Positions 1-64,000 of a DNA stretch of 64,000 nt are shown here, piece by piece; the stretch's first letter is position 1, and each line of letters starts with the position of its first letter. The position numbers and the translations under genes are program-made. Source of the stretch: an uncultured Caulobacteraceae bacterium (GTDB lineage: Bacteria > Pseudomonadota > Alphaproteobacteria > Caulobacterales > Caulobacteraceae); contig CAIQJF010000082.1 of NCBI GenBank assembly GCA_903872075.1, positions 1 through 64,000 on the forward strand. Direction: 5' to 3'. The notes beneath the pieces were generated by a model that was not told where the DNA came from, did not search any database, and saw nothing but the letters and a program-made list of their open reading frames with translations.

Positions 1-296
1 CGGGCACCCGGGCCGCTTCGGATGACGCCGGTCGGGCGGGATTGGCCCAAAGGCTACGAAAGGGGACTCGACAATGCGGCCATATCCGCCATTCTGCGGA
101 TCCAGAAGGCCGGACGGGCCGTCCATCTGGGGAATGTCAGCTTATACAATCGCCTGGCCAATCCTAGTTTTAAGGTGCGGATGGGGCAGACCCTGATCGC
201 GACGGATCGGGGCTTGAACAGGCCATTCTGGATCGGATCACCCAAGCGCTGGCAATTCGCGCGCCAGCCACGACCTCGGGTCCGCAGTCCATCGCC
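1..296. other. Left-edge stretch without a convincing gene
   Basis: No ORF here looks like a known protein. The frame of the downstream HTH gene stays open back to a stop at 171-173, and from about 205 its translation (GLEQAILDRITQALAIRA) looks like a normal helical protein, but it contains no ATG, GTG or TTG before 297. Either the HTH protein has lost its proper start by a small deletion, or this is a decayed upstream portion. The stretch belongs to the mobile-island edge that ends near 1030. Confidence 0.4.
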
Positions 297-494
297 GTGT
301 CGATCAAACAAGCCGCGGAGCTGATCGGGCTCAGCCGAGCGTCAATCTATCGACTAGTTTCCGAGGGCGAACTGAAATCGTTCAAGGTTGGCGGGCGGGC
401 CCTGATCAAGCGCGAAGACCTCGCCGCGCTGCTTACTCCCAAGCCTAATGCAATCGAAAAGCGCGGACGGGGTAGGCCACGGAAAGTTCAGTGA
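297..494 (+). CDS. AlpA/excisionase-like helix-turn-helix protein
   Basis: The 65-residue product carries the compact winged helix-turn-helix of the excisionase/AlpA (MerR-like) group across residues 3-47: SIKQAAELIGLSRASIYRL, then a wing with FKVGGRALIKREDL. A basic tail (RGRGRPRK) follows. Proteins of this type act as excisionases or as small regulators in integrated elements. The start is GTG and there is no obvious ribosome binding site. The same frame is open upstream and looks coded for about 30 residues, so the true N-terminus may be longer or damaged. It lies next to a tRNA-fragment att site, which fits a mobile-element role. The integrase that would normally accompany it is not in the window. 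Confidence 0.7.
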   Translation: MSIKQAAELIGLSRASIYRLVSEGELKSFKVGGRALIKREDLAALLTPKPNAIEKRGRGRPRKVQ

Positions 495-655
495 TGCGGT
501 CGACGCCACCTGCGGTCGAAGTTGGCAACCGCTGAAGCGATGGGGGCGGGCTCGAGCTCTGACATCTTCAGTCACTGGAGATCTTCCAGGCCTTTTTCGG
601 TAGGAAAATGAATGCCTTGAAAGCAGCGTAGCGCCACGCAACGCGAGAGGATGTG

Positions 656-850
656 ATGGCGACGCAGGACTTGAAGGACAGCCGGGGCTTCTTGCTCGGC
701 AGGATCGTGACCGACCAGAACGGGTTACAGGCTATCCAGGATGCAAAAGGCTTCAAGAAGGGTTGGTATGACCCTCGAACGAACACAACCTACCGCGCCA
801 ACGGGTTCAGGGTTGGCACGGGAAATCTGCTGGCGACGCTGCTGCGATAG
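656..850 (+). CDS. Small hypothetical protein of mobile elements
   Basis: A 64-residue soluble protein with no catalytic motif that I can recognise. It reads like the small repeat-type proteins found on plasmids and integrative elements: LKDSRGFLLGRIV, then a YDPRTNTTYRANG segment and a C-terminal VGTGNLLATLL. The ATG at 656 is preferred over the GTG at 653 because a GAGAGG ribosome binding site ends six bases before it. It stands alone between the AlpA-like gene and the AT-rich att region. Function unknown; the call rests on general resemblance and location. Confidence 0.55.
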   Translation: MATQDLKDSRGFLLGRIVTDQNGLQAIQDAKGFKKGWYDPRTNTTYRANGFRVGTGNLLATLLR

Positions 851-967
851 CGGATCGGGCGGCGATATTTCTAAGTATCTGATACATAACGTGTTACTAG
901 AATTATAACTACACATAAACACTACACATAAAATATAAACCATTGAAAATATTACTATAATATGCAT

Positions 968-1029
968 ACGCGACACACTCAAAATCTGTTGTCGCGAGAC
1001 GTGTTGGTTCGAGTCCGACCTGGGCACCA
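968..1029 (+). other. 3' part of a tRNA-Leu (CAA anticodon), probable attachment site
   Basis: The sequence reads as tRNA from the anticodon arm to the end: anticodon loop CTCAAAA with CAA at 980-982, a long variable arm (GTC-GCGA-GAC, 991-1000), T stem GTTGG/CCGAC around loop TTCGAGT (1003-1019), acceptor strand CTGGGCA (1020-1026) and an encoded CCA (1027-1029). The matching 5' half is missing: the upstream DNA is AT-rich and lacks the TGCCCAG needed for the acceptor stem. The anticodon stem has one C-C mismatch (976/988). This is the usual product of integrase-mediated insertion into a tRNA 3' end, leaving a partial copy at the far end of the element. Confidence 0.8.
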
Positions 1030-1162
1030 TGGACATGGTCGCGGAGGTGCGCCGAGCGACGACGCATCACACCAGCGCGCCGCGTGGCAGTGCGATCGGC
1101 TCCGTTTCTATGGAAGGCGGAATGCCGGTTTTCGGGTCGTCTTCGCCGGGGTCGTTGATTCA

Positions 1163-1244
1163 ATGACCTATAAGTCACATTTAAATTGACAAAATAGGCC
1201 TTATAGGGCCTTATTTTTCACATCTCTAATGACGTATAAGTCAT
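1163..1244 (+). promoter_or_regulatory. Two palindromic operators and promoter of the MmpA gene
   Basis: Two near-identical 15-base sites, ATGACCTATAAGTCA (1163-1177) and ATGACGTATAAGTCA (1229-1243), each contain the palindrome TGAC-n-TATA-n-GTCA. Between them lie a TTGACA box (1186-1191) and an imperfect inverted repeat, AAATAGGCC to GGCCTTATTT (about 1193-1217). The second site ends five bases before the ATG at 1249. The layout suggests autorepression by the HTH protein encoded there. The -10 box is not clear, so the exact promoter is uncertain. Confidence 0.6.
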
Positions 1245-1248
1245 AACA

Positions 1249-1710
1249 ATGAATCCGACCGACCTCGCCAGGAAGCATCTCGACGACCGCTTGACCCGCC
1301 TCCGGGACGCGCCGGGACTAGCCCGCCCATCGCGCGGTTGGGTGCGCGCCATTCGCGATGCGCTCGGCATGACGACGAGCCAGCTGGCGAGGCGCCTCGG
1401 CGTCGATCAGTCGCGCATCACCAAGCTGGAGCGCGCGGAAATCGAGGGTTCGGTGACGCTCAGGACCTTGCGCCAGGCGGCCGAGGGACTTGGGTGCACC
1501 GTCGTCTACAGCTTCGTTCCCACCACGTCCCTGGAGGACATGGTGCGCGCGCGCGCGGACGACATTGCCGACCGAGACCTGGCGCGCGTCGATCACACCA
1601 TGCGCCTGGAAAACCAGGCCCTGACGCCCCGTGACCTGAGGCAGGAACGCGAGCGGCTGGTCGCCACCCTGCTCTCCGGCAACCCACGCCGGTTGTGGGA
1701 TGATCCGTGA
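1249..1710 (+). CDS. Mobile mystery protein A (HTH regulator)
   Basis: 153 residues matching the family called mobile mystery protein A (TIGR02612 type). It has a Cro/cI-type HTH near residues 35-75 (ALGMTTSQLARRLGVDQSRI, then KLERAE), followed by a conserved VVYSFVP strand and a C-terminal helix region ending RLWDDP. Members are regulators encoded just upstream of protein B, a Fic-domain protein, on mobile elements, so the pair resembles a toxin-antitoxin module. Here the stop codon overlaps a GTG that begins a stump of protein B. No ribosome binding site is visible, because the operator abuts the ATG, so the message may be leaderless. Confidence 0.85.
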   Translation: MNPTDLARKHLDDRLTRLRDAPGLARPSRGWVRAIRDALGMTTSQLARRLGVDQSRITKLERAEIEGSVTLRTLRQAAEGLGCTVVYSFVPTTSLEDMVRARADDIADRDLARVDHTMRLENQALTPRDLRQERERLVATLLSGNPRRLWDDP

Positions 1711-1814
1711 CGGACCCGCTCATCGATGCCGACGACGAGGCCGCCACACCGCTGACTCCAGACATCCGGCCGTCGCTCGATATCGCCGGCGAGGCTGGCA
1801 AACTGGCCGGATGA
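1707..1814 (+). pseudogene. Truncated mobile mystery protein B (Fic family) stump
   Basis: A GTG overlapping the protein A stop (GTGA) opens a 35-codon frame. Its first 18 residues, TDPLIDADDEAATPLTP after the start, are the typical N-terminus of mobile mystery protein B. The sequence then leaves the family (IRPSLDIAGEAGKLAG) and stops at 1814. The whole Fic domain is absent. The stop overlaps the ATG of the DUF1801 gene. This looks like a deletion that joined the island end to core DNA, leaving the protein A gene without its partner. Confidence 0.75.
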
Positions 1815-2224
1815 GCGACCTGTTCCATTTTCCGAACGCCGTGGCCCGCGACCCCGAGGTCGAGGCCTGGTTCGCCGGAGGGGCCGATCCGCTGCGCCAG
1901 ATCGCCCGGACATGGTTCGAGGCGATGCGGGGCTGCGGGGACGACGTGCGCGAATTGCTGCACGACGGCCATCCCACCGCCTGCGCCGGCGATGCGGCGT
2001 TCGCCTACGTCGACGCCTTCACCGCCCATGTGAACATTGGCTTCTACCAGGGCGCGTCGCTGGACGATCCGGCCGGGCTTCTGCAGGGCGCCGGCAAGCG
2101 CATGCGGCATGTGAAGATCCGCTGGGGTGAGCCCGTAGACGAAGCCGCCCTGAGCGCGCTGATCGCCGCCGCCTATGGCGACATGCGGCCGCGGTTAAGG
2201 TCCGAGGGCGGCGCAAGCGGGTGA
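1811..2224 (+). CDS. DUF1801-family protein
   Basis: 137 residues in one small alpha/beta domain of the DUF1801 type. Diagnostic parts are RTWFEAMRGCGDDVRELLHD (about 32-51), a central FTAHVNIGFYQGASL strand pair and the C-terminal MRHVKIRWGEPVD. The family is widespread and has no firmly assigned reaction. The ATG overlaps the stop of the truncated protein B frame (ATGA); this seems an accident of the deletion, since the gene's own promoter region may have been altered. A loose GC-rich tail (RPRLRSEGGASG) ends the protein. Confidence 0.8.
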   Translation: MSDLFHFPNAVARDPEVEAWFAGGADPLRQIARTWFEAMRGCGDDVRELLHDGHPTACAGDAAFAYVDAFTAHVNIGFYQGASLDDPAGLLQGAGKRMRHVKIRWGEPVDEAALSALIAAAYGDMRPRLRSEGGASG

Positions 2225-2292
2225 CTCCGCCCCCGCGATGGCTGTAGGCCGGATCAGCGCCGCTAAGCGCCACGTCCGGGGATTCGAACCAC

Positions 2293-3579
2293 ATGACCAT
2301 CGACCGCCGCATGGCCTTGCGCGCCGGCCTTGCCACCCTCGGCCTCGCTCTGGCCGATCGCGCCGCCGCGGCGCCCGTCCTGATCGGCAGCGCCACCAGG
2401 CTCACCGCGGCCCAGGCCGCCCGGCGCAACGCCTGGCTGGAGATCGACGCCGCCCAGTTCGAGCGCAACATCGCCGGGGTGCGGAGCCTGATCGCCGGCG
2501 GCGGGGCCGACCTCTGTCTGGTCGTCAAGGCCGACGCCTATGGCTGCGGGCTGGACCTGCTGATGCCGTCGATCCTGCGCTCGGGCGCCAGGTCGATCGG
2601 GCTTTGCACCAACGACGAGGCCCGCGTCGCCCGCAATCACGGGTTCAAGGGCCGGATCATCCGGATCCGCACCCCGCTGCTGGAGGAGATCGAGGACGCC
2701 TGGCCACTCGGCGTGCAGGAGCTGATCGGCAATGCCGAGGAGGCGCGGCTTCTAGCTGAGTCGCTGCGCCGTCACCGGCCCGGCCGCCCGCTGCCGATCC
2801 ATCTGGCGCTCAACGCCGGCGGCATGAGCCGCAATGGCCTGGAGCTGAAGACCGAGGGCGCCAGGGCCGACGCACGCAAGATTCTGGCCCTGCGCGAGCT
2901 CCGCATCGTCGGGCTGATGACCCACTATCCCACCGAGGATCCCGATGACGTGCGGGCGCAGCTGGCGCGATACAACAGCGATGTCGCCTGGCTCGCCGCC
3001 AACGGCCTCAAGCTGGAGGGCGTCACCCGCCACACGGCCAATTCCGGCGTCACCGCCCGGTTTCCCGAAGCGCGGCTCGACATGGTGCGGGTGGGCAGCT
3101 TCCTCTACGGCGACACCGAGCCGGAGTTCCCGCAGTTCAAGGGCGTGATCACGATGAAGTCGCGGGTGGCGGCGGTGAACGCCTATCCGGCCGGCGAGAC
3201 GGTGAACTACGACCGCACCTACCGCCTCGGGCGGGATTCCCTGCTGGCCAACATCCCGGTGGGCTATTCCGACGGCTACCGCCGCACCCTGACCCACGCC
3301 AACCGGCCCGAATTCGCCGCCGAGGGCCGCAACCACACCCAGGTGCTGATCGGCGGGCGGCGCTATCCGGTGGTCGGGCGGGTGACCATGAACACCCTGA
3401 TGGCCGATGTCACCGACGCGCAGGGGGCGGTGAAGCTGGGCGACGAGGTCGTGCTTTACGGCCGGCAGGGCGGGGAGCTGATCACCCAAGCGGAGATCGA
3501 GGCCAACGCCGCCGCCTATGGAGCCGATGTCTATACGGTGCTGGGCAACTCTCTGCCGAAGGTCCTCAAGGCCGGCTGA
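2293..3579 (+). CDS. Exported alanine / broad-specificity amino-acid racemase
   Basis: 428 residues of the fold-III PLP racemase family, which interconverts L- and D-amino acids, chiefly alanine for peptidoglycan. The PLP lysine is K79 in VVKADAYGCG; the second catalytic base is Y306 in ETVNYDRTY; Y325 in PVGYSDGYRR and the MNTLMADVT segment are also conserved. The N-terminus (RRMALRAGLATLGLALADRAAAA) looks like a Tat-type or other export signal, so the enzyme probably works in the periplasm, as broad-specificity racemases do. It is a single gene with no operon partner; the next gene, a VOC protein, starts about 100 bases downstream. Confidence 0.85.
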   Translation: MTIDRRMALRAGLATLGLALADRAAAAPVLIGSATRLTAAQAARRNAWLEIDAAQFERNIAGVRSLIAGGGADLCLVVKADAYGCGLDLLMPSILRSGARSIGLCTNDEARVARNHGFKGRIIRIRTPLLEEIEDAWPLGVQELIGNAEEARLLAESLRRHRPGRPLPIHLALNAGGMSRNGLELKTEGARADARKILALRELRIVGLMTHYPTEDPDDVRAQLARYNSDVAWLAANGLKLEGVTRHTANSGVTARFPEARLDMVRVGSFLYGDTEPEFPQFKGVITMKSRVAAVNAYPAGETVNYDRTYRLGRDSLLANIPVGYSDGYRRTLTHANRPEFAAEGRNHTQVLIGGRRYPVVGRVTMNTLMADVTDAQGAVKLGDEVVLYGRQGGELITQAEIEANAAAYGADVYTVLGNSLPKVLKAG

Positions 3580-3685
3580 CACGCCCGAGTCGCGACGTCC
3601 TCAACGGCGGTGGCGCGTTGGATGGGAACATGCTTTCCTTTGCCCTGAGGCGACGCAACGACGCGCCTGGAGGGGGAAGCACACC

Positions 3686-4192
3686 ATGACCACGCGGCTG
3701 AACATCGCCTCGCTGATTCACGTCAACATCAATGTCTCGGACTTCGATCGGTCCAAGACCTTCTATGAGGCCCTGGGCTTTCGCCTGATCTGGATGGTGC
3801 CGCCGACCAACACGCCGGAATGCTGCGCGGCCGTCGGCATGCCGCCCTATCAGGTGAAAGGCGGGCTGATGGTGCTCGAGGGGACAGAGACGCCGTTCGT
3901 CATCGACCTGCTGGAATGGCAGACGCCGCACGATCCTGCGCCGCCCTATCCGCATCTGTATCATCGGGGCCTGGCGCGGATCGCCATGGCCACCCGCGAC
4001 ATGGACGCCGACCTCGCCGCCCTGGCGGACATGGGAGTCGAGCTGGTAGGGCCGCCGGGGCGTGTGGAGATCGACGGCGTGCCGGTCGGCGGCCGGTTCG
4101 TCTGTTTCAAGGACCCGGACGGCACGGTCCTGGAACTGGTCGAGATCCCGCCGGGCGGCTTCGGCGCGCCGCCGCCGCCGGAACCGCAATAG
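3686..4192 (+). CDS. VOC-family (glyoxalase/bleomycin-resistance fold) protein
   Basis: 168 residues with paired beta-alpha-beta-beta-beta modules. The N-terminal half opens SLIHVNINVSDFDRSKTFYE and the C-terminal half ends with CFKDPDGTVLELVEIPPGG, where the glutamate of VLELVE is the usual metal ligand. VOC proteins include lyases, dioxygenases and isomerases; the substrate here cannot be told. The ATG at 3686 follows a GGAGGGGGAAG ribosome binding site. The upstream in-frame extension to 3518 only overlaps the end of the racemase gene and is not used. It converges with the phosphatase gene, leaving only four bases between them. Confidence 0.85.
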   Translation: MTTRLNIASLIHVNINVSDFDRSKTFYEALGFRLIWMVPPTNTPECCAAVGMPPYQVKGGLMVLEGTETPFVIDLLEWQTPHDPAPPYPHLYHRGLARIAMATRDMDADLAALADMGVELVGPPGRVEIDGVPVGGRFVCFKDPDGTVLELVEIPPGGFGAPPPPEPQ

Positions 4193-4196
4193 GCGA

Positions 4197-4973
4197 TCAG
4201 ACCAGCAGTTTCTCGCGGATGGCCTCGCGCACGGCGGGCGTGAGGCCGGCGACCTCGGCCAGATAGGTGTCCGTGTCGCCGTGCTGTTCGGCCACCGCGG
4301 CGAAGGCGGCGTGGAGCCAGTCCAGATCGGCGGCCAACATGGCGCGGAGCAGGTCCTCGGACACCTCCCGGCCATGGGTTTCCTTGAACTGCGCCGCCAG
4401 TTCGCCCATTCGCGCGTCGGCGCGGTTGTGCCGGTTGGTGGCCAGGTAGTCGGCGTGGATCTCCGCTTCCGGCGCGCCAAGCACATGCAGGGTCAGGGCG
4501 CAGAGGAACCCGGTGCGGTCCTTGCCGGCGTGGCAGTTGATCAGCACCGGTCCGTCGAGCTCGGCCAGCAGGGCGAAATCCGCGCGATAGACCGCCACAT
4601 AGAAGGGATCGAACGGATAGCCGCGGTAGCCGACGGTCATCTGATCCTTCACCCGCTGGGCGGTGGCGTCGGGTTCGCTCAGGAAGGTCAGGTGCGGGGC
4701 GACGGCGATGTCGGTGGGTCCCTTGTGCTCGATCAGCCGGGCGCGTGGCGCCTCAGGCCTGCGGGCAATGTCTCGCGCCCGTTCCGGCGGGCGGCGCAGG
4801 TCGACGAACAGGGCGAAATCGAGATTCGAGAGGCGGGCGAGGTCCGCGTCCGTGGCCGCCGCGTGGTGGCCCGAGCGGAACAGCCGGCCCGTGCGAATGC
4901 GCCGCCCGCCGGCGCCCGCGCCGCCGCCGAAATCCCGAAAGTTGATGACGCCGTCGAGTTCGATCGCGCTCAT
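4197..4973 (-). CDS. Tyrosine-protein phosphatase (dual-specificity-like)
   Basis: 258 residues of the bacterial tyrosine phosphatase group that begins with a NFRDFGG motif (residues 11-17). The phosphatase loop C-x5-R is intact: CHAGKDRTG at 147-155, with C147 as nucleophile and R153 binding phosphate. A general acid aspartate probably lies in the DPFYVAVYRADF region. Such enzymes hydrolyse phosphotyrosine or phosphoinositides; the partner is unknown. The ATG at 4973 is chosen because homologues start directly before the NFRDFGG motif; the open frame to 5051 adds only low-complexity sequence. It stands alone. Confidence 0.85.
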   Translation of the reverse strand: MSAIELDGVINFRDFGGGAGAGGRRIRTGRLFRSGHHAAATDADLARLSNLDFALFVDLRRPPERARDIARRPEAPRARLIEHKGPTDIAVAPHLTFLSEPDATAQRVKDQMTVGYRGYPFDPFYVAVYRADFALLAELDGPVLINCHAGKDRTGFLCALTLHVLGAPEAEIHADYLATNRHNRADARMGELAAQFKETHGREVSEDLLRAMLAADLDWLHAAFAAVAEQHGDTDTYLAEVAGLTPAVREAIREKLLV

Positions 4974-5136
4974 GTCCCTGCCTGTCCCCGCCAGATGTGG
5001 GCCGGAACAAGCACGGCGGGGCCCGCCGCGTCCAGCGGCGATCGCCGCCACGATTGACCTGGGTCAACGACGTTCGCGCCGCGCGGCGCTTCGATACCCA
5101 TCGACGACGCACAAACAAGAAAGAGAGCCTCAGGCC

Positions 5137-5403
5137 ATGAACCACAAACACCGGGCCACCCTGCACGCCCTGTTCGCCCATCCCTTAAGCAGCAACATCG
5201 ACACCAAGGCGGTGAAGTCGGTGCTTGAGTCGCTCGGCGCCGAACTTTCCCATGGGGGCCACAGCCATCTGGCCGTGAAGCTGAATGGCCATGTCCACAG
5301 CTTCCACGACACCGCTCACACCCTGCCCAAGGACGCCGTCGCGACTTTGCGGAAATTCCTTGAGGAGGCCGGCGTGGATCCGGTGCGGGACTACCCGCTT
5401 TAG
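5137..5403 (+). CDS. Orphan HicA-like protein (YcfA family)
   Basis: 88 residues. It aligns by eye with the HicA at 51010-51279: both begin with a basic HRATL motif followed by A[LI]F-x-HP[LV]S, carry LGAE[LI]S in the middle, have a short strand with F or L plus NG/FGE, and end in a LRK[FW]L helix. HicA toxins are small dsRBD-fold mRNA interferases neutralised by an adjacent HicB. No HicB lies next to this one: upstream is the phosphatase and downstream, three bases away, the convergent P-type ATPase. It may be a solitary or domesticated relative. Ribosome binding site AAGAGAG before the ATG. Confidence 0.65.
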   Translation: MNHKHRATLHALFAHPLSSNIDTKAVKSVLESLGAELSHGGHSHLAVKLNGHVHSFHDTAHTLPKDAVATLRKFLEEAGVDPVRDYPL

Positions 5404-5406
5404 GGG

Positions 5407-7893
5407 TCAGGCGGGCTTAGGCGCCCGCTCCGTCAGGGCGCCCTTGACCACCAGCGCGAAGACGCCCGCCGCGGCTCCGGCCACGGCGACCCGCGCCCAG
5501 TCGTCGAGATGGAGCGGCTCGAGAGTCACCAGCCGCGCCAGCACCGGCGTCTGAACCAGGGCGACGAGGCTGACCACGCTCGCCCCGCTGACGATGCGCG
5601 CGGTCCAGGTCCGCAGGCCGCTGAGGGTGGCGGTGGTCCCGGCGCTGGCGGCGATCAGCGCGCCCAGAGCCAGGGCGCGCGCGTGCTCCACGCGGTTGTC
5701 CGGCCCCAGCGCGCTCTCGAAGCCAATATAGATCATCGCGGCCAGCAGGAGCCCCGAGACGGTGATCACCGCCCAGGCGCGCGGTCCGAAGAAACGTGGC
5801 GGTCCGCCGCCGTAGCCGGGCAGAAGGCGATCGGAGGTGGGAAGGTCTTGGAATACCAAGAGGGCGGTCGGATGAATGATCAGCTCCAGCCAGACCACAT
5901 GGATCGGCAGGTAGAGCAGGGGGTGGCCGGCCAGGGGAATGGCGGCGGCCGTGAGCACCAGGGGAATGTGCACCATGAGGATGTAGGCGAACGACAGCTG
6001 CAGATTGCGGAACAGCTGGCGGCCCTCGCCGATCGCCCGGACGATGGTGCGGAAGTTGTCGTCCAGGAGGACGATGGCCGCCACCTCGCGGGCGCTCTGG
6101 GTGCCGCGTTCGCCCATGGCGATGCCGACGTCGGCTCTTTGAAGGGCGGGCACGTCGTTGACGCCGTCACCGGTGACCGCGACGATCTCACCGGCCGCGC
6201 GCAGGGCTTCCACCAGCCGCAGCTTCTGGCCCGGCGCCGCCCGCGCCACGACGTCGATATCGGCGGACATATCCACCGCGCCGTCCTTCCCCGTCGGGAA
6301 CAGATCGTCGGCCAGGGCGACGCGGGGCGTCTCCCCGCCCAGACCGGCTTCGCGGGCGATGGCTCCGGCGGTGGCCGGATGGTCGCCGGTGATCATGATG
6401 ACCCGGATGCCGGCGTCCCGGCAGGCGAGTACGGCGTCCCGCACGCCCTCGCGCAGGGGATCTTCCAGGGCCAGCAGGCCCGCCAGGGCGAAACCCTCCG
6501 ACGGCTCGTCCGCGGGCGGGGTGTCTCCTGACAGGGCGCGGGTCGCCACGGCGATGACCTTGTGGCCCTGGGCGGCATAGTCCGCCGCCTTCGCCCGCCA
6601 GCTGTCCAGGCTCGCCCCGGATTCGGCGCAGAGGCCGAAGATGGTTTCCGGCGCGCCCTTGGTCACGGCCGTCGCGCCGCCGCCCTCGCGCGCCAGGATC
6701 GCCGTCTCCCGGCGGCGGTCCTCGGTGAAGGGGAAGGTGGCGATACGGCGGGGTGGTGTCTCTCCCGGCGCGGCGGCGATCAGGGCCGCGTCCAGGGGAT
6801 CACCGCTGTCGGCCCGCGACGCGGCGGCGGCCCAGGATCTGAGCTCCGGCTCGGTCAACGCCGCCGCCGGTTCGAGATGGGCGAGGGTCAGGGCCCCTTC
6901 GGTGAGGGTTCCGGTCTTGTCGGAACAGATGCAGCTCACCCGGCCGATGTTCTCCACGGCCACGGCGCGCCGGACGAGAGCCTGCCGCCGGGCGAGGCGG
7001 TAGACACCCACGCCCAGGAAGAAGGTGAAGACGACCGGGAACTCTTCCGGCAGGGCGGCAATGGCCAGGGTGGCGGCGCTCAGGAAGGCGTCGAACAGCC
7101 CGTGACCCTGCATCAGGCGGATGGCCGCCAGCGCCACGCAGAGCGCCAGCGCCCCGGCCAGCATGATCCCCACCAGCCGACCGATCGCTTTCTGCAGGGG
7201 TGTCTGGCCGTGGGCCCCGATCATGGCCGACCGCACGATCTCGCCGTAGAGGGTCTCGCCGCCGATCGTCACGATGCGCATGCGGGCCTGGCCGGTGAGG
7301 AGGCGGGTTCCGGCGAACACCCAATGGACCAGATCGGCGTTGGCCGGAGCCACGCCGTCCTGCGCCGTCAGGGAGCGTTTGCGGACGGGCCAGGCCTCGC
7401 CCGTCAGCGAGGACTCGTCCACCTGCAGGTCGACGCCGCCGACGATCAGGCCGTCGGCGGGAAAGGATTCGCCCGGCGCGACGTTCACGAGGTCGGCGGG
7501 GACGGCCTCCCGCGCCGGCAGGACCACGCTCACGCCGTCGCGGATCACTCGCGCCTGGGCGGCAAGCCGGCTGGACAGGGCCGCGGTGGAACTCTGGGTC
7601 CGCCGATGCAGATAGGCGTCCATGCCGATCAGCGGAACCACCGCCACGCCCAGCACCGCCGCCTCGGTGTAGTCGCCGATGACCACGAACAGCACGCTCA
7701 TGCCGACCAGGAACCACAGCATGGGGTCGCGGGCGGTGTCGTTCAGCAGGGTCATCCAGCCGGACCGACCGTGGGCCAGGACATCGTTGAAGCCATAGAG
7801 GGCGCGGCGTTCGGCGACCTGGGCGCTGGTCAGCCCCACGGTCGCGTCCCGCGGATCGCCGATGCGGTCAGGGGGTATCGGGCGGCTGGCCAT
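5407..7893 (-). CDS. P-type cation-transporting ATPase
   Basis: 828 residues with all P-type landmarks: actuator loop SSLTGEAWPV (164-167 is TGEA where TGES is usual), M4 motif LPEEFP (281-286), phosphorylation site SDKTGTLT with D325, nucleotide-domain motif TKGAPE (about 411-416), TGDHPAT (502-508) and hinge TGDGVND (574-580). Ten or so membrane helices can be placed. It pumps a cation across the inner membrane; the PEEFP motif marks a subgroup whose ion I cannot name. ATG 7893 is used, since the longer frame runs through the upstream gene. It overlaps the AI-2E-type gene by 26 bases, the last member of a four-gene minus-strand run. Confidence 0.88.
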   Translation of the reverse strand: MASRPIPPDRIGDPRDATVGLTSAQVAERRALYGFNDVLAHGRSGWMTLLNDTARDPMLWFLVGMSVLFVVIGDYTEAAVLGVAVVPLIGMDAYLHRRTQSSTAALSSRLAAQARVIRDGVSVVLPAREAVPADLVNVAPGESFPADGLIVGGVDLQVDESSLTGEAWPVRKRSLTAQDGVAPANADLVHWVFAGTRLLTGQARMRIVTIGGETLYGEIVRSAMIGAHGQTPLQKAIGRLVGIMLAGALALCVALAAIRLMQGHGLFDAFLSAATLAIAALPEEFPVVFTFFLGVGVYRLARRQALVRRAVAVENIGRVSCICSDKTGTLTEGALTLAHLEPAAALTEPELRSWAAAASRADSGDPLDAALIAAAPGETPPRRIATFPFTEDRRRETAILAREGGGATAVTKGAPETIFGLCAESGASLDSWRAKAADYAAQGHKVIAVATRALSGDTPPADEPSEGFALAGLLALEDPLREGVRDAVLACRDAGIRVIMITGDHPATAGAIAREAGLGGETPRVALADDLFPTGKDGAVDMSADIDVVARAAPGQKLRLVEALRAAGEIVAVTGDGVNDVPALQRADVGIAMGERGTQSAREVAAIVLLDDNFRTIVRAIGEGRQLFRNLQLSFAYILMVHIPLVLTAAAIPLAGHPLLYLPIHVVWLELIIHPTALLVFQDLPTSDRLLPGYGGGPPRFFGPRAWAVITVSGLLLAAMIYIGFESALGPDNRVEHARALALGALIAASAGTTATLSGLRTWTARIVSGASVVSLVALVQTPVLARLVTLEPLHLDDWARVAVAGAAAGVFALVVKGALTERAPKPA

Positions 7894-8998
7894 GGCGCGG
7901 TTCCGTGACGGGGGGCCGCCGGGCGAAAGGGTTCCGCCGGGGCGCTGGTGGGGCCTGCGGCGGCTCGCCCAGCACATCTTCGAGATAGAACAACCTCACC
8001 GCCGTCATCACCACCAGCACCAGAGGACTGGCGACCACCACGCCGGACGGGCCGAACAGCACAGCACAGGCGAGGGTGGAGAAGATCGTCGTCACGGCCG
8101 GCAGATAGACCTCCTCGTCCTGGACCACCGGCGTGATGAAGGTGCCCTCGATGGTGTGCACGCCCCAGAACATCAGGCCGGTCAGGACGGCCAGCTGCGG
8201 GCTGCTGGTCAGGGCGACAAGGACGGCCGGTACGGCCGCGAGAATGGCGCCGATATAGGGAATGAAGGTCAGCAGCGCGCCGGTGAGGCCGAGCAGGAGC
8301 GCCGCCGGGATGCCCAGCATGTAGAGCCCCAGGCTGGCGAGGACGCCGATGGCGCCCATGACGATGACCCGGCTGATCAGCCAGCGCCGCAGCACGTCGC
8401 CGCAGGCCGCGATGAACACCGCCGCCCTCGGCCGCCGCGCCGGCGGAACGAGGATCAGGATGGCCCTCACATAGCGTTCCTGGTCCAGGGCCAGGAACAG
8501 GCTGGTGACGAGGACCACCAGACCATAGGCGAGATAGCGGCTGGTGGCGGTGAGCACCGAGCCGAGCATGGGCGCGAGGGTGTCGGTGGCGTCGGAGACG
8601 CCGGCTCCGTTGGCGCGTTTGAGCAGAGCCGCGCTCCAGTCGTGGGCCCGCGCCCACACGAGTACGGCGTGGGCGCTCTCCGTCGCCTTGGCGAGTATCT
8701 GTTGATACTGATCCTGGATGCGCCAGCCGTAGAGGGCGATGACCGCGCCCAGCACGCCGAAGATCAGCGCGGCGGACAACAGGATGGCGGCCTTGCGCGG
8801 CAGCGGCATCAGCCGTCGGAGGCCGTCGGCCAAGGCGTTGAAGGCGATCGCCAGGAGAATGGCGGCGAACAGCAGCAGCAGCAAACCGCCGAGCTTCCAG
8901 AGCATCAGCGCCGCCAGCGCCAGGGCCGCCACGGCGACGGTCCAGGCAACGGGACCCCGTCCGGGCGGTCTGGAGGCGGGATCGGCCTGGTTGTCCAC
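7868..8998 (-). CDS. AI-2E family transporter (UPF0118-type permease)
   Basis: 376 residues, strongly hydrophobic, with the layout of the AI-2E exporter family: two N-terminal helices (TVAVAALALAALMLW and LLLLFAAILLAIAF), a soluble central part, then a helix bundle with the family signature FIPYIGAILAAVPAVLVAL around residues 240-260 and a C-terminal GPSGVVVASPLVLVVMTAV. Despite the name, many members move ions or unknown solutes. It sits between a VIT-type transporter and a P-type ATPase gene, overlapping the latter, which suggests a shared role in ion balance. A proline-rich, basic cytoplasmic tail of about 30 residues ends it. Confidence 0.85.
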   Translation of the reverse strand: MDNQADPASRPPGRGPVAWTVAVAALALAALMLWKLGGLLLLLFAAILLAIAFNALADGLRRLMPLPRKAAILLSAALIFGVLGAVIALYGWRIQDQYQQILAKATESAHAVLVWARAHDWSAALLKRANGAGVSDATDTLAPMLGSVLTATSRYLAYGLVVLVTSLFLALDQERYVRAILILVPPARRPRAAVFIAACGDVLRRWLISRVIVMGAIGVLASLGLYMLGIPAALLLGLTGALLTFIPYIGAILAAVPAVLVALTSSPQLAVLTGLMFWGVHTIEGTFITPVVQDEEVYLPAVTTIFSTLACAVLFGPSGVVVASPLVLVVMTAVRLFYLEDVLGEPPQAPPAPRRNPFARRPPVTEPRHGQPPDTP

Positions 8999-9024
8999 GG
9001 ACCTTGGGCCGCCGGTCGCGCGCG

Positions 9025-9720
9025 TCAGCCGAACAGGGAGGCGAGCCAGAAGGCCGCCCCCGCCGCGAGACCGCCGACCATCAGGGTCTGCAGGCTGGAT
9101 TTGAGCGCGCCGCCGCCGGTGAGCCGGCCCTTGACCGCGCCGAACACCAGCAGGGCCAGGCCTGTGAACGCCACCGAGACCGGCATGGCGGCCTTCACGG
9201 TGTGCAGCAGCATGTAGGGCGCCAGGGGGATCAGCCCGCCGACGATATAGGAGACGCCGATGGTCAGGGCGCTGATCGGCGCCCGGCGCGGGTTGGGTTT
9301 CTCAAGACCGAGTTCGAAGCGCATCATGAACGCTGTCCAGCGATCCGGATCGGCGGCGATGGCGGTGGTGACATCCTCCAGCGCCTGGCCGCTCAGGCCG
9401 AACCCGGCGAAGACCTCGCGCACCTCGGCCAGTTCGCGATCCCGGAGTTCGGCGATCTCGCGCCGCTCTCGCGACTCCTCACTGGCGTAGTGCTCCTGAT
9501 CGCCCCGGGCCGCCAGGAAGCCGCCCAGGCCCATGGCGATGGCGCCGGCCGTGACTTCGGCGAGACCGGCCGTGACGATCAGGTCGGATTTGATCACCGC
9601 GGCCGATAGCCCCGCAGCCAGGGCGAACGGCACGGTCAGGCCGTCGGCCATGCCGATCACGACGTCGCGCACCGATTCCGTGCCGGTGAAGTGCCGTTCG
9701 AGGTGGGGCGTTACCGGCAT
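9025..9720 (-). CDS. VIT1/CCC1-type transporter
   Basis: 231 residues of the vacuolar-iron-transporter family. Membrane helices surround conserved stretches: VRDVVIGMADGLTVPFALAA at 18-37, then GAIAMGLGGFLAARGDQEHY, a cytosolic charged segment rich in E and R (residues about 75-110) like the metal-binding domain of plant VIT1, and C-terminal helices. The family exports Fe2+ or Mn2+ from the cytosol. It lies 26 bases downstream of the AI-2E-type gene's start in the same minus-strand run, and 16 bases from the cytochrome b561 gene. Confidence 0.85.
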   Translation of the reverse strand: MPVTPHLERHFTGTESVRDVVIGMADGLTVPFALAAGLSAAVIKSDLIVTAGLAEVTAGAIAMGLGGFLAARGDQEHYASEESRERREIAELRDRELAEVREVFAGFGLSGQALEDVTTAIAADPDRWTAFMMRFELGLEKPNPRRAPISALTIGVSYIVGGLIPLAPYMLLHTVKAAMPVSVAFTGLALLVFGAVKGRLTGGGALKSSLQTLMVGGLAAGAAFWLASLFG

Positions 9721-9736
9721 GGGGCGATGCGATGGC

Positions 9737-10282
9737 TCAGCGGAGGGCCATCCGGCGTAGCACGCCGTCCTTGAACCAGAAATGGTGGACCAGGGCGGCG
9801 GCGGCGTGAAAGCCCGCCACGGCCAGGATCAGATTGGCCGCCAGCTCGTGGTATTCCACGATCTGCTCGGACAGGGCGTGCCGCGCCTCGCGGGTATCGG
9901 CGCCTAGTCCCGGCAGTTGAATGAGACCGAACAGGTTGTCGCCGCGGGTCAGGGCGAGCGCGACGCCAATGGCGACGATCGCGAACACCAGCAGATAGAG
10001 CCCGGCCTTCACGCCGCGCGCCGCCAGGTCGGCCAGGGCCGGACCTTCCGGCGGAAGATGCCTCCCCGACGTCACCCGCCAGCCCAGGCGGACCAACATC
10101 AGACCGCCGACCAGGACGCCACCGACGATGTGCAGCGAGCGGGCGTCCACCCGCAGCGGCCCCCTTGGAAACCAGTCGATGACGTGCGCGCCCAACCACT
10201 GCCCGGCGACGAGCAGGGCGATCAGCCAATGGAGCGCGATCGTGACGCGGTCGTATTTCGCAGTGGAAAGGTGTGTCTCCAT
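9737..10282 (-). CDS. Cytochrome b561-family membrane protein
   Basis: 181 residues, four membrane helices, with histidines placed for two b-type haems: H18 in TIALHWLIALL, H51 in RSLHIVGG, H145 in EYHELAAN and H159 in AGFHAA. The family oxidises quinol and passes electrons to oxygen, superoxide or periplasmic partners. The ATG at 10282 is chosen because the protein then starts METHLSTAKYDR, the usual short cytosolic lead; the longer frame to 10324 adds a basic stretch. It is the first gene of the minus-strand run that continues with the VIT, AI-2E and P-type ATPase genes. Confidence 0.88.
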   Translation of the reverse strand: METHLSTAKYDRVTIALHWLIALLVAGQWLGAHVIDWFPRGPLRVDARSLHIVGGVLVGGLMLVRLGWRVTSGRHLPPEGPALADLAARGVKAGLYLLVFAIVAIGVALALTRGDNLFGLIQLPGLGADTREARHALSEQIVEYHELAANLILAVAGFHAAAALVHHFWFKDGVLRRMALR

Positions 10283-10339
10283 GGGGCGGACCCTAGGCCT
10301 GCGGAAATATTGCCGACACGACACAAATCAAATTTTCAG

Positions 10340-10366
10340 GCCGCGTCCAAAAAACGTTGACGCGGC
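10340..10366 (-). terminator. Hairpin after the SMP-30 gene
   Basis: GCCGCGTC (10340-10347) pairs perfectly with GACGCGGC (10359-10366) around an 11-base loop. It lies four bases beyond the SMP-30 stop codon in the direction of transcription. The following bases (minus strand CTGAAAATTTG) are AT-rich but not a clean T run, so this is a probable rather than a textbook terminator. Confidence 0.5.
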
Positions 10367-10370
10367 TTGA

Positions 10371-11348
10371 TCACGCGTAGGCCATGCCCTGGGCGTCGAC
10401 ATAGAGCGCGTAGAGCGACTGTGAGCCGGTGATGAACAGCCGGTTGCGCTTCACCCCGCCGAAACAGAGGTTGGCGGCGCCTTCGGGCAGGTGGATGGCG
10501 CCGATGCGCTCGCCGTCGGGGGCGAGGATGTGGACCCCATCGAGATCCGGCCCGCCCCAGCCGACGGCGGCCCAGACGTTGCCGTCGGTGTCGACCCGGA
10601 AGCCGTCGGGGCTGGCCCTTCCGAAGTCGTGGAACACCCTGGGGGCCGCAAGGCGGGTTCCGTCCACGACGTCGAAGATATGGATCTGCCGGGGGTGTCC
10701 GCGTTTGTGCGAGGCGCCGGTGTCGGCGATGTAGAGTCGGCTGTAGTCCGGCGAGAAGGCGAGGCCGTTGGGCTTCTCCAGTGACTCGTCGACCACCGTC
10801 GCCCGGCCCGTCGCCGGATCGAGGCGATAGGTGCGGGTCGGCAGCTCCAGGTCGCCCTTGTCGCCCTCATAGTGCCAATGGAGGCCGTAACCCGGGTCGG
10901 TGAACCAGATCGCCCCATCGGCGTGCGCCACGACGTCATTGGGAGCGTTCAGCCGGCGCCCCTCGAAGCTATCCATCAGTATACTGATCGTTCCGTCGAT
11001 CTCGGTGCGGGTGACCCGGCGGGCGCGATGCTCACAGGTGATCAGCCGGCCCTGGCGATCGCGGGTATTGCCGTTGGCGTTGTGGCTGGACGCGCGGAAC
11101 ACGGTCACCTGGCCGGTCTCCTCGCTCCAACGCAGCAGGCGGTCGTTGGGAATGTCGCTGAAGATCAGCGACCGCTGATCGCCGAACCATACCGGCCCCT
11201 CGGCCCAGCGCGCGCCGGTCCACAGCCGCTCCACCGCCGCGCTGCCCAGGCGATAGGGCGCGAAGCGGGGATCGAGGATCTCCACCGCCGGATCCGGATA
11301 GCGGACAGGGACGGACCAGTCGCGGTCGAGCAGATAGTTGGCGGACAT
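10371..11348 (-). CDS. SMP-30/gluconolactonase-family protein
   Basis: 325 residues of a six-bladed beta-propeller of the SMP-30/gluconolactonase/LRE group, which opens sugar or other lactones using one divalent metal. Recognisable pieces are the metal-ligand glutamate in WAEGPVWF (about 48-55), LNAPNDVVAHADGAIWFTDP with the Asn of NDVV and TDP, EKPNGLAFSPD, and the aspartate in the DTDGNVWAA blade. No signal peptide is seen, so it acts in the cytosol. It ends 22 bases before the upstream D-isomer dehydrogenase start region, so both may be co-transcribed, which fits sugar-acid metabolism. Confidence 0.88.
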   Translation of the reverse strand: MSANYLLDRDWSVPVRYPDPAVEILDPRFAPYRLGSAAVERLWTGARWAEGPVWFGDQRSLIFSDIPNDRLLRWSEETGQVTVFRASSHNANGNTRDRQGRLITCEHRARRVTRTEIDGTISILMDSFEGRRLNAPNDVVAHADGAIWFTDPGYGLHWHYEGDKGDLELPTRTYRLDPATGRATVVDESLEKPNGLAFSPDYSRLYIADTGASHKRGHPRQIHIFDVVDGTRLAAPRVFHDFGRASPDGFRVDTDGNVWAAVGWGGPDLDGVHILAPDGERIGAIHLPEGAANLCFGGVKRNRLFITGSQSLYALYVDAQGMAYA

Positions 11349-11375
11349 GATGGTGGGGCTCCGGCGGGAAGCGGT

Positions 11376-12377
11376 CTAGTCGCGGCTGGCCAGGAAGGCC
11401 TCGTTCACGCAGTTCTCCAGCCGTCCGCCGCGCAGGAAGCGGCCGGCGGTGCGGGCGGAGAACAGGCGGATGTCGCGCAGGCTCTGGGGGGTGAAGAAGG
11501 CCGAGTGCGGCGTCACCACCAGCCGGTGCTTCAACCACGACTCGCCCGCCGCCCAGGCGGCGATCAGCGGCTTGTCGAGATTGGCGGGTTCGTCGGGGAG
11601 AACATCCAGGCCGGCCGCCAGGACGGTCCCGCTCTCAAGGGCGTCGTAGAGGGCGTCGATGTCGACGATCGGCCCCCGGGCGGTGTTGATCAGGACAAGG
11701 CCCGGCTTGGCGGCGGCCAGGGCGGCGACGCCGATCAGGTCCCGGGTCTCGTCGTTCAGGGGCGCGTGCACAGAGACGATGTCGCATTGCGCCATCAGCT
11801 CTTCGAGGCTGTCGGCCCGGCGGATGCCCAGCGACAGCTCCGAGCCGCTGGCCTTGTAGGGATCGAAACAGACCACATCCATGTCGAAGGCCTTGGCCCG
11901 CAACGCGGCCGCCGTGCCGATCCGGCCCAGGCCCACAACTCCAAACGTGCAGTCCGCCAGTCGCTGGCCGAAGGGATTGAGGGCGGGGCGCCAATTGCCC
12001 TTCGGATCGGCCCTCAGGCTCTCGTCATGGAAGGCGATGGACTTGGTCAGGGTCAGCATCAGGGCGATGGCGTGGTCGGCCACCTCGCGCGTGCCGTAGT
12101 CGGGGGTGTTGCAGACGGGGATGCCGCGGTCGCCCCAGGCCCGGATATCCACATCGTCGAAGCCGACGGCCGGCTTCACATAGATCCGGCAGCGCTCCAG
12201 CTTGTCCAGGATGGCCAGCGGCGGGGCGGGCCCGACGATGGCGTCGGCCGTGGCCCACTGTTCGTCGGTGACGTCGCCGAAGCGGCGAACGAACACCGGC
12301 TCAAGGCCCTCGCCCAAGCCGCTGAGTTCGGGTTCCCGGTCTTCGCCCCAGAAATGTTGTGGCCAGAGTACGCGCAT
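11376..12377 (-). CDS. D-isomer-specific 2-hydroxyacid dehydrogenase
   Basis: 333 residues. The NAD fold shows FGVVGLGRIGTAAALRAKAF with GxGxxG. Catalytic residues of the family are present: arginine in INTARGPIVD, glutamate in LPDEPANLD and histidine in VVTPHSAF. It reduces a 2-keto acid to a D-2-hydroxyacid or the reverse; C-terminal-binding-protein-like and phosphoglycerate dehydrogenase homologues look alike, so the substrate is open. It is immediately upstream of the SMP-30 gene on the same strand (27 bases apart), a likely two-gene unit. Confidence 0.85.
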   Translation of the reverse strand: MRVLWPQHFWGEDREPELSGLGEGLEPVFVRRFGDVTDEQWATADAIVGPAPPLAILDKLERCRIYVKPAVGFDDVDIRAWGDRGIPVCNTPDYGTREVADHAIALMLTLTKSIAFHDESLRADPKGNWRPALNPFGQRLADCTFGVVGLGRIGTAAALRAKAFDMDVVCFDPYKASGSELSLGIRRADSLEELMAQCDIVSVHAPLNDETRDLIGVAALAAAKPGLVLINTARGPIVDIDALYDALESGTVLAAGLDVLPDEPANLDKPLIAAWAAGESWLKHRLVVTPHSAFFTPQSLRDIRLFSARTAGRFLRGGRLENCVNEAFLASRD

Positions 12378-12473
12378 GCTGTTCCGCTCCCGTCGCCCGT
12401 GATCCCGGCGCGCCCTTCACGGGCTGACGAATCTCTTAGGACATGGGCGCGGCGGGCGCCACGGGGCGGAAGC

Positions 12474-12839
12474 TCAGGCGGGTTTGAAGGCGGCCGCGAG
12501 CTTGCTGATCGACGCCGCCAGGGTATTCAGGGCCGCGCCTTGAGCCGTCTGGGTATCGAGATCGCGGATCGCGGCCAGAAGGTCGTCATCGCCGGTGGTG
12601 TCGGGCGGCGCGCCGGCGTTTTCGATGGCGTTGTACCAGTTGCGCGCCTCGTCCAACTGGCTCTTGAGGTCGTCGTAAGCGGGGTCGGTCGCGTCCATTG
12701 AGAGCACAATGGCCCAGAGCCATTTGATCTTGGCGTCGAGCAGCGCGAGCTTCTGCGCCTGAACGTCCCCGCCGGCGGCGGCGAGGCTCGCGTCGAGTTC
12801 GCCAGCTGTGGGCGGCGCGCCCTGAACGGGGTTCGGCAT
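12474..12839 (-). CDS. Hypothetical protein, third gene of lipoprotein operon
   Basis: 121 residues, acidic and alpha-helical, no signal peptide and no family that I recognise. The middle holds LALLDAKIKWLWAIVLSMDA and LKSQLDEARNWYNAIENAG, followed by an acidic loop (DTTGDDD) and an alanine-rich C-terminal helix that could form a coiled coil. It begins 22 bases after the 170-residue lipoprotein gene, so it is probably translated from the same message. The operon context suggests an envelope-related task, but it has no export signal of its own. Confidence 0.65.
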   Translation of the reverse strand: MPNPVQGAPPTAGELDASLAAAGGDVQAQKLALLDAKIKWLWAIVLSMDATDPAYDDLKSQLDEARNWYNAIENAGAPPDTTGDDDLLAAIRDLDTQTAQGAALNTLAASISKLAAAFKPA

Positions 12840-12861
12840 GGCGGGGTGTCCTTAAGCCTGT

Positions 12862-13374
12862 CTATTTCGCGGCGTCGTCCGAGGCCTTGGTCTTCAGGCC
12901 TTCGTAGGCCGTGTAGAGACCCTGGCCGATCTCCAGCGCGGCCTTGAACCGCTGGAACGTTGTGGGCGTCTTGGCGAGGTCGGCGAAGGCGCCTTCGGCC
13001 TTCTCCAGGGCGGCGCCCCCATCCGAGAGGCCCGCCGGCCTTGGCGCGACGGTGTCGCGGGCCGCCAGGATATCCTCGGCCGAAACGGTCGTCAGACGGG
13101 AGAGGGCGGCCTGACGCGGATCGTCCGGCGCCCAGCCGTTGGTGATGTCCCGCGTCCTGTCGACCAGGGCGACGGTCTCCTCGGTCGTATCGAGCTGGCG
13201 ATTGGCGTCGTAGGCGTTGGTCTGGGCCTGGCGGGCGACGAAGTCCGCCGTCGTCCTGCGGTGCGCGGCGATGGTCGTGGCCGTGTGGCCCGCGACGGTG
13301 CGCATCTGCGGACTGTTGGCGCAGGCGCCCAGAGACAGCAGGGCGGCGAGGGGGAGGGCGGCGAGCGCGCGCAT
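12862..13374 (-). CDS. Putative lipoprotein, second gene of lipoprotein operon
   Basis: 170 residues beginning with a lipoprotein signal, ALPLAALLSLGAC, where the Cys at 18 would be lipidated. The mature part is helical and polar with many Ala, Thr and Asp (for example TTIAAHRRTTADFVARQAQT), and ends with FKAALEIGQGLYTAYEGLKT. No known domain is evident. It lies eight bases after the larger lipoprotein gene and 22 bases before the small hypothetical gene. The three probably form one envelope complex or scaffold. Confidence 0.7.
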   Translation of the reverse strand: MRALAALPLAALLSLGACANSPQMRTVAGHTATTIAAHRRTTADFVARQAQTNAYDANRQLDTTEETVALVDRTRDITNGWAPDDPRQAALSRLTTVSAEDILAARDTVAPRPAGLSDGGAALEKAEGAFADLAKTPTTFQRFKAALEIGQGLYTAYEGLKTKASDDAAK

Positions 13375-13382
13375 GGGATCTC

Positions 13383-14894
13383 CTATTTCCCCGCCGCGAC
13401 GCCGATCAGGCCGAGCGTCGCCATGAGCTGGACCAGCACGGTGGGATCCAGGCCGCCATCCGCGTAGGCCTTCACGGACTCGCTGGCCGCCAGGATCAGG
13501 CCGCGCTGACGCACCGCGCCATTCTGAACCCGGCGAATGGCGGCGAGCCGGAAGGCGCGCAGCCCCTGTTCGTCGAGCAGGCTTTCAGGAATGCGGCCGG
13601 CGTTCCAGCTGTCGGCGTATACGGGCAGGGCGCGGCGGAGCCGCCCGGCCGAATCCATGGCCACCTCGCCTTGCCGCAGGATCGTGAGGGCCTTGGCTAG
13701 GCGCGAGGCTTCCTTGGCGAGAAGCAGCGCCTTTGTCTGTTTGAGCTCCCGGGCCGTCTTGCCGGCGGCGGCCTGAAGGTCGGCGTCTGCGGCGCTGGCC
13801 GAAGCCATGGCTGTCGCGGCCGCCATCCAGGGGGCGGACCTGCGCCGCGGGTCCTTCAAGTCCGCCACCGCGCCCAGCGCGGACAGCAGATTGAAGACCG
13901 CCTCGGTGCGGCCCGAGGTGGCGGTGGCGACGATGCTCTTGCAGTCCACACCGGCCGCGGCGGCTTTCTTCTCGTCGCCGCCGGCGCAGGCGGCGCCCTG
14001 CAGCAGACCGCCCAGTTCGTCCTCGGCCTGTTTCCAGCCCCAGGTCCTGGCTTCGTCGGACGCGTCGCCGAGCACCGAGGCGATGTCCTCGCGGAGCTTG
14101 TCGATGGCGACGGCATTGCCCGATTCCGCGGCCGCCTTGGCGGCCTTGATCTCGGCCTGGAGGGCGCCCAGCTGGTTGGGGCTCGGCTTGGACGCCTTGG
14201 GGGCGCCGGCCTTGATGGTTGCAAGCAGGTCGCCGCCGATTGCGGAGGGCGCGCCGTCGGTTCCTGGGAAGGCCTTCTCGATGACAGCCGCCTCGGCGGC
14301 GCGGCTGTCGCTCAGCCACTGACAACGTTCGGCCAGGGCGCGCAGCTTTTGGCCGGATCCGGAGGCTGGCCCGCCCGCCAGGGCGTCGCAGCTGTCATCC
14401 GCGCTCTTTTCATCCTTCGCCAGCGAGAGCCGGTAGGCGACACGCGCGCTGTCGACGTCCACCTGGGCGTCCCGAACGAGCTGGGCCTTGGCGACATAAT
14501 TCACCGCGAAGGTGGCCAGACCTGGCAGGCGGCGGGCGAGTTGCGGGTCGGCGCAGAGGTTGTCGCCGAGGATGGCCCCCAGACGCGCGCAGATGGTTGC
14601 GTCGAGCCTGGCGCGGGCCGCATCCGGGCTTGCAAGATCGACGACCCCCGCGAGATCGAGATCTCGACGCGCCACCTGCTGGCGGGCGATTCCGAGGTCG
14701 AGTTTCGCGCCGACCGCCGTCAGGTTTGCGATCTGGTCATCGAAGGTCTTCACGGAGTCGGTGGCGCGGACAGCGGCGTCGGCCGCGTCGGCCTGAGTCG
14801 CCAAGGCAGGGCTGTGAAAATACACACCGCGCGTGGCGCAGCCGGCGAGCCCCGCCGCCATCGCCAATCCCACGATCATGCCCGTCAGTCGCAT
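13383..14894 (-). CDS. Large putative lipoprotein, first gene of lipoprotein operon
   Basis: 503 residues. The N-terminus is a lipoprotein signal, GLAMAAGLAGCATRG, with the lipobox LAGC ending at Cys 19. The mature protein is predicted helical and alanine-rich, with many charged heptads (KLREDIASVLG, ELKQTKALLLAKEASRLAKA) typical of coiled coils, and four to six scattered cysteines (SCDALAG, RCQWL, ACAGGDE, DCKSI) that could form disulfides. I know of no family for it. The ATG at 14894 is preferred because it puts the lipobox at the expected distance; the frame extends to 15011 without purpose. It heads a three-gene unit. Confidence 0.7.
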   Translation of the reverse strand: MRLTGMIVGLAMAAGLAGCATRGVYFHSPALATQADAADAAVRATDSVKTFDDQIANLTAVGAKLDLGIARQQVARRDLDLAGVVDLASPDAARARLDATICARLGAILGDNLCADPQLARRLPGLATFAVNYVAKAQLVRDAQVDVDSARVAYRLSLAKDEKSADDSCDALAGGPASGSGQKLRALAERCQWLSDSRAAEAAVIEKAFPGTDGAPSAIGGDLLATIKAGAPKASKPSPNQLGALQAEIKAAKAAAESGNAVAIDKLREDIASVLGDASDEARTWGWKQAEDELGGLLQGAACAGGDEKKAAAAGVDCKSIVATATSGRTEAVFNLLSALGAVADLKDPRRRSAPWMAAATAMASASAADADLQAAAGKTARELKQTKALLLAKEASRLAKALTILRQGEVAMDSAGRLRRALPVYADSWNAGRIPESLLDEQGLRAFRLAAIRRVQNGAVRQRGLILAASESVKAYADGGLDPTVLVQLMATLGLIGVAAGK

Positions 14895-14928
14895 GGCGCG
14901 TCCGCCCCCCTTGGACGGTTCCCGTCGA

Positions 14929-16353
14929 TCAGCCGCCTGGGACCCACCCCGCGTGGAAGCCGAAGGGCACGCGGTGCGGAATGGCGATGCGCGCCACCGG
15001 CGGTCCTTCAAAGTTCCGCGCGTCGATGATCAGGCACTCGCTCTGGCGGGTGTTTTCGTCCCACACGAACAGGACGACATAGCCGTCGTCCTCGGCTGTA
15101 GCCCCGCTCCGCTTGGCGAAAACGCCCTCGCCGCCCCAGCGGCCCGGACCGAGATCGTGGACCTGGATGGCGCCGGTCTCGTTGTCGTACTTGAGCTCGC
15201 CGTTGAACATGGCGTCGTGCTTCACATCGAAGCGCGCGGCGTAGGTGTATCGCGTCTTGCGACCGGCCAGGTCGTCGTTGATGCGGGTGAAGTCGCAGTG
15301 ATGGACGGTATCCAGGTGGCGCTCGCTCGCCTGGCCGGTCTTCATGTTCAGACGCCACTCATAGAGCTGACCGAGCTGATCGCTCATGTCCTGGTGCTTG
15401 CCGGCGTTCTCGGTGGCGCGGGAGATGTCGGTGCGCAGCGAGCGGCTGGCCTGCACCACCACCTCATCGCCCTCTTCCCAGGCGTTGGAGACGTGGAAGA
15501 CCATGGAGAGGTCGACGTCGAACCATTTCACGTCGGCGTCCGAGCCATAGCGCGGCACGACGCCCAGACGTGAGCCGTTCTCGGGCTCCCAGTCGAGCAT
15601 CAGCCCGCCGCTCATCGCCCGGTTGAAGTCGAAGGTGATGGGCATGTCCAGGAACACCGAATAGTGCTCGGTGATGGCGAAGTCGTGCATCATCACCCCC
15701 TTGGGCAGGGTGATGGGTGTGGTGTGGACGATCTCTCCGGCTGGGCTGATCACGCTGTAGGTGACGAACGGCGGGAATGGCGCATAGCCGAAGGTCATCA
15801 TCTCTCCGGTCACCGCATCCACCTTCGGGTGGGCGGTGAAGGCGTGGGTGAGCTTTCCGCCGAAGGTTTCCTCACCCACCGTACCCAGATCCGGCAGGGT
15901 CATCTTGTGGGGAGGGGCCGCCTCCATCAGGGCGTAGAGGGTGTTGTTGTGATAGACCATGGCCGTGTTGGCCGTGTTCTTCATCATCCCTTCGGCCGGC
16001 GGGGCGACGCCTTTGACGAAGTCGCCCATGGCGGCCATACCCTTCCAGATCCAGGTCCCCTTGGCGCGCTCCAGGCGCAGGCCCTCGGTGTCCACGAAGC
16101 GGTTGCGGTAGGTCGCCCGGCCGTTCTCGAACTGCACGCCGTGGATCATCCCGTCGCCGTCGAAGATGTGATAGGTGGCCTCATCCGGCACGAACACGGG
16201 ATTGGGGCCGATCCGCAGGAAGTGGCCGTTGAGATCCTTGGGGATTTCGCCGCTGATCGCCACGGCCGCGTCGGTGTGCTCCTCCGTCACCGGCGCGTAG
16301 TTGCCGCTCAGGAACGGGTTGGCGAAGGTCTCGGCTTTGGGCTGGGCGGTCAT
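14929..16353 (-). CDS. Carotenoid oxygenase (carotenoid/stilbene cleavage)
   Basis: 474 residues of the carotenoid cleavage oxygenase family, a seven-bladed propeller with a four-histidine iron centre. Likely iron ligands are in TAHPKVDAVTGEM, MMHDFAITEHYSVFLD, MVFHVSNAWEEGDEVV and near the C-terminus GFHAGWV. The start region LNGHFLRIGPNPVF is also typical. Such enzymes cleave a carotenoid, apocarotenoid or stilbene double bond with O2. ATG 16353 is preceded by a GGAGGA ribosome binding site; the longer frame to 16425 is not needed. The gene is single, with the lipoprotein operon 34 bases downstream. Confidence 0.9.
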   Translation of the reverse strand: MTAQPKAETFANPFLSGNYAPVTEEHTDAAVAISGEIPKDLNGHFLRIGPNPVFVPDEATYHIFDGDGMIHGVQFENGRATYRNRFVDTEGLRLERAKGTWIWKGMAAMGDFVKGVAPPAEGMMKNTANTAMVYHNNTLYALMEAAPPHKMTLPDLGTVGEETFGGKLTHAFTAHPKVDAVTGEMMTFGYAPFPPFVTYSVISPAGEIVHTTPITLPKGVMMHDFAITEHYSVFLDMPITFDFNRAMSGGLMLDWEPENGSRLGVVPRYGSDADVKWFDVDLSMVFHVSNAWEEGDEVVVQASRSLRTDISRATENAGKHQDMSDQLGQLYEWRLNMKTGQASERHLDTVHHCDFTRINDDLAGRKTRYTYAARFDVKHDAMFNGELKYDNETGAIQVHDLGPGRWGGEGVFAKRSGATAEDDGYVVLFVWDENTRQSECLIIDARNFEGPPVARIAIPHRVPFGFHAGWVPGG

Positions 16354-16551
16354 CTGGGGTCCTCCGGAAGCGCCGCGGTTTGTTACGGGCCCGAAACGCG
16401 GCGCCGATGCGGTCGCTTTGAGCAAAGACTAGGCATGTCCTCATCAATCCACAACAGTCCTCGCAAGATCGGGCGAAGGCGGTATCCTCCGGTCATGGCC
16501 GCGCCGGAGCTGCGTTCTGACTTCGCGGGTCAAAGGGAGAGGACGCCGGCC

Positions 16552-17655
16552 ATGGCCGGCGAGGTGACTGAGGGCGCCCATGCCCAGGACGCGGCCACGG
16601 AGGCGGCTTTTGCCGATCTGCGGCGGTTACTCCCCGCGCTTTTGGCGACACTGGACGCCCTGGCCTATCTGGCGCGCCGTCTCCACCCGCCGGAATTCGC
16701 CGAGGCCCTGGCGGTTGTCGGCGAGCCCGACGCCGAGCTCGCCACGCTTCGCCCGGCCTTGGAGCTTTGGCCGCAACGCCTGGCCGCCGTGGCGTCGGCC
16801 CTGGCCACGACCTCTGATGCGGCCCTGGAGGGCTTCGCCGAAATCCGGGCGGCCGGCGATTTGCGCGGCGTGTTCCGCGCCCTGCGCAAGCTGCCACGCG
16901 CGTTGGAGTCCCTCTATCCGCTGGCCGCGGTGATGCCGCCGGTAAGCCGGTTCTTCCTCGAGCCCGACGCGCGGACCAACACCGTGCTGGTCGGCGGGCT
17001 GGAACGGGCGGGGTCTCCGCCGGAGGCCGGGGTTCTGCACGGCGGGGGGGAACCGGGCGCCCGGGGCGGCTTTTCCGCCTACGTGCCCGAGACCTACGCG
17101 GCCGACAGGGACTGGCCGCTGGTCATGGCCCTGCACGGCGGCAGCGGCAATGGCCGGGCCTTCCTGTGGAGCTGGCTGGCCACCGCACGTGGCCGCGGCG
17201 CGATCGTTGTGGCGCCGACAGCTGTAGGCGATACCTGGGCTCTGATGGGCGAGGACGGGGATACGCCCAATCTGGCCGCCATCCTGGCGTTGGTGCGAGA
17301 TCGCTGGCGGATCGATCCGAAACGAATCCTGCTCACCGGCATGAGCGACGGCGGCACCTTCACCCTGGTCAGCGGCCTGGAGTCCGGTTCGCCGTTCACC
17401 CACCTGGCCCCCGTGGCCGCCGCCTTCCATCCGATCCTGGCCCAGATGGCCGACGCCGACCGTATCCGCGGCCTGCCCATTCACCTCACCCATGGGGCCC
17501 TGGACTGGATGTTCCCCGTGGAGGGCGCTCGCGAAGCGGAGGCGGCGCTGTCGGCGGCCGGCGCGCGGGTGACCTACCGCGAGATCGCCGACCTGAGCCA
17601 CTGCTACCCGCGAGAGATGAACGCCGCGATCCTCGACTGGCTGACGGCGAGCTGA
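16552..17655 (+). CDS. Alpha/beta-hydrolase esterase (PHB-depolymerase/phospholipase-like)
   Basis: 367 residues. The N-terminal 170 residues are helical with no known domain; the rest is an alpha/beta hydrolase. Oxyanion loop: LVMALHGGSGNG. Nucleophile elbow: TGMSDGGTF with the serine of GMSDGG. Acid: the aspartate in HGALDWMFPV. Histidine: DLSHCYPRE near the end. It hydrolyses an ester in the cytosol (no signal peptide). The ATG at 16552 has a good GGGAGAGG ribosome binding site; ATG 16495 would add 19 residues. It converges with the MDR gene, whose stop lies three bases away. Confidence 0.8.
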   Translation: MAGEVTEGAHAQDAATEAAFADLRRLLPALLATLDALAYLARRLHPPEFAEALAVVGEPDAELATLRPALELWPQRLAAVASALATTSDAALEGFAEIRAAGDLRGVFRALRKLPRALESLYPLAAVMPPVSRFFLEPDARTNTVLVGGLERAGSPPEAGVLHGGGEPGARGGFSAYVPETYAADRDWPLVMALHGGSGNGRAFLWSWLATARGRGAIVVAPTAVGDTWALMGEDGDTPNLAAILALVRDRWRIDPKRILLTGMSDGGTFTLVSGLESGSPFTHLAPVAAAFHPILAQMADADRIRGLPIHLTHGALDWMFPVEGAREAEAALSAAGARVTYREIADLSHCYPREMNAAILDWLTAS

Positions 17656-17658
17656 GGT

Positions 17659-18696
17659 TCACACCACGGGCAGCGGCGGATCGGTCAGTTTCAACAGCTG
17701 CTTGCCCAGGTTCTTGCCCTCGAACAGCCGCCGCAAGGTGGCGGGGCAGTTCTCGAACCCGACCTGGATGTCCTCGGCCGTGGTCAGTTTGCCCTGCGCC
17801 ATCAGTCCGGCGAGGGCCTGAACCCCCTCGGCGAAGCGGTGCATGTAGTCGAGGATGATGAAGCCCTCCATGCGCGCCCGCTGCAGGGTGAGCTGCATAT
17901 AGGGCCGGATGCCCGGGCCGGCGTTCGGGTCTTCCTCGTTATAGGAAGAGATGCCGCCGCAAAGGATGACGCGCGCCTTCAGGGCGATGTTCATCAGGGC
18001 CGCTTCCAGGATCTCGCCGCCGACGTTCTCGAACACCACGTTGACGCCCTTCGGCGCCAGGGCCTTGATCTGCCCGGCCACGTCGCCCGTCCTATAGTCG
18101 ATGCAGGCGTCCGCACCCGCGACCGTGGTCACCCAGGCGCATTTGTCGGGTCCGCCGGCGATGCCGATCACCTTGCAGCCCAGGGCCTTGGCCACCTGCA
18201 CAACGACCGAGCCGGTGGCGCCCGCGGCGCCGGAGACCAGGACGGTGTCGCCCGGCTCGGGACGGCCGAGATCGGTCAGGCCGAAATAGGCGGTCAGGCC
18301 GGTGATACCGAACACGCCCAAGGCCTGTTCCGGCGTCACGCCCGGAAACAAAGGGGTGATCGGCCCGATCTCGGTCATGCCGCTTGAGACCACATACTCC
18401 TGCCAGCCGAAGCCGCCCTGGACCATCTGGCCCGGTTTGAAGCCGGGGTGGTTGGACTTGACCACCTGACCCACCGCGCCGGCGCGCACGGGCTCGCCGA
18501 TCTTCACGGCCGGCAGATAGGAATCGGCCGCCAGCCAGCCGCGCTGAGTCGGGTCGAAGGAGAGGTGGGTCACCCGCACCAGGAATTCGCCGGGGCCGGG
18601 CTCCGGAACGGCACTTTCGGCCAGGGTGAAGTCGCTGTCCTTGATCACGCCGTGGGGGCGGGTGGCGAGCAGCCAGCGGCGGTTGGTGTCGGCCAT
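17659..18696 (-). CDS. NADP-dependent zinc-free MDR oxidoreductase
   Basis: 345 residues of the medium-chain dehydrogenase/reductase family, leukotriene-B4-dehydrogenase/YncB-like branch. Cofactor site: TVLVSGAAGATGSVVVQVAK. The substrate-side signature is FENVGGEILEAAL, and the N-terminus has the usual LATRPHGVIKDSDF. There are no zinc-ligand cysteines. Members reduce enones and quinones using NADPH. A paralogue with the same architecture is at 26339-27391 (identical FENxGGxxxxAA motif). The gene is alone on its strand, between the convergent esterase gene and the divergent Sel1 gene. Confidence 0.88.
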   Translation of the reverse strand: MADTNRRWLLATRPHGVIKDSDFTLAESAVPEPGPGEFLVRVTHLSFDPTQRGWLAADSYLPAVKIGEPVRAGAVGQVVKSNHPGFKPGQMVQGGFGWQEYVVSSGMTEIGPITPLFPGVTPEQALGVFGITGLTAYFGLTDLGRPEPGDTVLVSGAAGATGSVVVQVAKALGCKVIGIAGGPDKCAWVTTVAGADACIDYRTGDVAGQIKALAPKGVNVVFENVGGEILEAALMNIALKARVILCGGISSYNEEDPNAGPGIRPYMQLTLQRARMEGFIILDYMHRFAEGVQALAGLMAQGKLTTAEDIQVGFENCPATLRRLFEGKNLGKQLLKLTDPPLPVV

Positions 18697-18770
18697 GGGG
18701 AATCCTCCGGTTCGGGTCTTGCGGCGCAGAAAGCATGCTATGGCGGCGTGAACGCAAGAGGGAACGCCGC

Positions 18771-19364
18771 TTGAAGCTCTGGATAGTCGCCATAGGCGCC
18801 CTGGCGGCGACCGCGTTCGCCGCGCCGGCGCTCGCGCAGATCCCCACCATGGGGGGGAACATGACGGGACAGGCCTATCAGGCCGAGGGGCGCGAGAACT
18901 TCCGGCAGGCGGAGATTCGGGAGTCGCTTCGCCGGCGGGCGCGCGAGGACTTTCTCACGGCCAGGAGCGCCTATGACCACGGCGATTGGGGCATGGCCCG
19001 CAAGCTGCTGCTGCCCATGGCCGAACAGGATTCGCCCGCGGCGCAGTACCTTCTGGGCGCCATGGAGGCGCGCGGTCAGGGCGGTCCGCGCAATAAGGCC
19101 GCCGCGCTGTCCTGGTTCCGCAAGGCGGCCGGACAGGGCTTCCCCCAGGGCGAATTCAGTCTCGGCCTGGCCTATCTGACGGGCGATGGGGTTGCCGCGG
19201 ACGACCGCGAGGGCGCGCGATGGCTACGACGGGCGGCGGACCACGGCCTGCCACAGGCGCAGTTCAATCTCGCGGTGCTCTATGAGAACGGTCAAGGCGT
19301 GACCCGCGACACGGCCCAGGCGACGGCCTGGTATCGCAGGGCCGCGGCCGGCGGCGTCAGATAG
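18771..19364 (+). CDS. Exported Sel1-repeat (TPR-like) protein
   Basis: 197 residues with a signal peptide (MKLWIVAIGALAATAFAAPALAQ) followed by Sel1-type repeats. Three or four can be picked out, each with A-x2-YLLGAM, W-x2-KAA or LAYLTGDG, for example AALSWFRKAAGQGFPQGEFS, then ARWLRRAADHG and ATAWYRRAAAGG. Such proteins bind partners in the periplasm or envelope. The chosen TTG at 18771 makes the signal peptide start correctly and lies after GAGGGA; the ATG at 18735 would add a basic leader. It overlaps the convergent PfkB gene by eight bases. Confidence 0.75.
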   Translation: MKLWIVAIGALAATAFAAPALAQIPTMGGNMTGQAYQAEGRENFRQAEIRESLRRRAREDFLTARSAYDHGDWGMARKLLLPMAEQDSPAAQYLLGAMEARGQGGPRNKAAALSWFRKAAGQGFPQGEFSLGLAYLTGDGVAADDREGARWLRRAADHGLPQAQFNLAVLYENGQGVTRDTAQATAWYRRAAAGGVR

Positions 19365-20295
19365 CGACGACCGTCACGGTGTTCAGCAGCCGATGGTGAT
19401 CCTCCGGCCGCCCCAGGCCGGTGCCATGCGATAGCACTGTCGCCGATCCCGCCGCCACGCCATGCCTGAACGCCTCGTGCAAAGGCGCGCCCGTGGAATG
19501 GGCCCAGAGCATGCCGCCAAGAAAGCTGTCGCCGGCCCCGACCGTACTGACCGCGTGGATCGGCGCGGCGGTCGCCCGCCAGGCGGTTTCGGCGGTGACC
19601 AGAAGCGCGCCCTCGGACCCGAGACTCAAGGCCACCACCTCCGCCGCGCCCCGGCCGATCAGGGTTCTGCAAGCGGCGGCGCGCGCGCCGTCGTCGTCCA
19701 GGCCGAGTCCGGTCAGTTCGCGCAATTCGCGCAGGTTGGGCTTGAGCAGATAGACGCCGGCCTCCAGGGCGTGTCGCAGGGCCGGGCCCGAGGTGTCGAG
19801 CGCCAGCTTCACGCCCGATGCGGCGGCGGTTTTCGCCACGCGGGCATAGAAATCCTCGGGCGCCCCGGGCGGCAGGCTGCCGCTGGCGCAGAACAGGTCC
19901 GGCCAGGTTCTCAGCGCGCGAACGGCGTGCAGACAGGCTCGCCACTCGTGTGGCGACAGGTGCGGGCCGGGCATCACAAAGCGATACTGTGTGTCGGCGG
20001 TCCGGTCGTAGACCGTGAAATCCTCGCGGGTCTCGCCACGTACAGGAACGGCGACGCTGTGAACGCCCTCCTCCGAGACCAGTTTTTCAAGCAGCCGGCC
20101 TGTCAGTCCGCCTGTCGGGTAGATGGCGCTGACCTCGGCCCCCAACCGGCCGGCCACCCGCGCCACGTTGATGCCGCCGCCGCCGGGGTCGCGCCGGCTT
20201 TCGTCGCACCTCAACTTTCGATCGGGTTCGACCGTTTCGGTATCGGTGGAGACGTCGATCGCCGGATTCATGGTCAAGGTGGCGATGTGTGGCAT
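19357..20295 (-). CDS. PfkB-family sugar kinase (1-phosphofructokinase-like)
   Basis: 312 residues of the PfkB ribokinase fold. The N-terminal signature reads TLTMNPAIDVSTDT. The ATP/catalytic motif is VSTVGAGDSFLGGML, where the aspartate of GAGDS is the base. The sequence PGGGGINVARVAGRLGAEV fits the 1-phosphofructokinase/tagatose-6-phosphate kinase branch, so a phosphosugar is the likely substrate. It is a single gene; the PAS-type gene diverges from it with 128 bases between them, and its 3' end overlaps the Sel1 gene. Confidence 0.85.
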   Translation of the reverse strand: MPHIATLTMNPAIDVSTDTETVEPDRKLRCDESRRDPGGGGINVARVAGRLGAEVSAIYPTGGLTGRLLEKLVSEEGVHSVAVPVRGETREDFTVYDRTADTQYRFVMPGPHLSPHEWRACLHAVRALRTWPDLFCASGSLPPGAPEDFYARVAKTAAASGVKLALDTSGPALRHALEAGVYLLKPNLRELRELTGLGLDDDGARAAACRTLIGRGAAEVVALSLGSEGALLVTAETAWRATAAPIHAVSTVGAGDSFLGGMLWAHSTGAPLHEAFRHGVAAGSATVLSHGTGLGRPEDHHRLLNTVTVVAI

Positions 20296-20423
20296 TCGTC
20301 CCTCGCGGCGGCGTGTCGGCCTTGACCCCTGCCGATGCCAGGCCCTTATAGTGATTTAGGGGCAGATTGTTACGGACACCACGTCGTATCGCGCCGTCCG
20401 GCGTGAAAGGCCGGAGCGCCCCG

Positions 20424-20864
20424 ATGAAACATCCCTTCGTTCTCCCCCGCCGGCTTCCGCAGGATATCGTCCGGGTTCGAAATTCCTGGAAGGGATTGCT
20501 CCGCGGCGAGGCCGAAATTCCGTTCGGCGATGATCTGAGGATGACTGACCTGGCCGGGATGTCGGGGCGGCTGTTCCTCATCGATGTTTTCGAGCGTCCG
20601 GAGCGCTACCGGTTCAACACGGTCGGTCACGACATCACCGAGGCCGGCCTTGAGGGCGTCTTTCTCGACGAACACCGTCTCGGCTGGCCGTTCGCCTTTC
20701 TTCGCGCCCAGTGCTCGGTGACCGTCGAATCTGGCCGGCCGACCCTGCACCACGGACCCGGTGATCCCCGCCTGAAGGACCCGCGCGACTTCGCACGGCT
20801 GCTCCTGCCCCTATGGGGCGAGGGCCATATCGCCTTGCTGCTGGGCGTGATAGCTGACGCCTGA
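20424..20864 (+). CDS. PAS-like sensory protein
   Basis: 146 residues that resemble the PAS domain of the PF07310 type common in alphaproteobacteria: GRLFLIDVFERPERYRFNTV as the central strand pair, and LRAQCSVTVESGRPTLHHG and LLLPLWGEGHIALLLGVI at the end. There is no output domain, so it may be a stand-alone sensor or adaptor. The ATG at 20424 gives a normal-sized domain. It lies 42 bases upstream of the TonB receptor gene on the same strand and could be co-transcribed with it. The PAS call is by general resemblance. Confidence 0.6.
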   Translation: MKHPFVLPRRLPQDIVRVRNSWKGLLRGEAEIPFGDDLRMTDLAGMSGRLFLIDVFERPERYRFNTVGHDITEAGLEGVFLDEHRLGWPFAFLRAQCSVTVESGRPTLHHGPGDPRLKDPRDFARLLLPLWGEGHIALLLGVIADA

Positions 20865-20906
20865 TTTCGGGGCCGGCTGTCCGCCGGAGCGGGTGTCGCC
20901 GAGGGT

Positions 20907-23237
20907 ATGTTCAGACGCGTGTTGTTTTTGGCCGGCGGTCTGGTGCTGGCCGGCGTCGCCCACGGCGCCGACGCGCCCGTGACGCCGCCCGGTGTCTCCG
21001 GTATCACGGTGATCGGCGTGGCCCCCCTGCCTGGCACGGGGGTGGATGTCGACAAGTCGCCGAGCGCGGTCCAGACGCTCAGCGCGGCCGAGTTGAACGG
21101 GGCGAGCCGTGGTCTGGCCGGCGCGCTTGAGGATCGTCTGGCGAGCGTGAGTCTCGGCGACAATCTGGCCGACACCTTCCAGCCCGATCTGCTGCTGCGA
21201 GGCTTTGAGGCTTCCCCGGTTCTTGGCACGCCCCAGGCGGTGGCGGTCTATCAGAACGGCGCCCGGATCAACGAGGCCTTCGGGGAGACGGTCAACTGGG
21301 ACCTGATCCCGGACATCGCCATTCGCCGCGCCGACGTCCAGGGCGCCAATCCGGTCTTCGGTCTCAACGCTCTCGGCGGCGCGGTCACCGTGCAGATGAA
21401 AAACGGCTTCAGCGACGACGGCGGAGAGGCGGTGGTGTCGGGAGGCGCCTTCCGGCGGCGGGAGGCAAGCCTGCAATGGGGCGGTCATACGTCGAGCCTT
21501 GGCGCCTATGTCGCTTTGCGCGGGCTCGACGAAGACGGCTGGCGGGCGTTCTCCGCAAATCGCCTTCGGCAGGCCTATGGCGGCCTGACCGCGCGGTTGG
21601 GCGCGCTCGCGGTCGATCTCTCGGCAACGGTTGCCGACAACCGCCTTCACGGCCAGTCGGCGGCGCCGGTGCAGGAACTGGCGGTGAACCGCGCCCTGGT
21701 GTTCACCAATCCCCAGCAGGTGGACAATCGCCTGACCTTTCTCACCCTTGAGTCCATCTGGACGGTCTCACCCGTCCTGTCCCTCCAGGGCGTCGCCTAC
21801 TATCGCCGCCTTCGGCAGGAGACCCTGAACGGAAACACCATCGGATACGCGGCCTGCTCAAGCCAGCCCGGCCTGCTGTGTCAGCCGGACGGCCTGACGG
21901 TCGTCACCGGCGCTGATGGCGCGGCCCTGCCGGACATCAGCCTTGGCGGGACAATCCCAATCGGCGCGATCGATCGTCAATCTGTCAGGTCCGAGAGCGG
22001 CGGAATCTCCCTTCAGGCCGCCCTGACCCTGCCGGTGTGGGGCCGCCCCAATCACCTGACCCTCGGGGCAAGCCTGGACGACTCGATCACGGCGTTCGCC
22101 TCCACCGCCGCGATCGGCCCGGTGGACGCGGCCCTGACCGTGGGCGCCACGGGCCTGGTCGTCGTGACGCCGGAAGGATCCGACTTCAATGCGACTCCGG
22201 TCGGCCTGCACGCGGGATCAACCTATCTGGGCCTCTACGCCACCGACACCTTCGATCTGACATCGCGCCTCTCCGTCACCGCCAGCGGCCGCTACAACCG
22301 CGCGCGCATCGATCTCGTCGACCGGCACGGGACAGACCTGAACGGGCGCAACCGCTATGAGCGGTTCAACCCGGCTCTGGGCGCCGCCTGGCGGATCACC
22401 GACGGGCTTACCGCCTATGCGGGCTACGCCGAAGGCAGCCGGGCCCCCAACGCCAGCGAGATCGAATGCTCGAACCCGCTGATCCCCTGCCTGCTGCCCT
22501 CGACCCTGGCCAGCGACCCGCCGACCCTTCGTCAGGTGGTCTCGCTCACTTGGGAAGCGGGGCTGCGCGGGCGGTTCAAGGCGGCGGGCGGCGCGGTGAG
22601 GTGGAGCGCCGGCGTTTTCCGGGCGGATGTGCGTGACGACATCTACAGCGTCGCCACGACGCTCAGCGCTGGCTATTTCCAGAACATCGGCGGCACCCGG
22701 CGCGAGGGCGTGGAGGCCTTTCTCGGCTATGAGGGCCGGCGGCTGTCGGCCTTTGCCGCCTACGGCTATGTGGACGCGACCTTCCGTTCGGCCTTCGTCC
22801 TGCCCTCGCCGCTCAATCCTGGACGCGACGCCGCCGGGGATATCTCCGTCCACGCTGGCGACCGTCTGCCAGGCATTCCGCGCCATCGTCTGCGGCTTGG
22901 CGCCGATTATATGCTTCGACCCGGCTGGACATTGGGCGCGCGCCTCACCGTCGCGGGCGATCAGACCTATCGCGGCGACGAGATCGGCGCGATCGCTCCT
23001 CTGGCGGGCTATGCGGTGGTGTCCCTGCGTTCGGATCTGAAGCTGACGTCCGGGCTCGCCCTCTTCGCCGCCATCGACAACGCCCTGGACAGCCGATACG
23101 CCACCTTCGGTATTCTGGGCGATCCGACAGGGGTTGGCGCACCGGGGGTTCCAACTCAGCCAGGCGCCGCCGACCCCCGCTTCCAGAGCCCCGCCGCTCC
23201 CATCGCCGCGCGCGGCGGGTTGCGGCTGACGTTCTGA
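20907..23237 (+). CDS. TonB-dependent receptor (probable metal uptake)
   Basis: 776 residues with a signal peptide (FRRVLFLAGGLVLAGVAHGA), a TonB-box-like start (SGITVIGVAPLPG), a plug domain (LLRGFEASPVLGTPQAVAVY, VFGLNALGGAV) and a 22-strand barrel with NFSRAPNASE-type YAEGSRAPNASEIECSNPLI. It ends in an aromatic residue (GGLRLTF), as outer membrane proteins do. TonB receptors import metal chelates and other ligands. The next gene, 43 bases down, is a PCu(A)C copper chaperone and the minus-strand OMP and DUF2946 genes follow, so copper is the likely ligand, an inference from context. Confidence 0.88.
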   Translation: MFRRVLFLAGGLVLAGVAHGADAPVTPPGVSGITVIGVAPLPGTGVDVDKSPSAVQTLSAAELNGASRGLAGALEDRLASVSLGDNLADTFQPDLLLRGFEASPVLGTPQAVAVYQNGARINEAFGETVNWDLIPDIAIRRADVQGANPVFGLNALGGAVTVQMKNGFSDDGGEAVVSGGAFRRREASLQWGGHTSSLGAYVALRGLDEDGWRAFSANRLRQAYGGLTARLGALAVDLSATVADNRLHGQSAAPVQELAVNRALVFTNPQQVDNRLTFLTLESIWTVSPVLSLQGVAYYRRLRQETLNGNTIGYAACSSQPGLLCQPDGLTVVTGADGAALPDISLGGTIPIGAIDRQSVRSESGGISLQAALTLPVWGRPNHLTLGASLDDSITAFASTAAIGPVDAALTVGATGLVVVTPEGSDFNATPVGLHAGSTYLGLYATDTFDLTSRLSVTASGRYNRARIDLVDRHGTDLNGRNRYERFNPALGAAWRITDGLTAYAGYAEGSRAPNASEIECSNPLIPCLLPSTLASDPPTLRQVVSLTWEAGLRGRFKAAGGAVRWSAGVFRADVRDDIYSVATTLSAGYFQNIGGTRREGVEAFLGYEGRRLSAFAAYGYVDATFRSAFVLPSPLNPGRDAAGDISVHAGDRLPGIPRHRLRLGADYMLRPGWTLGARLTVAGDQTYRGDEIGAIAPLAGYAVVSLRSDLKLTSGLALFAAIDNALDSRYATFGILGDPTGVGAPGVPTQPGAADPRFQSPAAPIAARGGLRLTF

Positions 23238-23280
23238 GCCCCTAGTCGAAGCTCCTCGTCGCCTCAGCCCAAGGCCTCCC

Positions 23281-23787
23281 ATGTCCTACAGTCGCGCGCT
23301 CATCGCCTCAGCCTCCATCGGAGGGGTCCTGCTCGCCGCGCCGGCGACCCTCGCCCATGCCTATGACACCGCCGCGCTCCATATCGGTCATCCCTGGATC
23401 AAGACGCCGCCGAACGCCGCCCCGGCCGCGGCCGGCTATCTGACCGTGACCAACCACGGCAAGGCGGCCGAACGCCTGACCGGCGGTGAGTCGGCGACGT
23501 TCAAGGCCGTGGAACCCCACACCATGTCCATGACGGGCGCCGTGATGCGCATGCGCCTCGCCAAGGACGGCCTGGCGATCCCGCCCGGCGGCACGCTGAC
23601 CCTCGCCCCCGGCGGCGATCACCTGATGCTGATCGCGCCGGGCAAGGCCCTGAAAGCCGGCGACAAGGTCCCGGTCACCCTGACCTTCGCCCATGCGGGC
23701 AAGGTCAGGGTCGAGTTCATCGTCCAGGACGGCGCCCCCGCAGCGCCGATGAGCCACGAGTCCATGCCCGGCATGGACATGCATTGA
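23281..23787 (+). CDS. PCu(A)C periplasmic copper chaperone
   Basis: 168 residues with a signal peptide (SASIGGVLLAAPATLAHA) and the copper motif of the DUF461/PCu(A)C family: H-x-M-x-M in VEPHTMSMTG, then HLMLI further on. The C-terminus is rich in Met and His (HESMPGMDMH), adding copper ligands. These proteins carry Cu(I) in the periplasm, often to cytochrome oxidase or the Cox17-like pathway. It follows the TonB receptor gene on the same strand, and is convergent with the outer membrane gene at 23804-24805. Confidence 0.9.
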   Translation: MSYSRALIASASIGGVLLAAPATLAHAYDTAALHIGHPWIKTPPNAAPAAAGYLTVTNHGKAAERLTGGESATFKAVEPHTMSMTGAVMRMRLAKDGLAIPPGGTLTLAPGGDHLMLIAPGKALKAGDKVPVTLTFAHAGKVRVEFIVQDGAPAAPMSHESMPGMDMH

Positions 23788-23803
23788 CCAGCGCGGCGGC
23801 GCC

Positions 23804-24805
23804 TCAGAACGAATAGGTCGCCTGGACGTTCACCAGGGCCGGGGCCGTCAACTGTCCGGCCTTGCCGGACCCGGGCGGCGCGCTGTTGACGTGCTCATAG
23901 AGCGGCAGGGCGACGTCGATGAACAGCCGCACCTTGCCGGCGCGCAGTTCGAGGCCAGGACCGATCAACAGCCGCTCATAGCCGGAGTTGAGGGTATCGG
24001 ACGCATCGCCGGAGTCCCGCTGCCGATGGCTGTTGATCAGCTGCAGTACGGGCGCGACCTTGGGAAACGGACCGATCCGGCCGAGGTCGTAACCCACGCC
24101 CACGGCGGTATTGAACTCGTCACCCGGCCGATAGCCGCCCCGCGTCGTTACGGCGACCTGATAGCGAGCCTGGGCGAACCAGGACAAACGCCCTTCGGGG
24201 TCGAACCGGCCGATGTGATAGGCGCCGAAGATGAGGTCGGTGCTGCCGGTCCCGGGGAGGGTGTCGCGGTCGAATTCGGCCCCGCCCAGCGGGCCGGTCG
24301 GTCCCTTGTCGTCTCCGGTCGGGAGCTTCACGCCCAGGCTCAAGCCCGTGGACATGTCCTTCGCCAGACCGGTGTAGACCGCGGTCAGTTGCGCATCGCC
24401 GAGGCCGGTCTCGCGGGCCCGGTAAACGCTCCCTTCCGGCCCGGCCACGCCGCCATCGTCGGTCGAGACAAACGTGCGGTCATAGATCGGCACTTCGGCC
24501 ATGATCGTCCATTTGTGGTTGATCATGTACTGGCCGCCGAAGGTGTAGAAATGGGTTTCGATGGACTTGTCGGGATTGTCGGCCGCCGCCGCGGCGTGGC
24601 CGCCCTCGCGGTTCCGGGTCTGGTCCATGTAGCTGTAGCGGAACCAGGCGGAGAAGCCGGTCGGGGAGTCGGGCGGCATCAGGGCGCCGCCGCCGATATC
24701 GAAGATGCCGCAGCCGCAGGCGCAGGCCCGGGCGGCGGTGGGCGCGAGGGCCGCGAGGCCGAGGGTTAGGGCGGCCGCTGAGGCGGCATAGGTCAGAAAA
24801 CGCAT
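23804..24805 (-). CDS. Outer-membrane beta-barrel protein with N-terminal Cys motif
   Basis: 333 residues. The signal peptide (LTLGLAALAPTAARA) is followed by ACACGCGIFDIGG, four closely spaced cysteines of possible metal-binding use. The rest has repeated amphipathic strands (ETHFYTFGGQYMINHKWTIM, GLSLGVKLPTGDD, WFAQARYQVAVTT) and a terminal aromatic (NVQATYSF), typical of an outer membrane barrel, related to the MetA-phenol/transporter type. The function is unknown. It is convergent with the copper chaperone gene and 96 bases upstream of it lies the DUF2946 gene on the same strand, so a copper-related role is plausible. Confidence 0.65.
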   Translation of the reverse strand: MRFLTYAASAAALTLGLAALAPTAARACACGCGIFDIGGGALMPPDSPTGFSAWFRYSYMDQTRNREGGHAAAAADNPDKSIETHFYTFGGQYMINHKWTIMAEVPIYDRTFVSTDDGGVAGPEGSVYRARETGLGDAQLTAVYTGLAKDMSTGLSLGVKLPTGDDKGPTGPLGGAEFDRDTLPGTGSTDLIFGAYHIGRFDPEGRLSWFAQARYQVAVTTRGGYRPGDEFNTAVGVGYDLGRIGPFPKVAPVLQLINSHRQRDSGDASDTLNSGYERLLIGPGLELRAGKVRLFIDVALPLYEHVNSAPPGSGKAGQLTAPALVNVQATYSF

Positions 24806-24901
24806 GGGAAATGTCCGGACTGATCGCGCCGCCGCGGCCGGTGTGTCCGGCGCGTGCGACGCTCTGGGCCCGCGCGTGGGACGCGTGGGCGGCGGGGATG
24901 A

Positions 24902-25285
24902 TCAGACGGAGGGCGGCGGGCCCTGAGACGGCGGCGGCGGTGCGGCGAGGCCGCGTCCGGGCGCCAGATCGGCGATGGCCAGCGACGCGACGGGGGCCGG
25001 TGCGTGCGCCGCGGAGGAGACGGCCGCCACGGGCGGCGGCGCTGAGGCCACACCGTGACCTGCGAAGGCGCAGGCCCCGTCGGCGTGGGAGGTTTTGATC
25101 GGCGCCTTGGCGGGCGATGGAACCGTCAATGGGCCGTGACCGGTGCAGATCACGATCGCGGGGCCGGCCGGCCGGGCCGTGAGCATGAAGCCCGGCGGCG
25201 TCAGGACGTGCAGGATCAGGGCCAGGAGCGCCATAAGCGCGCCAGGACCTTGGCCGTGTCTCATCGCTGACGCCGTGCGTCTCAT
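24902..25285 (-). CDS. DUF2946-type small envelope protein
   Basis: 127 residues in the style of DUF2946: a hydrophobic N-terminal segment (ALMALLALILHVLTPPGFML), VICTGHGPLTV, a short His/Cys part (SHADGACAFAGHG) and a Pro/Ala-rich tail (AAHAPAPVASLAIA). Members are found in copper-resistance and cuproenzyme gene clusters and have a single membrane anchor. Several starts are possible (25285, or the ATG eight codons in). The gene lies upstream of the outer-membrane gene, same strand. The function within copper handling is not known. Confidence 0.65.
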   Translation of the reverse strand: MRRTASAMRHGQGPGALMALLALILHVLTPPGFMLTARPAGPAIVICTGHGPLTVPSPAKAPIKTSHADGACAFAGHGVASAPPPVAAVSSAAHAPAPVASLAIADLAPGRGLAAPPPPSQGPPPSV

Positions 25286-25461
25286 GCGGCGCTTCTAGAC
25301 ACGGCGATCGGCGCCCGCAATCCAGGCGCGGGGACCGGGCTTCGAAATCCGGACCACGCTACATGTTTGGGGTGGAATCCCGCTGGACGCCCGACCGCCG
25401 CCACGTCATCATTCGCGCCGACGCCGCCGACACCAGAGCGGCGCGGGGAGGACACAGCACC

Positions 25462-25938
25462 ATGACCACGGCCGTCAGGCCCATGCCGCCGGAATCTGAG
25501 ATCCGCGCCATCGTGGGACATCAGTTCCCCGGCGGGATCTACACCGTCGCCCACTGGGAAAATTTCCTGCTCACCGAATGCACCGGCGCAGACCTGCTGC
25601 CGGACGGCATGGTCCACCCGGTGGTGCTGTTCCACATGCCGATCCTCGGCAGCCGCACCACCATCGGCGAGATGTTCGCCTTGGGTCAGGCCGAGTCGGA
25701 TTATTCCATCGGCATCGAAAGCTACGACTGGGAGATGTTCCATCCCCTTCGCGAGGAGGTCGCCTACCAGATCGGCGGCAAGGTTGTCGCCGCCGAGCGC
25801 CGCGCCCGTCCTGATGGCCGGCCGTTCGACCGCATCCAGTTCCAGTTCACCGTGACCCAGCCCGACGGCGTCCTCGCCGCCCGCACTACCATCACCTGGC
25901 ACTACAACCGCCAGGCCAACCGGGGGATGAAGTCATGA
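25462..25938 (+). CDS. MaoC/FAS1-like hot-dog dehydratase, first subunit
   Basis: 158 residues of the hot-dog fold. It resembles the N-terminal half of MaoC-type enoyl-CoA hydratases: GGIYTVAHWENFLLTECTGA, VLFHMPILGSRTTIGEMF and a final strand TVTQPDGVLAARTTITWHY. It probably pairs with the next gene product, which has the catalytic Asp and His. The ATG at 25462 follows GGGGAGG; the frame extends upstream but is uncoded there. It overlaps the next gene by four bases (ATGA). Confidence 0.7.
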   Translation: MTTAVRPMPPESEIRAIVGHQFPGGIYTVAHWENFLLTECTGADLLPDGMVHPVVLFHMPILGSRTTIGEMFALGQAESDYSIGIESYDWEMFHPLREEVAYQIGGKVVAAERRARPDGRPFDRIQFQFTVTQPDGVLAARTTITWHYNRQANRGMKS

Positions 25939-26342
25939 GCGTCAAGGCCGGCGATCCCATTCCCGAATGGCTGATGGAGAGCGTGCGTCCCGAGCGCATG
26001 CGGACCATGGCCGCCATCCTGCGCGATCCCAATCCCGTCCACTGGGACCGGTCCAGCTGCGACGCCCTGGGCTACGGCAAGCGCACCATCAACCAGGGGC
26101 CGCTGGGCCTCAGCTATATGGTCAATATGCTGCATGCCTGGGCCGGACCGGGGTCGATCAAGCGTCTCGTCATGACCTTCCCGAAGGTCGTCCTGGACGA
26201 GGACCGCATCCACGCCCGCGGAACCATCACGGCCGTGCGCGAGGAAGACGGCGTGCGACTGGCCGACTGTGACATCTGGCTGGAGCGCGAGCCGGGCGAC
26301 CGGCCTCTGGTCGGAACCGCCACCGTCGTTCTGCCCGCATGA
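25935..26342 (+). CDS. MaoC-like enoyl-CoA hydratase, second subunit
   Basis: 135 residues with the MaoC hydratase pattern: AILRDPNPVHWDRSSCDALG, in which Asp and His of DPNPVHWD act as the catalytic pair, followed by INQGPLGLSYMVNMLHAW. It hydrates an enoyl-CoA. The gene starts inside the stop of the previous one (ATGA) and its own stop overlaps the following MDR gene (ATGA), so the three are a tight operon for acyl-CoA or aromatic-acid breakdown. Confidence 0.8.
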   Translation: MSVKAGDPIPEWLMESVRPERMRTMAAILRDPNPVHWDRSSCDALGYGKRTINQGPLGLSYMVNMLHAWAGPGSIKRLVMTFPKVVLDEDRIHARGTITAVREEDGVRLADCDIWLEREPGDRPLVGTATVVLPA

Positions 26343-27391
26343 GCGGAGCCAACCTGGTCAACGCCGTGAACCGGCGTATGGCCCTGCGCGCCTATCCGGA
26401 CGGCATGCCACGTCCGGAAGACTTCGAGGTGCTGGAGGGGCCGATCCCGGATATCGGCGAAGGCGAGGTGCTCGGCCGGGCGGTCTATCTCACGGTCGAT
26501 CCCTATATCCGGGTGCACATCAGTCCCTCGATGTCGGTGGGCTATGCGCCCACAACGCCGCTGGGCGCGGCGATCCCGGGCGAGGCCGTGCTGCAGGTGG
26601 TCCGCTCCCGTCATCCGGGCTTCGCCGAGGGCGACTACGTGGCGGGATTCGGCGGCTGGCAGGACTACTGCGCCCTGCCGGGCGACAGTCTTCGCAAGGT
26701 CGATGTCGGTCTCGCGCCGCTCTCGGCCCATCTGGGATCGCTAGGCATGCCGGGCCTGACAGCCTACGCCGGCATGACGCAGTTGGCGGAGGCGAAGGCC
26801 GGACAGACCGTGTTCGTCTCCGCCGCTCTTGGTGGTGTTGGCGCGGTGGCCGGACAGCTGGCTCGCATCCAGGGCTGCCGGGTGGTGGGGGTGTCGTCCT
26901 CGGCGGAGAAATGCGCCTGGGCGGTGAAGGAGCTCGGCTACGACGCCTGCCTCGACCGCACGTCGGCGGATTTCGCTGATCAGGTGGCCGCCGTCTGCCC
27001 GGACGGGATCGACGTCAATTTCGAGAACGCCGGCGGCGATGTCTTCTGGGCGGCGTTCAACAACATGAAGGCCTACGGCCGGGTGATCGTCTGTGGCCTG
27101 ATCAGCGGCTACAACAATGACGCTCCGCCGCCCGGGCCGGACCTGACCCCGCACCTGCTGCGCTACATCGCGCTCAAGCGCGTGGTGATGAAGGGCCTGA
27201 TGGTCGCCGACTTCTGGCATCTGAGGCCGCAGTTCCTCGAGGAGGTCGGCGGCATGATCCGCGATGGCCGCTTCCGCTCGAAGGAATATGTGGTCGAGGG
27301 GATCGAGAATGCCGGGAACGCCCTGATCGACATGCTCGAAGGGCGCAATTTCGGGAAGACCGTGGTGCGGATCGCCGACGATCCGGCGTAG
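26339..27391 (+). CDS. MDR oxidoreductase (enoyl/enone reductase)
   Basis: 350 residues, third gene of the MaoC operon, overlapping the previous stop. Cofactor site: TVFVSAALGGVGAVAGQLA. The VDPYIRVH segment near residue 60 and FENAGGDVFWAAF are the family markers. There are no zinc cysteines. It uses NADPH to reduce a double bond and belongs with the protein at 17659-18696. A perfect 12-base hairpin follows the stop. The substrate is likely an acyl-CoA or enone produced by the two upstream hydratase subunits. Confidence 0.87.
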   Translation: MSGANLVNAVNRRMALRAYPDGMPRPEDFEVLEGPIPDIGEGEVLGRAVYLTVDPYIRVHISPSMSVGYAPTTPLGAAIPGEAVLQVVRSRHPGFAEGDYVAGFGGWQDYCALPGDSLRKVDVGLAPLSAHLGSLGMPGLTAYAGMTQLAEAKAGQTVFVSAALGGVGAVAGQLARIQGCRVVGVSSSAEKCAWAVKELGYDACLDRTSADFADQVAAVCPDGIDVNFENAGGDVFWAAFNNMKAYGRVIVCGLISGYNNDAPPPGPDLTPHLLRYIALKRVVMKGLMVADFWHLRPQFLEEVGGMIRDGRFRSKEYVVEGIENAGNALIDMLEGRNFGKTVVRIADDPA

Positions 27392-27417
27392 AAACCCTGA
27401 TCTCGATGGCAGACAAC

Positions 27418-27445
27418 CGGCCGGAGGGGTGATCCCCTCCGGCCG
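27418..27445. terminator. Perfect 12-bp hairpin between convergent genes
   Basis: CGGCCGGAGGGG (27418-27429) and CCCCTCCGGCCG (27434-27445) pair completely around a TGAT loop. It sits between the MDR gene stop at 27391 and the receptor gene stop at 27458, so it can end transcription from both sides. There is no T run, but GC-rich genomes often lack one. Confidence 0.75.
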
Positions 27446-27457
27446 CCGTCGTACTGC

Positions 27458-30400
27458 TTAGAACTTGTACTTCAGGCCGAATTCGATCGACCACTGGGTG
27501 GCGATCGGGTCGACCGTCGGCGTCGCCAGGGTGGCGGCGTTCACGGTGGTGTAGCTGTAGAGGTAGCTGGCGCACACCGCGCTGGCAGAGCCGGACGCCA
27601 CGCCGTTGCCGTCGGCGCACTGGGCGTTGACGACCACGCCGCCGGCCCGGGCGTTGGTGTATTCCTTCACCACGCCCCAGTTCTTGTTCAGCAGGTTGCC
27701 GAGGTTGGCGAAGTCGATGGTGAACATCAGCTCATGGCCCTTGATCGGCGAGGCGATCTCCTGGGCGTACTGGAAGTCGATCCGGTTGATCGAGGGGTTG
27801 GTGCCGAAGCCCTTGGGCACGACCTTGCCGAAGGGCAGGTGGAACTGGTTCGCCACCGCCTTGAACTGGTCAAGGGCCGTCTGGTTGGCGAAGAACACGG
27901 TGGTCGCGCCGGAGGTGAACTTCAGCGGGTTGACCGAGTCGGGGCTGGCGAGGTTCGGGATGTAGGCCAGCTGGTCGTCACGGAACACGCCGAACGACGG
28001 GCTGCGTGAGCCTCCGGCGTTGGCCGGGTCGGTCATCAGGAAGTTGATCGGCCGGCCGCTGTGCGATTCCAGGAACAGGGTGAAGTGCGAGGCGAAGCCT
28101 TTCACCAGTTCCATCTTGTAGCTCACGTCCAGCTTCCAGCTGTCACGGATCCGGTTGCCGGAACGGCCGAGGACCGAGGCGTTGGGATCGAGGTAAGAGG
28201 TCTGGTCGGCGTAGTAGTTGCCGCTGGCGCTGTTGCCGCCCTCGGTGGTGCCGAACTCGGAGATGCCGCCATAGGTCTCGGCGTCCTGGTAGGTGTAGCT
28301 GAGCAGGGCGTCGAGGCCGTGCCAGCGCTTGCCCACCGAGAAGGCCACCGTGGCCGCCCAGTTCTGCACGCCCGGGTTATAGGCCTGGATGTCGCCGAAG
28401 CTGCCGAGGTTCGTCAGGTCGGGATTCGACGCCACCGGCAGGCCGAGGGTCGCGCGGGTCGCGGCCGGCAGGTTGAGGCCATCATAACGGATGCGGCCGT
28501 CAGGGGTGAGCTGCTGCACGCCGTTGATGGTCAGCGGCCGGGCCCGGATGTCGCGGAAGGCGACGTTGGTGTCGGAGACCGTGTAGACGCCGTCGATTCC
28601 CCAGTCGAAGCCGAACTTGGTGGTCCGGAACGAGATGTTGGCCTTCCAGTCGGCCGGCATCTTGAAGTTCGGGGCCAGGGAGTTGGTCCAGGTCAGGCGC
28701 TGGGCCGTGCTGGGCGACTGGATCAGGCTGTTCACCGTCGAGGACGGCGTCGAAATGAAGCTCGGGTCGCTGAGATTCAGGTTCAGCAGGGCCGCGCCGG
28801 TGACCGGATCGATATTGGAGCTGGAGGCGCGGTCGAAGAAGGTGCCGTTGGCCTGACGCACAACCTGGAAGCTGTTGGTCAACGCCCCGGTCTGGGCGCC
28901 GTAGCTGTTGCCGATGAACACGTCCGGCACGCCACCGGACACCCGGCCCACGCCGCCGGACAGTTCATAGGCGCCGGTGCGGTACTTGGCGGAGAAGCGC
29001 GGCATCAGCACGATCTGGCCGTCGTAGTTCTTGTCGTTCAGGAAGCCGTAGCGCGTGGCGAAATTGGCGTTCAGGGTCGGGTGCGTCTGCTGGATGTAGT
29101 AGTCGGCGCGCAGGCCGTAGTTGACGGTCAGGTTCTCATTGATCCGCCAGGTGTCCTGCGCCAGCAGGGTGTGGGTCTGGTAGTCGAACACCTCGGCCGC
29201 GTCGCGGACATTGCCGTCCAGGGAGCCGCCGTAGGACAGGGAGTTGGCCTTGCCGGCGGCGAAGTCGGCCTGGGAGTCGAAGTAGTAGACGCCGTGGGCG
29301 GCCTGCACGAACAGGTCGTAGACGTCGATGCCCTTGAATTGATAGCCGAACTTCACGTCGTGGTTTTCATTGACGTGATAGTAGCCGATCAGTTCGCCGG
29401 AGTAGTCCTTGGTGCGCAGCTCATTGGCCTGCCGGAACTGGTCAGGTCCGAAATTGATCGAGGGCACGCCGCTGGAGCAGGAGGTGGTGCTGCCCGCGTC
29501 GGTCACGTCGGTGCAGACGGTGACCGCCGCGAAACCCTGGCCTTCCGGCGGCAGCTGGCCGCGGGTGTAGGCCCGATAGGAGAAGCGCGCCTCGGTGGAG
29601 AAGTCGGTGTTCCACCGGGAGTTCAACTGCAGGGAGTAGTTGTCCTCGCTCTCAGGCTGAACGTACCAGTTGGAATCCAGGCTGATGTTGGTTGTGCTCG
29701 GGCTGCGCTTCCAGACCGAGCTGAACGCGTGGCGGTAGGTGGCGGTCAGGCGGTTGTGGTCGTCGATGTTCCAGTCGAACTTGACCGAATATTTCTCGTC
29801 CTTGATCGGCTTGACCAGACTGTCCGTGCCGGGGGTCAGGCTCTTGGAGGCCGCGTAGTTGCTCCACTTGGCAAGCACGCCATCGATGTCGGCCTGGGTG
29901 GCGTTGGCGTTGGCCGAGCCGGGGATCTTGTTGAACACGGTGCCGAAGCCGGAGCCGGCCGGTCCGACGGTGGTCAGGTCGTTGCTCTCGAAATTCTCGT
30001 AGGAGACGGCGAAGAAGAGGCGATTCTTGATGATCGGGCCGGAGAGGAAGCCGCCGTAGTTCTTCTCGTGAACGTAGTTGGTGATCGTCCGGTAGCCGGT
30101 CAGGGGGGCGTTGCGGATGTCATTGCCTGTGAAGCCGGTGATCGGCACCTTATCGCCGACCAGATCGCCGCTGCGCTGGAAATCGAACAGGGTGCCGTGG
30201 AAGGTGTTGCCGCCGGACTTGAGGATCAGGTTCAGGGCGCCGCCGGTGAAGTCGCCTTCCTCCACGTCGAAGGGCACGGCCTGGATGGAGGCTTCTTCGA
30301 TCGCTTCCAGCGACACCGGACCGCGGTTGGTGGACAGACCGCCGGTGTTCAGGCCGAAGTCGTCCTGCGAGCGCACGCCGTCGATGGTGATCCGGTTGCG

Positions 30401-30982
30401 GCGGGGCGAGGAGCCGGCAATGTAGAGGCCGCCCGACGGACCTGTGCTGCGGTTGATCAGGTCCAGGTTGGCCAGGGGGTCGCGGCGGCCGACGTCGCGG
30501 ATGTCGCGTTTGACGGACACAACCTCGTCGATCTGGGCGCTCTGCAGGGTCACGCGCGAGCCGACGTTGGCCAGCTGGCTGGTGGTCTGTTTCTTCGCGG
30601 CGGTGACAACGACCTCGGAGACCTCATTGGTCGGGACCAGCGCCAGTCTGACGCGGCGCACGTCGGCCACGTTCAGATGCAGGTCGTCGATGGTCTGGTC
30701 CGCGTAGCCGCTCTTGGAGGCGGTCACCCGATACGGGCCGCCGACCCGCAGACCGCGAAGGTCGAAGACGCCGTTCGCGTCGGCGACCGCATGGCTTTGG
30801 GTGCCGCTGGGAACGTGGGTGACCGTGATGGTGGCGCCGCCCACCGGCGCGCCTTTGTCATCGACGGCCACGCCGCCGACAGCTGCGGTCGTCTGCTGGG
30901 CATGGGCCGCAGGGGTGGCCATCGCCAGGGCGAGCACGCTCAGCGCGGCGCCCATCGCCATACGGCTTTGGAAGCTTGTCAT
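27458..30982 (-). CDS. Oar-type TonB-dependent receptor with carboxypeptidase-like domain
   Basis: 1174 residues. After a signal peptide (LSVLALAMATPAAHAQQ) comes a CarboxypepD-regulatory-like beta domain (residues about 30-115; VDDKGAPVGGATITVTHV), then a plug-like domain (VTLQSAQIDEV, IDGVRSQDDFGLN) and a very long barrel ending in aromatic EFGLKYKF. This is the Oar/OmpA-receptor architecture of Myxococcus and Caulobacter-type uptake of large substrates such as peptides or glycans. ATG 30982 gives the signal peptide. It diverges from the lipoprotein hydrolase/dgo operon, so it may feed it; that is inference. Confidence 0.9.
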   Translation of the reverse strand: MTSFQSRMAMGAALSVLALAMATPAAHAQQTTAAVGGVAVDDKGAPVGGATITVTHVPSGTQSHAVADANGVFDLRGLRVGGPYRVTASKSGYADQTIDDLHLNVADVRRVRLALVPTNEVSEVVVTAAKKQTTSQLANVGSRVTLQSAQIDEVVSVKRDIRDVGRRDPLANLDLINRSTGPSGGLYIAGSSPRRNRITIDGVRSQDDFGLNTGGLSTNRGPVSLEAIEEASIQAVPFDVEEGDFTGGALNLILKSGGNTFHGTLFDFQRSGDLVGDKVPITGFTGNDIRNAPLTGYRTITNYVHEKNYGGFLSGPIIKNRLFFAVSYENFESNDLTTVGPAGSGFGTVFNKIPGSANANATQADIDGVLAKWSNYAASKSLTPGTDSLVKPIKDEKYSVKFDWNIDDHNRLTATYRHAFSSVWKRSPSTTNISLDSNWYVQPESEDNYSLQLNSRWNTDFSTEARFSYRAYTRGQLPPEGQGFAAVTVCTDVTDAGSTTSCSSGVPSINFGPDQFRQANELRTKDYSGELIGYYHVNENHDVKFGYQFKGIDVYDLFVQAAHGVYYFDSQADFAAGKANSLSYGGSLDGNVRDAAEVFDYQTHTLLAQDTWRINENLTVNYGLRADYYIQQTHPTLNANFATRYGFLNDKNYDGQIVLMPRFSAKYRTGAYELSGGVGRVSGGVPDVFIGNSYGAQTGALTNSFQVVRQANGTFFDRASSSNIDPVTGAALLNLNLSDPSFISTPSSTVNSLIQSPSTAQRLTWTNSLAPNFKMPADWKANISFRTTKFGFDWGIDGVYTVSDTNVAFRDIRARPLTINGVQQLTPDGRIRYDGLNLPAATRATLGLPVASNPDLTNLGSFGDIQAYNPGVQNWAATVAFSVGKRWHGLDALLSYTYQDAETYGGISEFGTTEGGNSASGNYYADQTSYLDPNASVLGRSGNRIRDSWKLDVSYKMELVKGFASHFTLFLESHSGRPINFLMTDPANAGGSRSPSFGVFRDDQLAYIPNLASPDSVNPLKFTSGATTVFFANQTALDQFKAVANQFHLPFGKVVPKGFGTNPSINRIDFQYAQEIASPIKGHELMFTIDFANLGNLLNKNWGVVKEYTNARAGGVVVNAQCADGNGVASGSASAVCASYLYSYTTVNAATLATPTVDPIATQWSIEFGLKYKF

Positions 30983-31138
30983 ATTATCCCCGACTCTCTT
31001 GTTTGATTTTGTCCGCCAGCAATCACTGTTACGCGGCGTTTTCAATACTGTAATGAATGATCGACGAAGGTTTTATGACAGTTGCCGGATTATCCGGCGC
31101 GCTTCCGCCCCGGCGGGCGCCCTGCTAGTCTCCCCATC

Positions 31139-32089
31139 ATGTCCGTACCCGGTCGAACCGCCCTGCTTGCCGCCCTTGGTCTCGCCTGCGCCGCCCTCGC
31201 CGGCTGCGTGGGTTTCTCCAGCGATATTCCGTATTCGACCTTGGATACCCGCTATGGCGGACCCCCATCGCAATGGTGGGACACATCCGACGGTCTGCGG
31301 GTCCGTTTCCGCGACGAGGGCCCGCGCGAGGCGCCTGTGCTGCTGATGATCCACGGCTTCTCCGCCTCGCTGGAGGCCTGGGCGCCGTGGACCTCGCGGC
31401 TCTCGGGAGACTATCGGATCATCAGTCTGGACCTGCCCGGTCACGGCCTCACCCGTGCGCCGGCAAGCTGGAAGCCCTCGATCGACGCCTACGCCGACCT
31501 GGCCGATTCGCTTGCCGCCCATCTCGGCGTTACGCGTTATGTCGTGATCGGCAACTCCATGGGCGGCGCGGCCGCCTGGGACGACGCCCTGCGTCACAAG
31601 GATCATGTCCGGGCCCTCGTGCTGGTCGACTCGGCGGGGTGGCCCGGGGCGCACGGCGAGGGATCCCCTCTGTTCGCCGTCATGCGAGGGCCGGTGGGCC
31701 GGGCGGTGTTCGACCACATCGACACCCGGTCCATGGCCACCAGCGGACTGCGCCAGGCCTATGTCGACCCCGCCCTGGTGACGCCGGCTTTGATTGACCG
31801 TTATGTGGACTTCTCGCGCGCGCCTGGACATCGCGACACGCTGCTGCGCATCCGCTCCCGGCCGGCCGCGGCGATCACGGCCGCCAGCCTCGTCGCGATC
31901 ACGGTTCCAACCCTGGTCATGCATGGCGAGGCCGACAGGCTCATCCCCCTTAGCGATGGCAAGGCCTTTGCGGGCGCCATTCCCGGCGCGAAGCTGATCA
32001 CCTATCCGGGGGTTGGCCATGTTCCGATGGAACAGGCGCCCGACGCCTCCGCGGCGGACCTGCGCCTGTTCCTCGAGGCCCTGCCGTGA
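31139..32089 (+). CDS. Alpha/beta-hydrolase lipoprotein
   Basis: 316 residues. The signal is of lipoprotein type (LLAALGLACAALAGC; lipobox LAGC, Cys 22). The fold shows HGFSASLEAWAPW (oxyanion), SLDLPGHG, GNSMGGAAAWDDALR (nucleophile Ser in GNSMGG), the acid in MHGEADRLIPL and the catalytic His in PGVGHVPMEQAP. It hydrolyses an ester at the outer or inner membrane. It overlaps dgoK by four bases (GTGA), which links it to the galactonate genes. The frame's longer start at 31082 adds an untypical leader. Confidence 0.8.
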   Translation: MSVPGRTALLAALGLACAALAGCVGFSSDIPYSTLDTRYGGPPSQWWDTSDGLRVRFRDEGPREAPVLLMIHGFSASLEAWAPWTSRLSGDYRIISLDLPGHGLTRAPASWKPSIDAYADLADSLAAHLGVTRYVVIGNSMGGAAAWDDALRHKDHVRALVLVDSAGWPGAHGEGSPLFAVMRGPVGRAVFDHIDTRSMATSGLRQAYVDPALVTPALIDRYVDFSRAPGHRDTLLRIRSRPAAAITAASLVAITVPTLVMHGEADRLIPLSDGKAFAGAIPGAKLITYPGVGHVPMEQAPDASAADLRLFLEALP

Positions 32090-32994
32090 GCGCCGCCGAC
32101 GGGGTGCTTCTGGCCGATTGGGGGACCACGAACCTGCGGGCCTGGCGGCTGGATCGCGTCGGCAAGGTGGCGGCGCGAGCTGACTTCGCTCTTGGGGTCG
32201 CCCGTCTGACTCCGGGCGAAGCCGCGGCCAGATTTGAATCGGAGGTCCGTCCGGCTCTCGCCGCCCAGGACTTGCCGGCCCTGCTATGCGGCATGATCGG
32301 CTCCACCCTGGGCTGGACCCTCGCGCCCTATGTCGACTGCCCGGCGTCTCTCGAGAGTCTGGCCGAGGGTCTCAGTTCGCCGGCGCCGGGCGTGCGCATC
32401 GTGCCCGGCCTGCGAGGTCCTGGCCTGATCGGGCCGGATGTGATGCGCGGCGAGGAAACTCAGATTCTGGGCTGGCTGGCGGCCGATCCGGCGCGGCTGT
32501 CGGGCGTACATACCCTCTGTCTTCCCGGCACCCACGCCAAATGGGTGCGGGTGGAAGAGGGCCGGCTCATCCGATTCGTCACCGCCATGACCGGAGAACT
32601 GTACGATCTGCTCGGCGCTCAGTCCGTGCTTCGGTTCGCCGGTCCGCCCGGACCCATCGACCTCGTGGCCTTTGACGCCGGGGTTGCGGCCGCGGCGGAC
32701 GGCGGCGCTCTTGCCGCGCGGCTGTTCGGCCTGCGCGGTCTGACGCTGAACGGCGGCCTCGCCGCGGAGGCCGCCCCGTCCTGGTTGTCCGGCCTGCTGA
32801 TCGGGGCGGAGATCGCCGCGCTGCAGCCGGGGTTCGCCACCCGGACCGGAGCCGCCGTCCATCTGATCGGCGCCACCCGGCTTTGCGGCCTCTACGCCCG
32901 GGCCCTGGCCGCCAAGGACGTTTCCTGCGAGATCGCCGATGGTGAGGAGGCTGTCCTGGCTGGCCTCACCCGAATCTGGAGCGCCATCGCATGA
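32086..32994 (+). CDS. dgoK: 2-dehydro-3-deoxygalactonokinase
   Basis: 302 residues. It phosphorylates 2-keto-3-deoxy-D-galactonate at C6 with ATP in the DeLey-Doudoroff route. The ASKHA-type phosphate loop is [15 protein letters not shown] at residues 6-20; further family parts are [14 protein letters not shown] and [11 protein letters not shown], and the C-terminal [16 protein letters not shown]. The GTG start overlaps the stop of the lipoprotein gene and its stop overlaps the ATG of dgoA (ATGA), forming one translation unit. Confidence 0.88.
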
Positions 32995-33608
32995 CCCTCG
33001 CCGACGCCCTGGCTCTGCGGCCGCTCGTCGCCATCCTGCGTGGCGTGACGCCGGAGGAGGTGGTCGCCCATGGCGAGGCCCTTTGTGCGGCCGGGATCAC
33101 CGCCATGGAGATCCCGCTGAACTCCCCCTCTCCGCTGGAGAGCATCGGTCGGGCCCGCGCCGCTCTCGCCGGCCGCATGGCCGTGGGCGCCGGAACGGTC
33201 CTCAGCGCCGCCGACGTCGAGGCGGTCGCGGCGGCCGGCGGCTGTTTCATGGTCTCGCCCAACACTGATCCGGCGGTGATCGCCCGGTCGATCGTCCTGG
33301 GTCTGGAGCCCCTCCCAGGCTTTGCGACCGCGACGGAAGCTTTCGCCGCCCTGGCGGCCGGCGCGCGACGGCTGAAGCTGTTTCCCGCCGCGACCTATGG
33401 GCCGGGTCATCTCAAGGCGCTCCGCGCGGTGCTGCCCCCCGAGGTCGAAATCTATCCCGTGGGCGGGGTCGGACCGGCCCAGATGGGGGAATGGCGCGCG
33501 GCCGGCGCGGCCGGGTTTGGGCTGGGCTCCGAACTCTACCGCCCCGGTCAATCGCCGGAGACGACCGCTGACACCGCGCGACGCAGCGTTGCGGCTGTCG
33601 CCGCCTGA
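32991..33608 (+). CDS. dgoA: 2-dehydro-3-deoxy-6-phosphogalactonate aldolase
   Basis: 205 residues of the KDPG/KDPGal class I aldolase TIM-barrel. It splits KDPGal into pyruvate and glyceraldehyde 3-phosphate. The Schiff-base lysine is in [12 protein letters not shown], with the usual glutamate in [10 protein letters not shown] and [11 protein letters not shown] early. The length is typical of DgoA without the dehydratase. It overlaps dgoK by four bases. The aldo-keto reductase gene converges on it three bases away. Confidence 0.88.
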
Positions 33609-33611
33609 GCC

Positions 33612-34586
33612 TCAGCCCGCCGTGAGGCCGAGGGCGTCGATCCGCGCGCGCAGGTCGGCGGACAGGGCCCCGGCGGCTTCGGCCTCCACGACCTGGTTGA
33701 GTTCCGCGCGGTTCTTGACGCCGAGGATCACGGTGTCGACGCCGGTCATGTCGAGGGCGTAGCGGTGCGCCAGCACGGCCGGATCCTCACCGATCTCGGC
33801 GCATAAGGCCCGGAACGGCGCGGCGCGGCGGAAGTCCGCGGCTTCAGGGTGGCTCTCCTTCAGCGGCCGGTCGATGGCGGCGGTCAGGGCGCCGGCCTGG
33901 ACGGCGCGAATTCCCATCACGCCGATACCACGGGCCTTGGCGGCGGCGATGATCTCGCGTGGGCGCGGCGGCTCGGCGAAGCTGCGCATGCCCCCGGCGC
34001 TGTCCATCAGATTGGCCACGGCCTGGATCACATCCGGCTTCGGGTCGTGGGCGACAGCGTGAAGGATGGCGTCAGGCACGCCTACGCCGGTGATCCCCCA
34101 GGCGCCGATGCGGCCGCGCCGCTTGAGGTCCTCCATCGCCGCTATCACCTCGTGCACATAGACGCTCCATGGCGTGGCGAACGAGGCCCGGCGATCATTG
34201 AAGCGGGCGTAAACATAGCCGTCCGGGCTGATGTTGCTGTGCAGGAAGAAGATGTCCGCCCGTTCCAGCCGCATGGTCTCCAAACTGGCGTCGAGCGACG
34301 CTTCGAGCTGCGCCGCCGCCTGGCCGGGGGCGGGCTCGCCGAGCTGATGCTTGGTGGTGAATCGGATGCCAGACGGCGCGGCGCCGCCGAAGGCCATGCC
34401 GATCACGGCCTCGCAGTCCCGGTACATCGGCGCGGTGTCGATCAGGGTGATCCCGGCGTCGAGCGCGGCGTGGACGGTGGCGACGGCCTCGTCGAGCGTG
34501 GTCTCGCCCCAGAGGCGGCCAAGTCCGCCGCCGCCGAGGGTCAGGCGGCTTACCGCCTTCAAGGGGCCGAGGTCGGTGGTCTTCAT
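33612..34586 (-). CDS. Aldo/keto reductase (L-fucose/galactose dehydrogenase-like)
   Basis: 324 residues of the AKR TIM barrel. The tetrad is visible: Asp and Tyr in DTAPMYRDCEAV, Lys in RFTTKHQLG and His in FFLHSNIS. It uses NAD(P) to oxidise or reduce a sugar or aldehyde. ATG 34586 gives the usual length; the long frame to 34778 runs into the kinase gene. It is the third gene of a minus-strand run (FAD oxidase, FGGY kinase, AKR), with 37 bases between it and the kinase, and close to the dgo genes. Confidence 0.85.
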   Translation of the reverse strand: MKTTDLGPLKAVSRLTLGGGGLGRLWGETTLDEAVATVHAALDAGITLIDTAPMYRDCEAVIGMAFGGAAPSGIRFTTKHQLGEPAPGQAAAQLEASLDASLETMRLERADIFFLHSNISPDGYVYARFNDRRASFATPWSVYVHEVIAAMEDLKRRGRIGAWGITGVGVPDAILHAVAHDPKPDVIQAVANLMDSAGGMRSFAEPPRPREIIAAAKARGIGVMGIRAVQAGALTAAIDRPLKESHPEAADFRRAAPFRALCAEIGEDPAVLAHRYALDMTGVDTVILGVKNRAELNQVVEAEAAGALSADLRARIDALGLTAG

Positions 34587-34623
34587 CGGTCGAATCCTTG
34601 GTGGGATGACAGCATCAGGCGTC

Positions 34624-36045
34624 TCAGGCGTAGACCGCCTCGCGCCAGGCGGCAAAGCGCGACTCCGCTTCGTCGGCGCTGAGGCGCGGGACCACCGGCT
34701 GCTCCAGGCGGTTGAGGTTCGCCACGTCGCCGTCGTTGAGCAGGCCCGCGCCGCGCCCGGCGCAGAGGGCCGCGCCAAGCAAGGTCGCCTCCGGCGTCGC
34801 GTGGCGGCGCACCGGGCGTCCGGTGAGATCGGCGAGAACCTGCAGGAAGAGGGGGCTGGTCGTCAGGCCGCCATCGACGCCGAGGTAGCCGGGCGAGGTC
34901 GCGCCGGTGAGGGCGTAGGCCTGATCGACCAGTTCGCGGGCCCGGAACGCCAGGCCTTCGAGGCCTGCCCGCGCCAGATGCCCGCGACCGACCGCGGACG
35001 TCAGTCCGGCGATGCGGCCACGGCGCGTGGGATCGCCGTGCGGCGCACCCAGGCCCTGCAGGGCGGGCAGGAAGGCCGCCCCGCCGGGGTCCTCGACCGA
35101 GGCCGCCAGGGCGCTGAATCGGGCGTGGCCGCCGAGGCCGCAGGTTTCGCGCAGCCAGTCGAGGGCGGAGCCCGCGGACAGAATCATGCCCTCCACGCAC
35201 CAGCGCGTGTCGCCGCCGGTGGACGAGACCAGCAGGGGTGGAATGGTCGGGCCTGGGAAGGTGAAGGCCGAGCCGGTCGCCAGGTCGAACATGGCCGAGG
35301 TGCCCCAGGTGATCTTGGCGGTTCCCGGCGCATCGCCATGCGCCATGAGCGCCGCCTGCTGGTCGGCCACATCGGCGGTGATCGGAACTTCGGCTCCGAA
35401 CAGCGCCTTGGAGGTCACGCCGATCGGGCCCCAGGTGTCGACCAGGGTAGGGAACATCGCCCCATCCAGGTTCTGATGGTCGATCAGCCGGGCGTTCCAG
35501 CCCAGATCCGGAAACGACAGATAGCCGGACGGCCAGGCTTGGCTGCGGTCGCTGACGTGGCTCACGCCGCCGGTGAGTTTGAAGATGATGAAGCTGTCGA
35601 TATTGCCCCAGGCCAGCCGGCCAGGTCTCGGCTTCACCGACCCGACAAGGGCCTCAAGCTTGGTCGCCGACTGCTGCGGCGCGACCATGAATCCGGCCTG
35701 ACCCAGTTCGCCCGCCCGCCCGGCTCCGCGCAGATCGCTCCACACCACCATCGGCGCCAGAGGTTTTCCGGTCACCCTGTCCCAGACCACGGCGCTGGCC
35801 CGCTGCGTGGTCACGCCGATCGCCGCGATATCGCCCATGGCGAGGCCCGCGGCGGTCAGCGCCGCGCCGATCGCTCGCCGGGTGTCGGTCCAGACCCGTT
35901 CGGCGTCCTGCTCCACGCGGCCGGGCGCGGGGGTCATTGATCGGATGGGCGCCGCGGCGAGGCCGATGACCGAGCCATCCAGATCAAGAACGGCGGCGCG
36001 GGTCGAGGTGGTCCCGACGTCGATGGCGAGAAGGCGCTCAGGCAT
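34624..36045 (-). CDS. FGGY-family carbohydrate kinase
   Basis: 473 residues. The ATPase phosphate loop LAIDVGTTSTRAAVLDLDG (residues 6-24) and the second domain (WGTSAMFDLATGSA, LGVDGGLTTSPLFLQVLADL) mark the glycerol/xylulo/ribulokinase family, which transfers phosphate from ATP to a sugar or polyol. The exact sugar cannot be told. The last 60 residues hold TPEATLLGAALCAGRG, a well conserved end. Its start lies eight bases inside the FAD oxidase gene's 3' end (translational coupling). Confidence 0.85.
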   Translation of the reverse strand: MPERLLAIDVGTTSTRAAVLDLDGSVIGLAAAPIRSMTPAPGRVEQDAERVWTDTRRAIGAALTAAGLAMGDIAAIGVTTQRASAVVWDRVTGKPLAPMVVWSDLRGAGRAGELGQAGFMVAPQQSATKLEALVGSVKPRPGRLAWGNIDSFIIFKLTGGVSHVSDRSQAWPSGYLSFPDLGWNARLIDHQNLDGAMFPTLVDTWGPIGVTSKALFGAEVPITADVADQQAALMAHGDAPGTAKITWGTSAMFDLATGSAFTFPGPTIPPLLVSSTGGDTRWCVEGMILSAGSALDWLRETCGLGGHARFSALAASVEDPGGAAFLPALQGLGAPHGDPTRRGRIAGLTSAVGRGHLARAGLEGLAFRARELVDQAYALTGATSPGYLGVDGGLTTSPLFLQVLADLTGRPVRRHATPEATLLGAALCAGRGAGLLNDGDVANLNRLEQPVVPRLSADEAESRFAAWREAVYA

Positions 36046-37435
36046 CGGGCAGCAACACGCCGGGGTTCATGATCCCCCTGGGATCGAGCGCCGTCTTGAT
36101 CCGGCGCAGCAGGCCAAGGCCCGCCGTTCCCAGTTCGCGTTCCAGATAGTCCCGCCGCACGCGGCCGATGCCGTGGTGGTGAGAGAGGCTGCCGCCGTGC
36201 CGGTCGGTGGCGTCCATGATCCGGCGCCAGCCATCGAGATAGGTGGTCTCCATGGCCGAGGGATCGGACGTCTGAACGGCGAAGGTGAAATAGAGATTCA
36301 GGCCGCTGCGGTAGACATGAGAGCTGTGCGCCGAGCCGGCCAGACAGCCGGGGATCTCCTTCAGCGAGGCTGTGGCGTCGTCATAGATCGCCGCGATTCG
36401 CGTCCAGTCGGCGGAAACCTCGACCGTGTCGAGCACGATCCCGCGCTGCAGGAACATGTCCCAGCTGGGCACGGTATTGCGGTGACCCAGCCAGTGATCG
36501 ACGATGTCGGAGGGCGCGCTCGCCACGCCCATGCGCGCCGCGATCGCGGCCACGGCGGCGGTCTCGGCGGCGACCAGGGCGGCCGGTCCCTCATGCACCA
36601 TCAGGATCAGGCAGGCCGTCGCGCGGGCGTCCAGGCGCTTACTCTCGCGTTCATCGTATTGACGCACGACCGGCGGGCCCCAGCCGCTCTGAATCACCTC
36701 CCTCTGGAAGGCGAAGCCGGCCCGCATGTCGGCGACCTCGAACGCCGAGACCGCGCGGGATTCCGCGGCGCGGCGGAGCGAAAGGTTTACGCCCGTGATG
36801 ACCCCGAGCGTTCCCTCGCTGCCCAGCATCAGTTGACGAAGGTCCGGGCCCGACGACGCCCGCGGGCCCTTGCCCAGGACGACAAGATCGCCGTTCGGCA
36901 GCACAGCCTCGATGGAATGGACGATGTCCTCGATATTCCCGTAGGCGCTGGAGAACTGGCCTGAGGCCCGTGTCGCCACCCAGCCGCCGACGCTGCTCAC
37001 CGCGACAGACTGCGGCCAGTGGCCGATGGTCAGACCTTCAGCGGCCACCGCCTGTTCGGCTTCGAGTCCGTTCTTGCCTGCGTCGAAGCCGGCCAGCAGG
37101 TTTTCCGTGTCGATGAACCGGACGGCGTTCATCGCGCCCATGTCGAGGAGGACGGCGTCCGGAGCGGCGACCACGCCGCCGACGACGCCGCTGCCCAGGC
37201 CGAGCGGGATCACCGGCGTGCCGGTCTCATTCGCCAGGCGCAGGGTGGCCTGGACATCGGCGACGCTCGTCGGCCTGACGACGCAGCCGGCCGCCGGTCC
37301 CGGGGCGCCCAGGTGGTCGCGCACATGGCTGAGCATCCAGTAGTCGTGACGGCGCGCGTCCTTCGCCCCATCTCCGGAGAAAACCTTTTCCGCGCCGAGG
37401 GCCCCGGCGAGGGCGGGCGCGATCGAAGACGTCAT
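36038..37435 (-). CDS. FAD-linked oxidase (alkyl-DHAP-synthase/glycolate oxidase-like)
   Basis: 465 residues of the VAO flavoprotein family. FAD domain: PTSVADVQATLRLANETG, IPLGLGSGVVGG, SSVGGWVATRASGQFSSAYG and LMLGSEGTLGVITG. The C-terminal cap ends with SLSHHHGIGRVRRDYLERE, which resembles alkyldihydroxyacetonephosphate synthase rather than glycolate oxidase. It oxidises a hydroxy acid, alcohol or alkyl glycerol ester. ATG 37435 follows GGGAGAG; the track-length start at 37483 is less likely. It is the first gene of the unit with the FGGY kinase and AKR. Confidence 0.83.
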   Translation of the reverse strand: MTSSIAPALAGALGAEKVFSGDGAKDARRHDYWMLSHVRDHLGAPGPAAGCVVRPTSVADVQATLRLANETGTPVIPLGLGSGVVGGVVAAPDAVLLDMGAMNAVRFIDTENLLAGFDAGKNGLEAEQAVAAEGLTIGHWPQSVAVSSVGGWVATRASGQFSSAYGNIEDIVHSIEAVLPNGDLVVLGKGPRASSGPDLRQLMLGSEGTLGVITGVNLSLRRAAESRAVSAFEVADMRAGFAFQREVIQSGWGPPVVRQYDERESKRLDARATACLILMVHEGPAALVAAETAAVAAIAARMGVASAPSDIVDHWLGHRNTVPSWDMFLQRGIVLDTVEVSADWTRIAAIYDDATASLKEIPGCLAGSAHSSHVYRSGLNLYFTFAVQTSDPSAMETTYLDGWRRIMDATDRHGGSLSHHHGIGRVRRDYLERELGTAGLGLLRRIKTALDPRGIMNPGVLLPDA

Positions 37436-37509
37436 GGCGTTTCTCTCCCTGGCGCTTCCGCCGCTGCCGTGACGCTTGTGCATGGTGGTCCAGGGCTAAT
37501 CAATGCCAC

Positions 37510-37541
37510 GTCGTGGCGTCGTGGCGTCGTGGCGTCGCGGC
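37510..37541. repeat. Four-copy 8-bp tandem repeat
   Basis: Four units of GTCGTGGC (the fourth is GTCGCGGC) stand between the FAD oxidase start and the aminotransferase gene, 62 bases before its ATG. Short tandem repeats like this can change length by slippage and so alter promoter spacing. No coding use. Confidence 0.85.
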
Positions 37542-37603
37542 GCTTGGCCGGACCCCGGTTCGGTTCTAAAGGCGGCCCCTCGCTCTCCTGGAGACCCGCG
37601 ACG

Positions 37604-38779
37604 ATGAAATTTTCTCCCCTGGTCGATCGCATCGCCGGCGGCGGGGCCGAAGGCTGGGCCGTTCATTTTGAGGCCATGCGCCAGAAGGCGGCCGGCCGCG
37701 ACATCACCTTCCTGACCATCGGCGATCCGGATCAGGGCCCGCCGGCGGTTGTGATCGAGGCCACGCGCGAAGCCCTTCGCCTGAATCACAAGGGCTATGC
37801 CCCCATCGCCGGCCTGCCGGCCGTCCGCGCGGAGGTGGCCGCCCGCATCGCCCGCCGGACCGGCGCGCCCTGCGCAGAGTCCAATGTCATCCTCACCCCG
37901 GGCGATCAGGCCGGCCTGTTCTGCGCGGTGCAGTGCATCGTTGCGGCGGGCGATGAGATCATCGTTCCCGAGCCTGTCTACGCCACCTACGCCGGGGTGA
38001 TCGGCGCCAGCGGCGCGAAGATGGTCAATGTGCCTCTGCGGCCGGAACGCGGCTTTCATCCCGACCTCGCGGCCATGGAGGCCGCCATCACGCCGCGCAC
38101 CCGCGCCATCTGGATCAACAGCCCTCACAACCCCACCGGCGCGGTGATGGACCGCGCCGAGATGGAGGCGGTGGCCGCGCTCTGCCGCAGGCACGATCTC
38201 TGGCTGTTGTCTGACGAGGTCTATGAGGACATGGCCTATGCCCGGCCGCATGTCAGCGCCTGGTCGCTGCCCGGCATGGCGGACCGCACCATCGTCGTCT
38301 CAAGCCTGTCGAAGTCGCACGCCATTCCCGGTTTTCGCTTCGGTTGGGTCGCCGGCCCGCCGGAGCTGATAAGCCACGTCTTCGACCTGGTGCTCTGCAT
38401 GCTCTATGGCGGTCCGCCGTTCATTCAGGAGGGGGTACTGCCGGCCCTGCGCGAGGACCTGCCCGAAGTCGCGGCCTTGCGCGAAGACTATCGCCGCCGC
38501 TCGCAGGACTTCTCCGACCTGCTGGCCGCCGCGCCGGGCTGCCGCCTGACGGCGCCGGAAGGCGGCATGTTCTGCCTGCTCGACGTCCGGGGCACGGGCC
38601 TTGCCGCCGCGCGGTTCGCCGAACGTCTGCTGGAGGAGGAGGCCATCGCCGTCCTGGCCTGCGACGCCTTCGGCCCCAGCGCAGTCGGCCATGTGCGCAT
38701 CTCGCTCACCCTTCCGGATGCGGCCTTGCACGCCGCCGGGCGGCGAATCGTGGCGTTCACGGAGCGTCTGGCCGCCTGA
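37604..38779 (+). CDS. PLP aminotransferase, class I/II
   Basis: 391 residues of the aspartate/aromatic aminotransferase fold. Motifs: TIGDPDQGPP near residue 39, INSPHNPTGAV with the Asn and Pro, LSDEVYEDM, and the PLP lysine in VVSSLSKSHAIPGFRFGW. The best guess is an aspartate or valine-pyruvate-type transaminase. The ATG at 37604 sits after GGAGACCCGCGACG. The gene is alone between the tandem repeat and the PEP-CTERM pair. Confidence 0.87.
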   Translation: MKFSPLVDRIAGGGAEGWAVHFEAMRQKAAGRDITFLTIGDPDQGPPAVVIEATREALRLNHKGYAPIAGLPAVRAEVAARIARRTGAPCAESNVILTPGDQAGLFCAVQCIVAAGDEIIVPEPVYATYAGVIGASGAKMVNVPLRPERGFHPDLAAMEAAITPRTRAIWINSPHNPTGAVMDRAEMEAVAALCRRHDLWLLSDEVYEDMAYARPHVSAWSLPGMADRTIVVSSLSKSHAIPGFRFGWVAGPPELISHVFDLVLCMLYGGPPFIQEGVLPALREDLPEVAALREDYRRRSQDFSDLLAAAPGCRLTAPEGGMFCLLDVRGTGLAAARFAERLLEEEAIAVLACDAFGPSAVGHVRISLTLPDAALHAAGRRIVAFTERLAA

Positions 38780-38923
38780 GCTGAGGGATTCTGACTTGAC
38801 GTCTGAGGCATTATGTCGCAGCGTCGCGTGGAGATCTTGGTGATCGTGGGCGACAGAGCGCCCGGTCGAGATTGCCCTGTCCCAGCCTAAATCAACGGCG
38901 GTTTCCGCCTGATGCGCTTTTCA

Positions 38924-38936
38924 GTTCCACAGGAAC
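38924..38936 (+). promoter_or_regulatory. Hairpin holding the ribosome binding site of a PEP-CTERM gene
   Basis: GTTCC-ACA-GGAAC is a perfect inverted repeat ending four bases before the ATG at 38941. The 3' arm AGGAAC contains the AGGA Shine-Dalgarno, so the stem would hide it in the RNA. It could be an operator in DNA or a translational brake in RNA. Confidence 0.45.
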
Positions 38937-38940
38937 GAAC

Positions 38941-39585
38941 ATGCTCACCAAAGCCATGCTCATCGGCGGCGCGCTCGCGCTCGCCGGGGCTGCAAACGCC
39001 GGTATCCTCTACTCACAGACGTGGGACGGCTCGGGCAATCTCTATGGCAGCCAGAACGACGTGGGCAATTTCGGCGCCTTCGTTACGACCTACGACGACT
39101 TCACGCTCAGCCGCCCATCGCGGCTGACCGCAATCGATGTCACCGGCGGTTTCTTCAACCCGCCGACGGTCGCGCCGGTCAGCCAGTTCACGCTCACCCT
39201 TTACGCCGACGCCGGGGGCGCTCCCGGCGTCGCGATCGCGTCCGGCGTGTTCGGTGGGGCGGGAACCTATCTGGGCAGCCCGGGCGGCTACCCGATTTAC
39301 GCCTACGCCTTCGACCTCCCACAGGTCCCGGTCGCCGCCGGCGTCTACTGGTTCTCCGCCGTCGCGGATCTCGGCTACCCGCCCGAGTGGGGTGTCTCGA
39401 CCTCCGCTCAGGGCGACGGCGCCGCCTATCAATGCTTCTTCACCGCCTGCGCCACCTTGACCGGCGCGAACCTGGCCTTCGACGTTGTCGGCGTGCCTGA
39501 ACCGAGCGCCTGGACCCTGATGGTCTTGGGCCTAGGCGGTCTCGGTGTGGCGTTGCGCTCGCGCCGCAAGGCTGTCGCCGCCTGA
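38941..39585 (+). CDS. Secreted protein with PEP-CTERM-like (PEPxxW) sorting signal
   Basis: 214 residues. Signal peptide AMLIGGALALAGAANA, a beta-rich body (FGAFVTTYDDFTLSRPSRLT, FTLTLYADAGGAPGVAIAS) and a C-terminal sorting signal VPEPSAWTLMVLGLGGLG followed by a basic tail (LRSRRK). The PEPxxW form is the Caulobacterales/Sphingomonad variant: the protein is cut and anchored or released at the outer surface by an exosortase-type enzyme, none of which is in the window. Its tandem neighbour at 39765 is a paralogue. Function unknown; such proteins often help in surface polysaccharide. Confidence 0.8.
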   Translation: MLTKAMLIGGALALAGAANAGILYSQTWDGSGNLYGSQNDVGNFGAFVTTYDDFTLSRPSRLTAIDVTGGFFNPPTVAPVSQFTLTLYADAGGAPGVAIASGVFGGAGTYLGSPGGYPIYAYAFDLPQVPVAAGVYWFSAVADLGYPPEWGVSTSAQGDGAAYQCFFTACATLTGANLAFDVVGVPEPSAWTLMVLGLGGLGVALRSRRKAVAA

Positions 39586-39764
39586 TCTGGCTTCAAGGAC
39601 GGCCAACAATCGCGACACCTGCCGCAAGGCCGGCGCCGTTTGCATGTGGGCGTGTCGATTGTTCAAATGTGTCCGAAAAAGGACTTGATCCGACCGGGTA
39701 GGTGACATAGCGCTCCGAGCCTGTCGGGCGCGGCTTGGCGTTTCGGACCCAGCGAGAGGCGGCG

Positions 39765-40427
39765 ATGCTCAACAAACGGTTCATCCTCGGCGGCCTTCTG
39801 GCCATGGCCGGGTCGGCGAACGCGGCCGTGATCTGGACCCAGCCGTCGGACGGCTCCGGCAACGGCGCCGCCAGCCAGTACGATCCCCTCGCCTTCGGCA
39901 ATTTCGCCACCGCCTTCGATAACTTCACGATTTCCAAAGGGACCAACCTCACGGGATTCAGCTGGGTTGGTGAGTATTTCAATCTCAGCGGCCCCGCGCA
40001 GATTACGGCCTGGACCGTGACGCTCTATTCCGACGCCGGCGGCCAACCGGGCGGCGCGATCAAGTCGTGGACCTTCGCCGGCGACGGCGGCGAAACCGAT
40101 ATCGGCAGCTTCGGCGGCTATGAGAACTATGCCTACAGCGAGTCCTTCGCGCCGCTCGCCGCCAGCCCCGGCGTCTATTGGGTCTCCGTCGTGCCGGACC
40201 TGGTCTTCCAGCCCCAATGGGCGTGGGTGTCGGGCATCGGCGGCGACAGCAAATCCTTTCAGGATCTGTTCGGCGCGCGTGACCAGCTGACCAACGACCT
40301 GGCCTTCAGCGTGGACGGCTACAGCCGGGGCGGGGTGCCCGAGCCGGCGACCTGGACCCTCATGCTTACCGGCCTCGGCGCCCTCGGGGCCAGCCTTCGC
40401 TCGCGTCGCAAGGCCGCGGCCGCCTGA
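39765..40427 (+). CDS. Second PEP-CTERM-like secreted protein (paralogue)
   Basis: 220 residues. It has the same plan as the protein at 38941: signal peptide (FILGGLLAMAGSANA), body with NFATAFDNFTISKGTNLTGF, TLYSDAGGQPGGAIKSWTF, and the signal VPEPATWTLMLTGLGALGA with a basic end. The shared words (GNFxxxxxxxDxFT, TxTLYxDAGGxPGxAI) show a tandem duplication that has since diverged. The ATG at 39765 follows GAGAGGCGGCG. It is 180 bases downstream of the first copy. Confidence 0.8.
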   Translation: MLNKRFILGGLLAMAGSANAAVIWTQPSDGSGNGAASQYDPLAFGNFATAFDNFTISKGTNLTGFSWVGEYFNLSGPAQITAWTVTLYSDAGGQPGGAIKSWTFAGDGGETDIGSFGGYENYAYSESFAPLAASPGVYWVSVVPDLVFQPQWAWVSGIGGDSKSFQDLFGARDQLTNDLAFSVDGYSRGGVPEPATWTLMLTGLGALGASLRSRRKAAAA

Positions 40428-40429
40428 TC

Positions 40430-40444
40430 GGCGCGCGACGCGCC
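40430..40444. terminator. Short hairpin between convergent genes
   Basis: GGCGCG (40430-40435) pairs with CGCGCC (40439-40444) around CGA, between the PEP-CTERM gene and the convergent small helical gene. The stem is short and lacks a T run, so this is a weak terminator candidate. Confidence 0.35.
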
Positions 40445-40450
40445 GCCGGC

Positions 40451-40921
40451 TCAGTCCGGCGGAAAGTTGAGCAGGCTCAACAGGTCAGACAGGGACGCGT
40501 CCGTGTCGCCCGCGCCCTCCATTTCGGCCCACCGCAGCAGGGCCGCCTCATGGTCGACGACCGCCTGAAGGATCGGCCTGTCCTGCGGCGGACCGAGGGC
40601 GGCGATGGCCTGATAGCTGGCCAGGATCGGGCCCAGCCGTGCGGCCGTCGCCGAGGCGTAGGCCTCCCAGCTCTGTTGCAGATAGCCGGCGACCCGTGCG
40701 GGAATTCCGCTGAGGTCGCCGGCCTCCGCGAGGCTGAGTCCATGGCGCAGCAGCAGGGGGCGCAGGCGCGCCTTGGTCTCGGTTTCCAGCTGCAGTATCG
40801 CCGCGAAACACCGCGCCTCCCGCGGTGTGCGCGCCGCGGCGTGCAGCGCCAGCAGCAGGCGCTCGCCCATGACCTCGCCGTCGTAGAGGACCCTCAACCC
40901 GTCGAGGTAGGCCTCGGTCAC
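40451..40921 (-). CDS. Small helical protein, ferritin-like in pattern
   Basis: 156 residues, all helical by eye. The start is a GTG overlapping the stop of the decarboxylase gene (GTGA), so it is translationally coupled to it. Acidic and His positions recur: LYDGEVMGERLL, ILQLETETKARL, VVDHEAALLRWAEMEG. This spacing is like ferritin-type four-helix proteins with carboxylate ligands, but I cannot confirm a di-metal site. It may modify or assist the decarboxylase, a guess from coupling only. Confidence 0.6.
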   Translation of the reverse strand: MTEAYLDGLRVLYDGEVMGERLLLALHAAARTPREARCFAAILQLETETKARLRPLLLRHGLSLAEAGDLSGIPARVAGYLQQSWEAYASATAARLGPILASYQAIAALGPPQDRPILQAVVDHEAALLRWAEMEGAGDTDASLSDLLSLLNFPPD

Positions 40922-42363
40922 GCTGGTCTCGCCGCCAGCTCGGCGCCGATCCGCACGACCGCCTCGATCAGCAGATCGAAGTCCTCGTCCCGCGAGCGGT
41001 GGTTGGAATTGCACACCCGGATGGCGAACCGCCCCTGAAGCACGGTCTGGGAGGGAACGGCGATCCCCCGCTCCTGCAGGGCCACCAGGATCGCCGGGTT
41101 GAGGGCGTTGAGTGCGCCGGCCTCCATACCGGCGGGCGCATAGCGGAAACAAACGATGTTGAGGGCGACCGGCGCCAGCAGTTCGAGATCGGGGTGCGCC
41201 GCCACCATGTCGCCAAGACGCCGCGACTGCTCGATGTTCATCTGCACCGCGCCCGCGATGCGGCTCACACCCTGCTCCTTCATCGACATCCACACCTTCA
41301 GGGCGCGGAAGCCGCGGGAGAGCTGCAGGCCGCGGTCGGCGAAGAAGGCGGTCTCCACCGCGATGCCGCCCTGGGCGGATTTCAGATAGGCCGGTCCGCC
41401 GGCGGGCTGATAGGCGGCGGTCTGGGCGTCGGGATGGCGGGTCAGGGCGACCCCGACCTCGTAGGGCATGTAGCCCCACTTGTGCAGATCGAAGGCCAGG
41501 GAGTCGGCGGTCTCCTGGCCGGCGACGATGGCCTTGCTGTCGGTCCAGGCCGCCAGGGCGCCGAAGGCTCCGTCGATGTGCAACCAGAGGCCGAACTCGT
41601 CGGCCAGGGCGCGCAGGGCCACGAGGTCGTCCGTCGCGCCGGTGCTCACCGTGCCGGCGCAGCCGACGATGGCGATGGGGCGGCATCCCTCGGCCAGGTC
41701 GGCGACGATCCGCGCCCGGCACGCTTCGATGTCGATGCGGTAGTTGGCGTCGACGGGGATGGCGCGGAAGGCCTTGCGGCCCATGCCCATGAGTTCGCAG
41801 GCGGTGTGGATCCAGCTGTGGGTCTCGGCGCCGCCGTAGATCGTCAGGGGAGGGCCGCCGCTCACGCCCTCGGCGCGGATGTCCCAGCCGGCCTTGGCCA
41901 CGCGGGCGGCCATCAGGCCGTTGATATTGGCCTCGGTGCCGCCGCTGACCAGCACGCCGCTGGCGTCCGCCGGGAAGCCCATCAGTTCGGCCAGCCAGGC
42001 GATCACCTGCCGCTCGATCACGGCCGCCGATTGATCGTAGCCGGCCAGATGGTTGTTCATGGCCGAGGCCAGGAAGTCCGCCAGGGCCCCGGCGGCGGTG
42101 CCGGTGCCCATGACCCATCCCCAGAAGCGCGGATGAATATTGCCGGTGGGGTAGGGGAGGATGTCGCGCTTGAACGCCTCATAGACCGCCGCGAGGGACT
42201 CGCCCTCGTAGGGAACCGGCTCGGCTAGTCGGGCTTTGGCCTCGGCCGGGACGCTGGTCCAGGTCGGGCGCTCGCGCGCGGTCTCCAGCCACGTCACCAT
42301 GTCGTCGACCATGGCCCGGCCCACGGCTCGGGTGTCGTCCCAATCGGCGGGGTCAAGGGTCAT
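40918..42363 (-). CDS. PLP-dependent group II amino-acid decarboxylase
   Basis: 481 residues in the aromatic-L-amino-acid/glutamate decarboxylase family. Parts: HPRFWGWVMGTGTAAGALADF, SGGTEANINGLMAARVAK, HIDGAFGALAAW (Asp to the PLP ring nitrogen) and the PLP lysine in FDLHKWGYMPYEVG. It removes CO2 from an amino acid; the substrate is not clear. It is a core member, upstream of the coupled small helical gene and 70 bases from glpD. Confidence 0.85.
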   Translation of the reverse strand: MTLDPADWDDTRAVGRAMVDDMVTWLETARERPTWTSVPAEAKARLAEPVPYEGESLAAVYEAFKRDILPYPTGNIHPRFWGWVMGTGTAAGALADFLASAMNNHLAGYDQSAAVIERQVIAWLAELMGFPADASGVLVSGGTEANINGLMAARVAKAGWDIRAEGVSGGPPLTIYGGAETHSWIHTACELMGMGRKAFRAIPVDANYRIDIEACRARIVADLAEGCRPIAIVGCAGTVSTGATDDLVALRALADEFGLWLHIDGAFGALAAWTDSKAIVAGQETADSLAFDLHKWGYMPYEVGVALTRHPDAQTAAYQPAGGPAYLKSAQGGIAVETAFFADRGLQLSRGFRALKVWMSMKEQGVSRIAGAVQMNIEQSRRLGDMVAAHPDLELLAPVALNIVCFRYAPAGMEAGALNALNPAILVALQERGIAVPSQTVLQGRFAIRVCNSNHRSRDEDFDLLIEAVVRIGAELAARPA

Positions 42364-42433
42364 GGGTCTGGTCCTTTCTGGCGCGCGGGCCGTGGCTTTG
42401 GACCAACACGCGATGCTGACTCAAGAGCAGGTC

Positions 42434-44056
42434 TCAGCCGACCGGCGCGGCCTCTCGCAGGCCCGCCAGGTCGCCGGCGTGCTGCGCGCGGCATCGGGCG
42501 ATTTCGTCGGCGGCGCGGTCCGGCGACCAGCCGAGCAGGGGCGCCATGGCGGCGGCCGCAGTGTCGAGGGCGCCCATGCCGGCGTCCGGGTCGAACCAGG
42601 CCCGGGCGCTGCGGCGGGCCCAGTAGTCCTCGAGGGTCAGGGCGCCTTCCTGCAGCACGGCCCGCGCCGCCTCCACGGCCGGGCCGCCGCCGTTCGCGGC
42701 CACCGAACTCGCTTCGCCGCCATAGAGCCCAACCAGCCGGTCGGACGCGACCTCGGTCAGGCCCGCGCTGATCAGGGCGGCCTTCACGGCGGCGGGCGCG
42801 GCGTCGCCGCCGGGTAGGGGTTCGTCCGCCGTGCGGCTGGCCGAAGGTTTGCGGCCGAGTGCGGTTTCCACAAGATCGACCGCCCGTTCGGCCATCTGGC
42901 GATAGGCGGTCAGCTTGCCCCCGGCGATGGAGAGGATGCCGGCGGGACCGGTCCACAGTTCGTCCTTGCGCGAAATGTCCGAGGCCGACTTGCCTTCCTG
43001 GGCCACCAGCGGTCGGACGCCTGACCACAGCGCGACGATGTCGTCGACGCCGAGGCGGGGCGTGCGGAAGCGCCGCGCGGCGGCGGCGAGCAGATAGTCC
43101 ACGTCCTGCGGCGTGATCGGCGGCCAGGCCTGCGGCTCGGGATGGAAGGTGTCGGTGGTGCCGAGATAGGTCACCGCGCCCTTGGGCACGGCGAAGACGC
43201 TGCGCTTGTCGGCGGCGGGCATGATCACGGTGCGGTCCACCGGCAGGCGCGCCTTGGGCACCACCATATGCACGCCCCGCGCCAGGGCCAGGCGGCTGTC
43301 GGCGTCCGGCGCCTCGAGCGCCCGCACCGCATCGACCCAGGGACCGGCGGCGTTGACGATCACCCGCGCCCGCACGCGGGTCCGGCGCGCCTCGCCGCCG
43401 GGCAGGGTGTCGGAAATGTCGAGCCCCACGGCCTTGCCGCCCTCCAGCGCCACGGCATCGACGCGGGCGTAGTTGACCACCCGCGCCCCGGCGGCGGCGG
43501 CGCTGCGCACATTGGCCAGGGTCAGGCGGGCGTCGTCGGTGAGGTACTCGGGATAGACGACAGCCCCGGTCAGGCCCTTGGTCTCGATCGCCGGTTCGCG
43601 GGCCTCGACCTCGGATTTCGACCAGACCTCGTGATGGCGGTCCTTGGGCACGGCGCCGAGCTTCTCGAAGGTCCACAGCCCGGCGCGCAGCTTGGCCTCG
43701 GTCCCGGGATTGCTCACGGGCATGACGAAGGGGGTCAGGCGGGCCAGGTGCGGGGCGATGGCCTCGACGATCTTGCGCTCCGAGGCCGCCTCGCGGACCA
43801 GGGCCAGATCGCCCTGGGCCAGGTAGCGCAGGCCGCCGTGGATCATCTTCGAGGACCGGCTCGACGTGCCCGACGCGAAGTCCCGCGCCTCTACCAGCGC
43901 GACCTTCAGGCCGCGCATGGCCGCGTCGCGCGCGATGCCCGCCCCGGTGATGCCGCCGCCGATGATGGCCAGATCGAAAACCTCCGCGCCCAAGACGTCG
44001 AACAGGGAGTCGCGGTCGCGCAGGTCGAGGTCGGCGGGGGCGGAAGCGTGGGGCAT
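42434..44056 (-). CDS. glpD: Aerobic glycerol-3-phosphate dehydrogenase
   Basis: 540 residues. Membrane-associated flavoprotein that oxidises sn-glycerol 3-phosphate to DHAP with quinone. FAD fold: DLAIIGGGITGAGIARDAAM (residues 28-47) and IHGGLRYLAQGDLALV. FAD/substrate stretch: GTSSRSSKMIHGG. Further: FAVPKGAVTYLGTTDTF and the C-terminal cap. The length and sequence match GlpD. It starts 378 bases before a Gfo/Idh gene on the other strand, with the FGGY kinase near by. Confidence 0.9.
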   Translation of the reverse strand: MPHASAPADLDLRDRDSLFDVLGAEVFDLAIIGGGITGAGIARDAAMRGLKVALVEARDFASGTSSRSSKMIHGGLRYLAQGDLALVREAASERKIVEAIAPHLARLTPFVMPVSNPGTEAKLRAGLWTFEKLGAVPKDRHHEVWSKSEVEAREPAIETKGLTGAVVYPEYLTDDARLTLANVRSAAAAGARVVNYARVDAVALEGGKAVGLDISDTLPGGEARRTRVRARVIVNAAGPWVDAVRALEAPDADSRLALARGVHMVVPKARLPVDRTVIMPAADKRSVFAVPKGAVTYLGTTDTFHPEPQAWPPITPQDVDYLLAAAARRFRTPRLGVDDIVALWSGVRPLVAQEGKSASDISRKDELWTGPAGILSIAGGKLTAYRQMAERAVDLVETALGRKPSASRTADEPLPGGDAAPAAVKAALISAGLTEVASDRLVGLYGGEASSVAANGGGPAVEAARAVLQEGALTLEDYWARRSARAWFDPDAGMGALDTAAAAMAPLLGWSPDRAADEIARCRAQHAGDLAGLREAAPVG

Positions 44057-44119
44057 GGGTCTTGGCGTCTCGGGGGGTGAGGCCCTAGGCTATAGCCCAC
44101 AACCCGGGGGGAGCCAGAC

Positions 44120-45091
44120 ATGACCGCGCCTATTCGCATCGGCCTGCTGGGGGCTTCGAAGATCGCCCGGGGCGCGGTCATCGCGCCGGTGAAGGCCGAC
44201 CCCCGCTTCACCCTGAGCGCCGTCGCCGCGCGCGATCCGGCCAGGGCCCGCGCCTATGCCGACGAGCATGGCATCTTGGGGGTGGCCGCCGGCTACGCCG
44301 AAATGGTCCGCCGCGACGATGTGGACGTGGTCTACAACGCCCTGCCGCCGGCCGGTCATGCCGAGTGGACCATCGCCGCCCTGGAGGCGGGCAAGGACGT
44401 GCTCTGCGAGAAGCCCTTCGCCCGCAACGCCGGCGAGGCCAGGGCCATGGTCGCCGCCGCCGACCGGACGGGGCGCCTGCTGATGGAGGCCTTCCACTAC
44501 CGCTTTCACAACGTCATGCGCCTGGCCGAGAGCCTGACCGGATCCGGCGCGCTCGGCCGCATCGTCCGCGCGGACGGGGAGTTCTCGGTTCCCATTCCGC
44601 GCACGCCGGGCGAACTGCGCTGGAGCGCGGAGCAGGGCGGCGGCGGGCTGATGGACCTTGGCTGCTATCCGCTGCATGCCCTCCGCACCCTGTTGCGCGG
44701 CGAGCCCAAGATCGCCGGCGCCAAGGCGGTGTTCGAGGACGGGGTGGATTCCGATCTCTCGGCCGAACTCACCTTCCCCGGCGGGATTAGCGCCAGCATC
44801 GCCTGCGCCATGACCGGTGAGCGGTTCACGGCCTGGCTGAAGGTTCAGGGCGAGCGCGGAACCCTGGAGATCCAGAACTTCCTCGCCCCGCAGATGGGCT
44901 GCCGTTTCACCACGACGATCGACGGCGAAACCACCACCCACCCCACCGAAGGCCCGGCCACCTATGTGGCCCAGCTGAACCATCTCCACGCCGCCCTGAA
45001 GGAGGGCGCCGACCCGCTGACCGGCGGCGCCGACGCCATCGGCAACATGGCGGCGATCGACGCGATCTATGCGGCGGCGGGCAAGCCGTAG
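44120..45091 (+). CDS. Gfo/Idh/MocA-family oxidoreductase
   Basis: 323 residues. NAD(P) fold: IGLLGASKIARGAV (GxGxxG-like). The family lysine motif is LCEKPFARNAGEARAM, followed by MEAFHYRFHNVM. The C-terminal beta sheet holds RSP-type segments (GGGLMDLGCYPLHALRTLL). These enzymes oxidise sugars, inositols and their derivatives. It is alone between glpD (divergent) and the crotonase gene, whose stop is four bases away. Confidence 0.87.
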   Translation: MTAPIRIGLLGASKIARGAVIAPVKADPRFTLSAVAARDPARARAYADEHGILGVAAGYAEMVRRDDVDVVYNALPPAGHAEWTIAALEAGKDVLCEKPFARNAGEARAMVAAADRTGRLLMEAFHYRFHNVMRLAESLTGSGALGRIVRADGEFSVPIPRTPGELRWSAEQGGGGLMDLGCYPLHALRTLLRGEPKIAGAKAVFEDGVDSDLSAELTFPGGISASIACAMTGERFTAWLKVQGERGTLEIQNFLAPQMGCRFTTTIDGETTTHPTEGPATYVAQLNHLHAALKEGADPLTGGADAIGNMAAIDAIYAAAGKP

Positions 45092-45095
45092 CAGG

Positions 45096-45884
45096 TCAAT
45101 GCCCCACGAACTTCGCGGGCCGGCGTTCAAGGAAGGCGGCGACGCCTTCCTTGTGGTCGGCGGATTTGAAGGCGGCGGACATGGTTTCCACGTGGACGGC
45201 CATGTGTTCGGCGAGGTCGCGCTCCAGGCCGCGCCAGACCAGGGACTTGATGTGGCGGATGGAGAAGGGCGAGGAGTTGAGATAGCGCCGCGCCTCGGTC
45301 AGGGCCGCCTCGGCCAGGGCCTCGGGGGCGACGATCTCGGCGGCGTAGCCGATCGTGTGGGCCTCCTGGGCGCTGAGGAAATCGCCGCTGTAGAGCAGGC
45401 GCAGGGCACGGTGCGGGCCGATGATCCGAGGCAGCAGCCAGCTGCCCGCGCCGGTGTCGGGCACCAGGCCGCGATGGGCGAAGTTCCAGGCGAAGCGGGC
45501 CCGGTCGGTGACGATGCGCACGTCGCACTGGCTGGTGAACTCCGCGCCCATGCCCACGGCCGAGCCGTCGATGGCGCCGATCACCGGCTTGGGGCAGGAG
45601 ACCAGGGGCCACCATTTGCCGGCCTCATGCGCCGCGCCGCGCACGCCGCGGGTCTCCCCCGGAATGGTGGCGAGGTCGGCCAGATCGGTGCCGGCGCAGA
45701 AGCTGCCGCCGGAGCCGGTGACGATCACCACCCGCACCTTGTCGTCCGCCCCCGCCTCGGCGACCTTGTCGATGAAGGCGCCCAGCATGGCGTAGGTCAT
45801 GGCGTTGCGCTTTTCGGCGCGGTCGATGGTGATCGTCGCGATGCCGTCGGAATCGACGTCATATTTGATGTGATGGGCGGTCAT
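45096..45884 (-). CDS. Enoyl-CoA hydratase/isomerase (crotonase family)
   Basis: 262 residues of the crotonase fold. The oxyanion hole uses GSFCAGTDLADL and GSAVGMGAEFTSQ; the acidic residue expected in the second is replaced by the AEFTSQCDVRI segment typical of isomerase-like members. It hydrates or isomerises an enoyl-CoA. The ATG at 45884 gives the normal length; the long frame to 45947 is not needed. It is single, and another crotonase gene lies at 60527-61297. Confidence 0.87.
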   Translation of the reverse strand: MTAHHIKYDVDSDGIATITIDRAEKRNAMTYAMLGAFIDKVAEAGADDKVRVVIVTGSGGSFCAGTDLADLATIPGETRGVRGAAHEAGKWWPLVSCPKPVIGAIDGSAVGMGAEFTSQCDVRIVTDRARFAWNFAHRGLVPDTGAGSWLLPRIIGPHRALRLLYSGDFLSAQEAHTIGYAAEIVAPEALAEAALTEARRYLNSSPFSIRHIKSLVWRGLERDLAEHMAVHVETMSAAFKSADHKEGVAAFLERRPAKFVGH

Positions 45885-45971
45885 GGAAGGTTCCTCCAGG
45901 GCGGTCTGTTTTGCCCAGAGAACGCACCTTTCCCTTGAGACAAACAAGCCCCCTGGGACGTCTGTCGCGGC

Positions 45972-46595
45972 TCATTCCAGGTCGTCGGGGTCCTGGGCGT
46001 CGTTCAGGATCGGCCGCCGGCTCGGGGTGGAGAAGTCCGAGCACAGCGGCCGGAAGAAGGGCGGATTGGGCGCCCAGCCCTCGCCGGTCCAGCGGCTCCA
46101 GTCGGGACGCAGCTGAAGATCGGCGCATAGACGCTCGACGACGGCGCGGACCGGCAGGCCGTCGATATTGTCGTAGGCCTCGTCGCACAGCAGACGCTCT
46201 TCGAGGGCGTCGGTGAGGGTGTCGTGATCCTCGGGATCGGGAATCTCGCGGTCGATCACGTCGCGCACCAGTTCGCGCGCGCGGGCCTTGGGGCCGGACT
46301 TCAGCGGCGCGTAGGGATCGTTGTCGGCCGCCTCGCGGCGGCGCTCGGCCTCGGCGACTTGGCCGGCCAGCCGGGCGGCCAAGGCGTCGTCGAGCTTCGC
46401 TTCCAGGGTGATGGTCAGGCGCACCGCGCGGGAGATTTTGCCGAACGCCTCGGCCGACTCCGCCGAGGCGTCTTGCGTCACCGCCTCGGCCATCGCCAGG
46501 CCCATGTCGGACAGGCGCTGCAGCTTCGCCAGGCGAAGCTCGGCCCGGGCGGCGGCGGGGTCGGCAACGTCGGGGGCGGGTTGTGGCGCGGACAT
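45972..46595 (-). CDS. Hypothetical protein with a leaderless promoter
   Basis: 207 residues, mostly helical, charged. No motif that I know. Notable segments: AEAVTQDASAESAEAFGKI (about 35-53), EAERRREAADNDPYAPLKSG, RELVRDVIDREIPDPEDHD and an aromatic end GWAPNPPFFRPLCSDFSTP, then DAQDPDDLE. The ATG at 46595 lies only seven bases after a -10 box, so the message has nearly no leader. The promoter shares a near-identical 14-base word with that of the terminase pair 5 kb away. It may belong to the same accessory block. The gene is alone. Confidence 0.65.
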   Translation of the reverse strand: MSAPQPAPDVADPAAARAELRLAKLQRLSDMGLAMAEAVTQDASAESAEAFGKISRAVRLTITLEAKLDDALAARLAGQVAEAERRREAADNDPYAPLKSGPKARARELVRDVIDREIPDPEDHDTLTDALEERLLCDEAYDNIDGLPVRAVVERLCADLQLRPDWSRWTGEGWAPNPPFFRPLCSDFSTPSRRPILNDAQDPDDLE

Positions 46596-46602
46596 GGAGT
46601 GG

Positions 46603-46631
46603 AGTCTAGAAGATTGCAAAATGCAAGTCAA
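46603..46631 (-). promoter_or_regulatory. Promoter with palindrome for the 207-residue gene
   Basis: On the minus strand, TTGACT (46626-46631) and TAGACT (46603-46608) are separated by exactly 17 bases. The spacer and -35 edge hold TTGCAAAATGCAA (46614-46626, plus strand), a palindrome TTGCA-AAA-TGCAA suited to a repressor. The start codon lies seven bases beyond the -10 box, at the expected transcription start. Confidence 0.75.
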
Positions 46632-46693
46632 GACGTCGGCGGCGGCTACCCCCTCGCGCGCCGCCACGTCCCCCTTGGGTCAGGCCGCGGCGG

Positions 46694-47230
46694 TCAGGCC
46701 TTCGTCCGCCGAAGGTAGTCCAGCACGACGTCGGGGTTGGTGACCGTATAGGGATCGTCGTCGAGACCCGCGTCGTTGATCCCGGGCTCTTCGTACCATT
46801 GCTCGATCACGCCGTTGTCGACGACCATGACATAGCGCCAGCTGCGATAGCCGAAACCGAGGTGGTCCTTGTCGACCAGCATGCCCATGCGGCGGGTGAA
46901 GCGGCCGGAGCCGTCGGGCAGGAACTTCACCTTCGAGACGCCCAGGTGGCGGGCCCACTGGTGGATCACGAAGGCGTCGTTGACGGTGAGGCAGATCACC
47001 TCGTCGACGCCGGCCGCCTTGATCTCGTCGTACAGGCGTTCAAAGGCCGGGCACTGCTCGTTCGAGCAGGTGGGCGTGAAGGCCCCCGGCAGGGAGAAGA
47101 CGACGACCCGCTTGCCCGCGAACACCTCGGAGGTGGTCACATCCTGCCAGCGGTAGGGGTTCTCGCCGCCGATCGACTCATCGCGCACCCGCGTCTTGAA
47201 GGTGATGTCCGGAAGACTGCGTCCTTGCAT
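46694..47230 (-). CDS. Peroxiredoxin (Prx5/AhpE-type)
   Basis: 178 residues of the thioredoxin fold. The peroxidatic cysteine is in VFSLPGAFTPTCSNEQCPAF (Cys of PTC), about residue 60, and the second Cys in NEQCP is also conserved. It reduces H2O2 and alkyl peroxides with a glutathione/thioredoxin-type donor. The ATG at 47230 is chosen for the usual N-terminus (MQGRSLPDITFKTRV). The 279-base gap upstream is less GC-rich and may hold a promoter with a repeated GATAG element (47312, 47330). Confidence 0.9.
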   Translation of the reverse strand: MQGRSLPDITFKTRVRDESIGGENPYRWQDVTTSEVFAGKRVVVFSLPGAFTPTCSNEQCPAFERLYDEIKAAGVDEVICLTVNDAFVIHQWARHLGVSKVKFLPDGSGRFTRRMGMLVDKDHLGFGYRSWRYVMVVDNGVIEQWYEEPGINDAGLDDDPYTVTNPDVVLDYLRRTKA

Positions 47231-47509
47231 GTTCTAGTTCCCTGTTGCCGCCGCGCGGTGGCGCGCGGGTTCGTCCCTGGGTATGGGCGCGGCGGCGGTG
47301 AGGGTCCAATCGATAGTTCCGCTTGGTTTGATAGAAAAATCCAATTTAGAGCCCGGCGGGCGAGGACCGCGACCGCTCTGTGCCACTTCGCGGAAAATTG
47401 GGGCGGCGTACGCTCTTTCGGGACGCATGTTGCGACGCCCTGAAACGTCGTATGATGCCCATCTCCGCCGCCTTGTCTGGATGACGAGGGGCGCACCCGA
47501 GGGGACACC

Positions 47510-47827
47510 ATGGCGCCCGCCGACGATCCCGTGCTGACCCGGTTCCGCGCCGCGCTGGAGCGGGCCTATGGTCGCGATCTGGAGCGGGCGGTGTTATATG
47601 GTTCCCGCGCGCGCGGCGAGGCCGGCCGGGAGTCGGACTACGACGTAGCGGTGTTCCTCAAAGGCGTCGGCGGTTTCGGGCGGCAGGCCCAGACCCTCGC
47701 CGACATCGAAACCGAAATCCTGCTCGAGACAGGCGCCGTGATCAACGCCCTGCCGCTGAAAGCGGGATCGCATCGCGCCCGCACCGGCCTCATGGGCGAG
47801 ATCAGGCGCGACGGCCGAGACCTGTGA
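47510..47827 (+). CDS. MNT-type nucleotidyltransferase (antitoxin)
   Basis: 105 residues of the minimal nucleotidyltransferase fold. The signature is LYGSRARGEAGRESDYDVAVF, with GSRARG and two aspartates (DYDVAV) for metals. MNT proteins act as antitoxins, AMPylating or otherwise neutralising the HEPN partner encoded just after. The ATG at 47510 is preceded by GAGGGG. The next gene starts within the stop (GTGA). The upstream DNA is intergenic. Confidence 0.83.
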   Translation: MAPADDPVLTRFRAALERAYGRDLERAVLYGSRARGEAGRESDYDVAVFLKGVGGFGRQAQTLADIETEILLETGAVINALPLKAGSHRARTGLMGEIRRDGRDL

Positions 47828-48213
47828 CCCCCGAGGCGCGAGACTATCTCGACAAGGCCCTTGAGGATCTCGATGAGGCGCGCAAAATCCTCGCTATTCA
47901 CCTGTCGAAGGCAGCGGCGCGCTCAGCCTACTATGCCGCCTTTCACGCCGCCGAGGCGTTGATCGTCGAACGTTCGGGCAGGATCGCAAAAACGCACTCC
48001 GGTGTCCGAACGATGCTCGCCGACATTCTGGCGAACGCGACATCGGACCAGAGAGCGCTGCTCAGCTTCCTGGCGCGGGCCTACAAGTTCAAGGAGATCG
48101 GCGACTATGGCGTCGGCGAGGGCGCGGTCGTCACGGAAGCGGAAGCCACGGAAGTGGTGGAGGGCGCCGGTCGGTTCATTGCGCTGGTCACGTCTCTGCT
48201 GGGCAAGGCGTAG
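47824..48213 (+). CDS. HEPN-domain protein (toxin partner)
   Basis: 129 residues of the HEPN/UPF0332 helical bundle. Markers: ARSAYYAAFHAAEALIVE (about 32-49) and RIAKTHSGVRTMLADI. The HEPN RNase motif R-x4-6-H is not clearly present: the only nearby pair is R33 and H41 (seven residues between), so the RNase role is not assured. The GTG start overlaps the MNT stop (GTGA). Together they form the MNT-HEPN toxin-antitoxin type. Confidence 0.8.
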   Translation: MTPEARDYLDKALEDLDEARKILAIHLSKAAARSAYYAAFHAAEALIVERSGRIAKTHSGVRTMLADILANATSDQRALLSFLARAYKFKEIGDYGVGEGAVVTEAEATEVVEGAGRFIALVTSLLGKA

Positions 48214-48239
48214 CCGGTCGCCCGCATGTGGGCGCTGCC

Positions 48240-48377
48240 GTGAACGCACCCGACCGGCACGGCGATTTCGGACGCGATCCCGTTGAGAGCCCGGTCGAGG
48301 AGACGCTCACGGCGCGGATGTTGCCGGACCTGATCGACACGAAGTCTGAAGCCTTCGGTGAAGCCTTGGGGCAATAA
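48240..48377 (+). CDS. Possible small ORF
   Basis: A 45-codon GTG frame ending TAA, with an acidic, helix-prone product (EETLTARMLPDLIDTKSEAF). Codon use resembles real genes and it sits between the HEPN and peptidase genes, 28 bases before the latter's start. No ribosome binding site is seen. It may be a remnant or a chance frame. Confidence 0.2.
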   Translation: MNAPDRHGDFGRDPVESPVEETLTARMLPDLIDTKSEAFGEALGQ

Positions 48378-48405
48378 TCGCGGCCGGGTGCAGGGAGGAA
48401 CAGGC

Positions 48406-50664
48406 ATGGGCAGGCTCGGGGCGCTGATCGGCTGCGTGGTGGCGGGGTTTCTGCTGTTCTATGCGGGCTCCCGCACGCCCGATCCGAAGCCGGCTTCCGC
48501 GCCGGCCGGCCAGTTCGCGGCCGGCCGGGCCCTGGCCGACATCGCCGTCATGGCGCGGGTTCCGCATCCGATCGGCTCGGCCGCCAACCAGAGGGTGCGC
48601 GACTATCTGATCGGCCGGATGACCGCCCTGGGTCTGGCCCCGCGCGTCCAGCGCGGCGAGGGGGACATGCGGCGCACGTTCGGCAAGACCACCTTGATCA
48701 GCGGCGGCGATGTGGAGAACGTGATCGGCGTGCTGCCGGGACGCGACCGCCGTCTGCCCGCCCTCACCCTGATGGCCCACTATGACAGCGTGCCCGGCTC
48801 GCCGGGCGCGGCCGACGATGTGACCGGCGTCGCCGCGATCCTGGAGATCGTCCGTGTCATCAAGGCCGCGGGGACGCCGGCGCGCGATGTGATGGTGCTG
48901 TTCACCGACGGCGAAGAACGCGGCCTGCTGGGCGCCACCGCCTTCTTCCGCGACGATCCGGCGGCCGACGGCGTCGGCTTCCTGATGAACCTGGAGGCGC
49001 GCGGCGGCGGCGGCCGGGCGACGATGTTCGAGACCGGCGATAACAACGGCGGGGCGGTCGAGCTCTATCGCCGCACCGCGGTCCGGCCGTCGGCCAACTC
49101 CCTGACCGTGTTCGTCTACAAGCACCTGCCCAACGACACCGATTTCACCGTGGCCAAGGCCCGGGGGATCGCCGGCCTGAACTACGCCTTCATCGGCCGG
49201 CAGTTCGACTATCATTCGCCGAGCTCCACGGCCGCGGCGCTGGACCCGGGCTCAGTACAGCACATCGGCGATGAGGTGCTGGGGACGGCGCGGGCTCTGG
49301 CGTTCTCGGCGACCTTGCCGGCCCGGACGCCGGACAAGGTCTATGGCCCCATCGCCGGCGACCTTCTCCTGGCCTATCCGGCCTGGGGCGGCTGGGTGCT
49401 GCTGGCGGCGATCGCCGGGCTGATCGGCGTGGCGGTCAGGCGCGGCGGGCCCGGCGCCCTGGGCTCCTGGCGCGATGTCGCGGGGGGAATCGTCGCCGGA
49501 CCGCTGCTGCTGGCCGGCGCCGCCGCGGCCCTCTATCTGACGCGGCAGGCCACCGGCTATGGCTTCGGCTGGATGGAGGGCCGGCCGCTGCTGGCGCGGT
49601 TCGCGACCTATGAGGCGGCCATGGCGCTTACGGGCCTGGGCGCTCTGATGCTGATCGCCGCGGTTCTTGGGCGCTGGGTGCGTTTCCTCGGCGGCTGGAT
49701 CGGGCTGTTGGCGACCGGCCTTGTCGCCGCCCTGGCGCTACAGCTGTGGGCGCCGACCATCGCCATGACGATCGCCTGGCCCCTGGCGGCCGGCGCCGCC
49801 TGCGCGGCGCTGATCGGGCCTGACCCGGATCGCCGACGGCTGGGCTGGGGCGCGGCCCTGCTCGTCATCGCCCTGACCCTGGCCTGGCTGGGGACCCTGT
49901 TTCACTTCCTGCTGCAGGGGCTCGACGTACCGACGCTGCCGGCCCTGATCGTCTGGCTGGCGGCGTTCTGCCTCTGGCCCCTAGTGTGGACGGCGCGCGA
50001 GCGCGGACTCGGCGTCGCCTTGGCGCCGGCCGGCGTTCTGCTGGCGTCGGGGCTGGCGATCGCGCTTGGGCTGAACGTCACCGGTCCCTATTCGCCGCGC
50101 CATCCGCGGGCGGCCTCGCTGCTCTATGTCGTGGACCAGACCGACGGCCGCGCCTGGCGGGTGAGCGCGCGGGCGCCCGCGCCCTGGACCCGCGCCGTCC
50201 TGTCCGCCGACGGCGGCGCAATCGTCCGCCGCAGCCTGCCCTGGTTCGACGATCAGGTCTGGGCGGCCCCGGCGAACAGCGTGGCCGCTCCGGCCCCGGA
50301 GATCTCGGTCGCTCGAAACCCGGACGGAACCGTCTCCCTGCGCGGCCAGGCGCCGGCCGACGTCGAACTGGGCCTGCAGGTCAGCCTCGACACGGCCATC
50401 AGCGGGGTCACCCTGAACGGCCGGCCGATGCCCTACGCCGCCCCGCCCGGTTCGCCGATCCGGATCAGCTGGGCGGCGGCGCCCGAGGGGTTCGTGCTGA
50501 CCTTCCGGCCCGCCGGCCCGGGCACGATCACCGGGTCCTACGCCGCCTACCGTCCCGGGTGGCCCGCCGCGGCGCAACCCTTGCCGCCGCTGCCCCCGAA
50601 GCTGATGGGCTGGGACATGTTCGGGTCCACGGTGGCTGTCGGGCGGGTCAACGGGCGCTGGTGA
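48406..50664 (+). CDS. Membrane M28-family zinc aminopeptidase
   Basis: 752 residues. After one N-terminal membrane segment (LIGCVVAGFLLFYAG) comes a periplasmic M28 peptidase domain with zinc ligands His and Asp in LMAHYDSVPG and GAADDVTG, the catalytic EE pair in FTDGEERGLLGA, Asp in NDTDFTVAK and His in DYHSPSSTA. The second half holds seven to nine membrane helices and a beta-rich C-terminal domain. It resembles Fxna-type peptidases. The ATG follows GGAGGAA. Its 3' end overlaps the convergent hicB gene by 17 bases. Confidence 0.88.
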   Translation: MGRLGALIGCVVAGFLLFYAGSRTPDPKPASAPAGQFAAGRALADIAVMARVPHPIGSAANQRVRDYLIGRMTALGLAPRVQRGEGDMRRTFGKTTLISGGDVENVIGVLPGRDRRLPALTLMAHYDSVPGSPGAADDVTGVAAILEIVRVIKAAGTPARDVMVLFTDGEERGLLGATAFFRDDPAADGVGFLMNLEARGGGGRATMFETGDNNGGAVELYRRTAVRPSANSLTVFVYKHLPNDTDFTVAKARGIAGLNYAFIGRQFDYHSPSSTAAALDPGSVQHIGDEVLGTARALAFSATLPARTPDKVYGPIAGDLLLAYPAWGGWVLLAAIAGLIGVAVRRGGPGALGSWRDVAGGIVAGPLLLAGAAAALYLTRQATGYGFGWMEGRPLLARFATYEAAMALTGLGALMLIAAVLGRWVRFLGGWIGLLATGLVAALALQLWAPTIAMTIAWPLAAGAACAALIGPDPDRRRLGWGAALLVIALTLAWLGTLFHFLLQGLDVPTLPALIVWLAAFCLWPLVWTARERGLGVALAPAGVLLASGLAIALGLNVTGPYSPRHPRAASLLYVVDQTDGRAWRVSARAPAPWTRAVLSADGGAIVRRSLPWFDDQVWAAPANSVAAPAPEISVARNPDGTVSLRGQAPADVELGLQVSLDTAISGVTLNGRPMPYAAPPGSPIRISWAAAPEGFVLTFRPAGPGTITGSYAAYRPGWPAAAQPLPPLPPKLMGWDMFGSTVAVGRVNGRW

Positions 50665-51013
50665 CCGGCGCGAGGCCGCCGCCCCCGGCAGCGTCCCGGA
50701 TCGCGCCGACGATCCATTCGTTCAGACTTTTGCCCGCCGCCGCGGCGGCCGTGACGGCCGCGGCATGGTCGCTGGGATCGAGGCGGACGTTGAACTTGCC
50801 GGAAAACCTGCGGCGCGGTTCGATACCCTTTTCCCGGCACATTTCCAGATAGACAGCCAAGGACCTGTGGCCTTCCGCGATCAGATCGCGGACGCTTTCC
50901 GCATAGAAATCCGCGCCGCCGGTCAAGCCGACGAACTCGCCACGCAGCATCTGAATCTCCGGATCGAAGGCGATGACCGCCCGCTCACCAGCGATCTCGA
51001 TCACGTTGTTCAT
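50648..51013 (-). CDS. hicB: HicB-family antitoxin
   Basis: 121 residues. The N-terminal HicB fold has IEIAGERAVIAFDPEIQMLR, EFVGLTGGADFYAESV and FSGKFNVRLDPSDHAAAVTA, where the last is a ribbon-helix-helix-like DNA-binding segment. HicB binds HicA and represses the operon. The ATG lies within the hicA stop (ATGA), so hicA is first and hicB second, as is usual. The gene's end overlaps the convergent peptidase. Confidence 0.83.
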   Translation of the reverse strand: MNNVIEIAGERAVIAFDPEIQMLRGEFVGLTGGADFYAESVRDLIAEGHRSLAVYLEMCREKGIEPRRRFSGKFNVRLDPSDHAAAVTAAAAAGKSLNEWIVGAIRDAAGGGGLAPVTSAR

Positions 51014-51279
51014 GGTTTTACTCCGTGTTCGTTCAGCCATTTGCGAAGGCCGGCCACCGCGCCCTTATCCGTATCCGGCGAAGGATGAGGTCGATGAAAG
51101 ACACGCACCTCGCCAAACAGAAAGACGCCGATCCGCGACCCTTCACGTTCGCTGATCTCCGCTCCAAGGGCCGCGAACAGCGCCTCGATGTCCGCCCAGC
51201 GGATCGACCCGCTGACCGGATGGGTGAAGATCGCTTCCAGCGTGGCTCTATGACGCTTCTTCAGTGGAGATGGTATCAT
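51010..51279 (-). CDS. hicA: HicA-family mRNA interferase toxin
   Basis: 89 residues of the HicA dsRBD-like fold. RHRATLEAIFTHPVSGSI leads, then EREGSRIGVFLFGEVRVFHR and a helix end (GLRKWLNEHG). In classic HicA the catalytic histidine stands in GSHHxF; here that place reads GSRIGV, with His only in the following strand (FHRPHP). The toxin may still act through those. Pairs with hicB in a four-base overlap. A relative without partner lies at 5137-5403. Confidence 0.83.
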   Translation of the reverse strand: MIPSPLKKRHRATLEAIFTHPVSGSIRWADIEALFAALGAEISEREGSRIGVFLFGEVRVFHRPHPSPDTDKGAVAGLRKWLNEHGVKP

Positions 51280-51324
51280 TTAGCAGTACCGTTTTCAAAT
51301 TGAATGTGGCGCTCAAAACCGCGA

Positions 51325-51573
51325 TCAACCGACTGGGCCATCAAGACGCACCCCAACGACCTCCTCGGCCCCGGTGGGCGCGCGCGGCGTCGGAATGGCC
51401 CTGCCAGCCGCCCAATAGCCAAGGATGGCCTCTTCGAGAGCGTCGGCCGCGAGGAGGCGCGCCTCCGCCATCGTCGCGGCGGCGGTGAGGACCTCGGGCA
51501 GATCGGGAAATCGGACGACGACTTCGCCATCCTGCTCGGTGAAGGACGCGGGATAGGCCCAGATGGTTTGCAT
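51325..51573 (-). pseudogene. HicB antitoxin remnant lacking its DNA-binding end
   Basis: 82 residues that match the N-terminal half of a HicB antitoxin (IWAYPASFTEQDGEVVVRFPDLPEVLT, abbreviated by eye to 51573-51500, then ALEEAILGYWAAGRAIPTP). Full-length HicB would continue with about 50 more residues including a helix-turn-helix. Here it ends at GVRLDGPVG. The neighbouring hicA/hicB pair is 46 bases away on the same strand, so this may be a leftover from a second module. Confidence 0.7.
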
Positions 51574-51655
51574 GTTCGCATACCGCCGCAGCGGCCCTCT
51601 ATTACAATTTGGATGTCGGACGGGCGTTGCAGTTGCGTTCCGCAGCGCCCCCTCC

Positions 51656-51692
51656 ACCCCTCCGGGGTCCCCCTCCCCCGCTTGCGGGGGAG
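51656..51692. repeat. REP-like double hairpin element
   Basis: ACCCC-TCC-GGGGT (51656-51668) and then CTCCCCCGC-TT-GCGGGGGAG (51673-51692). A second copy of the same plan is at 60451-60483. Such elements are common between genes in this group and can act as terminators or mRNA stabilisers. Confidence 0.65.
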
Positions 51693-51708
51693 TAGAATCT
51701 CGCTCAAC

Positions 51709-51740
51709 TTGACAAATTCGCTAAAAGATTGCAATATGAT
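51709..51740 (+). promoter_or_regulatory. Promoter-like region of the terminase pair
   Basis: TTGACA (51709-51714) is followed by CAATAT at 17 bases (51732-51737) or TATGAT at 20 bases (51735-51740). The word AAGATTGCAATATG (51725-51738) matches AAGATTGCAAAATG in the promoter of the 207-residue gene (46610-46623) at 13 of 14 bases. A shared repressor is a fair guess. Confidence 0.55.
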
Positions 51741-51763
51741 ATTTTCGAAATTCGGAAAACTTC

Positions 51764-52117
51764 ATGCCCCATCCTCCCACCGCTAGGCTCGATGTCTTTG
51801 CCCGGCATATCGCCTCGGGCTGGCCGCCGGTGCTGGCGGCGAAGCAGGCGGGGTACAGGAACATGCGCGCCGGGCGGGCCGCCGCGCGGGTCGGCGAGCT
51901 GCGGCGGTTTGCCGAGCCTGAGGTGGTCGACTCACCGCCGCCGGCCGTCGCCGCGCCGAAGAAGAGCCGCTTGGCGAGAGTCGCGGCTCCGGAGGCTAAG
52001 GCCGCCCAGACCGCTCCGTCGCCGCCGGCCGAACCCGAACTGACCGAGGCGGAATGGCTGGCGCGGTTCGGGCCGTTGCTGCGCGGCGAGACGGGCGGCA
52101 GCGGGGCGCGGGCGTGA
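51764..52117 (+). CDS. Putative phage terminase small subunit
   Basis: 117 residues. The N-terminus (RLDVFARHIASGWPPVLAAK, then QAGYRNMRAGRAAARVGELR) is like the DNA-recognition HTH of small terminases, FAxxxAxGxxxxxAAxxAGY. The middle is a Pro/Ala linker, and the end (EAEWLARFGPLLRGE) may bind the large subunit. It overlaps the large subunit gene by four bases (GTGA). No other phage structural gene follows. The weak ribosome site is CGGAAAA. Confidence 0.65.
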   Translation: MPHPPTARLDVFARHIASGWPPVLAAKQAGYRNMRAGRAAARVGELRRFAEPEVVDSPPPAVAAPKKSRLARVAAPEAKAAQTAPSPPAEPELTEAEWLARFGPLLRGETGGSGARA

Positions 52118-53559
52118 CCTGGGCGGCGCAGCCGGGGCCGCAGGAGGCCTTCGTCCTCAGCCCGGTGTTCGAAGTGGTCTATGGCGGGGCGCGGGGCGGG
52201 GGAAAGACCGACGCCGCCCTGGGCGATTTCGCACGGCATGCGCAACGGTACGGCGCGGGGGCCAAGGGCCTGTTGGTGCGGCGGCACCGCGTGGCCCTGG
52301 AGCCGACCATCGCCCGGGCGCGGCAGGTGTTCGCCGGGCCGGAGGGCGGCAAATGGGTGGAGGCCCGGTCGCGGTTCGATTGGGCGAGCGGGGCGATGCT
52401 CTATTTCCGCTACCTGGACAATGACGCCGACGCCGATCTCTATCAGGGGCACGACTACAGCCGGGTCTATGTGGAAGAGCTGACGCAGTTCCCCAATCCG
52501 GTGGCGGTGGACAAGCTGAAGGCGACCCTGCGCAGCGCGGCCGGCACACCGTGCGCCTTTCGGGCCACCTGCAATCCCGGCGGGCCGGGCCATGCCTGGG
52601 TGAAGGCGCGCTATATCGATCCCGGCCTGGGCGAGCCCATCGCCGAGTCGTTCCGCAACCCATTCGACGGCACGGTGAGCGAACTGAAGCGCCAGTTCAT
52701 CCCCGCCCGGCTGGCCGACAACCCGGCGCTGCTGAACAACGATCCAGGCTATGTCGCCCGGCTGCAGCAGTCGGGCTCGGCCGAGCTGGTGCGGGCCTGG
52801 CTGGAGGGCGACTGGAACGTGATCCAGGGCGCCTTCTTCGACGGCTGGTCGAACCGCAACATCGTCGCGCCGTTCGCCATACCGCGGCACTGGCTGCGGC
52901 TGCGCGCGTTCGAATGGGGCTATGCCGCGCCATTCAGCGTGGGGTGGTGGGCGCAGGTCGCGGAAGACACGCCGGCGCGGCCGGGCCTGACCCTGCCGCG
53001 GGGCTGCCTGGTGCGCTACCGCGAATGGTACGGAAGTACGGGCCGGCCGGGGGAGGGGCTGCGCCTGGAGGCCGAGGCGGTGGCGCGCGGCATCGTGGAG
53101 CGCGAAGCCGGCGAGACGGTCCGGTTCGCGGTGGCCGACCCCTCGATCTTCCGCCAGGACGGCGGCGCCTCGATCGGCGAGCGGCTGCGCCGGGCGGGTG
53201 TAGCGTTCCGCCCGGCCGACAACACAAGGGTGGGCCGGGCCGGGGCCCTGTCGGGCTGGGATCAGGTGCGGGCGCGGATCGCCGGCGCCGAGGCCGGGCC
53301 GATGCTGGCGGTGTTCGACACCTGCCGGGATTTCATCCGAACGGTGCCGGTGCTGCAGCATGACCGGCTGCGCGCGGAAGACCTCGACACCACGGCCGAG
53401 GACCATATCGCCGATGAGACCCGCTATGCCTGCCTGGCGCGGGTGATGGCGCCGAAGAATGCGGCAGGGGCGGCGACGGCGGATGAGGTTTGGCGGCGGG
53501 AGTGGGGTGGGGGGACGCGGGGGGCGGGATATGGGGTGGTCGGGTGGAAGGTGTCGTGA
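52114..53559 (+). CDS. Phage terminase large subunit
   Basis: 481 residues. ATPase: Walker A GGARGGGKTDAAL near residue 25, then the Walker B strand RVYVEELTQF, and motif III RATCNPGGPGHAW. The C-terminal nuclease part has FEWGYAAPFSVGWWAQ, ADPSIFRQDGGASIGERL and VFDTCRDFIRTVPVLQHD. In most of these enzymes the first nuclease motif begins with Asp (DWGY); here it is Glu. The GTG start overlaps the small subunit. Orphan: no portal, capsid or lysis gene lies downstream. The last 20 residues are Gly-rich. Confidence 0.85.
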   Translation: MTWAAQPGPQEAFVLSPVFEVVYGGARGGGKTDAALGDFARHAQRYGAGAKGLLVRRHRVALEPTIARARQVFAGPEGGKWVEARSRFDWASGAMLYFRYLDNDADADLYQGHDYSRVYVEELTQFPNPVAVDKLKATLRSAAGTPCAFRATCNPGGPGHAWVKARYIDPGLGEPIAESFRNPFDGTVSELKRQFIPARLADNPALLNNDPGYVARLQQSGSAELVRAWLEGDWNVIQGAFFDGWSNRNIVAPFAIPRHWLRLRAFEWGYAAPFSVGWWAQVAEDTPARPGLTLPRGCLVRYREWYGSTGRPGEGLRLEAEAVARGIVEREAGETVRFAVADPSIFRQDGGASIGERLRRAGVAFRPADNTRVGRAGALSGWDQVRARIAGAEAGPMLAVFDTCRDFIRTVPVLQHDRLRAEDLDTTAEDHIADETRYACLARVMAPKNAAGAATADEVWRREWGGGTRGAGYGVVGWKVS

Positions 53560-53608
53560 CGCCGTATCGCCAACTAAACCAGCAGCACGAGTGCCGTTCG
53601 CAGCAAGC

Positions 53609-53672
53609 GAATGTGATATTTCCCACATTCACTTGTCAGGCGTGACAAACACCGGCACCTTGTTGCGATAAT
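53609..53672 (+). promoter_or_regulatory. Palindrome and -10 region before mucR-like gene
   Basis: GAATGTG (53609-53615) pairs with CACATTC (53624-53630) around an AT-rich loop, followed by GATAAT (53667-53672) and the ribosome site AGGAG (53684-53688). MucR proteins repress themselves through AT-rich T-A-containing sites, so the palindrome is a likely autoregulatory element. The -35 box is not well defined. Confidence 0.5.
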
Positions 53673-53694
53673 TTTAGACGGACAGGAGCAAGCC

Positions 53695-54180
53695 GTGGCC
53701 GAAACGAACCCCTCATCGATTCTAGATCTCACGACCGGCATTGTCGCCGCGTTCGTCGCCAACAACGACACCAAGGCGCAGGACCTGCCGTCACTGATCC
53801 AGTCCGTGCAGAAGGCGCTACTCGGCGTCACTCAGCCGGAGAGCGTGGCGGAAGAACCGAAGGCGCCGGCCGTGCCTATTCGCCGGTCCATCACGCCCGA
53901 CTACATGATCTGTCTGGAAGACGGCCGCAAATTCAGGACGCTGAAGCGGCACCTTCGAACCAAATACGGCCTGAGTCCCGACGACTACCGCGCAAAATGG
54001 GGTCTGGCGAAGGACTACCCGATGGTCGCGCCGAACTATGCCGCCGCCCGGTCCCGGCTGGCTAAAGAGGCGGGTCTCGGCCAAGGCGGCCGCCCGGCGG
54101 CGAAGGCGACGCCATCCAAGGCGACGGGGGTCAAGGCGACGCCGGGCAAGGCGACAAGGCGAGCGAAGGTCGCGCGATAG
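53695..54180 (+). CDS. Ros/MucR-family transcriptional regulator
   Basis: 161 residues. The Ros/MucR zinc-finger region is PDYMICLEDGRKFRTLKRHL, then RTKYGLSPDDYRAKWGL, KDYPMVAPNYAAARSRLAKE. The zinc ligands would be Cys and Asp (C-x2-D), and His in KRHL; the second His usual in RTHY is Lys (RTKY). This occurs in some family members. The C-terminal tail is Lys/Ala/Pro-rich (KATPSKATGVKATPGKAT), histone-like. MucR silences AT-rich genes and controls cell-cycle targets. The start is GTG. Confidence 0.85.
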   Translation: MAETNPSSILDLTTGIVAAFVANNDTKAQDLPSLIQSVQKALLGVTQPESVAEEPKAPAVPIRRSITPDYMICLEDGRKFRTLKRHLRTKYGLSPDDYRAKWGLAKDYPMVAPNYAAARSRLAKEAGLGQGGRPAAKATPSKATGVKATPGKATRRAKVAR

Positions 54181-54262
54181 GCTAGCCCGGTCCCCGTTCT
54201 TGAGTTTTCCGCCGGGCAATTCCGCCGGACGCCTTCCTTGATCGATCCGGCTCAATCGACTA

Positions 54263-54291
54263 TGTTGGACAAAAGCAAAATTTGTTGGACA
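54263..54291 (+). promoter_or_regulatory. Direct repeat TGTTGGACA, probable antitoxin operator
   Basis: Two copies of TGTTGGACA (54263-54271 and 54283-54291), 20 bases apart, on the same face of the helix. The second overlaps the first ATG of the antitoxin-like gene. The spacer is AT-rich (AAAGCAAAATT). This is a typical toxin-antitoxin operator arrangement. Confidence 0.55.
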
Positions 54292-54620
54292 TGGCGATGG
54301 CCAAGGCCTCTGAGACCGAACACGGCGGCGTCGCCGAGAGCGATGCGAGCGCGAGCCGCATCGTGGCGGTGCACGACACGCAGGTGGCGTCCGTCATGTC
54401 GGCCGCCCAGCGGTCCGGTTTGCTTCAGGAAAAGAGCGGCCGGATTGGCGGCCGGGTCAGCCCGGTGCTGGTCGAGCGGGCCAAGGCGCGGACCGGTCTT
54501 CAGTCCGACACCGATCTGATTGAGTTCGCCCTGGCTAACATCGCGCTGGAGGACAGGTTCGCCGAGGCCTTCAGGGCCGCGCGCGGCGCGGTGGACGCGG
54601 ATTTGACGCTCGGGGTCTGA
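54291..54620 (+). CDS. RHH-like antitoxin protein
   Basis: 109 residues. The N-terminal part is acidic and Ser-rich and the C-terminal part has a ribbon-helix-helix-like SGRIGGRVSPVLVERAKART, then TDLIEFALANIALEDRFAE. Antitoxins of PIN toxins have this RIGGRVxxxLVExA pattern. Starts at 54282 (TTG), 54291 and 54297 (ATG) are possible; 54291 is picked, and no strong ribosome site decides. The PIN gene begins one base after its stop, on the same message. Confidence 0.68.
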   Translation: MAMAKASETEHGGVAESDASASRIVAVHDTQVASVMSAAQRSGLLQEKSGRIGGRVSPVLVERAKARTGLQSDTDLIEFALANIALEDRFAEAFRAARGAVDADLTLGV

Positions 54621-54621
54621 C

Positions 54622-55194
54622 TTGGCCGGATTTGACGTCGCCGCCGCCCGTCGCTGGGCGGCGCGGCTGGATCCGGGCCGGACGCTGGCGCGGCGCGCGG
54701 ACGCGGCGCTGCCGTTCGCAGGTGTCGACGATCTGGCCGGACAACCCCTGCTTCTCGATACCTGCGTCTACATCGACCAGATGCAAGGGCGGGCTCCCAA
54801 GCTGGTCGAACACTTGATCGACACCCGACAGGTCAACCATTCGGCGGTGGCCATTCAGGAGCTGATGCACACGGTTGGCGCCCTCGATCCCGCCGATCGG
54901 CGCACTCCCGCCGTGGTTCAGACGGTCTGCGGGCTGGTCGAGGCCATGCCGGAGCACCGGATTTTTACGCCCGACGCCGACGTCCTGGGGAGAGCGGCGC
55001 TTCTGGCCGGTCTGTTGTCCCGGCTTCAGGGCTACGCCCGGGATGCGAGGTTGAAGGCCCTTCAGGATTGCGTGCTGTTCCTGCAGACGCAGAAGCTCGG
55101 CTTCATCGTTCTGACAGCCAACCTCGCCGAATTCGATCTTCTGCTGCAGCTCGCGCCGACGGGCCGGGTTCTCTTCTATCGGAACGGCAATTGA
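54622..55194 (+). CDS. PIN-domain toxin
   Basis: 190 residues, TTG start. The PIN fold shows LLLDTCVYIDQMQG with two Asp for the metal site, a Glu in VAIQELMHTV, and a last acidic pair in TANLAEFDLLLQL. These are endoribonucleases. The N-terminal 45 residues (AAARRWAARLDPGRTLARRA) are an extension with an Arg-rich helix not seen in typical VapC. Found after the RHH-like antitoxin gene, a module of the VapBC type with a longer toxin. Confidence 0.8.
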   Translation: MAGFDVAAARRWAARLDPGRTLARRADAALPFAGVDDLAGQPLLLDTCVYIDQMQGRAPKLVEHLIDTRQVNHSAVAIQELMHTVGALDPADRRTPAVVQTVCGLVEAMPEHRIFTPDADVLGRAALLAGLLSRLQGYARDARLKALQDCVLFLQTQKLGFIVLTANLAEFDLLLQLAPTGRVLFYRNGN

Positions 55195-55210
55195 CGGCGA
55201 CCGTGTCCGG

Positions 55211-55918
55211 TCAGTTGCCGACGCCGACCTGTCTGAGCAGGTCGCGGGCCTGATCCACGAAGGCGGTCGCCACCTCGGCCGCGAAGGGGTTCTGGGTCTG
55301 GATGGCGGTGAAGAGCTCGAAGGTGTCGGCGCCGATCAGGCCGCAGAGGTCCAGCAGGTGCTGGTAGGACTGGGTCTTGAGCTGCTCGTCGGGGATGCCC
55401 ATGCGGGACAGGGAGCGGCCGATAAGGTGGGTCAGGGCCTGGACATAGGCCATCTCGCGGTCGTGCTCTTCAGGTGTGGTGATGGTCACCGTCAGGCCGA
55501 GCCGCCGGCCGCCCCGCACCGGGCAGACCACCAGGCGCAGGCCGGCCACGCCGTTCCGGGCGCTCTGCGGCCCGAACAGGGGGTGGGTCGCCACGAGGTC
55601 GGCGTGGGCGGGCAGGATCTCGCTCATCCACCGGGCCGGCAGCATCTTCACCGAGCCCACGTCGGCGACGAGGGCGCCCGGCTTCACATACGGGGCCATG
55701 GCGGCGAACACCTCGCGCATGGCCGCCACCGGCGCGGCCACCACCACGACCTCGCAGGCGGCGGCCTCCGGGAGGGTTCCAAAGGCGACGCCCAGCTCTT
55801 CCGCCGCCACCCTGGCCGCGGGCGCGGCGTCGGTGACGATCAGCTCGAAATGCTCGCGGAGCACCCCCGCGGCCAACCGGCCGAACTGTCCGAACCCGAT
55901 GAGGCCTAGTCGCTGCAT
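55211..55918 (-). CDS. Prephenate/arogenate dehydrogenase-like protein
   Basis: 235 residues. NAD fold: RLGLIGFGQFGRLAAGVL (GxGxxG). Family parts: ADVGSVKMLPARWM, VATHPLFGPQSARNG (His and the catalytic Ser/His group), then the helical domain with GRSLSRMGIPDEQLKTQSYQ. It oxidatively decarboxylates prephenate or arogenate toward tyrosine. Shorter than classic TyrA by about 50 residues, as in small members. It is convergent with the PIN gene (16 bases apart). Confidence 0.85.
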   Translation of the reverse strand: MQRLGLIGFGQFGRLAAGVLREHFELIVTDAAPAARVAAEELGVAFGTLPEAAACEVVVVAAPVAAMREVFAAMAPYVKPGALVADVGSVKMLPARWMSEILPAHADLVATHPLFGPQSARNGVAGLRLVVCPVRGGRRLGLTVTITTPEEHDREMAYVQALTHLIGRSLSRMGIPDEQLKTQSYQHLLDLCGLIGADTFELFTAIQTQNPFAAEVATAFVDQARDLLRQVGVGN

Positions 55919-56083
55919 GGCCGCTGCTTAGGCCGGTCGCCGCCGTTTCGCAAAGCGTGCGGTGGGCCGCGCGGGTTCAGGCTGCGGGGCGCCGTCATTA
56001 CCCCCTCGCCACCCCCGCCGAAATGCGCTTGAATCGACGGACGAGCCCGGCCGCCAAGACGCCGGGCCGGGAGGACCTGAGAG

Positions 56084-57316
56084 ATGAAGTTCGGCGTGTT
56101 CTATGAGCATCAGCTGCCCAAGCCCTGGGCCGAGGGCGACGAGGCGCGGCTGTTCCACAACGCCCTCGAGCAGGTGGTGCTGGCCGACCGGCTGGGCTTC
56201 GATCACGCCTGGGAGGTGGAGCATCACTTCCTGGACGAATATTCCCATTCCTCGGCGCCGGAGGTGTTCCTGGCCGCCGCCGCCTCGGTGACGAAAAACA
56301 TCCGCCTGGGCCACGGCATCCGGCAGGTGATCGCCAACTACAACCACCCTGCCCGCAGCGCCGAGTGCATCGCCACCCTGGACATCATGTCCCACGGCCG
56401 GGTAGATTTCGGCATCGGCGAGGGGGCGACGCGGCTGGAGCTGGGCGGCTTCCATATCCCGGCGCGCGAGAAGCGGGCCATGGCCCTGGAGGCGGCCGAG
56501 CAGATCGCCAATATGCTGGCGCTCGATCCCTATCCGGGCTTCGAGGGCAAGAGCTTCTCCATGCCCTGTCGCAATGTGCTGCCCAAGCCGATGCAGAAGC
56601 CGCATCCGCCCATGTGGATGGCCTGCACCAACCGCGACACGATCCGGATCGCCGCCTCGATCGGCGTGGGGGCCCTGGCCTTCTCGTTCATCGATCCGGA
56701 CGAGGCCAAGGCCTGGGCGGACATCTATTACGGGATCATCAAGTCGGACGCCTGCAAGCCCATCGGCCATACTGTGAACGCCAATATCGCCATGGTCTCC
56801 AACTTCTCGATCCACCACGACCGGGCCGAGGCGATCCGGCGCGGCCATGAGGGGTTCGAGTTCTTCGGCTATGCCTTGAACGCCCTGGTGGCCCACGACA
56901 CCGTGCCCGGGCGCACCGATCTGTGGAACGAATACCTGGCCAAGCGGGGCGACCGCACCGAGCAGGTGATCGCCGAAGCCGCCGCCCATGGGGCGCCCTC
57001 CACCGGCATCGGCACGCCCGACGACATGCGCCGGCATCTGACGGCGTTCGAGGAGTCGGGCATCGATCAGGTGATCTTCATGCAGCAGGCCGGCCGCAAC
57101 CGGCACGAGCACATCTGCCAGTCACTGGAGCTGTTCGCCGCCGAGGTGATGCCGGAGTTCAAGGCCCGTGTCGCCGCGCGGGAAGCGCGAAAGGCCGAGG
57201 AGCTGGCGCCCGATATCGCCGCGGCCCTGGCCCGGAAGGACTGGATGAAGCCCCTGGCCGACGACGAGATCCCGGTGGTGCGGGCGTCGGTGGCCAAGGC
57301 GCAGGTGGGGCGGTAG
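56084..57316 (+). CDS. LLM-class flavin-dependent oxidoreductase
   Basis: 410 residues of the luciferase-like TIM barrel. Segments: KFGVFYEHQLPKPWAEGDE, FDHAWEVEHHFLDEYSHSSA, IRLGHGIRQVIANYNHPARS, and HGRVDFGIGEGATRLELGGF. It uses FMNH2 and O2 to hydroxylate or cleave an unknown substrate. The N-terminus is cytosolic. The last 60 residues form a helical tail (AREARKAEELAPDIAA). A ribosome site GGGAGGACCTGAGAG precedes the ATG. Confidence 0.88.
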   Translation: MKFGVFYEHQLPKPWAEGDEARLFHNALEQVVLADRLGFDHAWEVEHHFLDEYSHSSAPEVFLAAAASVTKNIRLGHGIRQVIANYNHPARSAECIATLDIMSHGRVDFGIGEGATRLELGGFHIPAREKRAMALEAAEQIANMLALDPYPGFEGKSFSMPCRNVLPKPMQKPHPPMWMACTNRDTIRIAASIGVGALAFSFIDPDEAKAWADIYYGIIKSDACKPIGHTVNANIAMVSNFSIHHDRAEAIRRGHEGFEFFGYALNALVAHDTVPGRTDLWNEYLAKRGDRTEQVIAEAAAHGAPSTGIGTPDDMRRHLTAFEESGIDQVIFMQQAGRNRHEHICQSLELFAAEVMPEFKARVAAREARKAEELAPDIAAALARKDWMKPLADDEIPVVRASVAKAQVGR

Positions 57317-57368
57317 GGGGGCGGGCAACCGTCTTCTGGGACACCCCAGTAAATCAATTCTGTTTCAG

Positions 57369-59168
57369 TCAGCGGATGAGAATGGGGTCCGAATAGCTCG
57401 AGAAAAACGAGTCGTTCGGCGCAATTGCCTTAACCCAAAACCTATATTTCACGTTTCTCTTTAGCCCTACCAGGTAATGTGTGGTTTTCGGGGTTCCAGC
57501 ATCTTGGTCTTCTCCGCCATCGGGACTCGATATAACCGTGTAACCCGTCACGAAATCCAACGATGACCGCGAAAATGCGACGTTCACCTCGCCTGATTGG
57601 CCGTGTATGATGGAGGCCGTTGGGATGCCGGGTTTATTCGAATCTGCGTTGAGAGAGTAGAAGCGGTATCTTAAATCCGCGTCTGGGCCAGTTGTCGTGA
57701 TGATGCTGGCGCAGTCAGTACCGACCGTCGGGCCACGACTTGGAGTCGCTGCTAATACTTCATAAAGAGAAACTTCGGAATCGAACTGATTTAAGCCCTG
57801 TTTATACAAAGCATCCAACAAAGAGTTGCAAAACAACAGATTTTCATTCTTTTGATTTTTGCTATTCGATATATACGTTGTATACCACGGTTGAGAAAAA
57901 ACCCAATCTTGTATCACAAACTGAGACGATAGTTTGGACTGCAAAACGATTTCTCTATAGGCATTAATCTGAGAAATAATGCCGTTTCGAATCGCCTGTA
58001 CTCTATTACTAATTAAGACATTCGTGTAGAGGTTTGGACCATTAGAACCTTCATTTGTCGAGGGATTGCCCGAGGGGGCTGCTCTGTACTGGAGTATATA
58101 TGGGGACGTATTCAGCGAATCCTTTGTTACGAACTGTCCGGTCGCATTGTCATGGCAAATGTTTGCTGTAGAAAAATAGGACGGTCGAGGGCATGTAAAC
58201 GTGACCAACCATGATGCTAAAATGTAGGCCTGACCTCTCTCGGCTTTGAAATCTCGTGACAACGTGCCATTTTCGGGATTTTCGAGCGCTCCCTTGACGA
58301 TAGTGGCTGGCACCAATCCATCGATTCTCACATATTGATTTTGCGGGTCATAACTTTGAAAAATCTTTCCAGCCGCATAGTCTTCCGAAACGTCTCTCGT
58401 AAGCGCGCCGCCGATAGCCGCATCGATCGCACTCGAAGCGTTGTTTATTTCGGATTTTGACAGCGTCGTGAGCAATGAAGAGGTTGGAGCCGCGATGCTG
58501 ACAGCTGTTTTAACGGCTTGAAAAATAACAGCGGCAGCATCATTTTTCCCATCGTTATTTATATCTTCATGAAAGTGTATTGATAGTCTCGTATTTGGTC
58601 CGATTCGAAAGAAAGAAGAACTAACATCATTGTGACTAATAGACGTAGAAAATACGTCTCCTGTTCCGCGAGCGCTATCGTGATCGATCGCAAACAAAGG
58701 AACCGTTTGCATCAGATCGGGGTATTTAATGCTTATATTTACTACCTCTGCTATATGAATTGTTTTGTGCACAAATAATCGCTCTAACCAATTTCTATGT
58801 TCTTTATCGTAATCTCGCACAATTGGTTTGTTTTGAGAACCATCTCCCGTCGAATATTGATTGTTATTGTTCGCGTATCGACAATTTGTGGGATTGTCGG
58901 CGGGAGAGCAGGAAATTATATCTAATTTAGAGTACATATCAGATAAATCCAGGACCGTATTCCTGGACCACTCGTTGGTGCTGACATCTATAAATCGAAT
59001 GATGGACAACGGATGAGAGGCGCTTGTGGACAAATGAGCAGGCGGAGCACTCGTTGCGCTGGCCGGCTGAGCCCAGGTAGAAACAGACCAAGAAAGGGTT
59101 GGAAGTGCTAGTGTAGCAAACAGCCAACGGAAGCGGCTTCTGCCGCGCTGAACGCTCGACCCGTTCAT
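57369..59168 (-). CDS. Low-GC secreted protein with fibronectin-III end
   Basis: 599 residues from ATG 59168, with a signal peptide (RWLFATLALPTLSWSVSTWA). Codon use and GC (about 40-45% by eye, 37% in one 60-base stretch) are far from those around, indicating recent transfer. Features: an EF-hand-like loop DINNDGKND (after HFHE), about ten scattered cysteines, and a C-terminal fibronectin-III-like domain with LDFVTGYTVISSPDGG and VGLKRNVKYRFWVKAIAP. No catalytic motif known. The start may also be 59180 or 59231. Confidence 0.72.
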   Translation of the reverse strand: MNGSSVQRGRSRFRWLFATLALPTLSWSVSTWAQPASATSAPPAHLSTSASHPLSIIRFIDVSTNEWSRNTVLDLSDMYSKLDIISCSPADNPTNCRYANNNNQYSTGDGSQNKPIVRDYDKEHRNWLERLFVHKTIHIAEVVNISIKYPDLMQTVPLFAIDHDSARGTGDVFSTSISHNDVSSSFFRIGPNTRLSIHFHEDINNDGKNDAAAVIFQAVKTAVSIAAPTSSLLTTLSKSEINNASSAIDAAIGGALTRDVSEDYAAGKIFQSYDPQNQYVRIDGLVPATIVKGALENPENGTLSRDFKAERGQAYILASWLVTFTCPRPSYFSTANICHDNATGQFVTKDSLNTSPYILQYRAAPSGNPSTNEGSNGPNLYTNVLISNRVQAIRNGIISQINAYREIVLQSKLSSQFVIQDWVFSQPWYTTYISNSKNQKNENLLFCNSLLDALYKQGLNQFDSEVSLYEVLAATPSRGPTVGTDCASIITTTGPDADLRYRFYSLNADSNKPGIPTASIIHGQSGEVNVAFSRSSLDFVTGYTVISSPDGGEDQDAGTPKTTHYLVGLKRNVKYRFWVKAIAPNDSFFSSYSDPILIR

Positions 59169-59538
59169 GTGTTGCCCCATGTGAAAAGATATATATCCTC
59201 TCAGGTCAACACATGTACCATTTAGAGTCAATGGACGGTCAGATGGTCGAGCGAAACGGGTCGTCCATGCAGGTCATCGTGAGCAAGTTCCTGCGATTTG
59301 AAAAGGAGAGCCGCTTTCAAGGGTGTGAAATCATTGAATGAAAGAGTCGGGCGGCAGGATTGAAAGATATCCATCATCCCGTTTGGTTGTTCGCGGTCGC
59401 ATGAGTCTCTCTGGCGGGCCTCGTGAAAGGCGTTGGCTCATATCCACCGCCAGATAGTGTCGCGCGCCAGTCAGACGTGATAGATTGAGATAGGCGTCGC
59501 GCGGCCTCGCGCGCGGGCCCAGAGGCAGGAGGGACGCC
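59169..59538. other. Gap between low-GC gene and PEP-CTERM gene
   Basis: About 370 bases with no convincing gene. The left part (59169-59230) is the AT-rich leader of the low-GC gene; the rest is normal GC. Two short minus-strand frames (59331-59646) show no family. A strong AGGAGG site at 59527-59532 belongs to the PEP-CTERM start (TTG 59539). Confidence 0.5.
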
Positions 59539-60427
59539 TTGACCACATCCATCATCGGCCGCCTGGCGGTCGCGGGCCTTGGCGGGCTGGCGGGTATGCT
59601 GCTGGCGGCGGCGCCGGCGGGCGCCTCGCCCTTTCTCTACGGGCATGTTCAGGCTTGGCCGTGGACTCCATCGTGGGGCGTGCGGGGGAAGCTACGGTTG
59701 CGGGCACGTCAACAGCCAGACCATCTCGCCGGCGGTGAACAGCGATCTGGCTCACAGCAGCGATTTCAATACGGCGTTTGGCGGGGCCAACACCTCCACC
59801 GCCTCGGCCGCTGCGGCGTTCGGGGCGCTGGACGCCTATGCCGAGGCCTACGCCACGGACAACAGCCTCTACTATGGGAGCTATGCCGAGACCCGGGGCG
59901 ACGCAGAGGCCTATGACCTGATCGACGGCGCCAACAACGGCGGCGGCGTCGACACCGCGACCTTCACCCTGACCGGCTGGATGACGCCGACCGCTCAAAT
60001 CTTCGGGCCCGGCTCGACCGTGTATTTCCAGTTCATCGCCTATGACCTTACCTCGCGGGCGGTGCTCGACAATGTGATCCGCGAGCTCGACGGAGCGTTT
60101 TCGAGCCCGCTCACGGTCACGACCAGCTTTGTCTCAAATCCGGGCGATACGCTGGGGCTGGATGTCTATCTCGAGGCCGACGCCTATGTGAGCAGCGACA
60201 CCTATGACAGCCTGGGCGACCATCTGCGGGTGGTGTCGGATTTCAAGGACACCCTGACCTACACCATCACCGGGGCCCCCGGCGCGCCGGATGTGATCGG
60301 CCAGAGCGGCCACGATTATACCCCCCACGCGGTCTCCGGCGTGCCCGAGCCGGCCGCCTGGACGATGATGATCGCCGGCCTCGGCGCGGCGCTGCGGCGG
60401 CGGCGGGAGGCGGTTCCGGCCTTCTGA
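59539..60427 (+). pseudogene. PEP-CTERM-like secreted protein, broken by frameshifts
   Basis: A TTG at 59539 after AGGAGGGA starts a clean signal peptide (VAGLGGLAGMLLAAAPAGA) in one frame up to about 59655. A middle segment in a second frame (LAVDSIVGRAGE) leads to about 59685 at a G run, and the rest of the protein continues in a third frame from GGSYGCGHVNSQTISPAV to the sorting signal VPEPAAWTMMIAGLGAALRRR. Two single-base changes, or base-calling faults near CTTGGCC and GGGGGAA, are needed. Total length if repaired is about 295 residues. Confidence 0.75.
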
Positions 60428-60450
60428 ACCCCAAGGCGGCGGCCCCCTCC

Positions 60451-60483
60451 GGCGCTTCGCGCCACCTCCCCCAGCGGGGGAGG
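60451..60483. repeat. REP-like double hairpin element (second copy)
   Basis: GGCGC-TTC-GCGCC (60451-60463) followed by CCTCCCCC-AGC-GGGGGAGG (60465-60483). Same two-stem plan as 51656-51692. Lies between the PEP-CTERM gene and the convergent crotonase gene, where it may end transcription from either side. Confidence 0.7.
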
Positions 60484-60526
60484 AGAGAGGGGATAGGGGC
60501 GGTTTGCAAAGTTGCGGCGGTGGGAC

Positions 60527-61297
60527 CTATCGCCCCTTCCACGCCGGCAGGCGTTTCTCGGCGAAGGCGGCGGAGCCTTCGGTGCGGTCCTCGCTGACCG
60601 CCCAGGCGGCGTAGGCGGGGTAGGCGGGCTGGGCCTTGATGGCCGCTTCCACATCGGTCTCGGAGAGGCCGCGCATCACCGTCTCCTTGGAGGCGCGGAT
60701 CGACATGGGCGAGGCGCGCAGGATGTCGGCGCACCAGCGCTGGACCGTGGCCTGAAGGTCGGCGGCGGGGACCACCTCATTGACGAAACCGAGGTTCAGG
60801 CCCTCGGCGGCGGTGACGCGCCGGGAGGTGAGGATCATCCCCATGGCCTGTTTCAGCCCGATCTGCCGGGCCAGGCGATGCAGGCCGCCGCCCAGGGCGA
60901 CCGCGCCCACCAGGGGCTCGGGCAAGCCGAAGCTGGCGGTGTCGGCGGCGAGGATCACATCGCAGGCCAGGGCGATCTCGAAGCCCCCGCCCAGGGCCAG
61001 GCCGTTGACGGCGGCGATCACCGGCTTGGTCAGGTCGAAGCGCTCGATCAGCCCTGCATAGCCGTTCTTCGGGTAGCGGCCGTGGCGGTTGGCGACCTTC
61101 AGATCGCTGCCCGCGCAGAAGGCCCGATCGCCCGCGCCGGTGACCACGGCGATGAACTGATCGGGGTCGGCGGCGAAGTCATCGAAGGCGATCTGCAGCT
61201 CGGCGTGCATCTCCGGATTGATGGCGTTCATCACCGCCGGCCGGTTCAGGGTGATGGTGGTGACGTGGTTTTCAAAGGTGACGTCGATGAAGTCCAT
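60527..61297 (-). CDS. Enoyl-CoA hydratase (crotonase family)
   Basis: 256 residues. Oxyanion hole stretches: DRAFCAGSDLKVANRHG and NGLALGGGFEIALACDVIL. Glu residues in the EPLVGAVALGGG region provide the acid/base. The family hydrates 2-enoyl-CoA or isomerises. Its promoter region is shared with the divergent SOS-box gene, 94 bases apart. A second crotonase is at 45096-45884. Confidence 0.88.
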   Translation of the reverse strand: MDFIDVTFENHVTTITLNRPAVMNAINPEMHAELQIAFDDFAADPDQFIAVVTGAGDRAFCAGSDLKVANRHGRYPKNGYAGLIERFDLTKPVIAAVNGLALGGGFEIALACDVILAADTASFGLPEPLVGAVALGGGLHRLARQIGLKQAMGMILTSRRVTAAEGLNLGFVNEVVPAADLQATVQRWCADILRASPMSIRASKETVMRGLSETDVEAAIKAQPAYPAYAAWAVSEDRTEGSAAFAEKRLPAWKGR

Positions 61298-61316
61298 GGC
61301 GGCGCTTTCTTACAGA

Positions 61317-61348
61317 TTGACAAGTTCTCGGATGTTCATGTTATGTTC
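61317..61348 (+). promoter_or_regulatory. Promoter with consensus alphaproteobacterial SOS (LexA) box
   Basis: TTGACA (61317-61322) and a -10 candidate TTATGT or TATGTT (61341-61347). The direct repeat GTTC-N7-GTTC, GTTCATGTTATGTTC (61334-61348), is the alphaproteobacterial LexA operator and overlaps the -10. A third GTTC at 61324 is one base off spacing. The box reads toward the gene at 61392, so LexA would block it until DNA damage. Confidence 0.8.
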
Positions 61349-61391
61349 ATATCCGTGGCGGCCGCGGCGGCGCCAGCGGAGGATCATCCCC

Positions 61392-61826
61392 ATGTCCGGA
61401 CCCAGCGGCGCCCGACCCGGCGAGCCGACGCCCATGACCATCGCCATCGACGCCGTGCGCCGCCGGATCGGCGTGCTGGGCGTGGATGTGCTGTGGGACG
61501 ATGTGCGCGCCGACATCCGCCATCTGCTGGTGTCGCGGCGGCCAACGCAGGCGGAGCGGATCTGCCTGCTGGAAATCCATGCCGATGTGCTCGACGCCCT
61601 GGAGGCGCAGTGCGAGGACGAGCCCGACGCCCTGACCCGGCTGGGCTATCAGCGGGCGGAGGATGGCCTGCTGTTCGCCTTCGCCGAGGCCCTGGCCGCC
61701 GAGGGCGGGTTCGATCCGGACCTGCTGACCGCGGCGCTGGAGCGGGAATGCCTGGCGGGACGGCTGCGGCGCGACGACTATCTCGCGCAGGCGTCGGCCT
61801 GTCTTGTGAACTATCTGCAGCCGTGA
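61392..61826 (+). CDS. Small hypothetical protein, probably SOS-induced
   Basis: 144 residues, helical, acidic. No known motif. Segments: VRRRIGVLGVDVLWDDVRAD, LLEIHADVLDALEAQC, AFAEALAAEGGFDPDLL and a C-terminal LAQASACLVNYLQP. The ATG at 61392 follows GGAGG at nine bases; a second ATG at 61434 (MTIAIDAV) is also possible. Behind an SOS box, it may help in repair or check division, like SidA-type proteins; only the control is seen, not the function. Confidence 0.65.
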   Translation: MSGPSGARPGEPTPMTIAIDAVRRRIGVLGVDVLWDDVRADIRHLLVSRRPTQAERICLLEIHADVLDALEAQCEDEPDALTRLGYQRAEDGLLFAFAEALAAEGGFDPDLLTAALERECLAGRLRRDDYLAQASACLVNYLQP

Positions 61827-61842
61827 TCCCGCCACGCCGGGG

Positions 61843-62919
61843 TCAGGCCGTTTCGACGGCCGCCTCGCGCCGGCGGACCGGGACCTTCGCCACCGCGATC
61901 AGGGATTCCGCGCAATCGCGGATCGACTCATCGAGGCTGCGGAAGGTGATGCCGGTGCGGGCGCGGATGCGATCGTTGCGCAGCTCGCACTGGGCCCAGA
62001 TGCCGCGGAACTCCGCCTCGCGGGCCTTGATCCGGTCGGGGAAGGGATCGATCGGCGGCGTGGCGGCGTGGTTCAGTTCGGGCAGCAGGCGGTCGATGTC
62101 GGCGCAGATGTCCTCCACCTTCCGCACGTCGGTGGACCAGGCGATGTAGCGCTCGCCGTTCTTCACCTCGCTGCTTTCCAGGAGGCCGATGTGGCAGTCG
62201 GCGTCATCGCGCACATCGACGGTCATCCAGGGGCGATAGACGCCGTTCTGGTGATAGGCGCCGCGCAGCATGCCCTCGATGTGGTGCTGCCAGGGCCCCA
62301 TGTCCTTCTGATGCGCCGACTGGATGGGCCCGACATTGTCGCCGGGGCAGCAGGTCACGGAGTCCCAGAAGCCGCTGGCGGCCGCGGCGTCGGAGAAGGC
62401 CCGTTCGGCCACAAGCTTGCCCATGGAATAGCCCTGACCGCGCTCGGGGGTGCGCTTGGGGTTGGATTCGTCCGGATAGCGGTCCTCATAGAACACCGGC
62501 CGGCGGACCACTTCCTGCAGGTCCATTTCCGAGATCACCGCCGCCACCGAGGAGGTGACCACCACGCGGGTGACGCTGCGCGCGGCGTTCACGCTGGCGA
62601 TGATGTGGTCGCAGGTGCGGCGGACGTAGTCCTGGTCCTCATAGGTGCTGATGTGGGCGATGTGGGCCACGCCGTGGCAGCCGACGAAGATGTCATCGAA
62701 ACAGCCCACCCGGTCGAGGTCGGCCGTGTGGAGGGTCAGGCGGCCGGAGGCGTAGCCGGGCAGGGCCTTGAGGAACCCCACCCGGCTGTCGTCGTCGACA
62801 CTGCGCACGCAGGCGCGCACCCGGTAGCCCCTGTCGAGCAGGTTGCGCACCGTCCAGCCGCCGAGAAATCCGGCCGCGCCGGTGACCGCGACGACGCCGC
62901 GCTTGGGAACTGGGGGCAT
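61843..62919 (-). CDS. Extended SDR NAD-dependent epimerase/dehydratase-like
   Basis: 358 residues. NAD site: VVAVTGAAGFLGGWTVRNLL (GxxGxxG). Active site: YSMGKLVAE with Tyr and Lys, and a Ser in VVTSSVAAV. It is like dihydroflavonol reductases and sugar epimerases. The gene is followed at 48 bases by the SDR gene at 62968, same strand, upstream of it, so both may form one unit. Substrate unknown. Confidence 0.85.
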   Translation of the reverse strand: MPPVPKRGVVAVTGAAGFLGGWTVRNLLDRGYRVRACVRSVDDDSRVGFLKALPGYASGRLTLHTADLDRVGCFDDIFVGCHGVAHIAHISTYEDQDYVRRTCDHIIASVNAARSVTRVVVTSSVAAVISEMDLQEVVRRPVFYEDRYPDESNPKRTPERGQGYSMGKLVAERAFSDAAAASGFWDSVTCCPGDNVGPIQSAHQKDMGPWQHHIEGMLRGAYHQNGVYRPWMTVDVRDDADCHIGLLESSEVKNGERYIAWSTDVRKVEDICADIDRLLPELNHAATPPIDPFPDRIKAREAEFRGIWAQCELRNDRIRARTGITFRSLDESIRDCAESLIAVAKVPVRRREAAVETA

Positions 62920-62967
62920 GGAAGTCTCCGTCTGGTCTGACTTTGGGCGGCTGGCGCGTCGCGGCGA

Positions 62968-63936
62968 TCAGCCGCCGACGCGCCAGCCGGTCTGGGTGGC
63001 GAGGGTCTGGAAGAACGACGGCTCATAGGCCTGTTCCGGATCCGCCCGGACCATGGTGTCGAGGGCGTGGGCGTCGTCGCCCACCAGGATGCGCCAGCGC
63101 TCGGCCTTGACCCCGTCGAGGATGACGGTGGCCGCCTGGGCCGCGGTCATGGGGGCGTCGTCGTGGAAGCGCCGTTCGGCCGCGGCCATGAACGCCTGGA
63201 TCTGTTCGTCGGTGATGGCGGCCGAATCGGCTCCCATGGCCACCATGCGCGCCCGGGCCGCGGCGATGGCGCCAGGGCCGAGGGTATCGGACTCATCGCC
63301 GGTGAGCACCTTGCGCGAATTGGCGACGATCTCGGTGCCGATGTGGCCGGGCATGACCACAGAGCATTTGATGTGGGGGGCGTTGATCCGCAGGTCGGTG
63401 ATAAGGGCCTCGGTGAAGCCTTTCACGGCGAATTTCGCCGCGGCGTAGGCGGTGTGGGAGGTGTGCGGGCCGAGCGAGGCCCAGAAGCCGTTGACGCTGG
63501 AGGTGTTGACGATGTGGCCCTCGTCGGCGGCCATGAGCATGGGCAGGAAGGCGCGGCAGCCGTTATAGACCCCGCCCCAGCAGATGTTGAAGGTGCGCTC
63601 CCAGCCGTCGCGGTCGCCGTTGACGAAGCCGCCGCCGCCGCCGATCCCGGCGTTGTTGAACAGCAGATGGATGCGGTCGGTGTCCTGATCGCGGGCGACG
63701 GCGTCACGGAAGGCCAGCATCTGGGCCTCGTCGGAGACGTCGGCGACGAAGGTGGTGATCTTCGTGCCCTGCGGCGCGCCCTGCTCGCAGAGCGACTTGG
63801 TCACCGCCATGTTGGCGGCGGAGACGTCGCACATGGCGACATTGCAGCCCTCGGCCACGAGCTGGCGCGCCAGTTCCCGGCCCATGCCGGTGCCGCCGCC
63901 GGTGATGACCGCGAAACGGCCCGTGAATTCCTTCAT
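62968..63936 (-). CDS. Short-chain dehydrogenase/reductase
   Basis: 322 residues, classical SDR. TGGGTGMGRELARQLV (GxxxGxG), NNAGIGGGGGFV, the catalytic Ser in VNTSSVNGFW and YAAAKFAVKGF. The C-terminal extension (about 60 residues with FMAAAERRFHDDAPMTAAQAA) is longer than in most SDRs. It oxidises or reduces an alcohol/ketone. It is the upstream gene of the pair with the extended SDR. The start ATG at 63936 lies after an AGGACGC-type site, near the right edge. Confidence 0.87.
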   Translation of the reverse strand: MKEFTGRFAVITGGGTGMGRELARQLVAEGCNVAMCDVSAANMAVTKSLCEQGAPQGTKITTFVADVSDEAQMLAFRDAVARDQDTDRIHLLFNNAGIGGGGGFVNGDRDGWERTFNICWGGVYNGCRAFLPMLMAADEGHIVNTSSVNGFWASLGPHTSHTAYAAAKFAVKGFTEALITDLRINAPHIKCSVVMPGHIGTEIVANSRKVLTGDESDTLGPGAIAAARARMVAMGADSAAITDEQIQAFMAAAERRFHDDAPMTAAQAATVILDGVKAERWRILVGDDAHALDTMVRADPEQAYEPSFFQTLATQTGWRVGG

Positions 63937-64000
63937 CGCGTCCTCCAGCGCTGTTCGCCCGCGGGCCTCTTCGGTCGGAGGTCTTGCCGCGGCGCGCCCC

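What the first reader, a model, noticed from the sequence alone, without database searches (positions are those of the whole stretch)
61334..61826. New candidate SOS gene behind a consensus LexA box
GTTCATGTTATGTTC is an exact GTTC-N7-GTTC site laid over the promoter of a 144-residue protein of unknown function. A DNA-damage-induced small protein may be a repair factor or a division inhibitor.
Basis: partly seen in the sequence, partly recalled or inferred. Interest (0 to 1): 0.7.

Follow-up and report, generated by a model that had tools for sequence, protein, structure and literature searches.

The report
New lineage-restricted SOS-controlled small gene
A small, fast-changing gene of unknown function in a relative of Caulobacter sits behind what looks like a good DNA-damage control switch, so it is probably turned on when DNA is damaged, but what its protein does remains open.

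Summary
GTTCATGTTATGTTC is at 61334-61348 (+), 43 nt before a 144-codon ORF (61392-61826, +). The bare GTTC-N7-GTTC pattern is not significant (2 in the window, 1.28 expected), but its spacer is. With a matrix from ten boxes before SOS-type genes of the same genome it ranks 11th of 103 listed sites; 0.39 sites this good are expected per genome, 11 of the 103 reach it. The genome encodes LexA, with a box. A published C. crescentus box differs at one base.

The ORF has two homologues at the same locus in its genus. An exact box precedes the gene in 2 of 3 genomes, or 3 of 4 with a remote homologue. It is absent within 1 kb upstream of 3 of 3 neighbouring enoyl-CoA hydratase orthologues that lack the gene beside them. 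LexA control is therefore likely.

Function is not shown. The protein is predicted soluble and six-helical, matches no family or fold, and is 31-40% identical where its neighbours are 82-89%. A division inhibitor is disfavoured: a SidA-like 29-codon ORF already lies behind two boxes.

The parts
61317..61322 (+). TTGACA, -35-like hexamer in front of the small gene
   Evidence: Read from the sequence; the strict promoter scan found no complete sigma-70 promoter in 61200-61900
61334..61348 (+). Predicted LexA box GTTCATGTTATGTTC
   Evidence: spacer score rank 11 of 103 listed sites
61324..61327 (+). Additional GTTC half-site, 6 nt before the box; role unknown
   Evidence: Read from the sequence
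61378..61382 (+). GGAGG, Shine-Dalgarno sequence 9 nt before the start codon
   Evidence: Read from the sequence
61392..61826 (+). 144-aa ORF, candidate SOS gene; predicted soluble six-helix protein
   Evidence: homologues in G070 and G110, remote one in G095; AlphaFold2 mean pLDDT 86.4
60527..61297 (-). Divergent enoyl-CoA hydratase family gene (context; could share the box)
   Evidence: PF00378, E 1.4e-62
61843..62919 (-). Convergent NAD-epimerase-like gene (context; named by eye)
62968..63936 (-). SDR-like gene (context; named by eye)

Best explanation
The ORF is a lineage-restricted member of the LexA (SOS) regulon of this Caulobacteraceae genome. LexA bound at 61334-61348 would cover the promoter. 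DNA damage activates RecA, LexA cleaves itself, and the gene is derepressed. Box, position and partial conservation are shown here; binding and induction are inferred from the known pathway. The product is a soluble six-helix protein with no recognised domain and no conserved net charge. It most likely works by binding another protein, as a modulator or inhibitor in the damage response; this last step is inference, at about 0.3.
For: Spacer score rank 11 of 103 listed sites, 0.39 expected per genome against 11 seen. Boxes of score 18.7 or more lie before recA, imuA, uvrA, ssb, MmcB-like and others. LexA present with a box about 50 nt upstream. C. [quoted passage not shown] Exact box before the G070 homologue and the remote G095 homologue; in G095 the box lies between an upstream co-directional gene's stop and the small gene. 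No box within 1 kb upstream of the ECH orthologue where the small gene is missing beside it: 3 of 3, G085, G063, G095.
Against: G110 homologue has no exact box; only 2-mismatch sites in the 214 nt scanned. The motif count alone is not enriched: 36 AT-core N8 control sites against 16 N7. The matrix is trained on the same genome; leave-one-out scores are 15.5-24.4, and lexA's own box scores only 13.9. The G095 homologue is weak: profile E 1.4e-4 for one of 390 genomes, hhalign probability 54, and a search with its own sequence does not find the others. No complete promoter by strict scan. Function untested.
Confidence: 0.78

Rival explanations
1. The box mainly controls the divergent enoyl-CoA hydratase, or both genes equally, and the small gene is a passenger.
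For: Box is 36 nt from the ECH start codon and 43 nt from the small gene's; divergent order also in G070 and G110.
Against: ECH orthologues of G085, G063 and G095 that lack the small gene beside them have no box within 1 kb upstream. In G095 the box precedes the remote homologue where no divergent ECH exists.
Confidence: 0.12
2. The box is a chance match and the gene is not damage-inducible.
For: Bare pattern expected 1.28 times per window; N8 control sites outnumber N7 sites; G110 lacks the box.
Against: Spacer score: 0.39 such sites expected per genome, and one of them would have to fall in this promoter by chance; exact box also in G070 and G095.
Confidence: 0.1
3. The protein is an SOS division inhibitor that works like SidA, DidA or SulA.
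For: Small, SOS-type promoter, fast-evolving, as division inhibitors tend to be (the last point recalled).
Against: A SidA-like 29-codon ORF sits behind two boxes in this genome (named by eye). No membrane-type stretch: highest 19-residue hydropathy mean 1.03. No SulA or other family hit.
Confidence: 0.12
4. The protein is a DNA repair or replication accessory factor.
For: Company of recA, uvrA, imuA, MmcB-like and ssb among genes with high-scoring boxes.
Against: No repair domain, no significant fold match, no conserved basic charge: pI 4.6, 5.8, 9.0 and 5.8 in the four homologues.
Confidence: 0.25

Closest known systems
LexA regulon of Caulobacter crescentus (box GTTCN7GTTC; ccna_01391, ccna_02355)
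   Same: Same family Caulobacteraceae, same box; ccna_01391 and ccna_02355 carry a box one spacer base away (PMC12700426, sections 6, 8 and 23 read).
   Different: No homologue of this protein recognised outside its own genus among 390 genomes of the family, so it is not an obvious orthologue of a known C. crescentus SOS protein; the individual C. crescentus SOS proteins were not compared one by one.
SidA and DidA division inhibitors
   Same: Small proteins made after DNA damage; SidA is SOS-induced (PMC4211646, passages).
   Different: SidA is a 29-aa inner-membrane protein; this one is 144 aa without a membrane-type stretch. A SidA-like ORF is a separate gene of this genome.
HigBA/HigX of C. 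crescentus
   Same: SOS-induced accessory genes, higBA of likely foreign origin (PMC13384398, abstract only).
   Different: No toxin-antitoxin or regulator domain found in this protein.

Membership tests
LexA (SOS) regulon of Caulobacteraceae | LexA encoded in the genome | tested here: met
   TIGR00498 over its cut-off, 174 bits, G000:C44
LexA (SOS) regulon of Caulobacteraceae | GTTCN7GTTC box near the start, with a spacer like those of the genome's SOS genes | tested here: met
   Box 43 nt upstream; rank 11 of 103 listed sites
LexA (SOS) regulon of Caulobacteraceae | Box conserved before orthologues | tested here: inconclusive
   2 of 3 clear family members including the window, 3 of 4 with the remote G095 homologue; G110 has none
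LexA (SOS) regulon of Caulobacteraceae | Induced by damage, RecA-dependent, derepressed without LexA, bound by LexA | not testable with these tools
   Criteria as in PMC12700426
SidA-type division inhibitor | Very short inner-membrane protein | tested here: not met
   144 aa; maximum 19-residue Kyte-Doolittle mean 1.03
SidA-type division inhibitor | Blocks division through FtsW/FtsN | not testable with these tools
   Needs expression and interaction assays
Known protein family of any kind | Match to a Pfam, NCBIfam, PADLOC or PHROGs model | tested here: not met
   0 families at E up to 1

The most novel reading that the evidence does not exclude
An SOS-induced, rapidly diverging protein gene has settled in antisense inside a metabolic operon. 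Its LexA-controlled promoter, with no terminator seen before the convergent genes, both makes a species-specific inhibitor protein and silences the operon by antisense transcription after DNA damage.
Probability: 0.08. Interest if true: 0.6.

Novelty: new member of a known kind. Interest (0 to 1): 0.38.

Why it matters
It would add a protein without any known family to the SOS regulon of the Caulobacter lineage, and it shows how the accessory part of that regulon may turn over: a gene with its own LexA box sits between genes that are contiguous in a relative. What such accessory SOS genes do is largely unknown, and this one can be tested with a reporter and an expression strain.

Tried and rejected
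Family scans of the 144-aa protein gave nothing in Pfam, NCBIfam, PADLOC or PHROGs at E up to 1. A scan of the four aligned members gave only scattered weak Pfam matches, one member each. No relative turned up in plasmids, phages or viral contigs, and no convincing PDB sequence match (best E 0.63). Fold searches had 0 matches at E up to 0.001 in PDB and in BFVD; the TPR-like and CTD-interacting-domain-like top rows were not used.

Weak profile hits other than G095 were treated as chance. Box checks: 0 of 7 loci (L041-L047); 1 of 26 loci (L081, about 1.4 kb from the hit); 0 of 10 loci. Seven weak hits came without a locus and were not checked. L034 was dropped because the hit lies in a longer permease-like ORF, named by eye.

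A crude test of whether N7 and N8 sites lie inside coding frames was uninformative (19 of 36 N8 sites inside, and the window site itself called inside), because wrong frames stay open in this GC-rich DNA. The N8 control went against a simple enrichment argument, so that argument was dropped for spacer score and gene context. None of nine SOS-type proteins matched within about 600 nt of the 36 N8 sites.

The neighbour comparison printed no row for the small protein at E up to 1e-4. One search shows that BLAST's low-complexity filter was the cause: unfiltered, G110 matches at 8e-12 and G070 at 6e-11, G095 at 0.011.

Full report
Observation. GTTCATGTTATGTTC lies at 61334-61348 on the + strand, 43 nt before the ATG (61392) of a 144-codon ORF that ends at 61826, with GGAGG 9 nt before the start. 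A TTGACA stands at 61317-61322, so the box would cover the spacer and probable -10 region; a strict promoter scan finds no complete promoter. A further GTTC lies at 61324-61327. The bare pattern is no evidence by itself: two matches in the window, 1.28 expected.

Is the box better than chance? The genome (4.36 Mb in 100 contigs, 92.9% complete) holds 121 GTTCN7GTTC sites, of which one search printed 100, and 16 with an AT core, all printed. Genes behind high-scoring boxes were identified by reading frames and family scans: recA, ssb, a YifB ATPase, a PA0069 radical SAM protein, an MmcB-like protein, a glyoxalase and dnaE above a family cut-off; imuA and uvrA below theirs (the uvrA frame is cut by the locus end). 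That these belong to SOS regulons is mostly recalled. Before dnaE, two boxes precede a 29-codon ORF with a hydrophobic stretch. I read it as SidA by eye, without a sequence comparison; in C. crescentus SidA is a 29-aa inner-membrane protein (PMC4211646, passages).

A matrix from ten of these boxes ranks the window site 11th of 103 listed sites, above the boxes of recA and ssb. An order-1 Markov model expects 0.39 sites of score 20.9 or more in the genome; 11 of the 103 reach it, four of them outside the training set. The training is partly circular: leave-one-out scores run from 15.5 to 24.4, and 8.1 sites of score 15.5 or more are expected by chance. LexA is encoded, with GTTCTCTGGGTGTTC about 50 nt upstream, which scores only 13.9. 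Two C. crescentus SOS genes carry GTTCttgttatGTTC (PMC12700426), one base from this site.

A control with N8 spacing gave 36 AT-core sites, more than the 16 with N7, so raw counts do not support the motif. The gene context does: none of nine SOS-type proteins matched within about 600 nt of the 36 N8 sites.

Homologues. Of 199 family genomes searched with the single protein, G070 (40% identity) and G110 (31%) matched besides the own genome. In the genus, 4 of 16 genomes matched at E up to 0.01, one of them spurious (L034). A profile of the three gave a remote candidate in G095, the best of eight weak hits (E 1.4e-4 for one of 390 genomes; hhalign E 1.3e-4, probability 54; unfiltered tblastn 0.011). 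A search with the G095 protein does not find the others, so it is counted with reserve. A further profile search of 398 genomes of the order added nothing convincing. The genome-contig scan returned three loci from two Caulobacteraceae assemblies, the same G070 and G110 places.

Boxes before homologues. G070 has GTTCCCTTTTGGTTC between gene and ECH; G095 has GTTCCTTTTTTGTTC, in the opposite orientation, between the stop of an ECH-family gene and the start of the small gene. Boxes of the own genome also occur in both orientations. G110 has none: only sites with two mismatches in the intergenic region. A near-duplicate G110 contig lacks the start of the gene and cannot be scored. So 2 of 3, or 3 of 4 with G095.

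Context. The neighbours are an enoyl-CoA hydratase (divergent) and an NAD-epimerase-like and an SDR-like gene (convergent, named by eye). In G085 the order SDR, epimerase, ECH is contiguous, without the small gene and without any GTTCN7GTTC in 11 kb. In G063 a different ORF is upstream of ECH and no match lies in 10 kb. In G095 the ECH orthologue is on another contig behind a different gene; the nearest match is about 1 kb upstream and scores 14.5. So the box goes with the small gene rather than with ECH, on three negative and two or three positive cases. In G070 the gene lies between SDR and ECH, without the epimerase.

Rate. To the window's proteins, ECH, epimerase and SDR of G070, G110 and G085 are 82-89% identical, leaving out the two end-of-contig epimerase pieces of G110:C460 (87% and 71%); ECH of G063 is 78%. 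The small protein is 31-40% identical in G070 and G110. It changes much faster than its neighbours, or has been replaced there.

Protein. AlphaFold2 with a four-row alignment gives six helices, mean pLDDT 86.4, pTM 0.79. No family, solved structure or fold matches significantly. The isoelectric point runs from 4.6 to 9.0 among homologues, and no 19-residue stretch exceeds a mean hydropathy of 1.3. This speaks against a membrane inhibitor and a charge-driven DNA binder and leaves protein-protein interaction as the likeliest mode; that is inference.

Verdict. Five paper searches (listings) showed no paper on this gene. I read sections 6, 8 and 23 of PMC12700426, passages of PMC4211646 and the abstract of PMC13384398. 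Most subscription literature is not in the library.

Noticed in passing
L052 (G000:C28:37719-40733), about 1501-1696: Two adjacent boxes, GTTCCGCTTTTGTTC and GTTCTGCTTTCGTTC, before a 29-codon SidA-like ORF directly upstream of dnaE.
   Followed up: partly
L057 (G000:C74:9969-12983), 1501-1515: Box GTTCTTGTTATGTTC, identical to the published C. crescentus box, between a Phd/YefM-type antitoxin ORF and a divergent 288-aa ORF without any family match.
   Followed up: partly
L020 (G000:C11:82532-85546), 1501-1515: Second-ranked box GTTCTTTATTTGTTC beside a 96-aa ORF with no Pfam match: another candidate SOS gene.
   Followed up: partly
L010 (G000:C4:44440-47454), 1501-1515: Box GTTCTCTTTTTGTTC, same letters as the imuA box, before an ORF with a SnoaL-like domain.
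   Followed up: partly
window 56001-60000: G+C is 0.565 against 0.65-0.72 in the other 4-kb blocks, over a 620-codon ORF on the - strand (57369-59231): possible foreign DNA.
   Followed up: no
L113 (G110:C460) and L051 (G110:C504): One genome holds two overlapping, slightly different contigs of this locus; the epimerase at the end of C460 is split over two frames. Probably strain mixture or assembly error.
   Followed up: no
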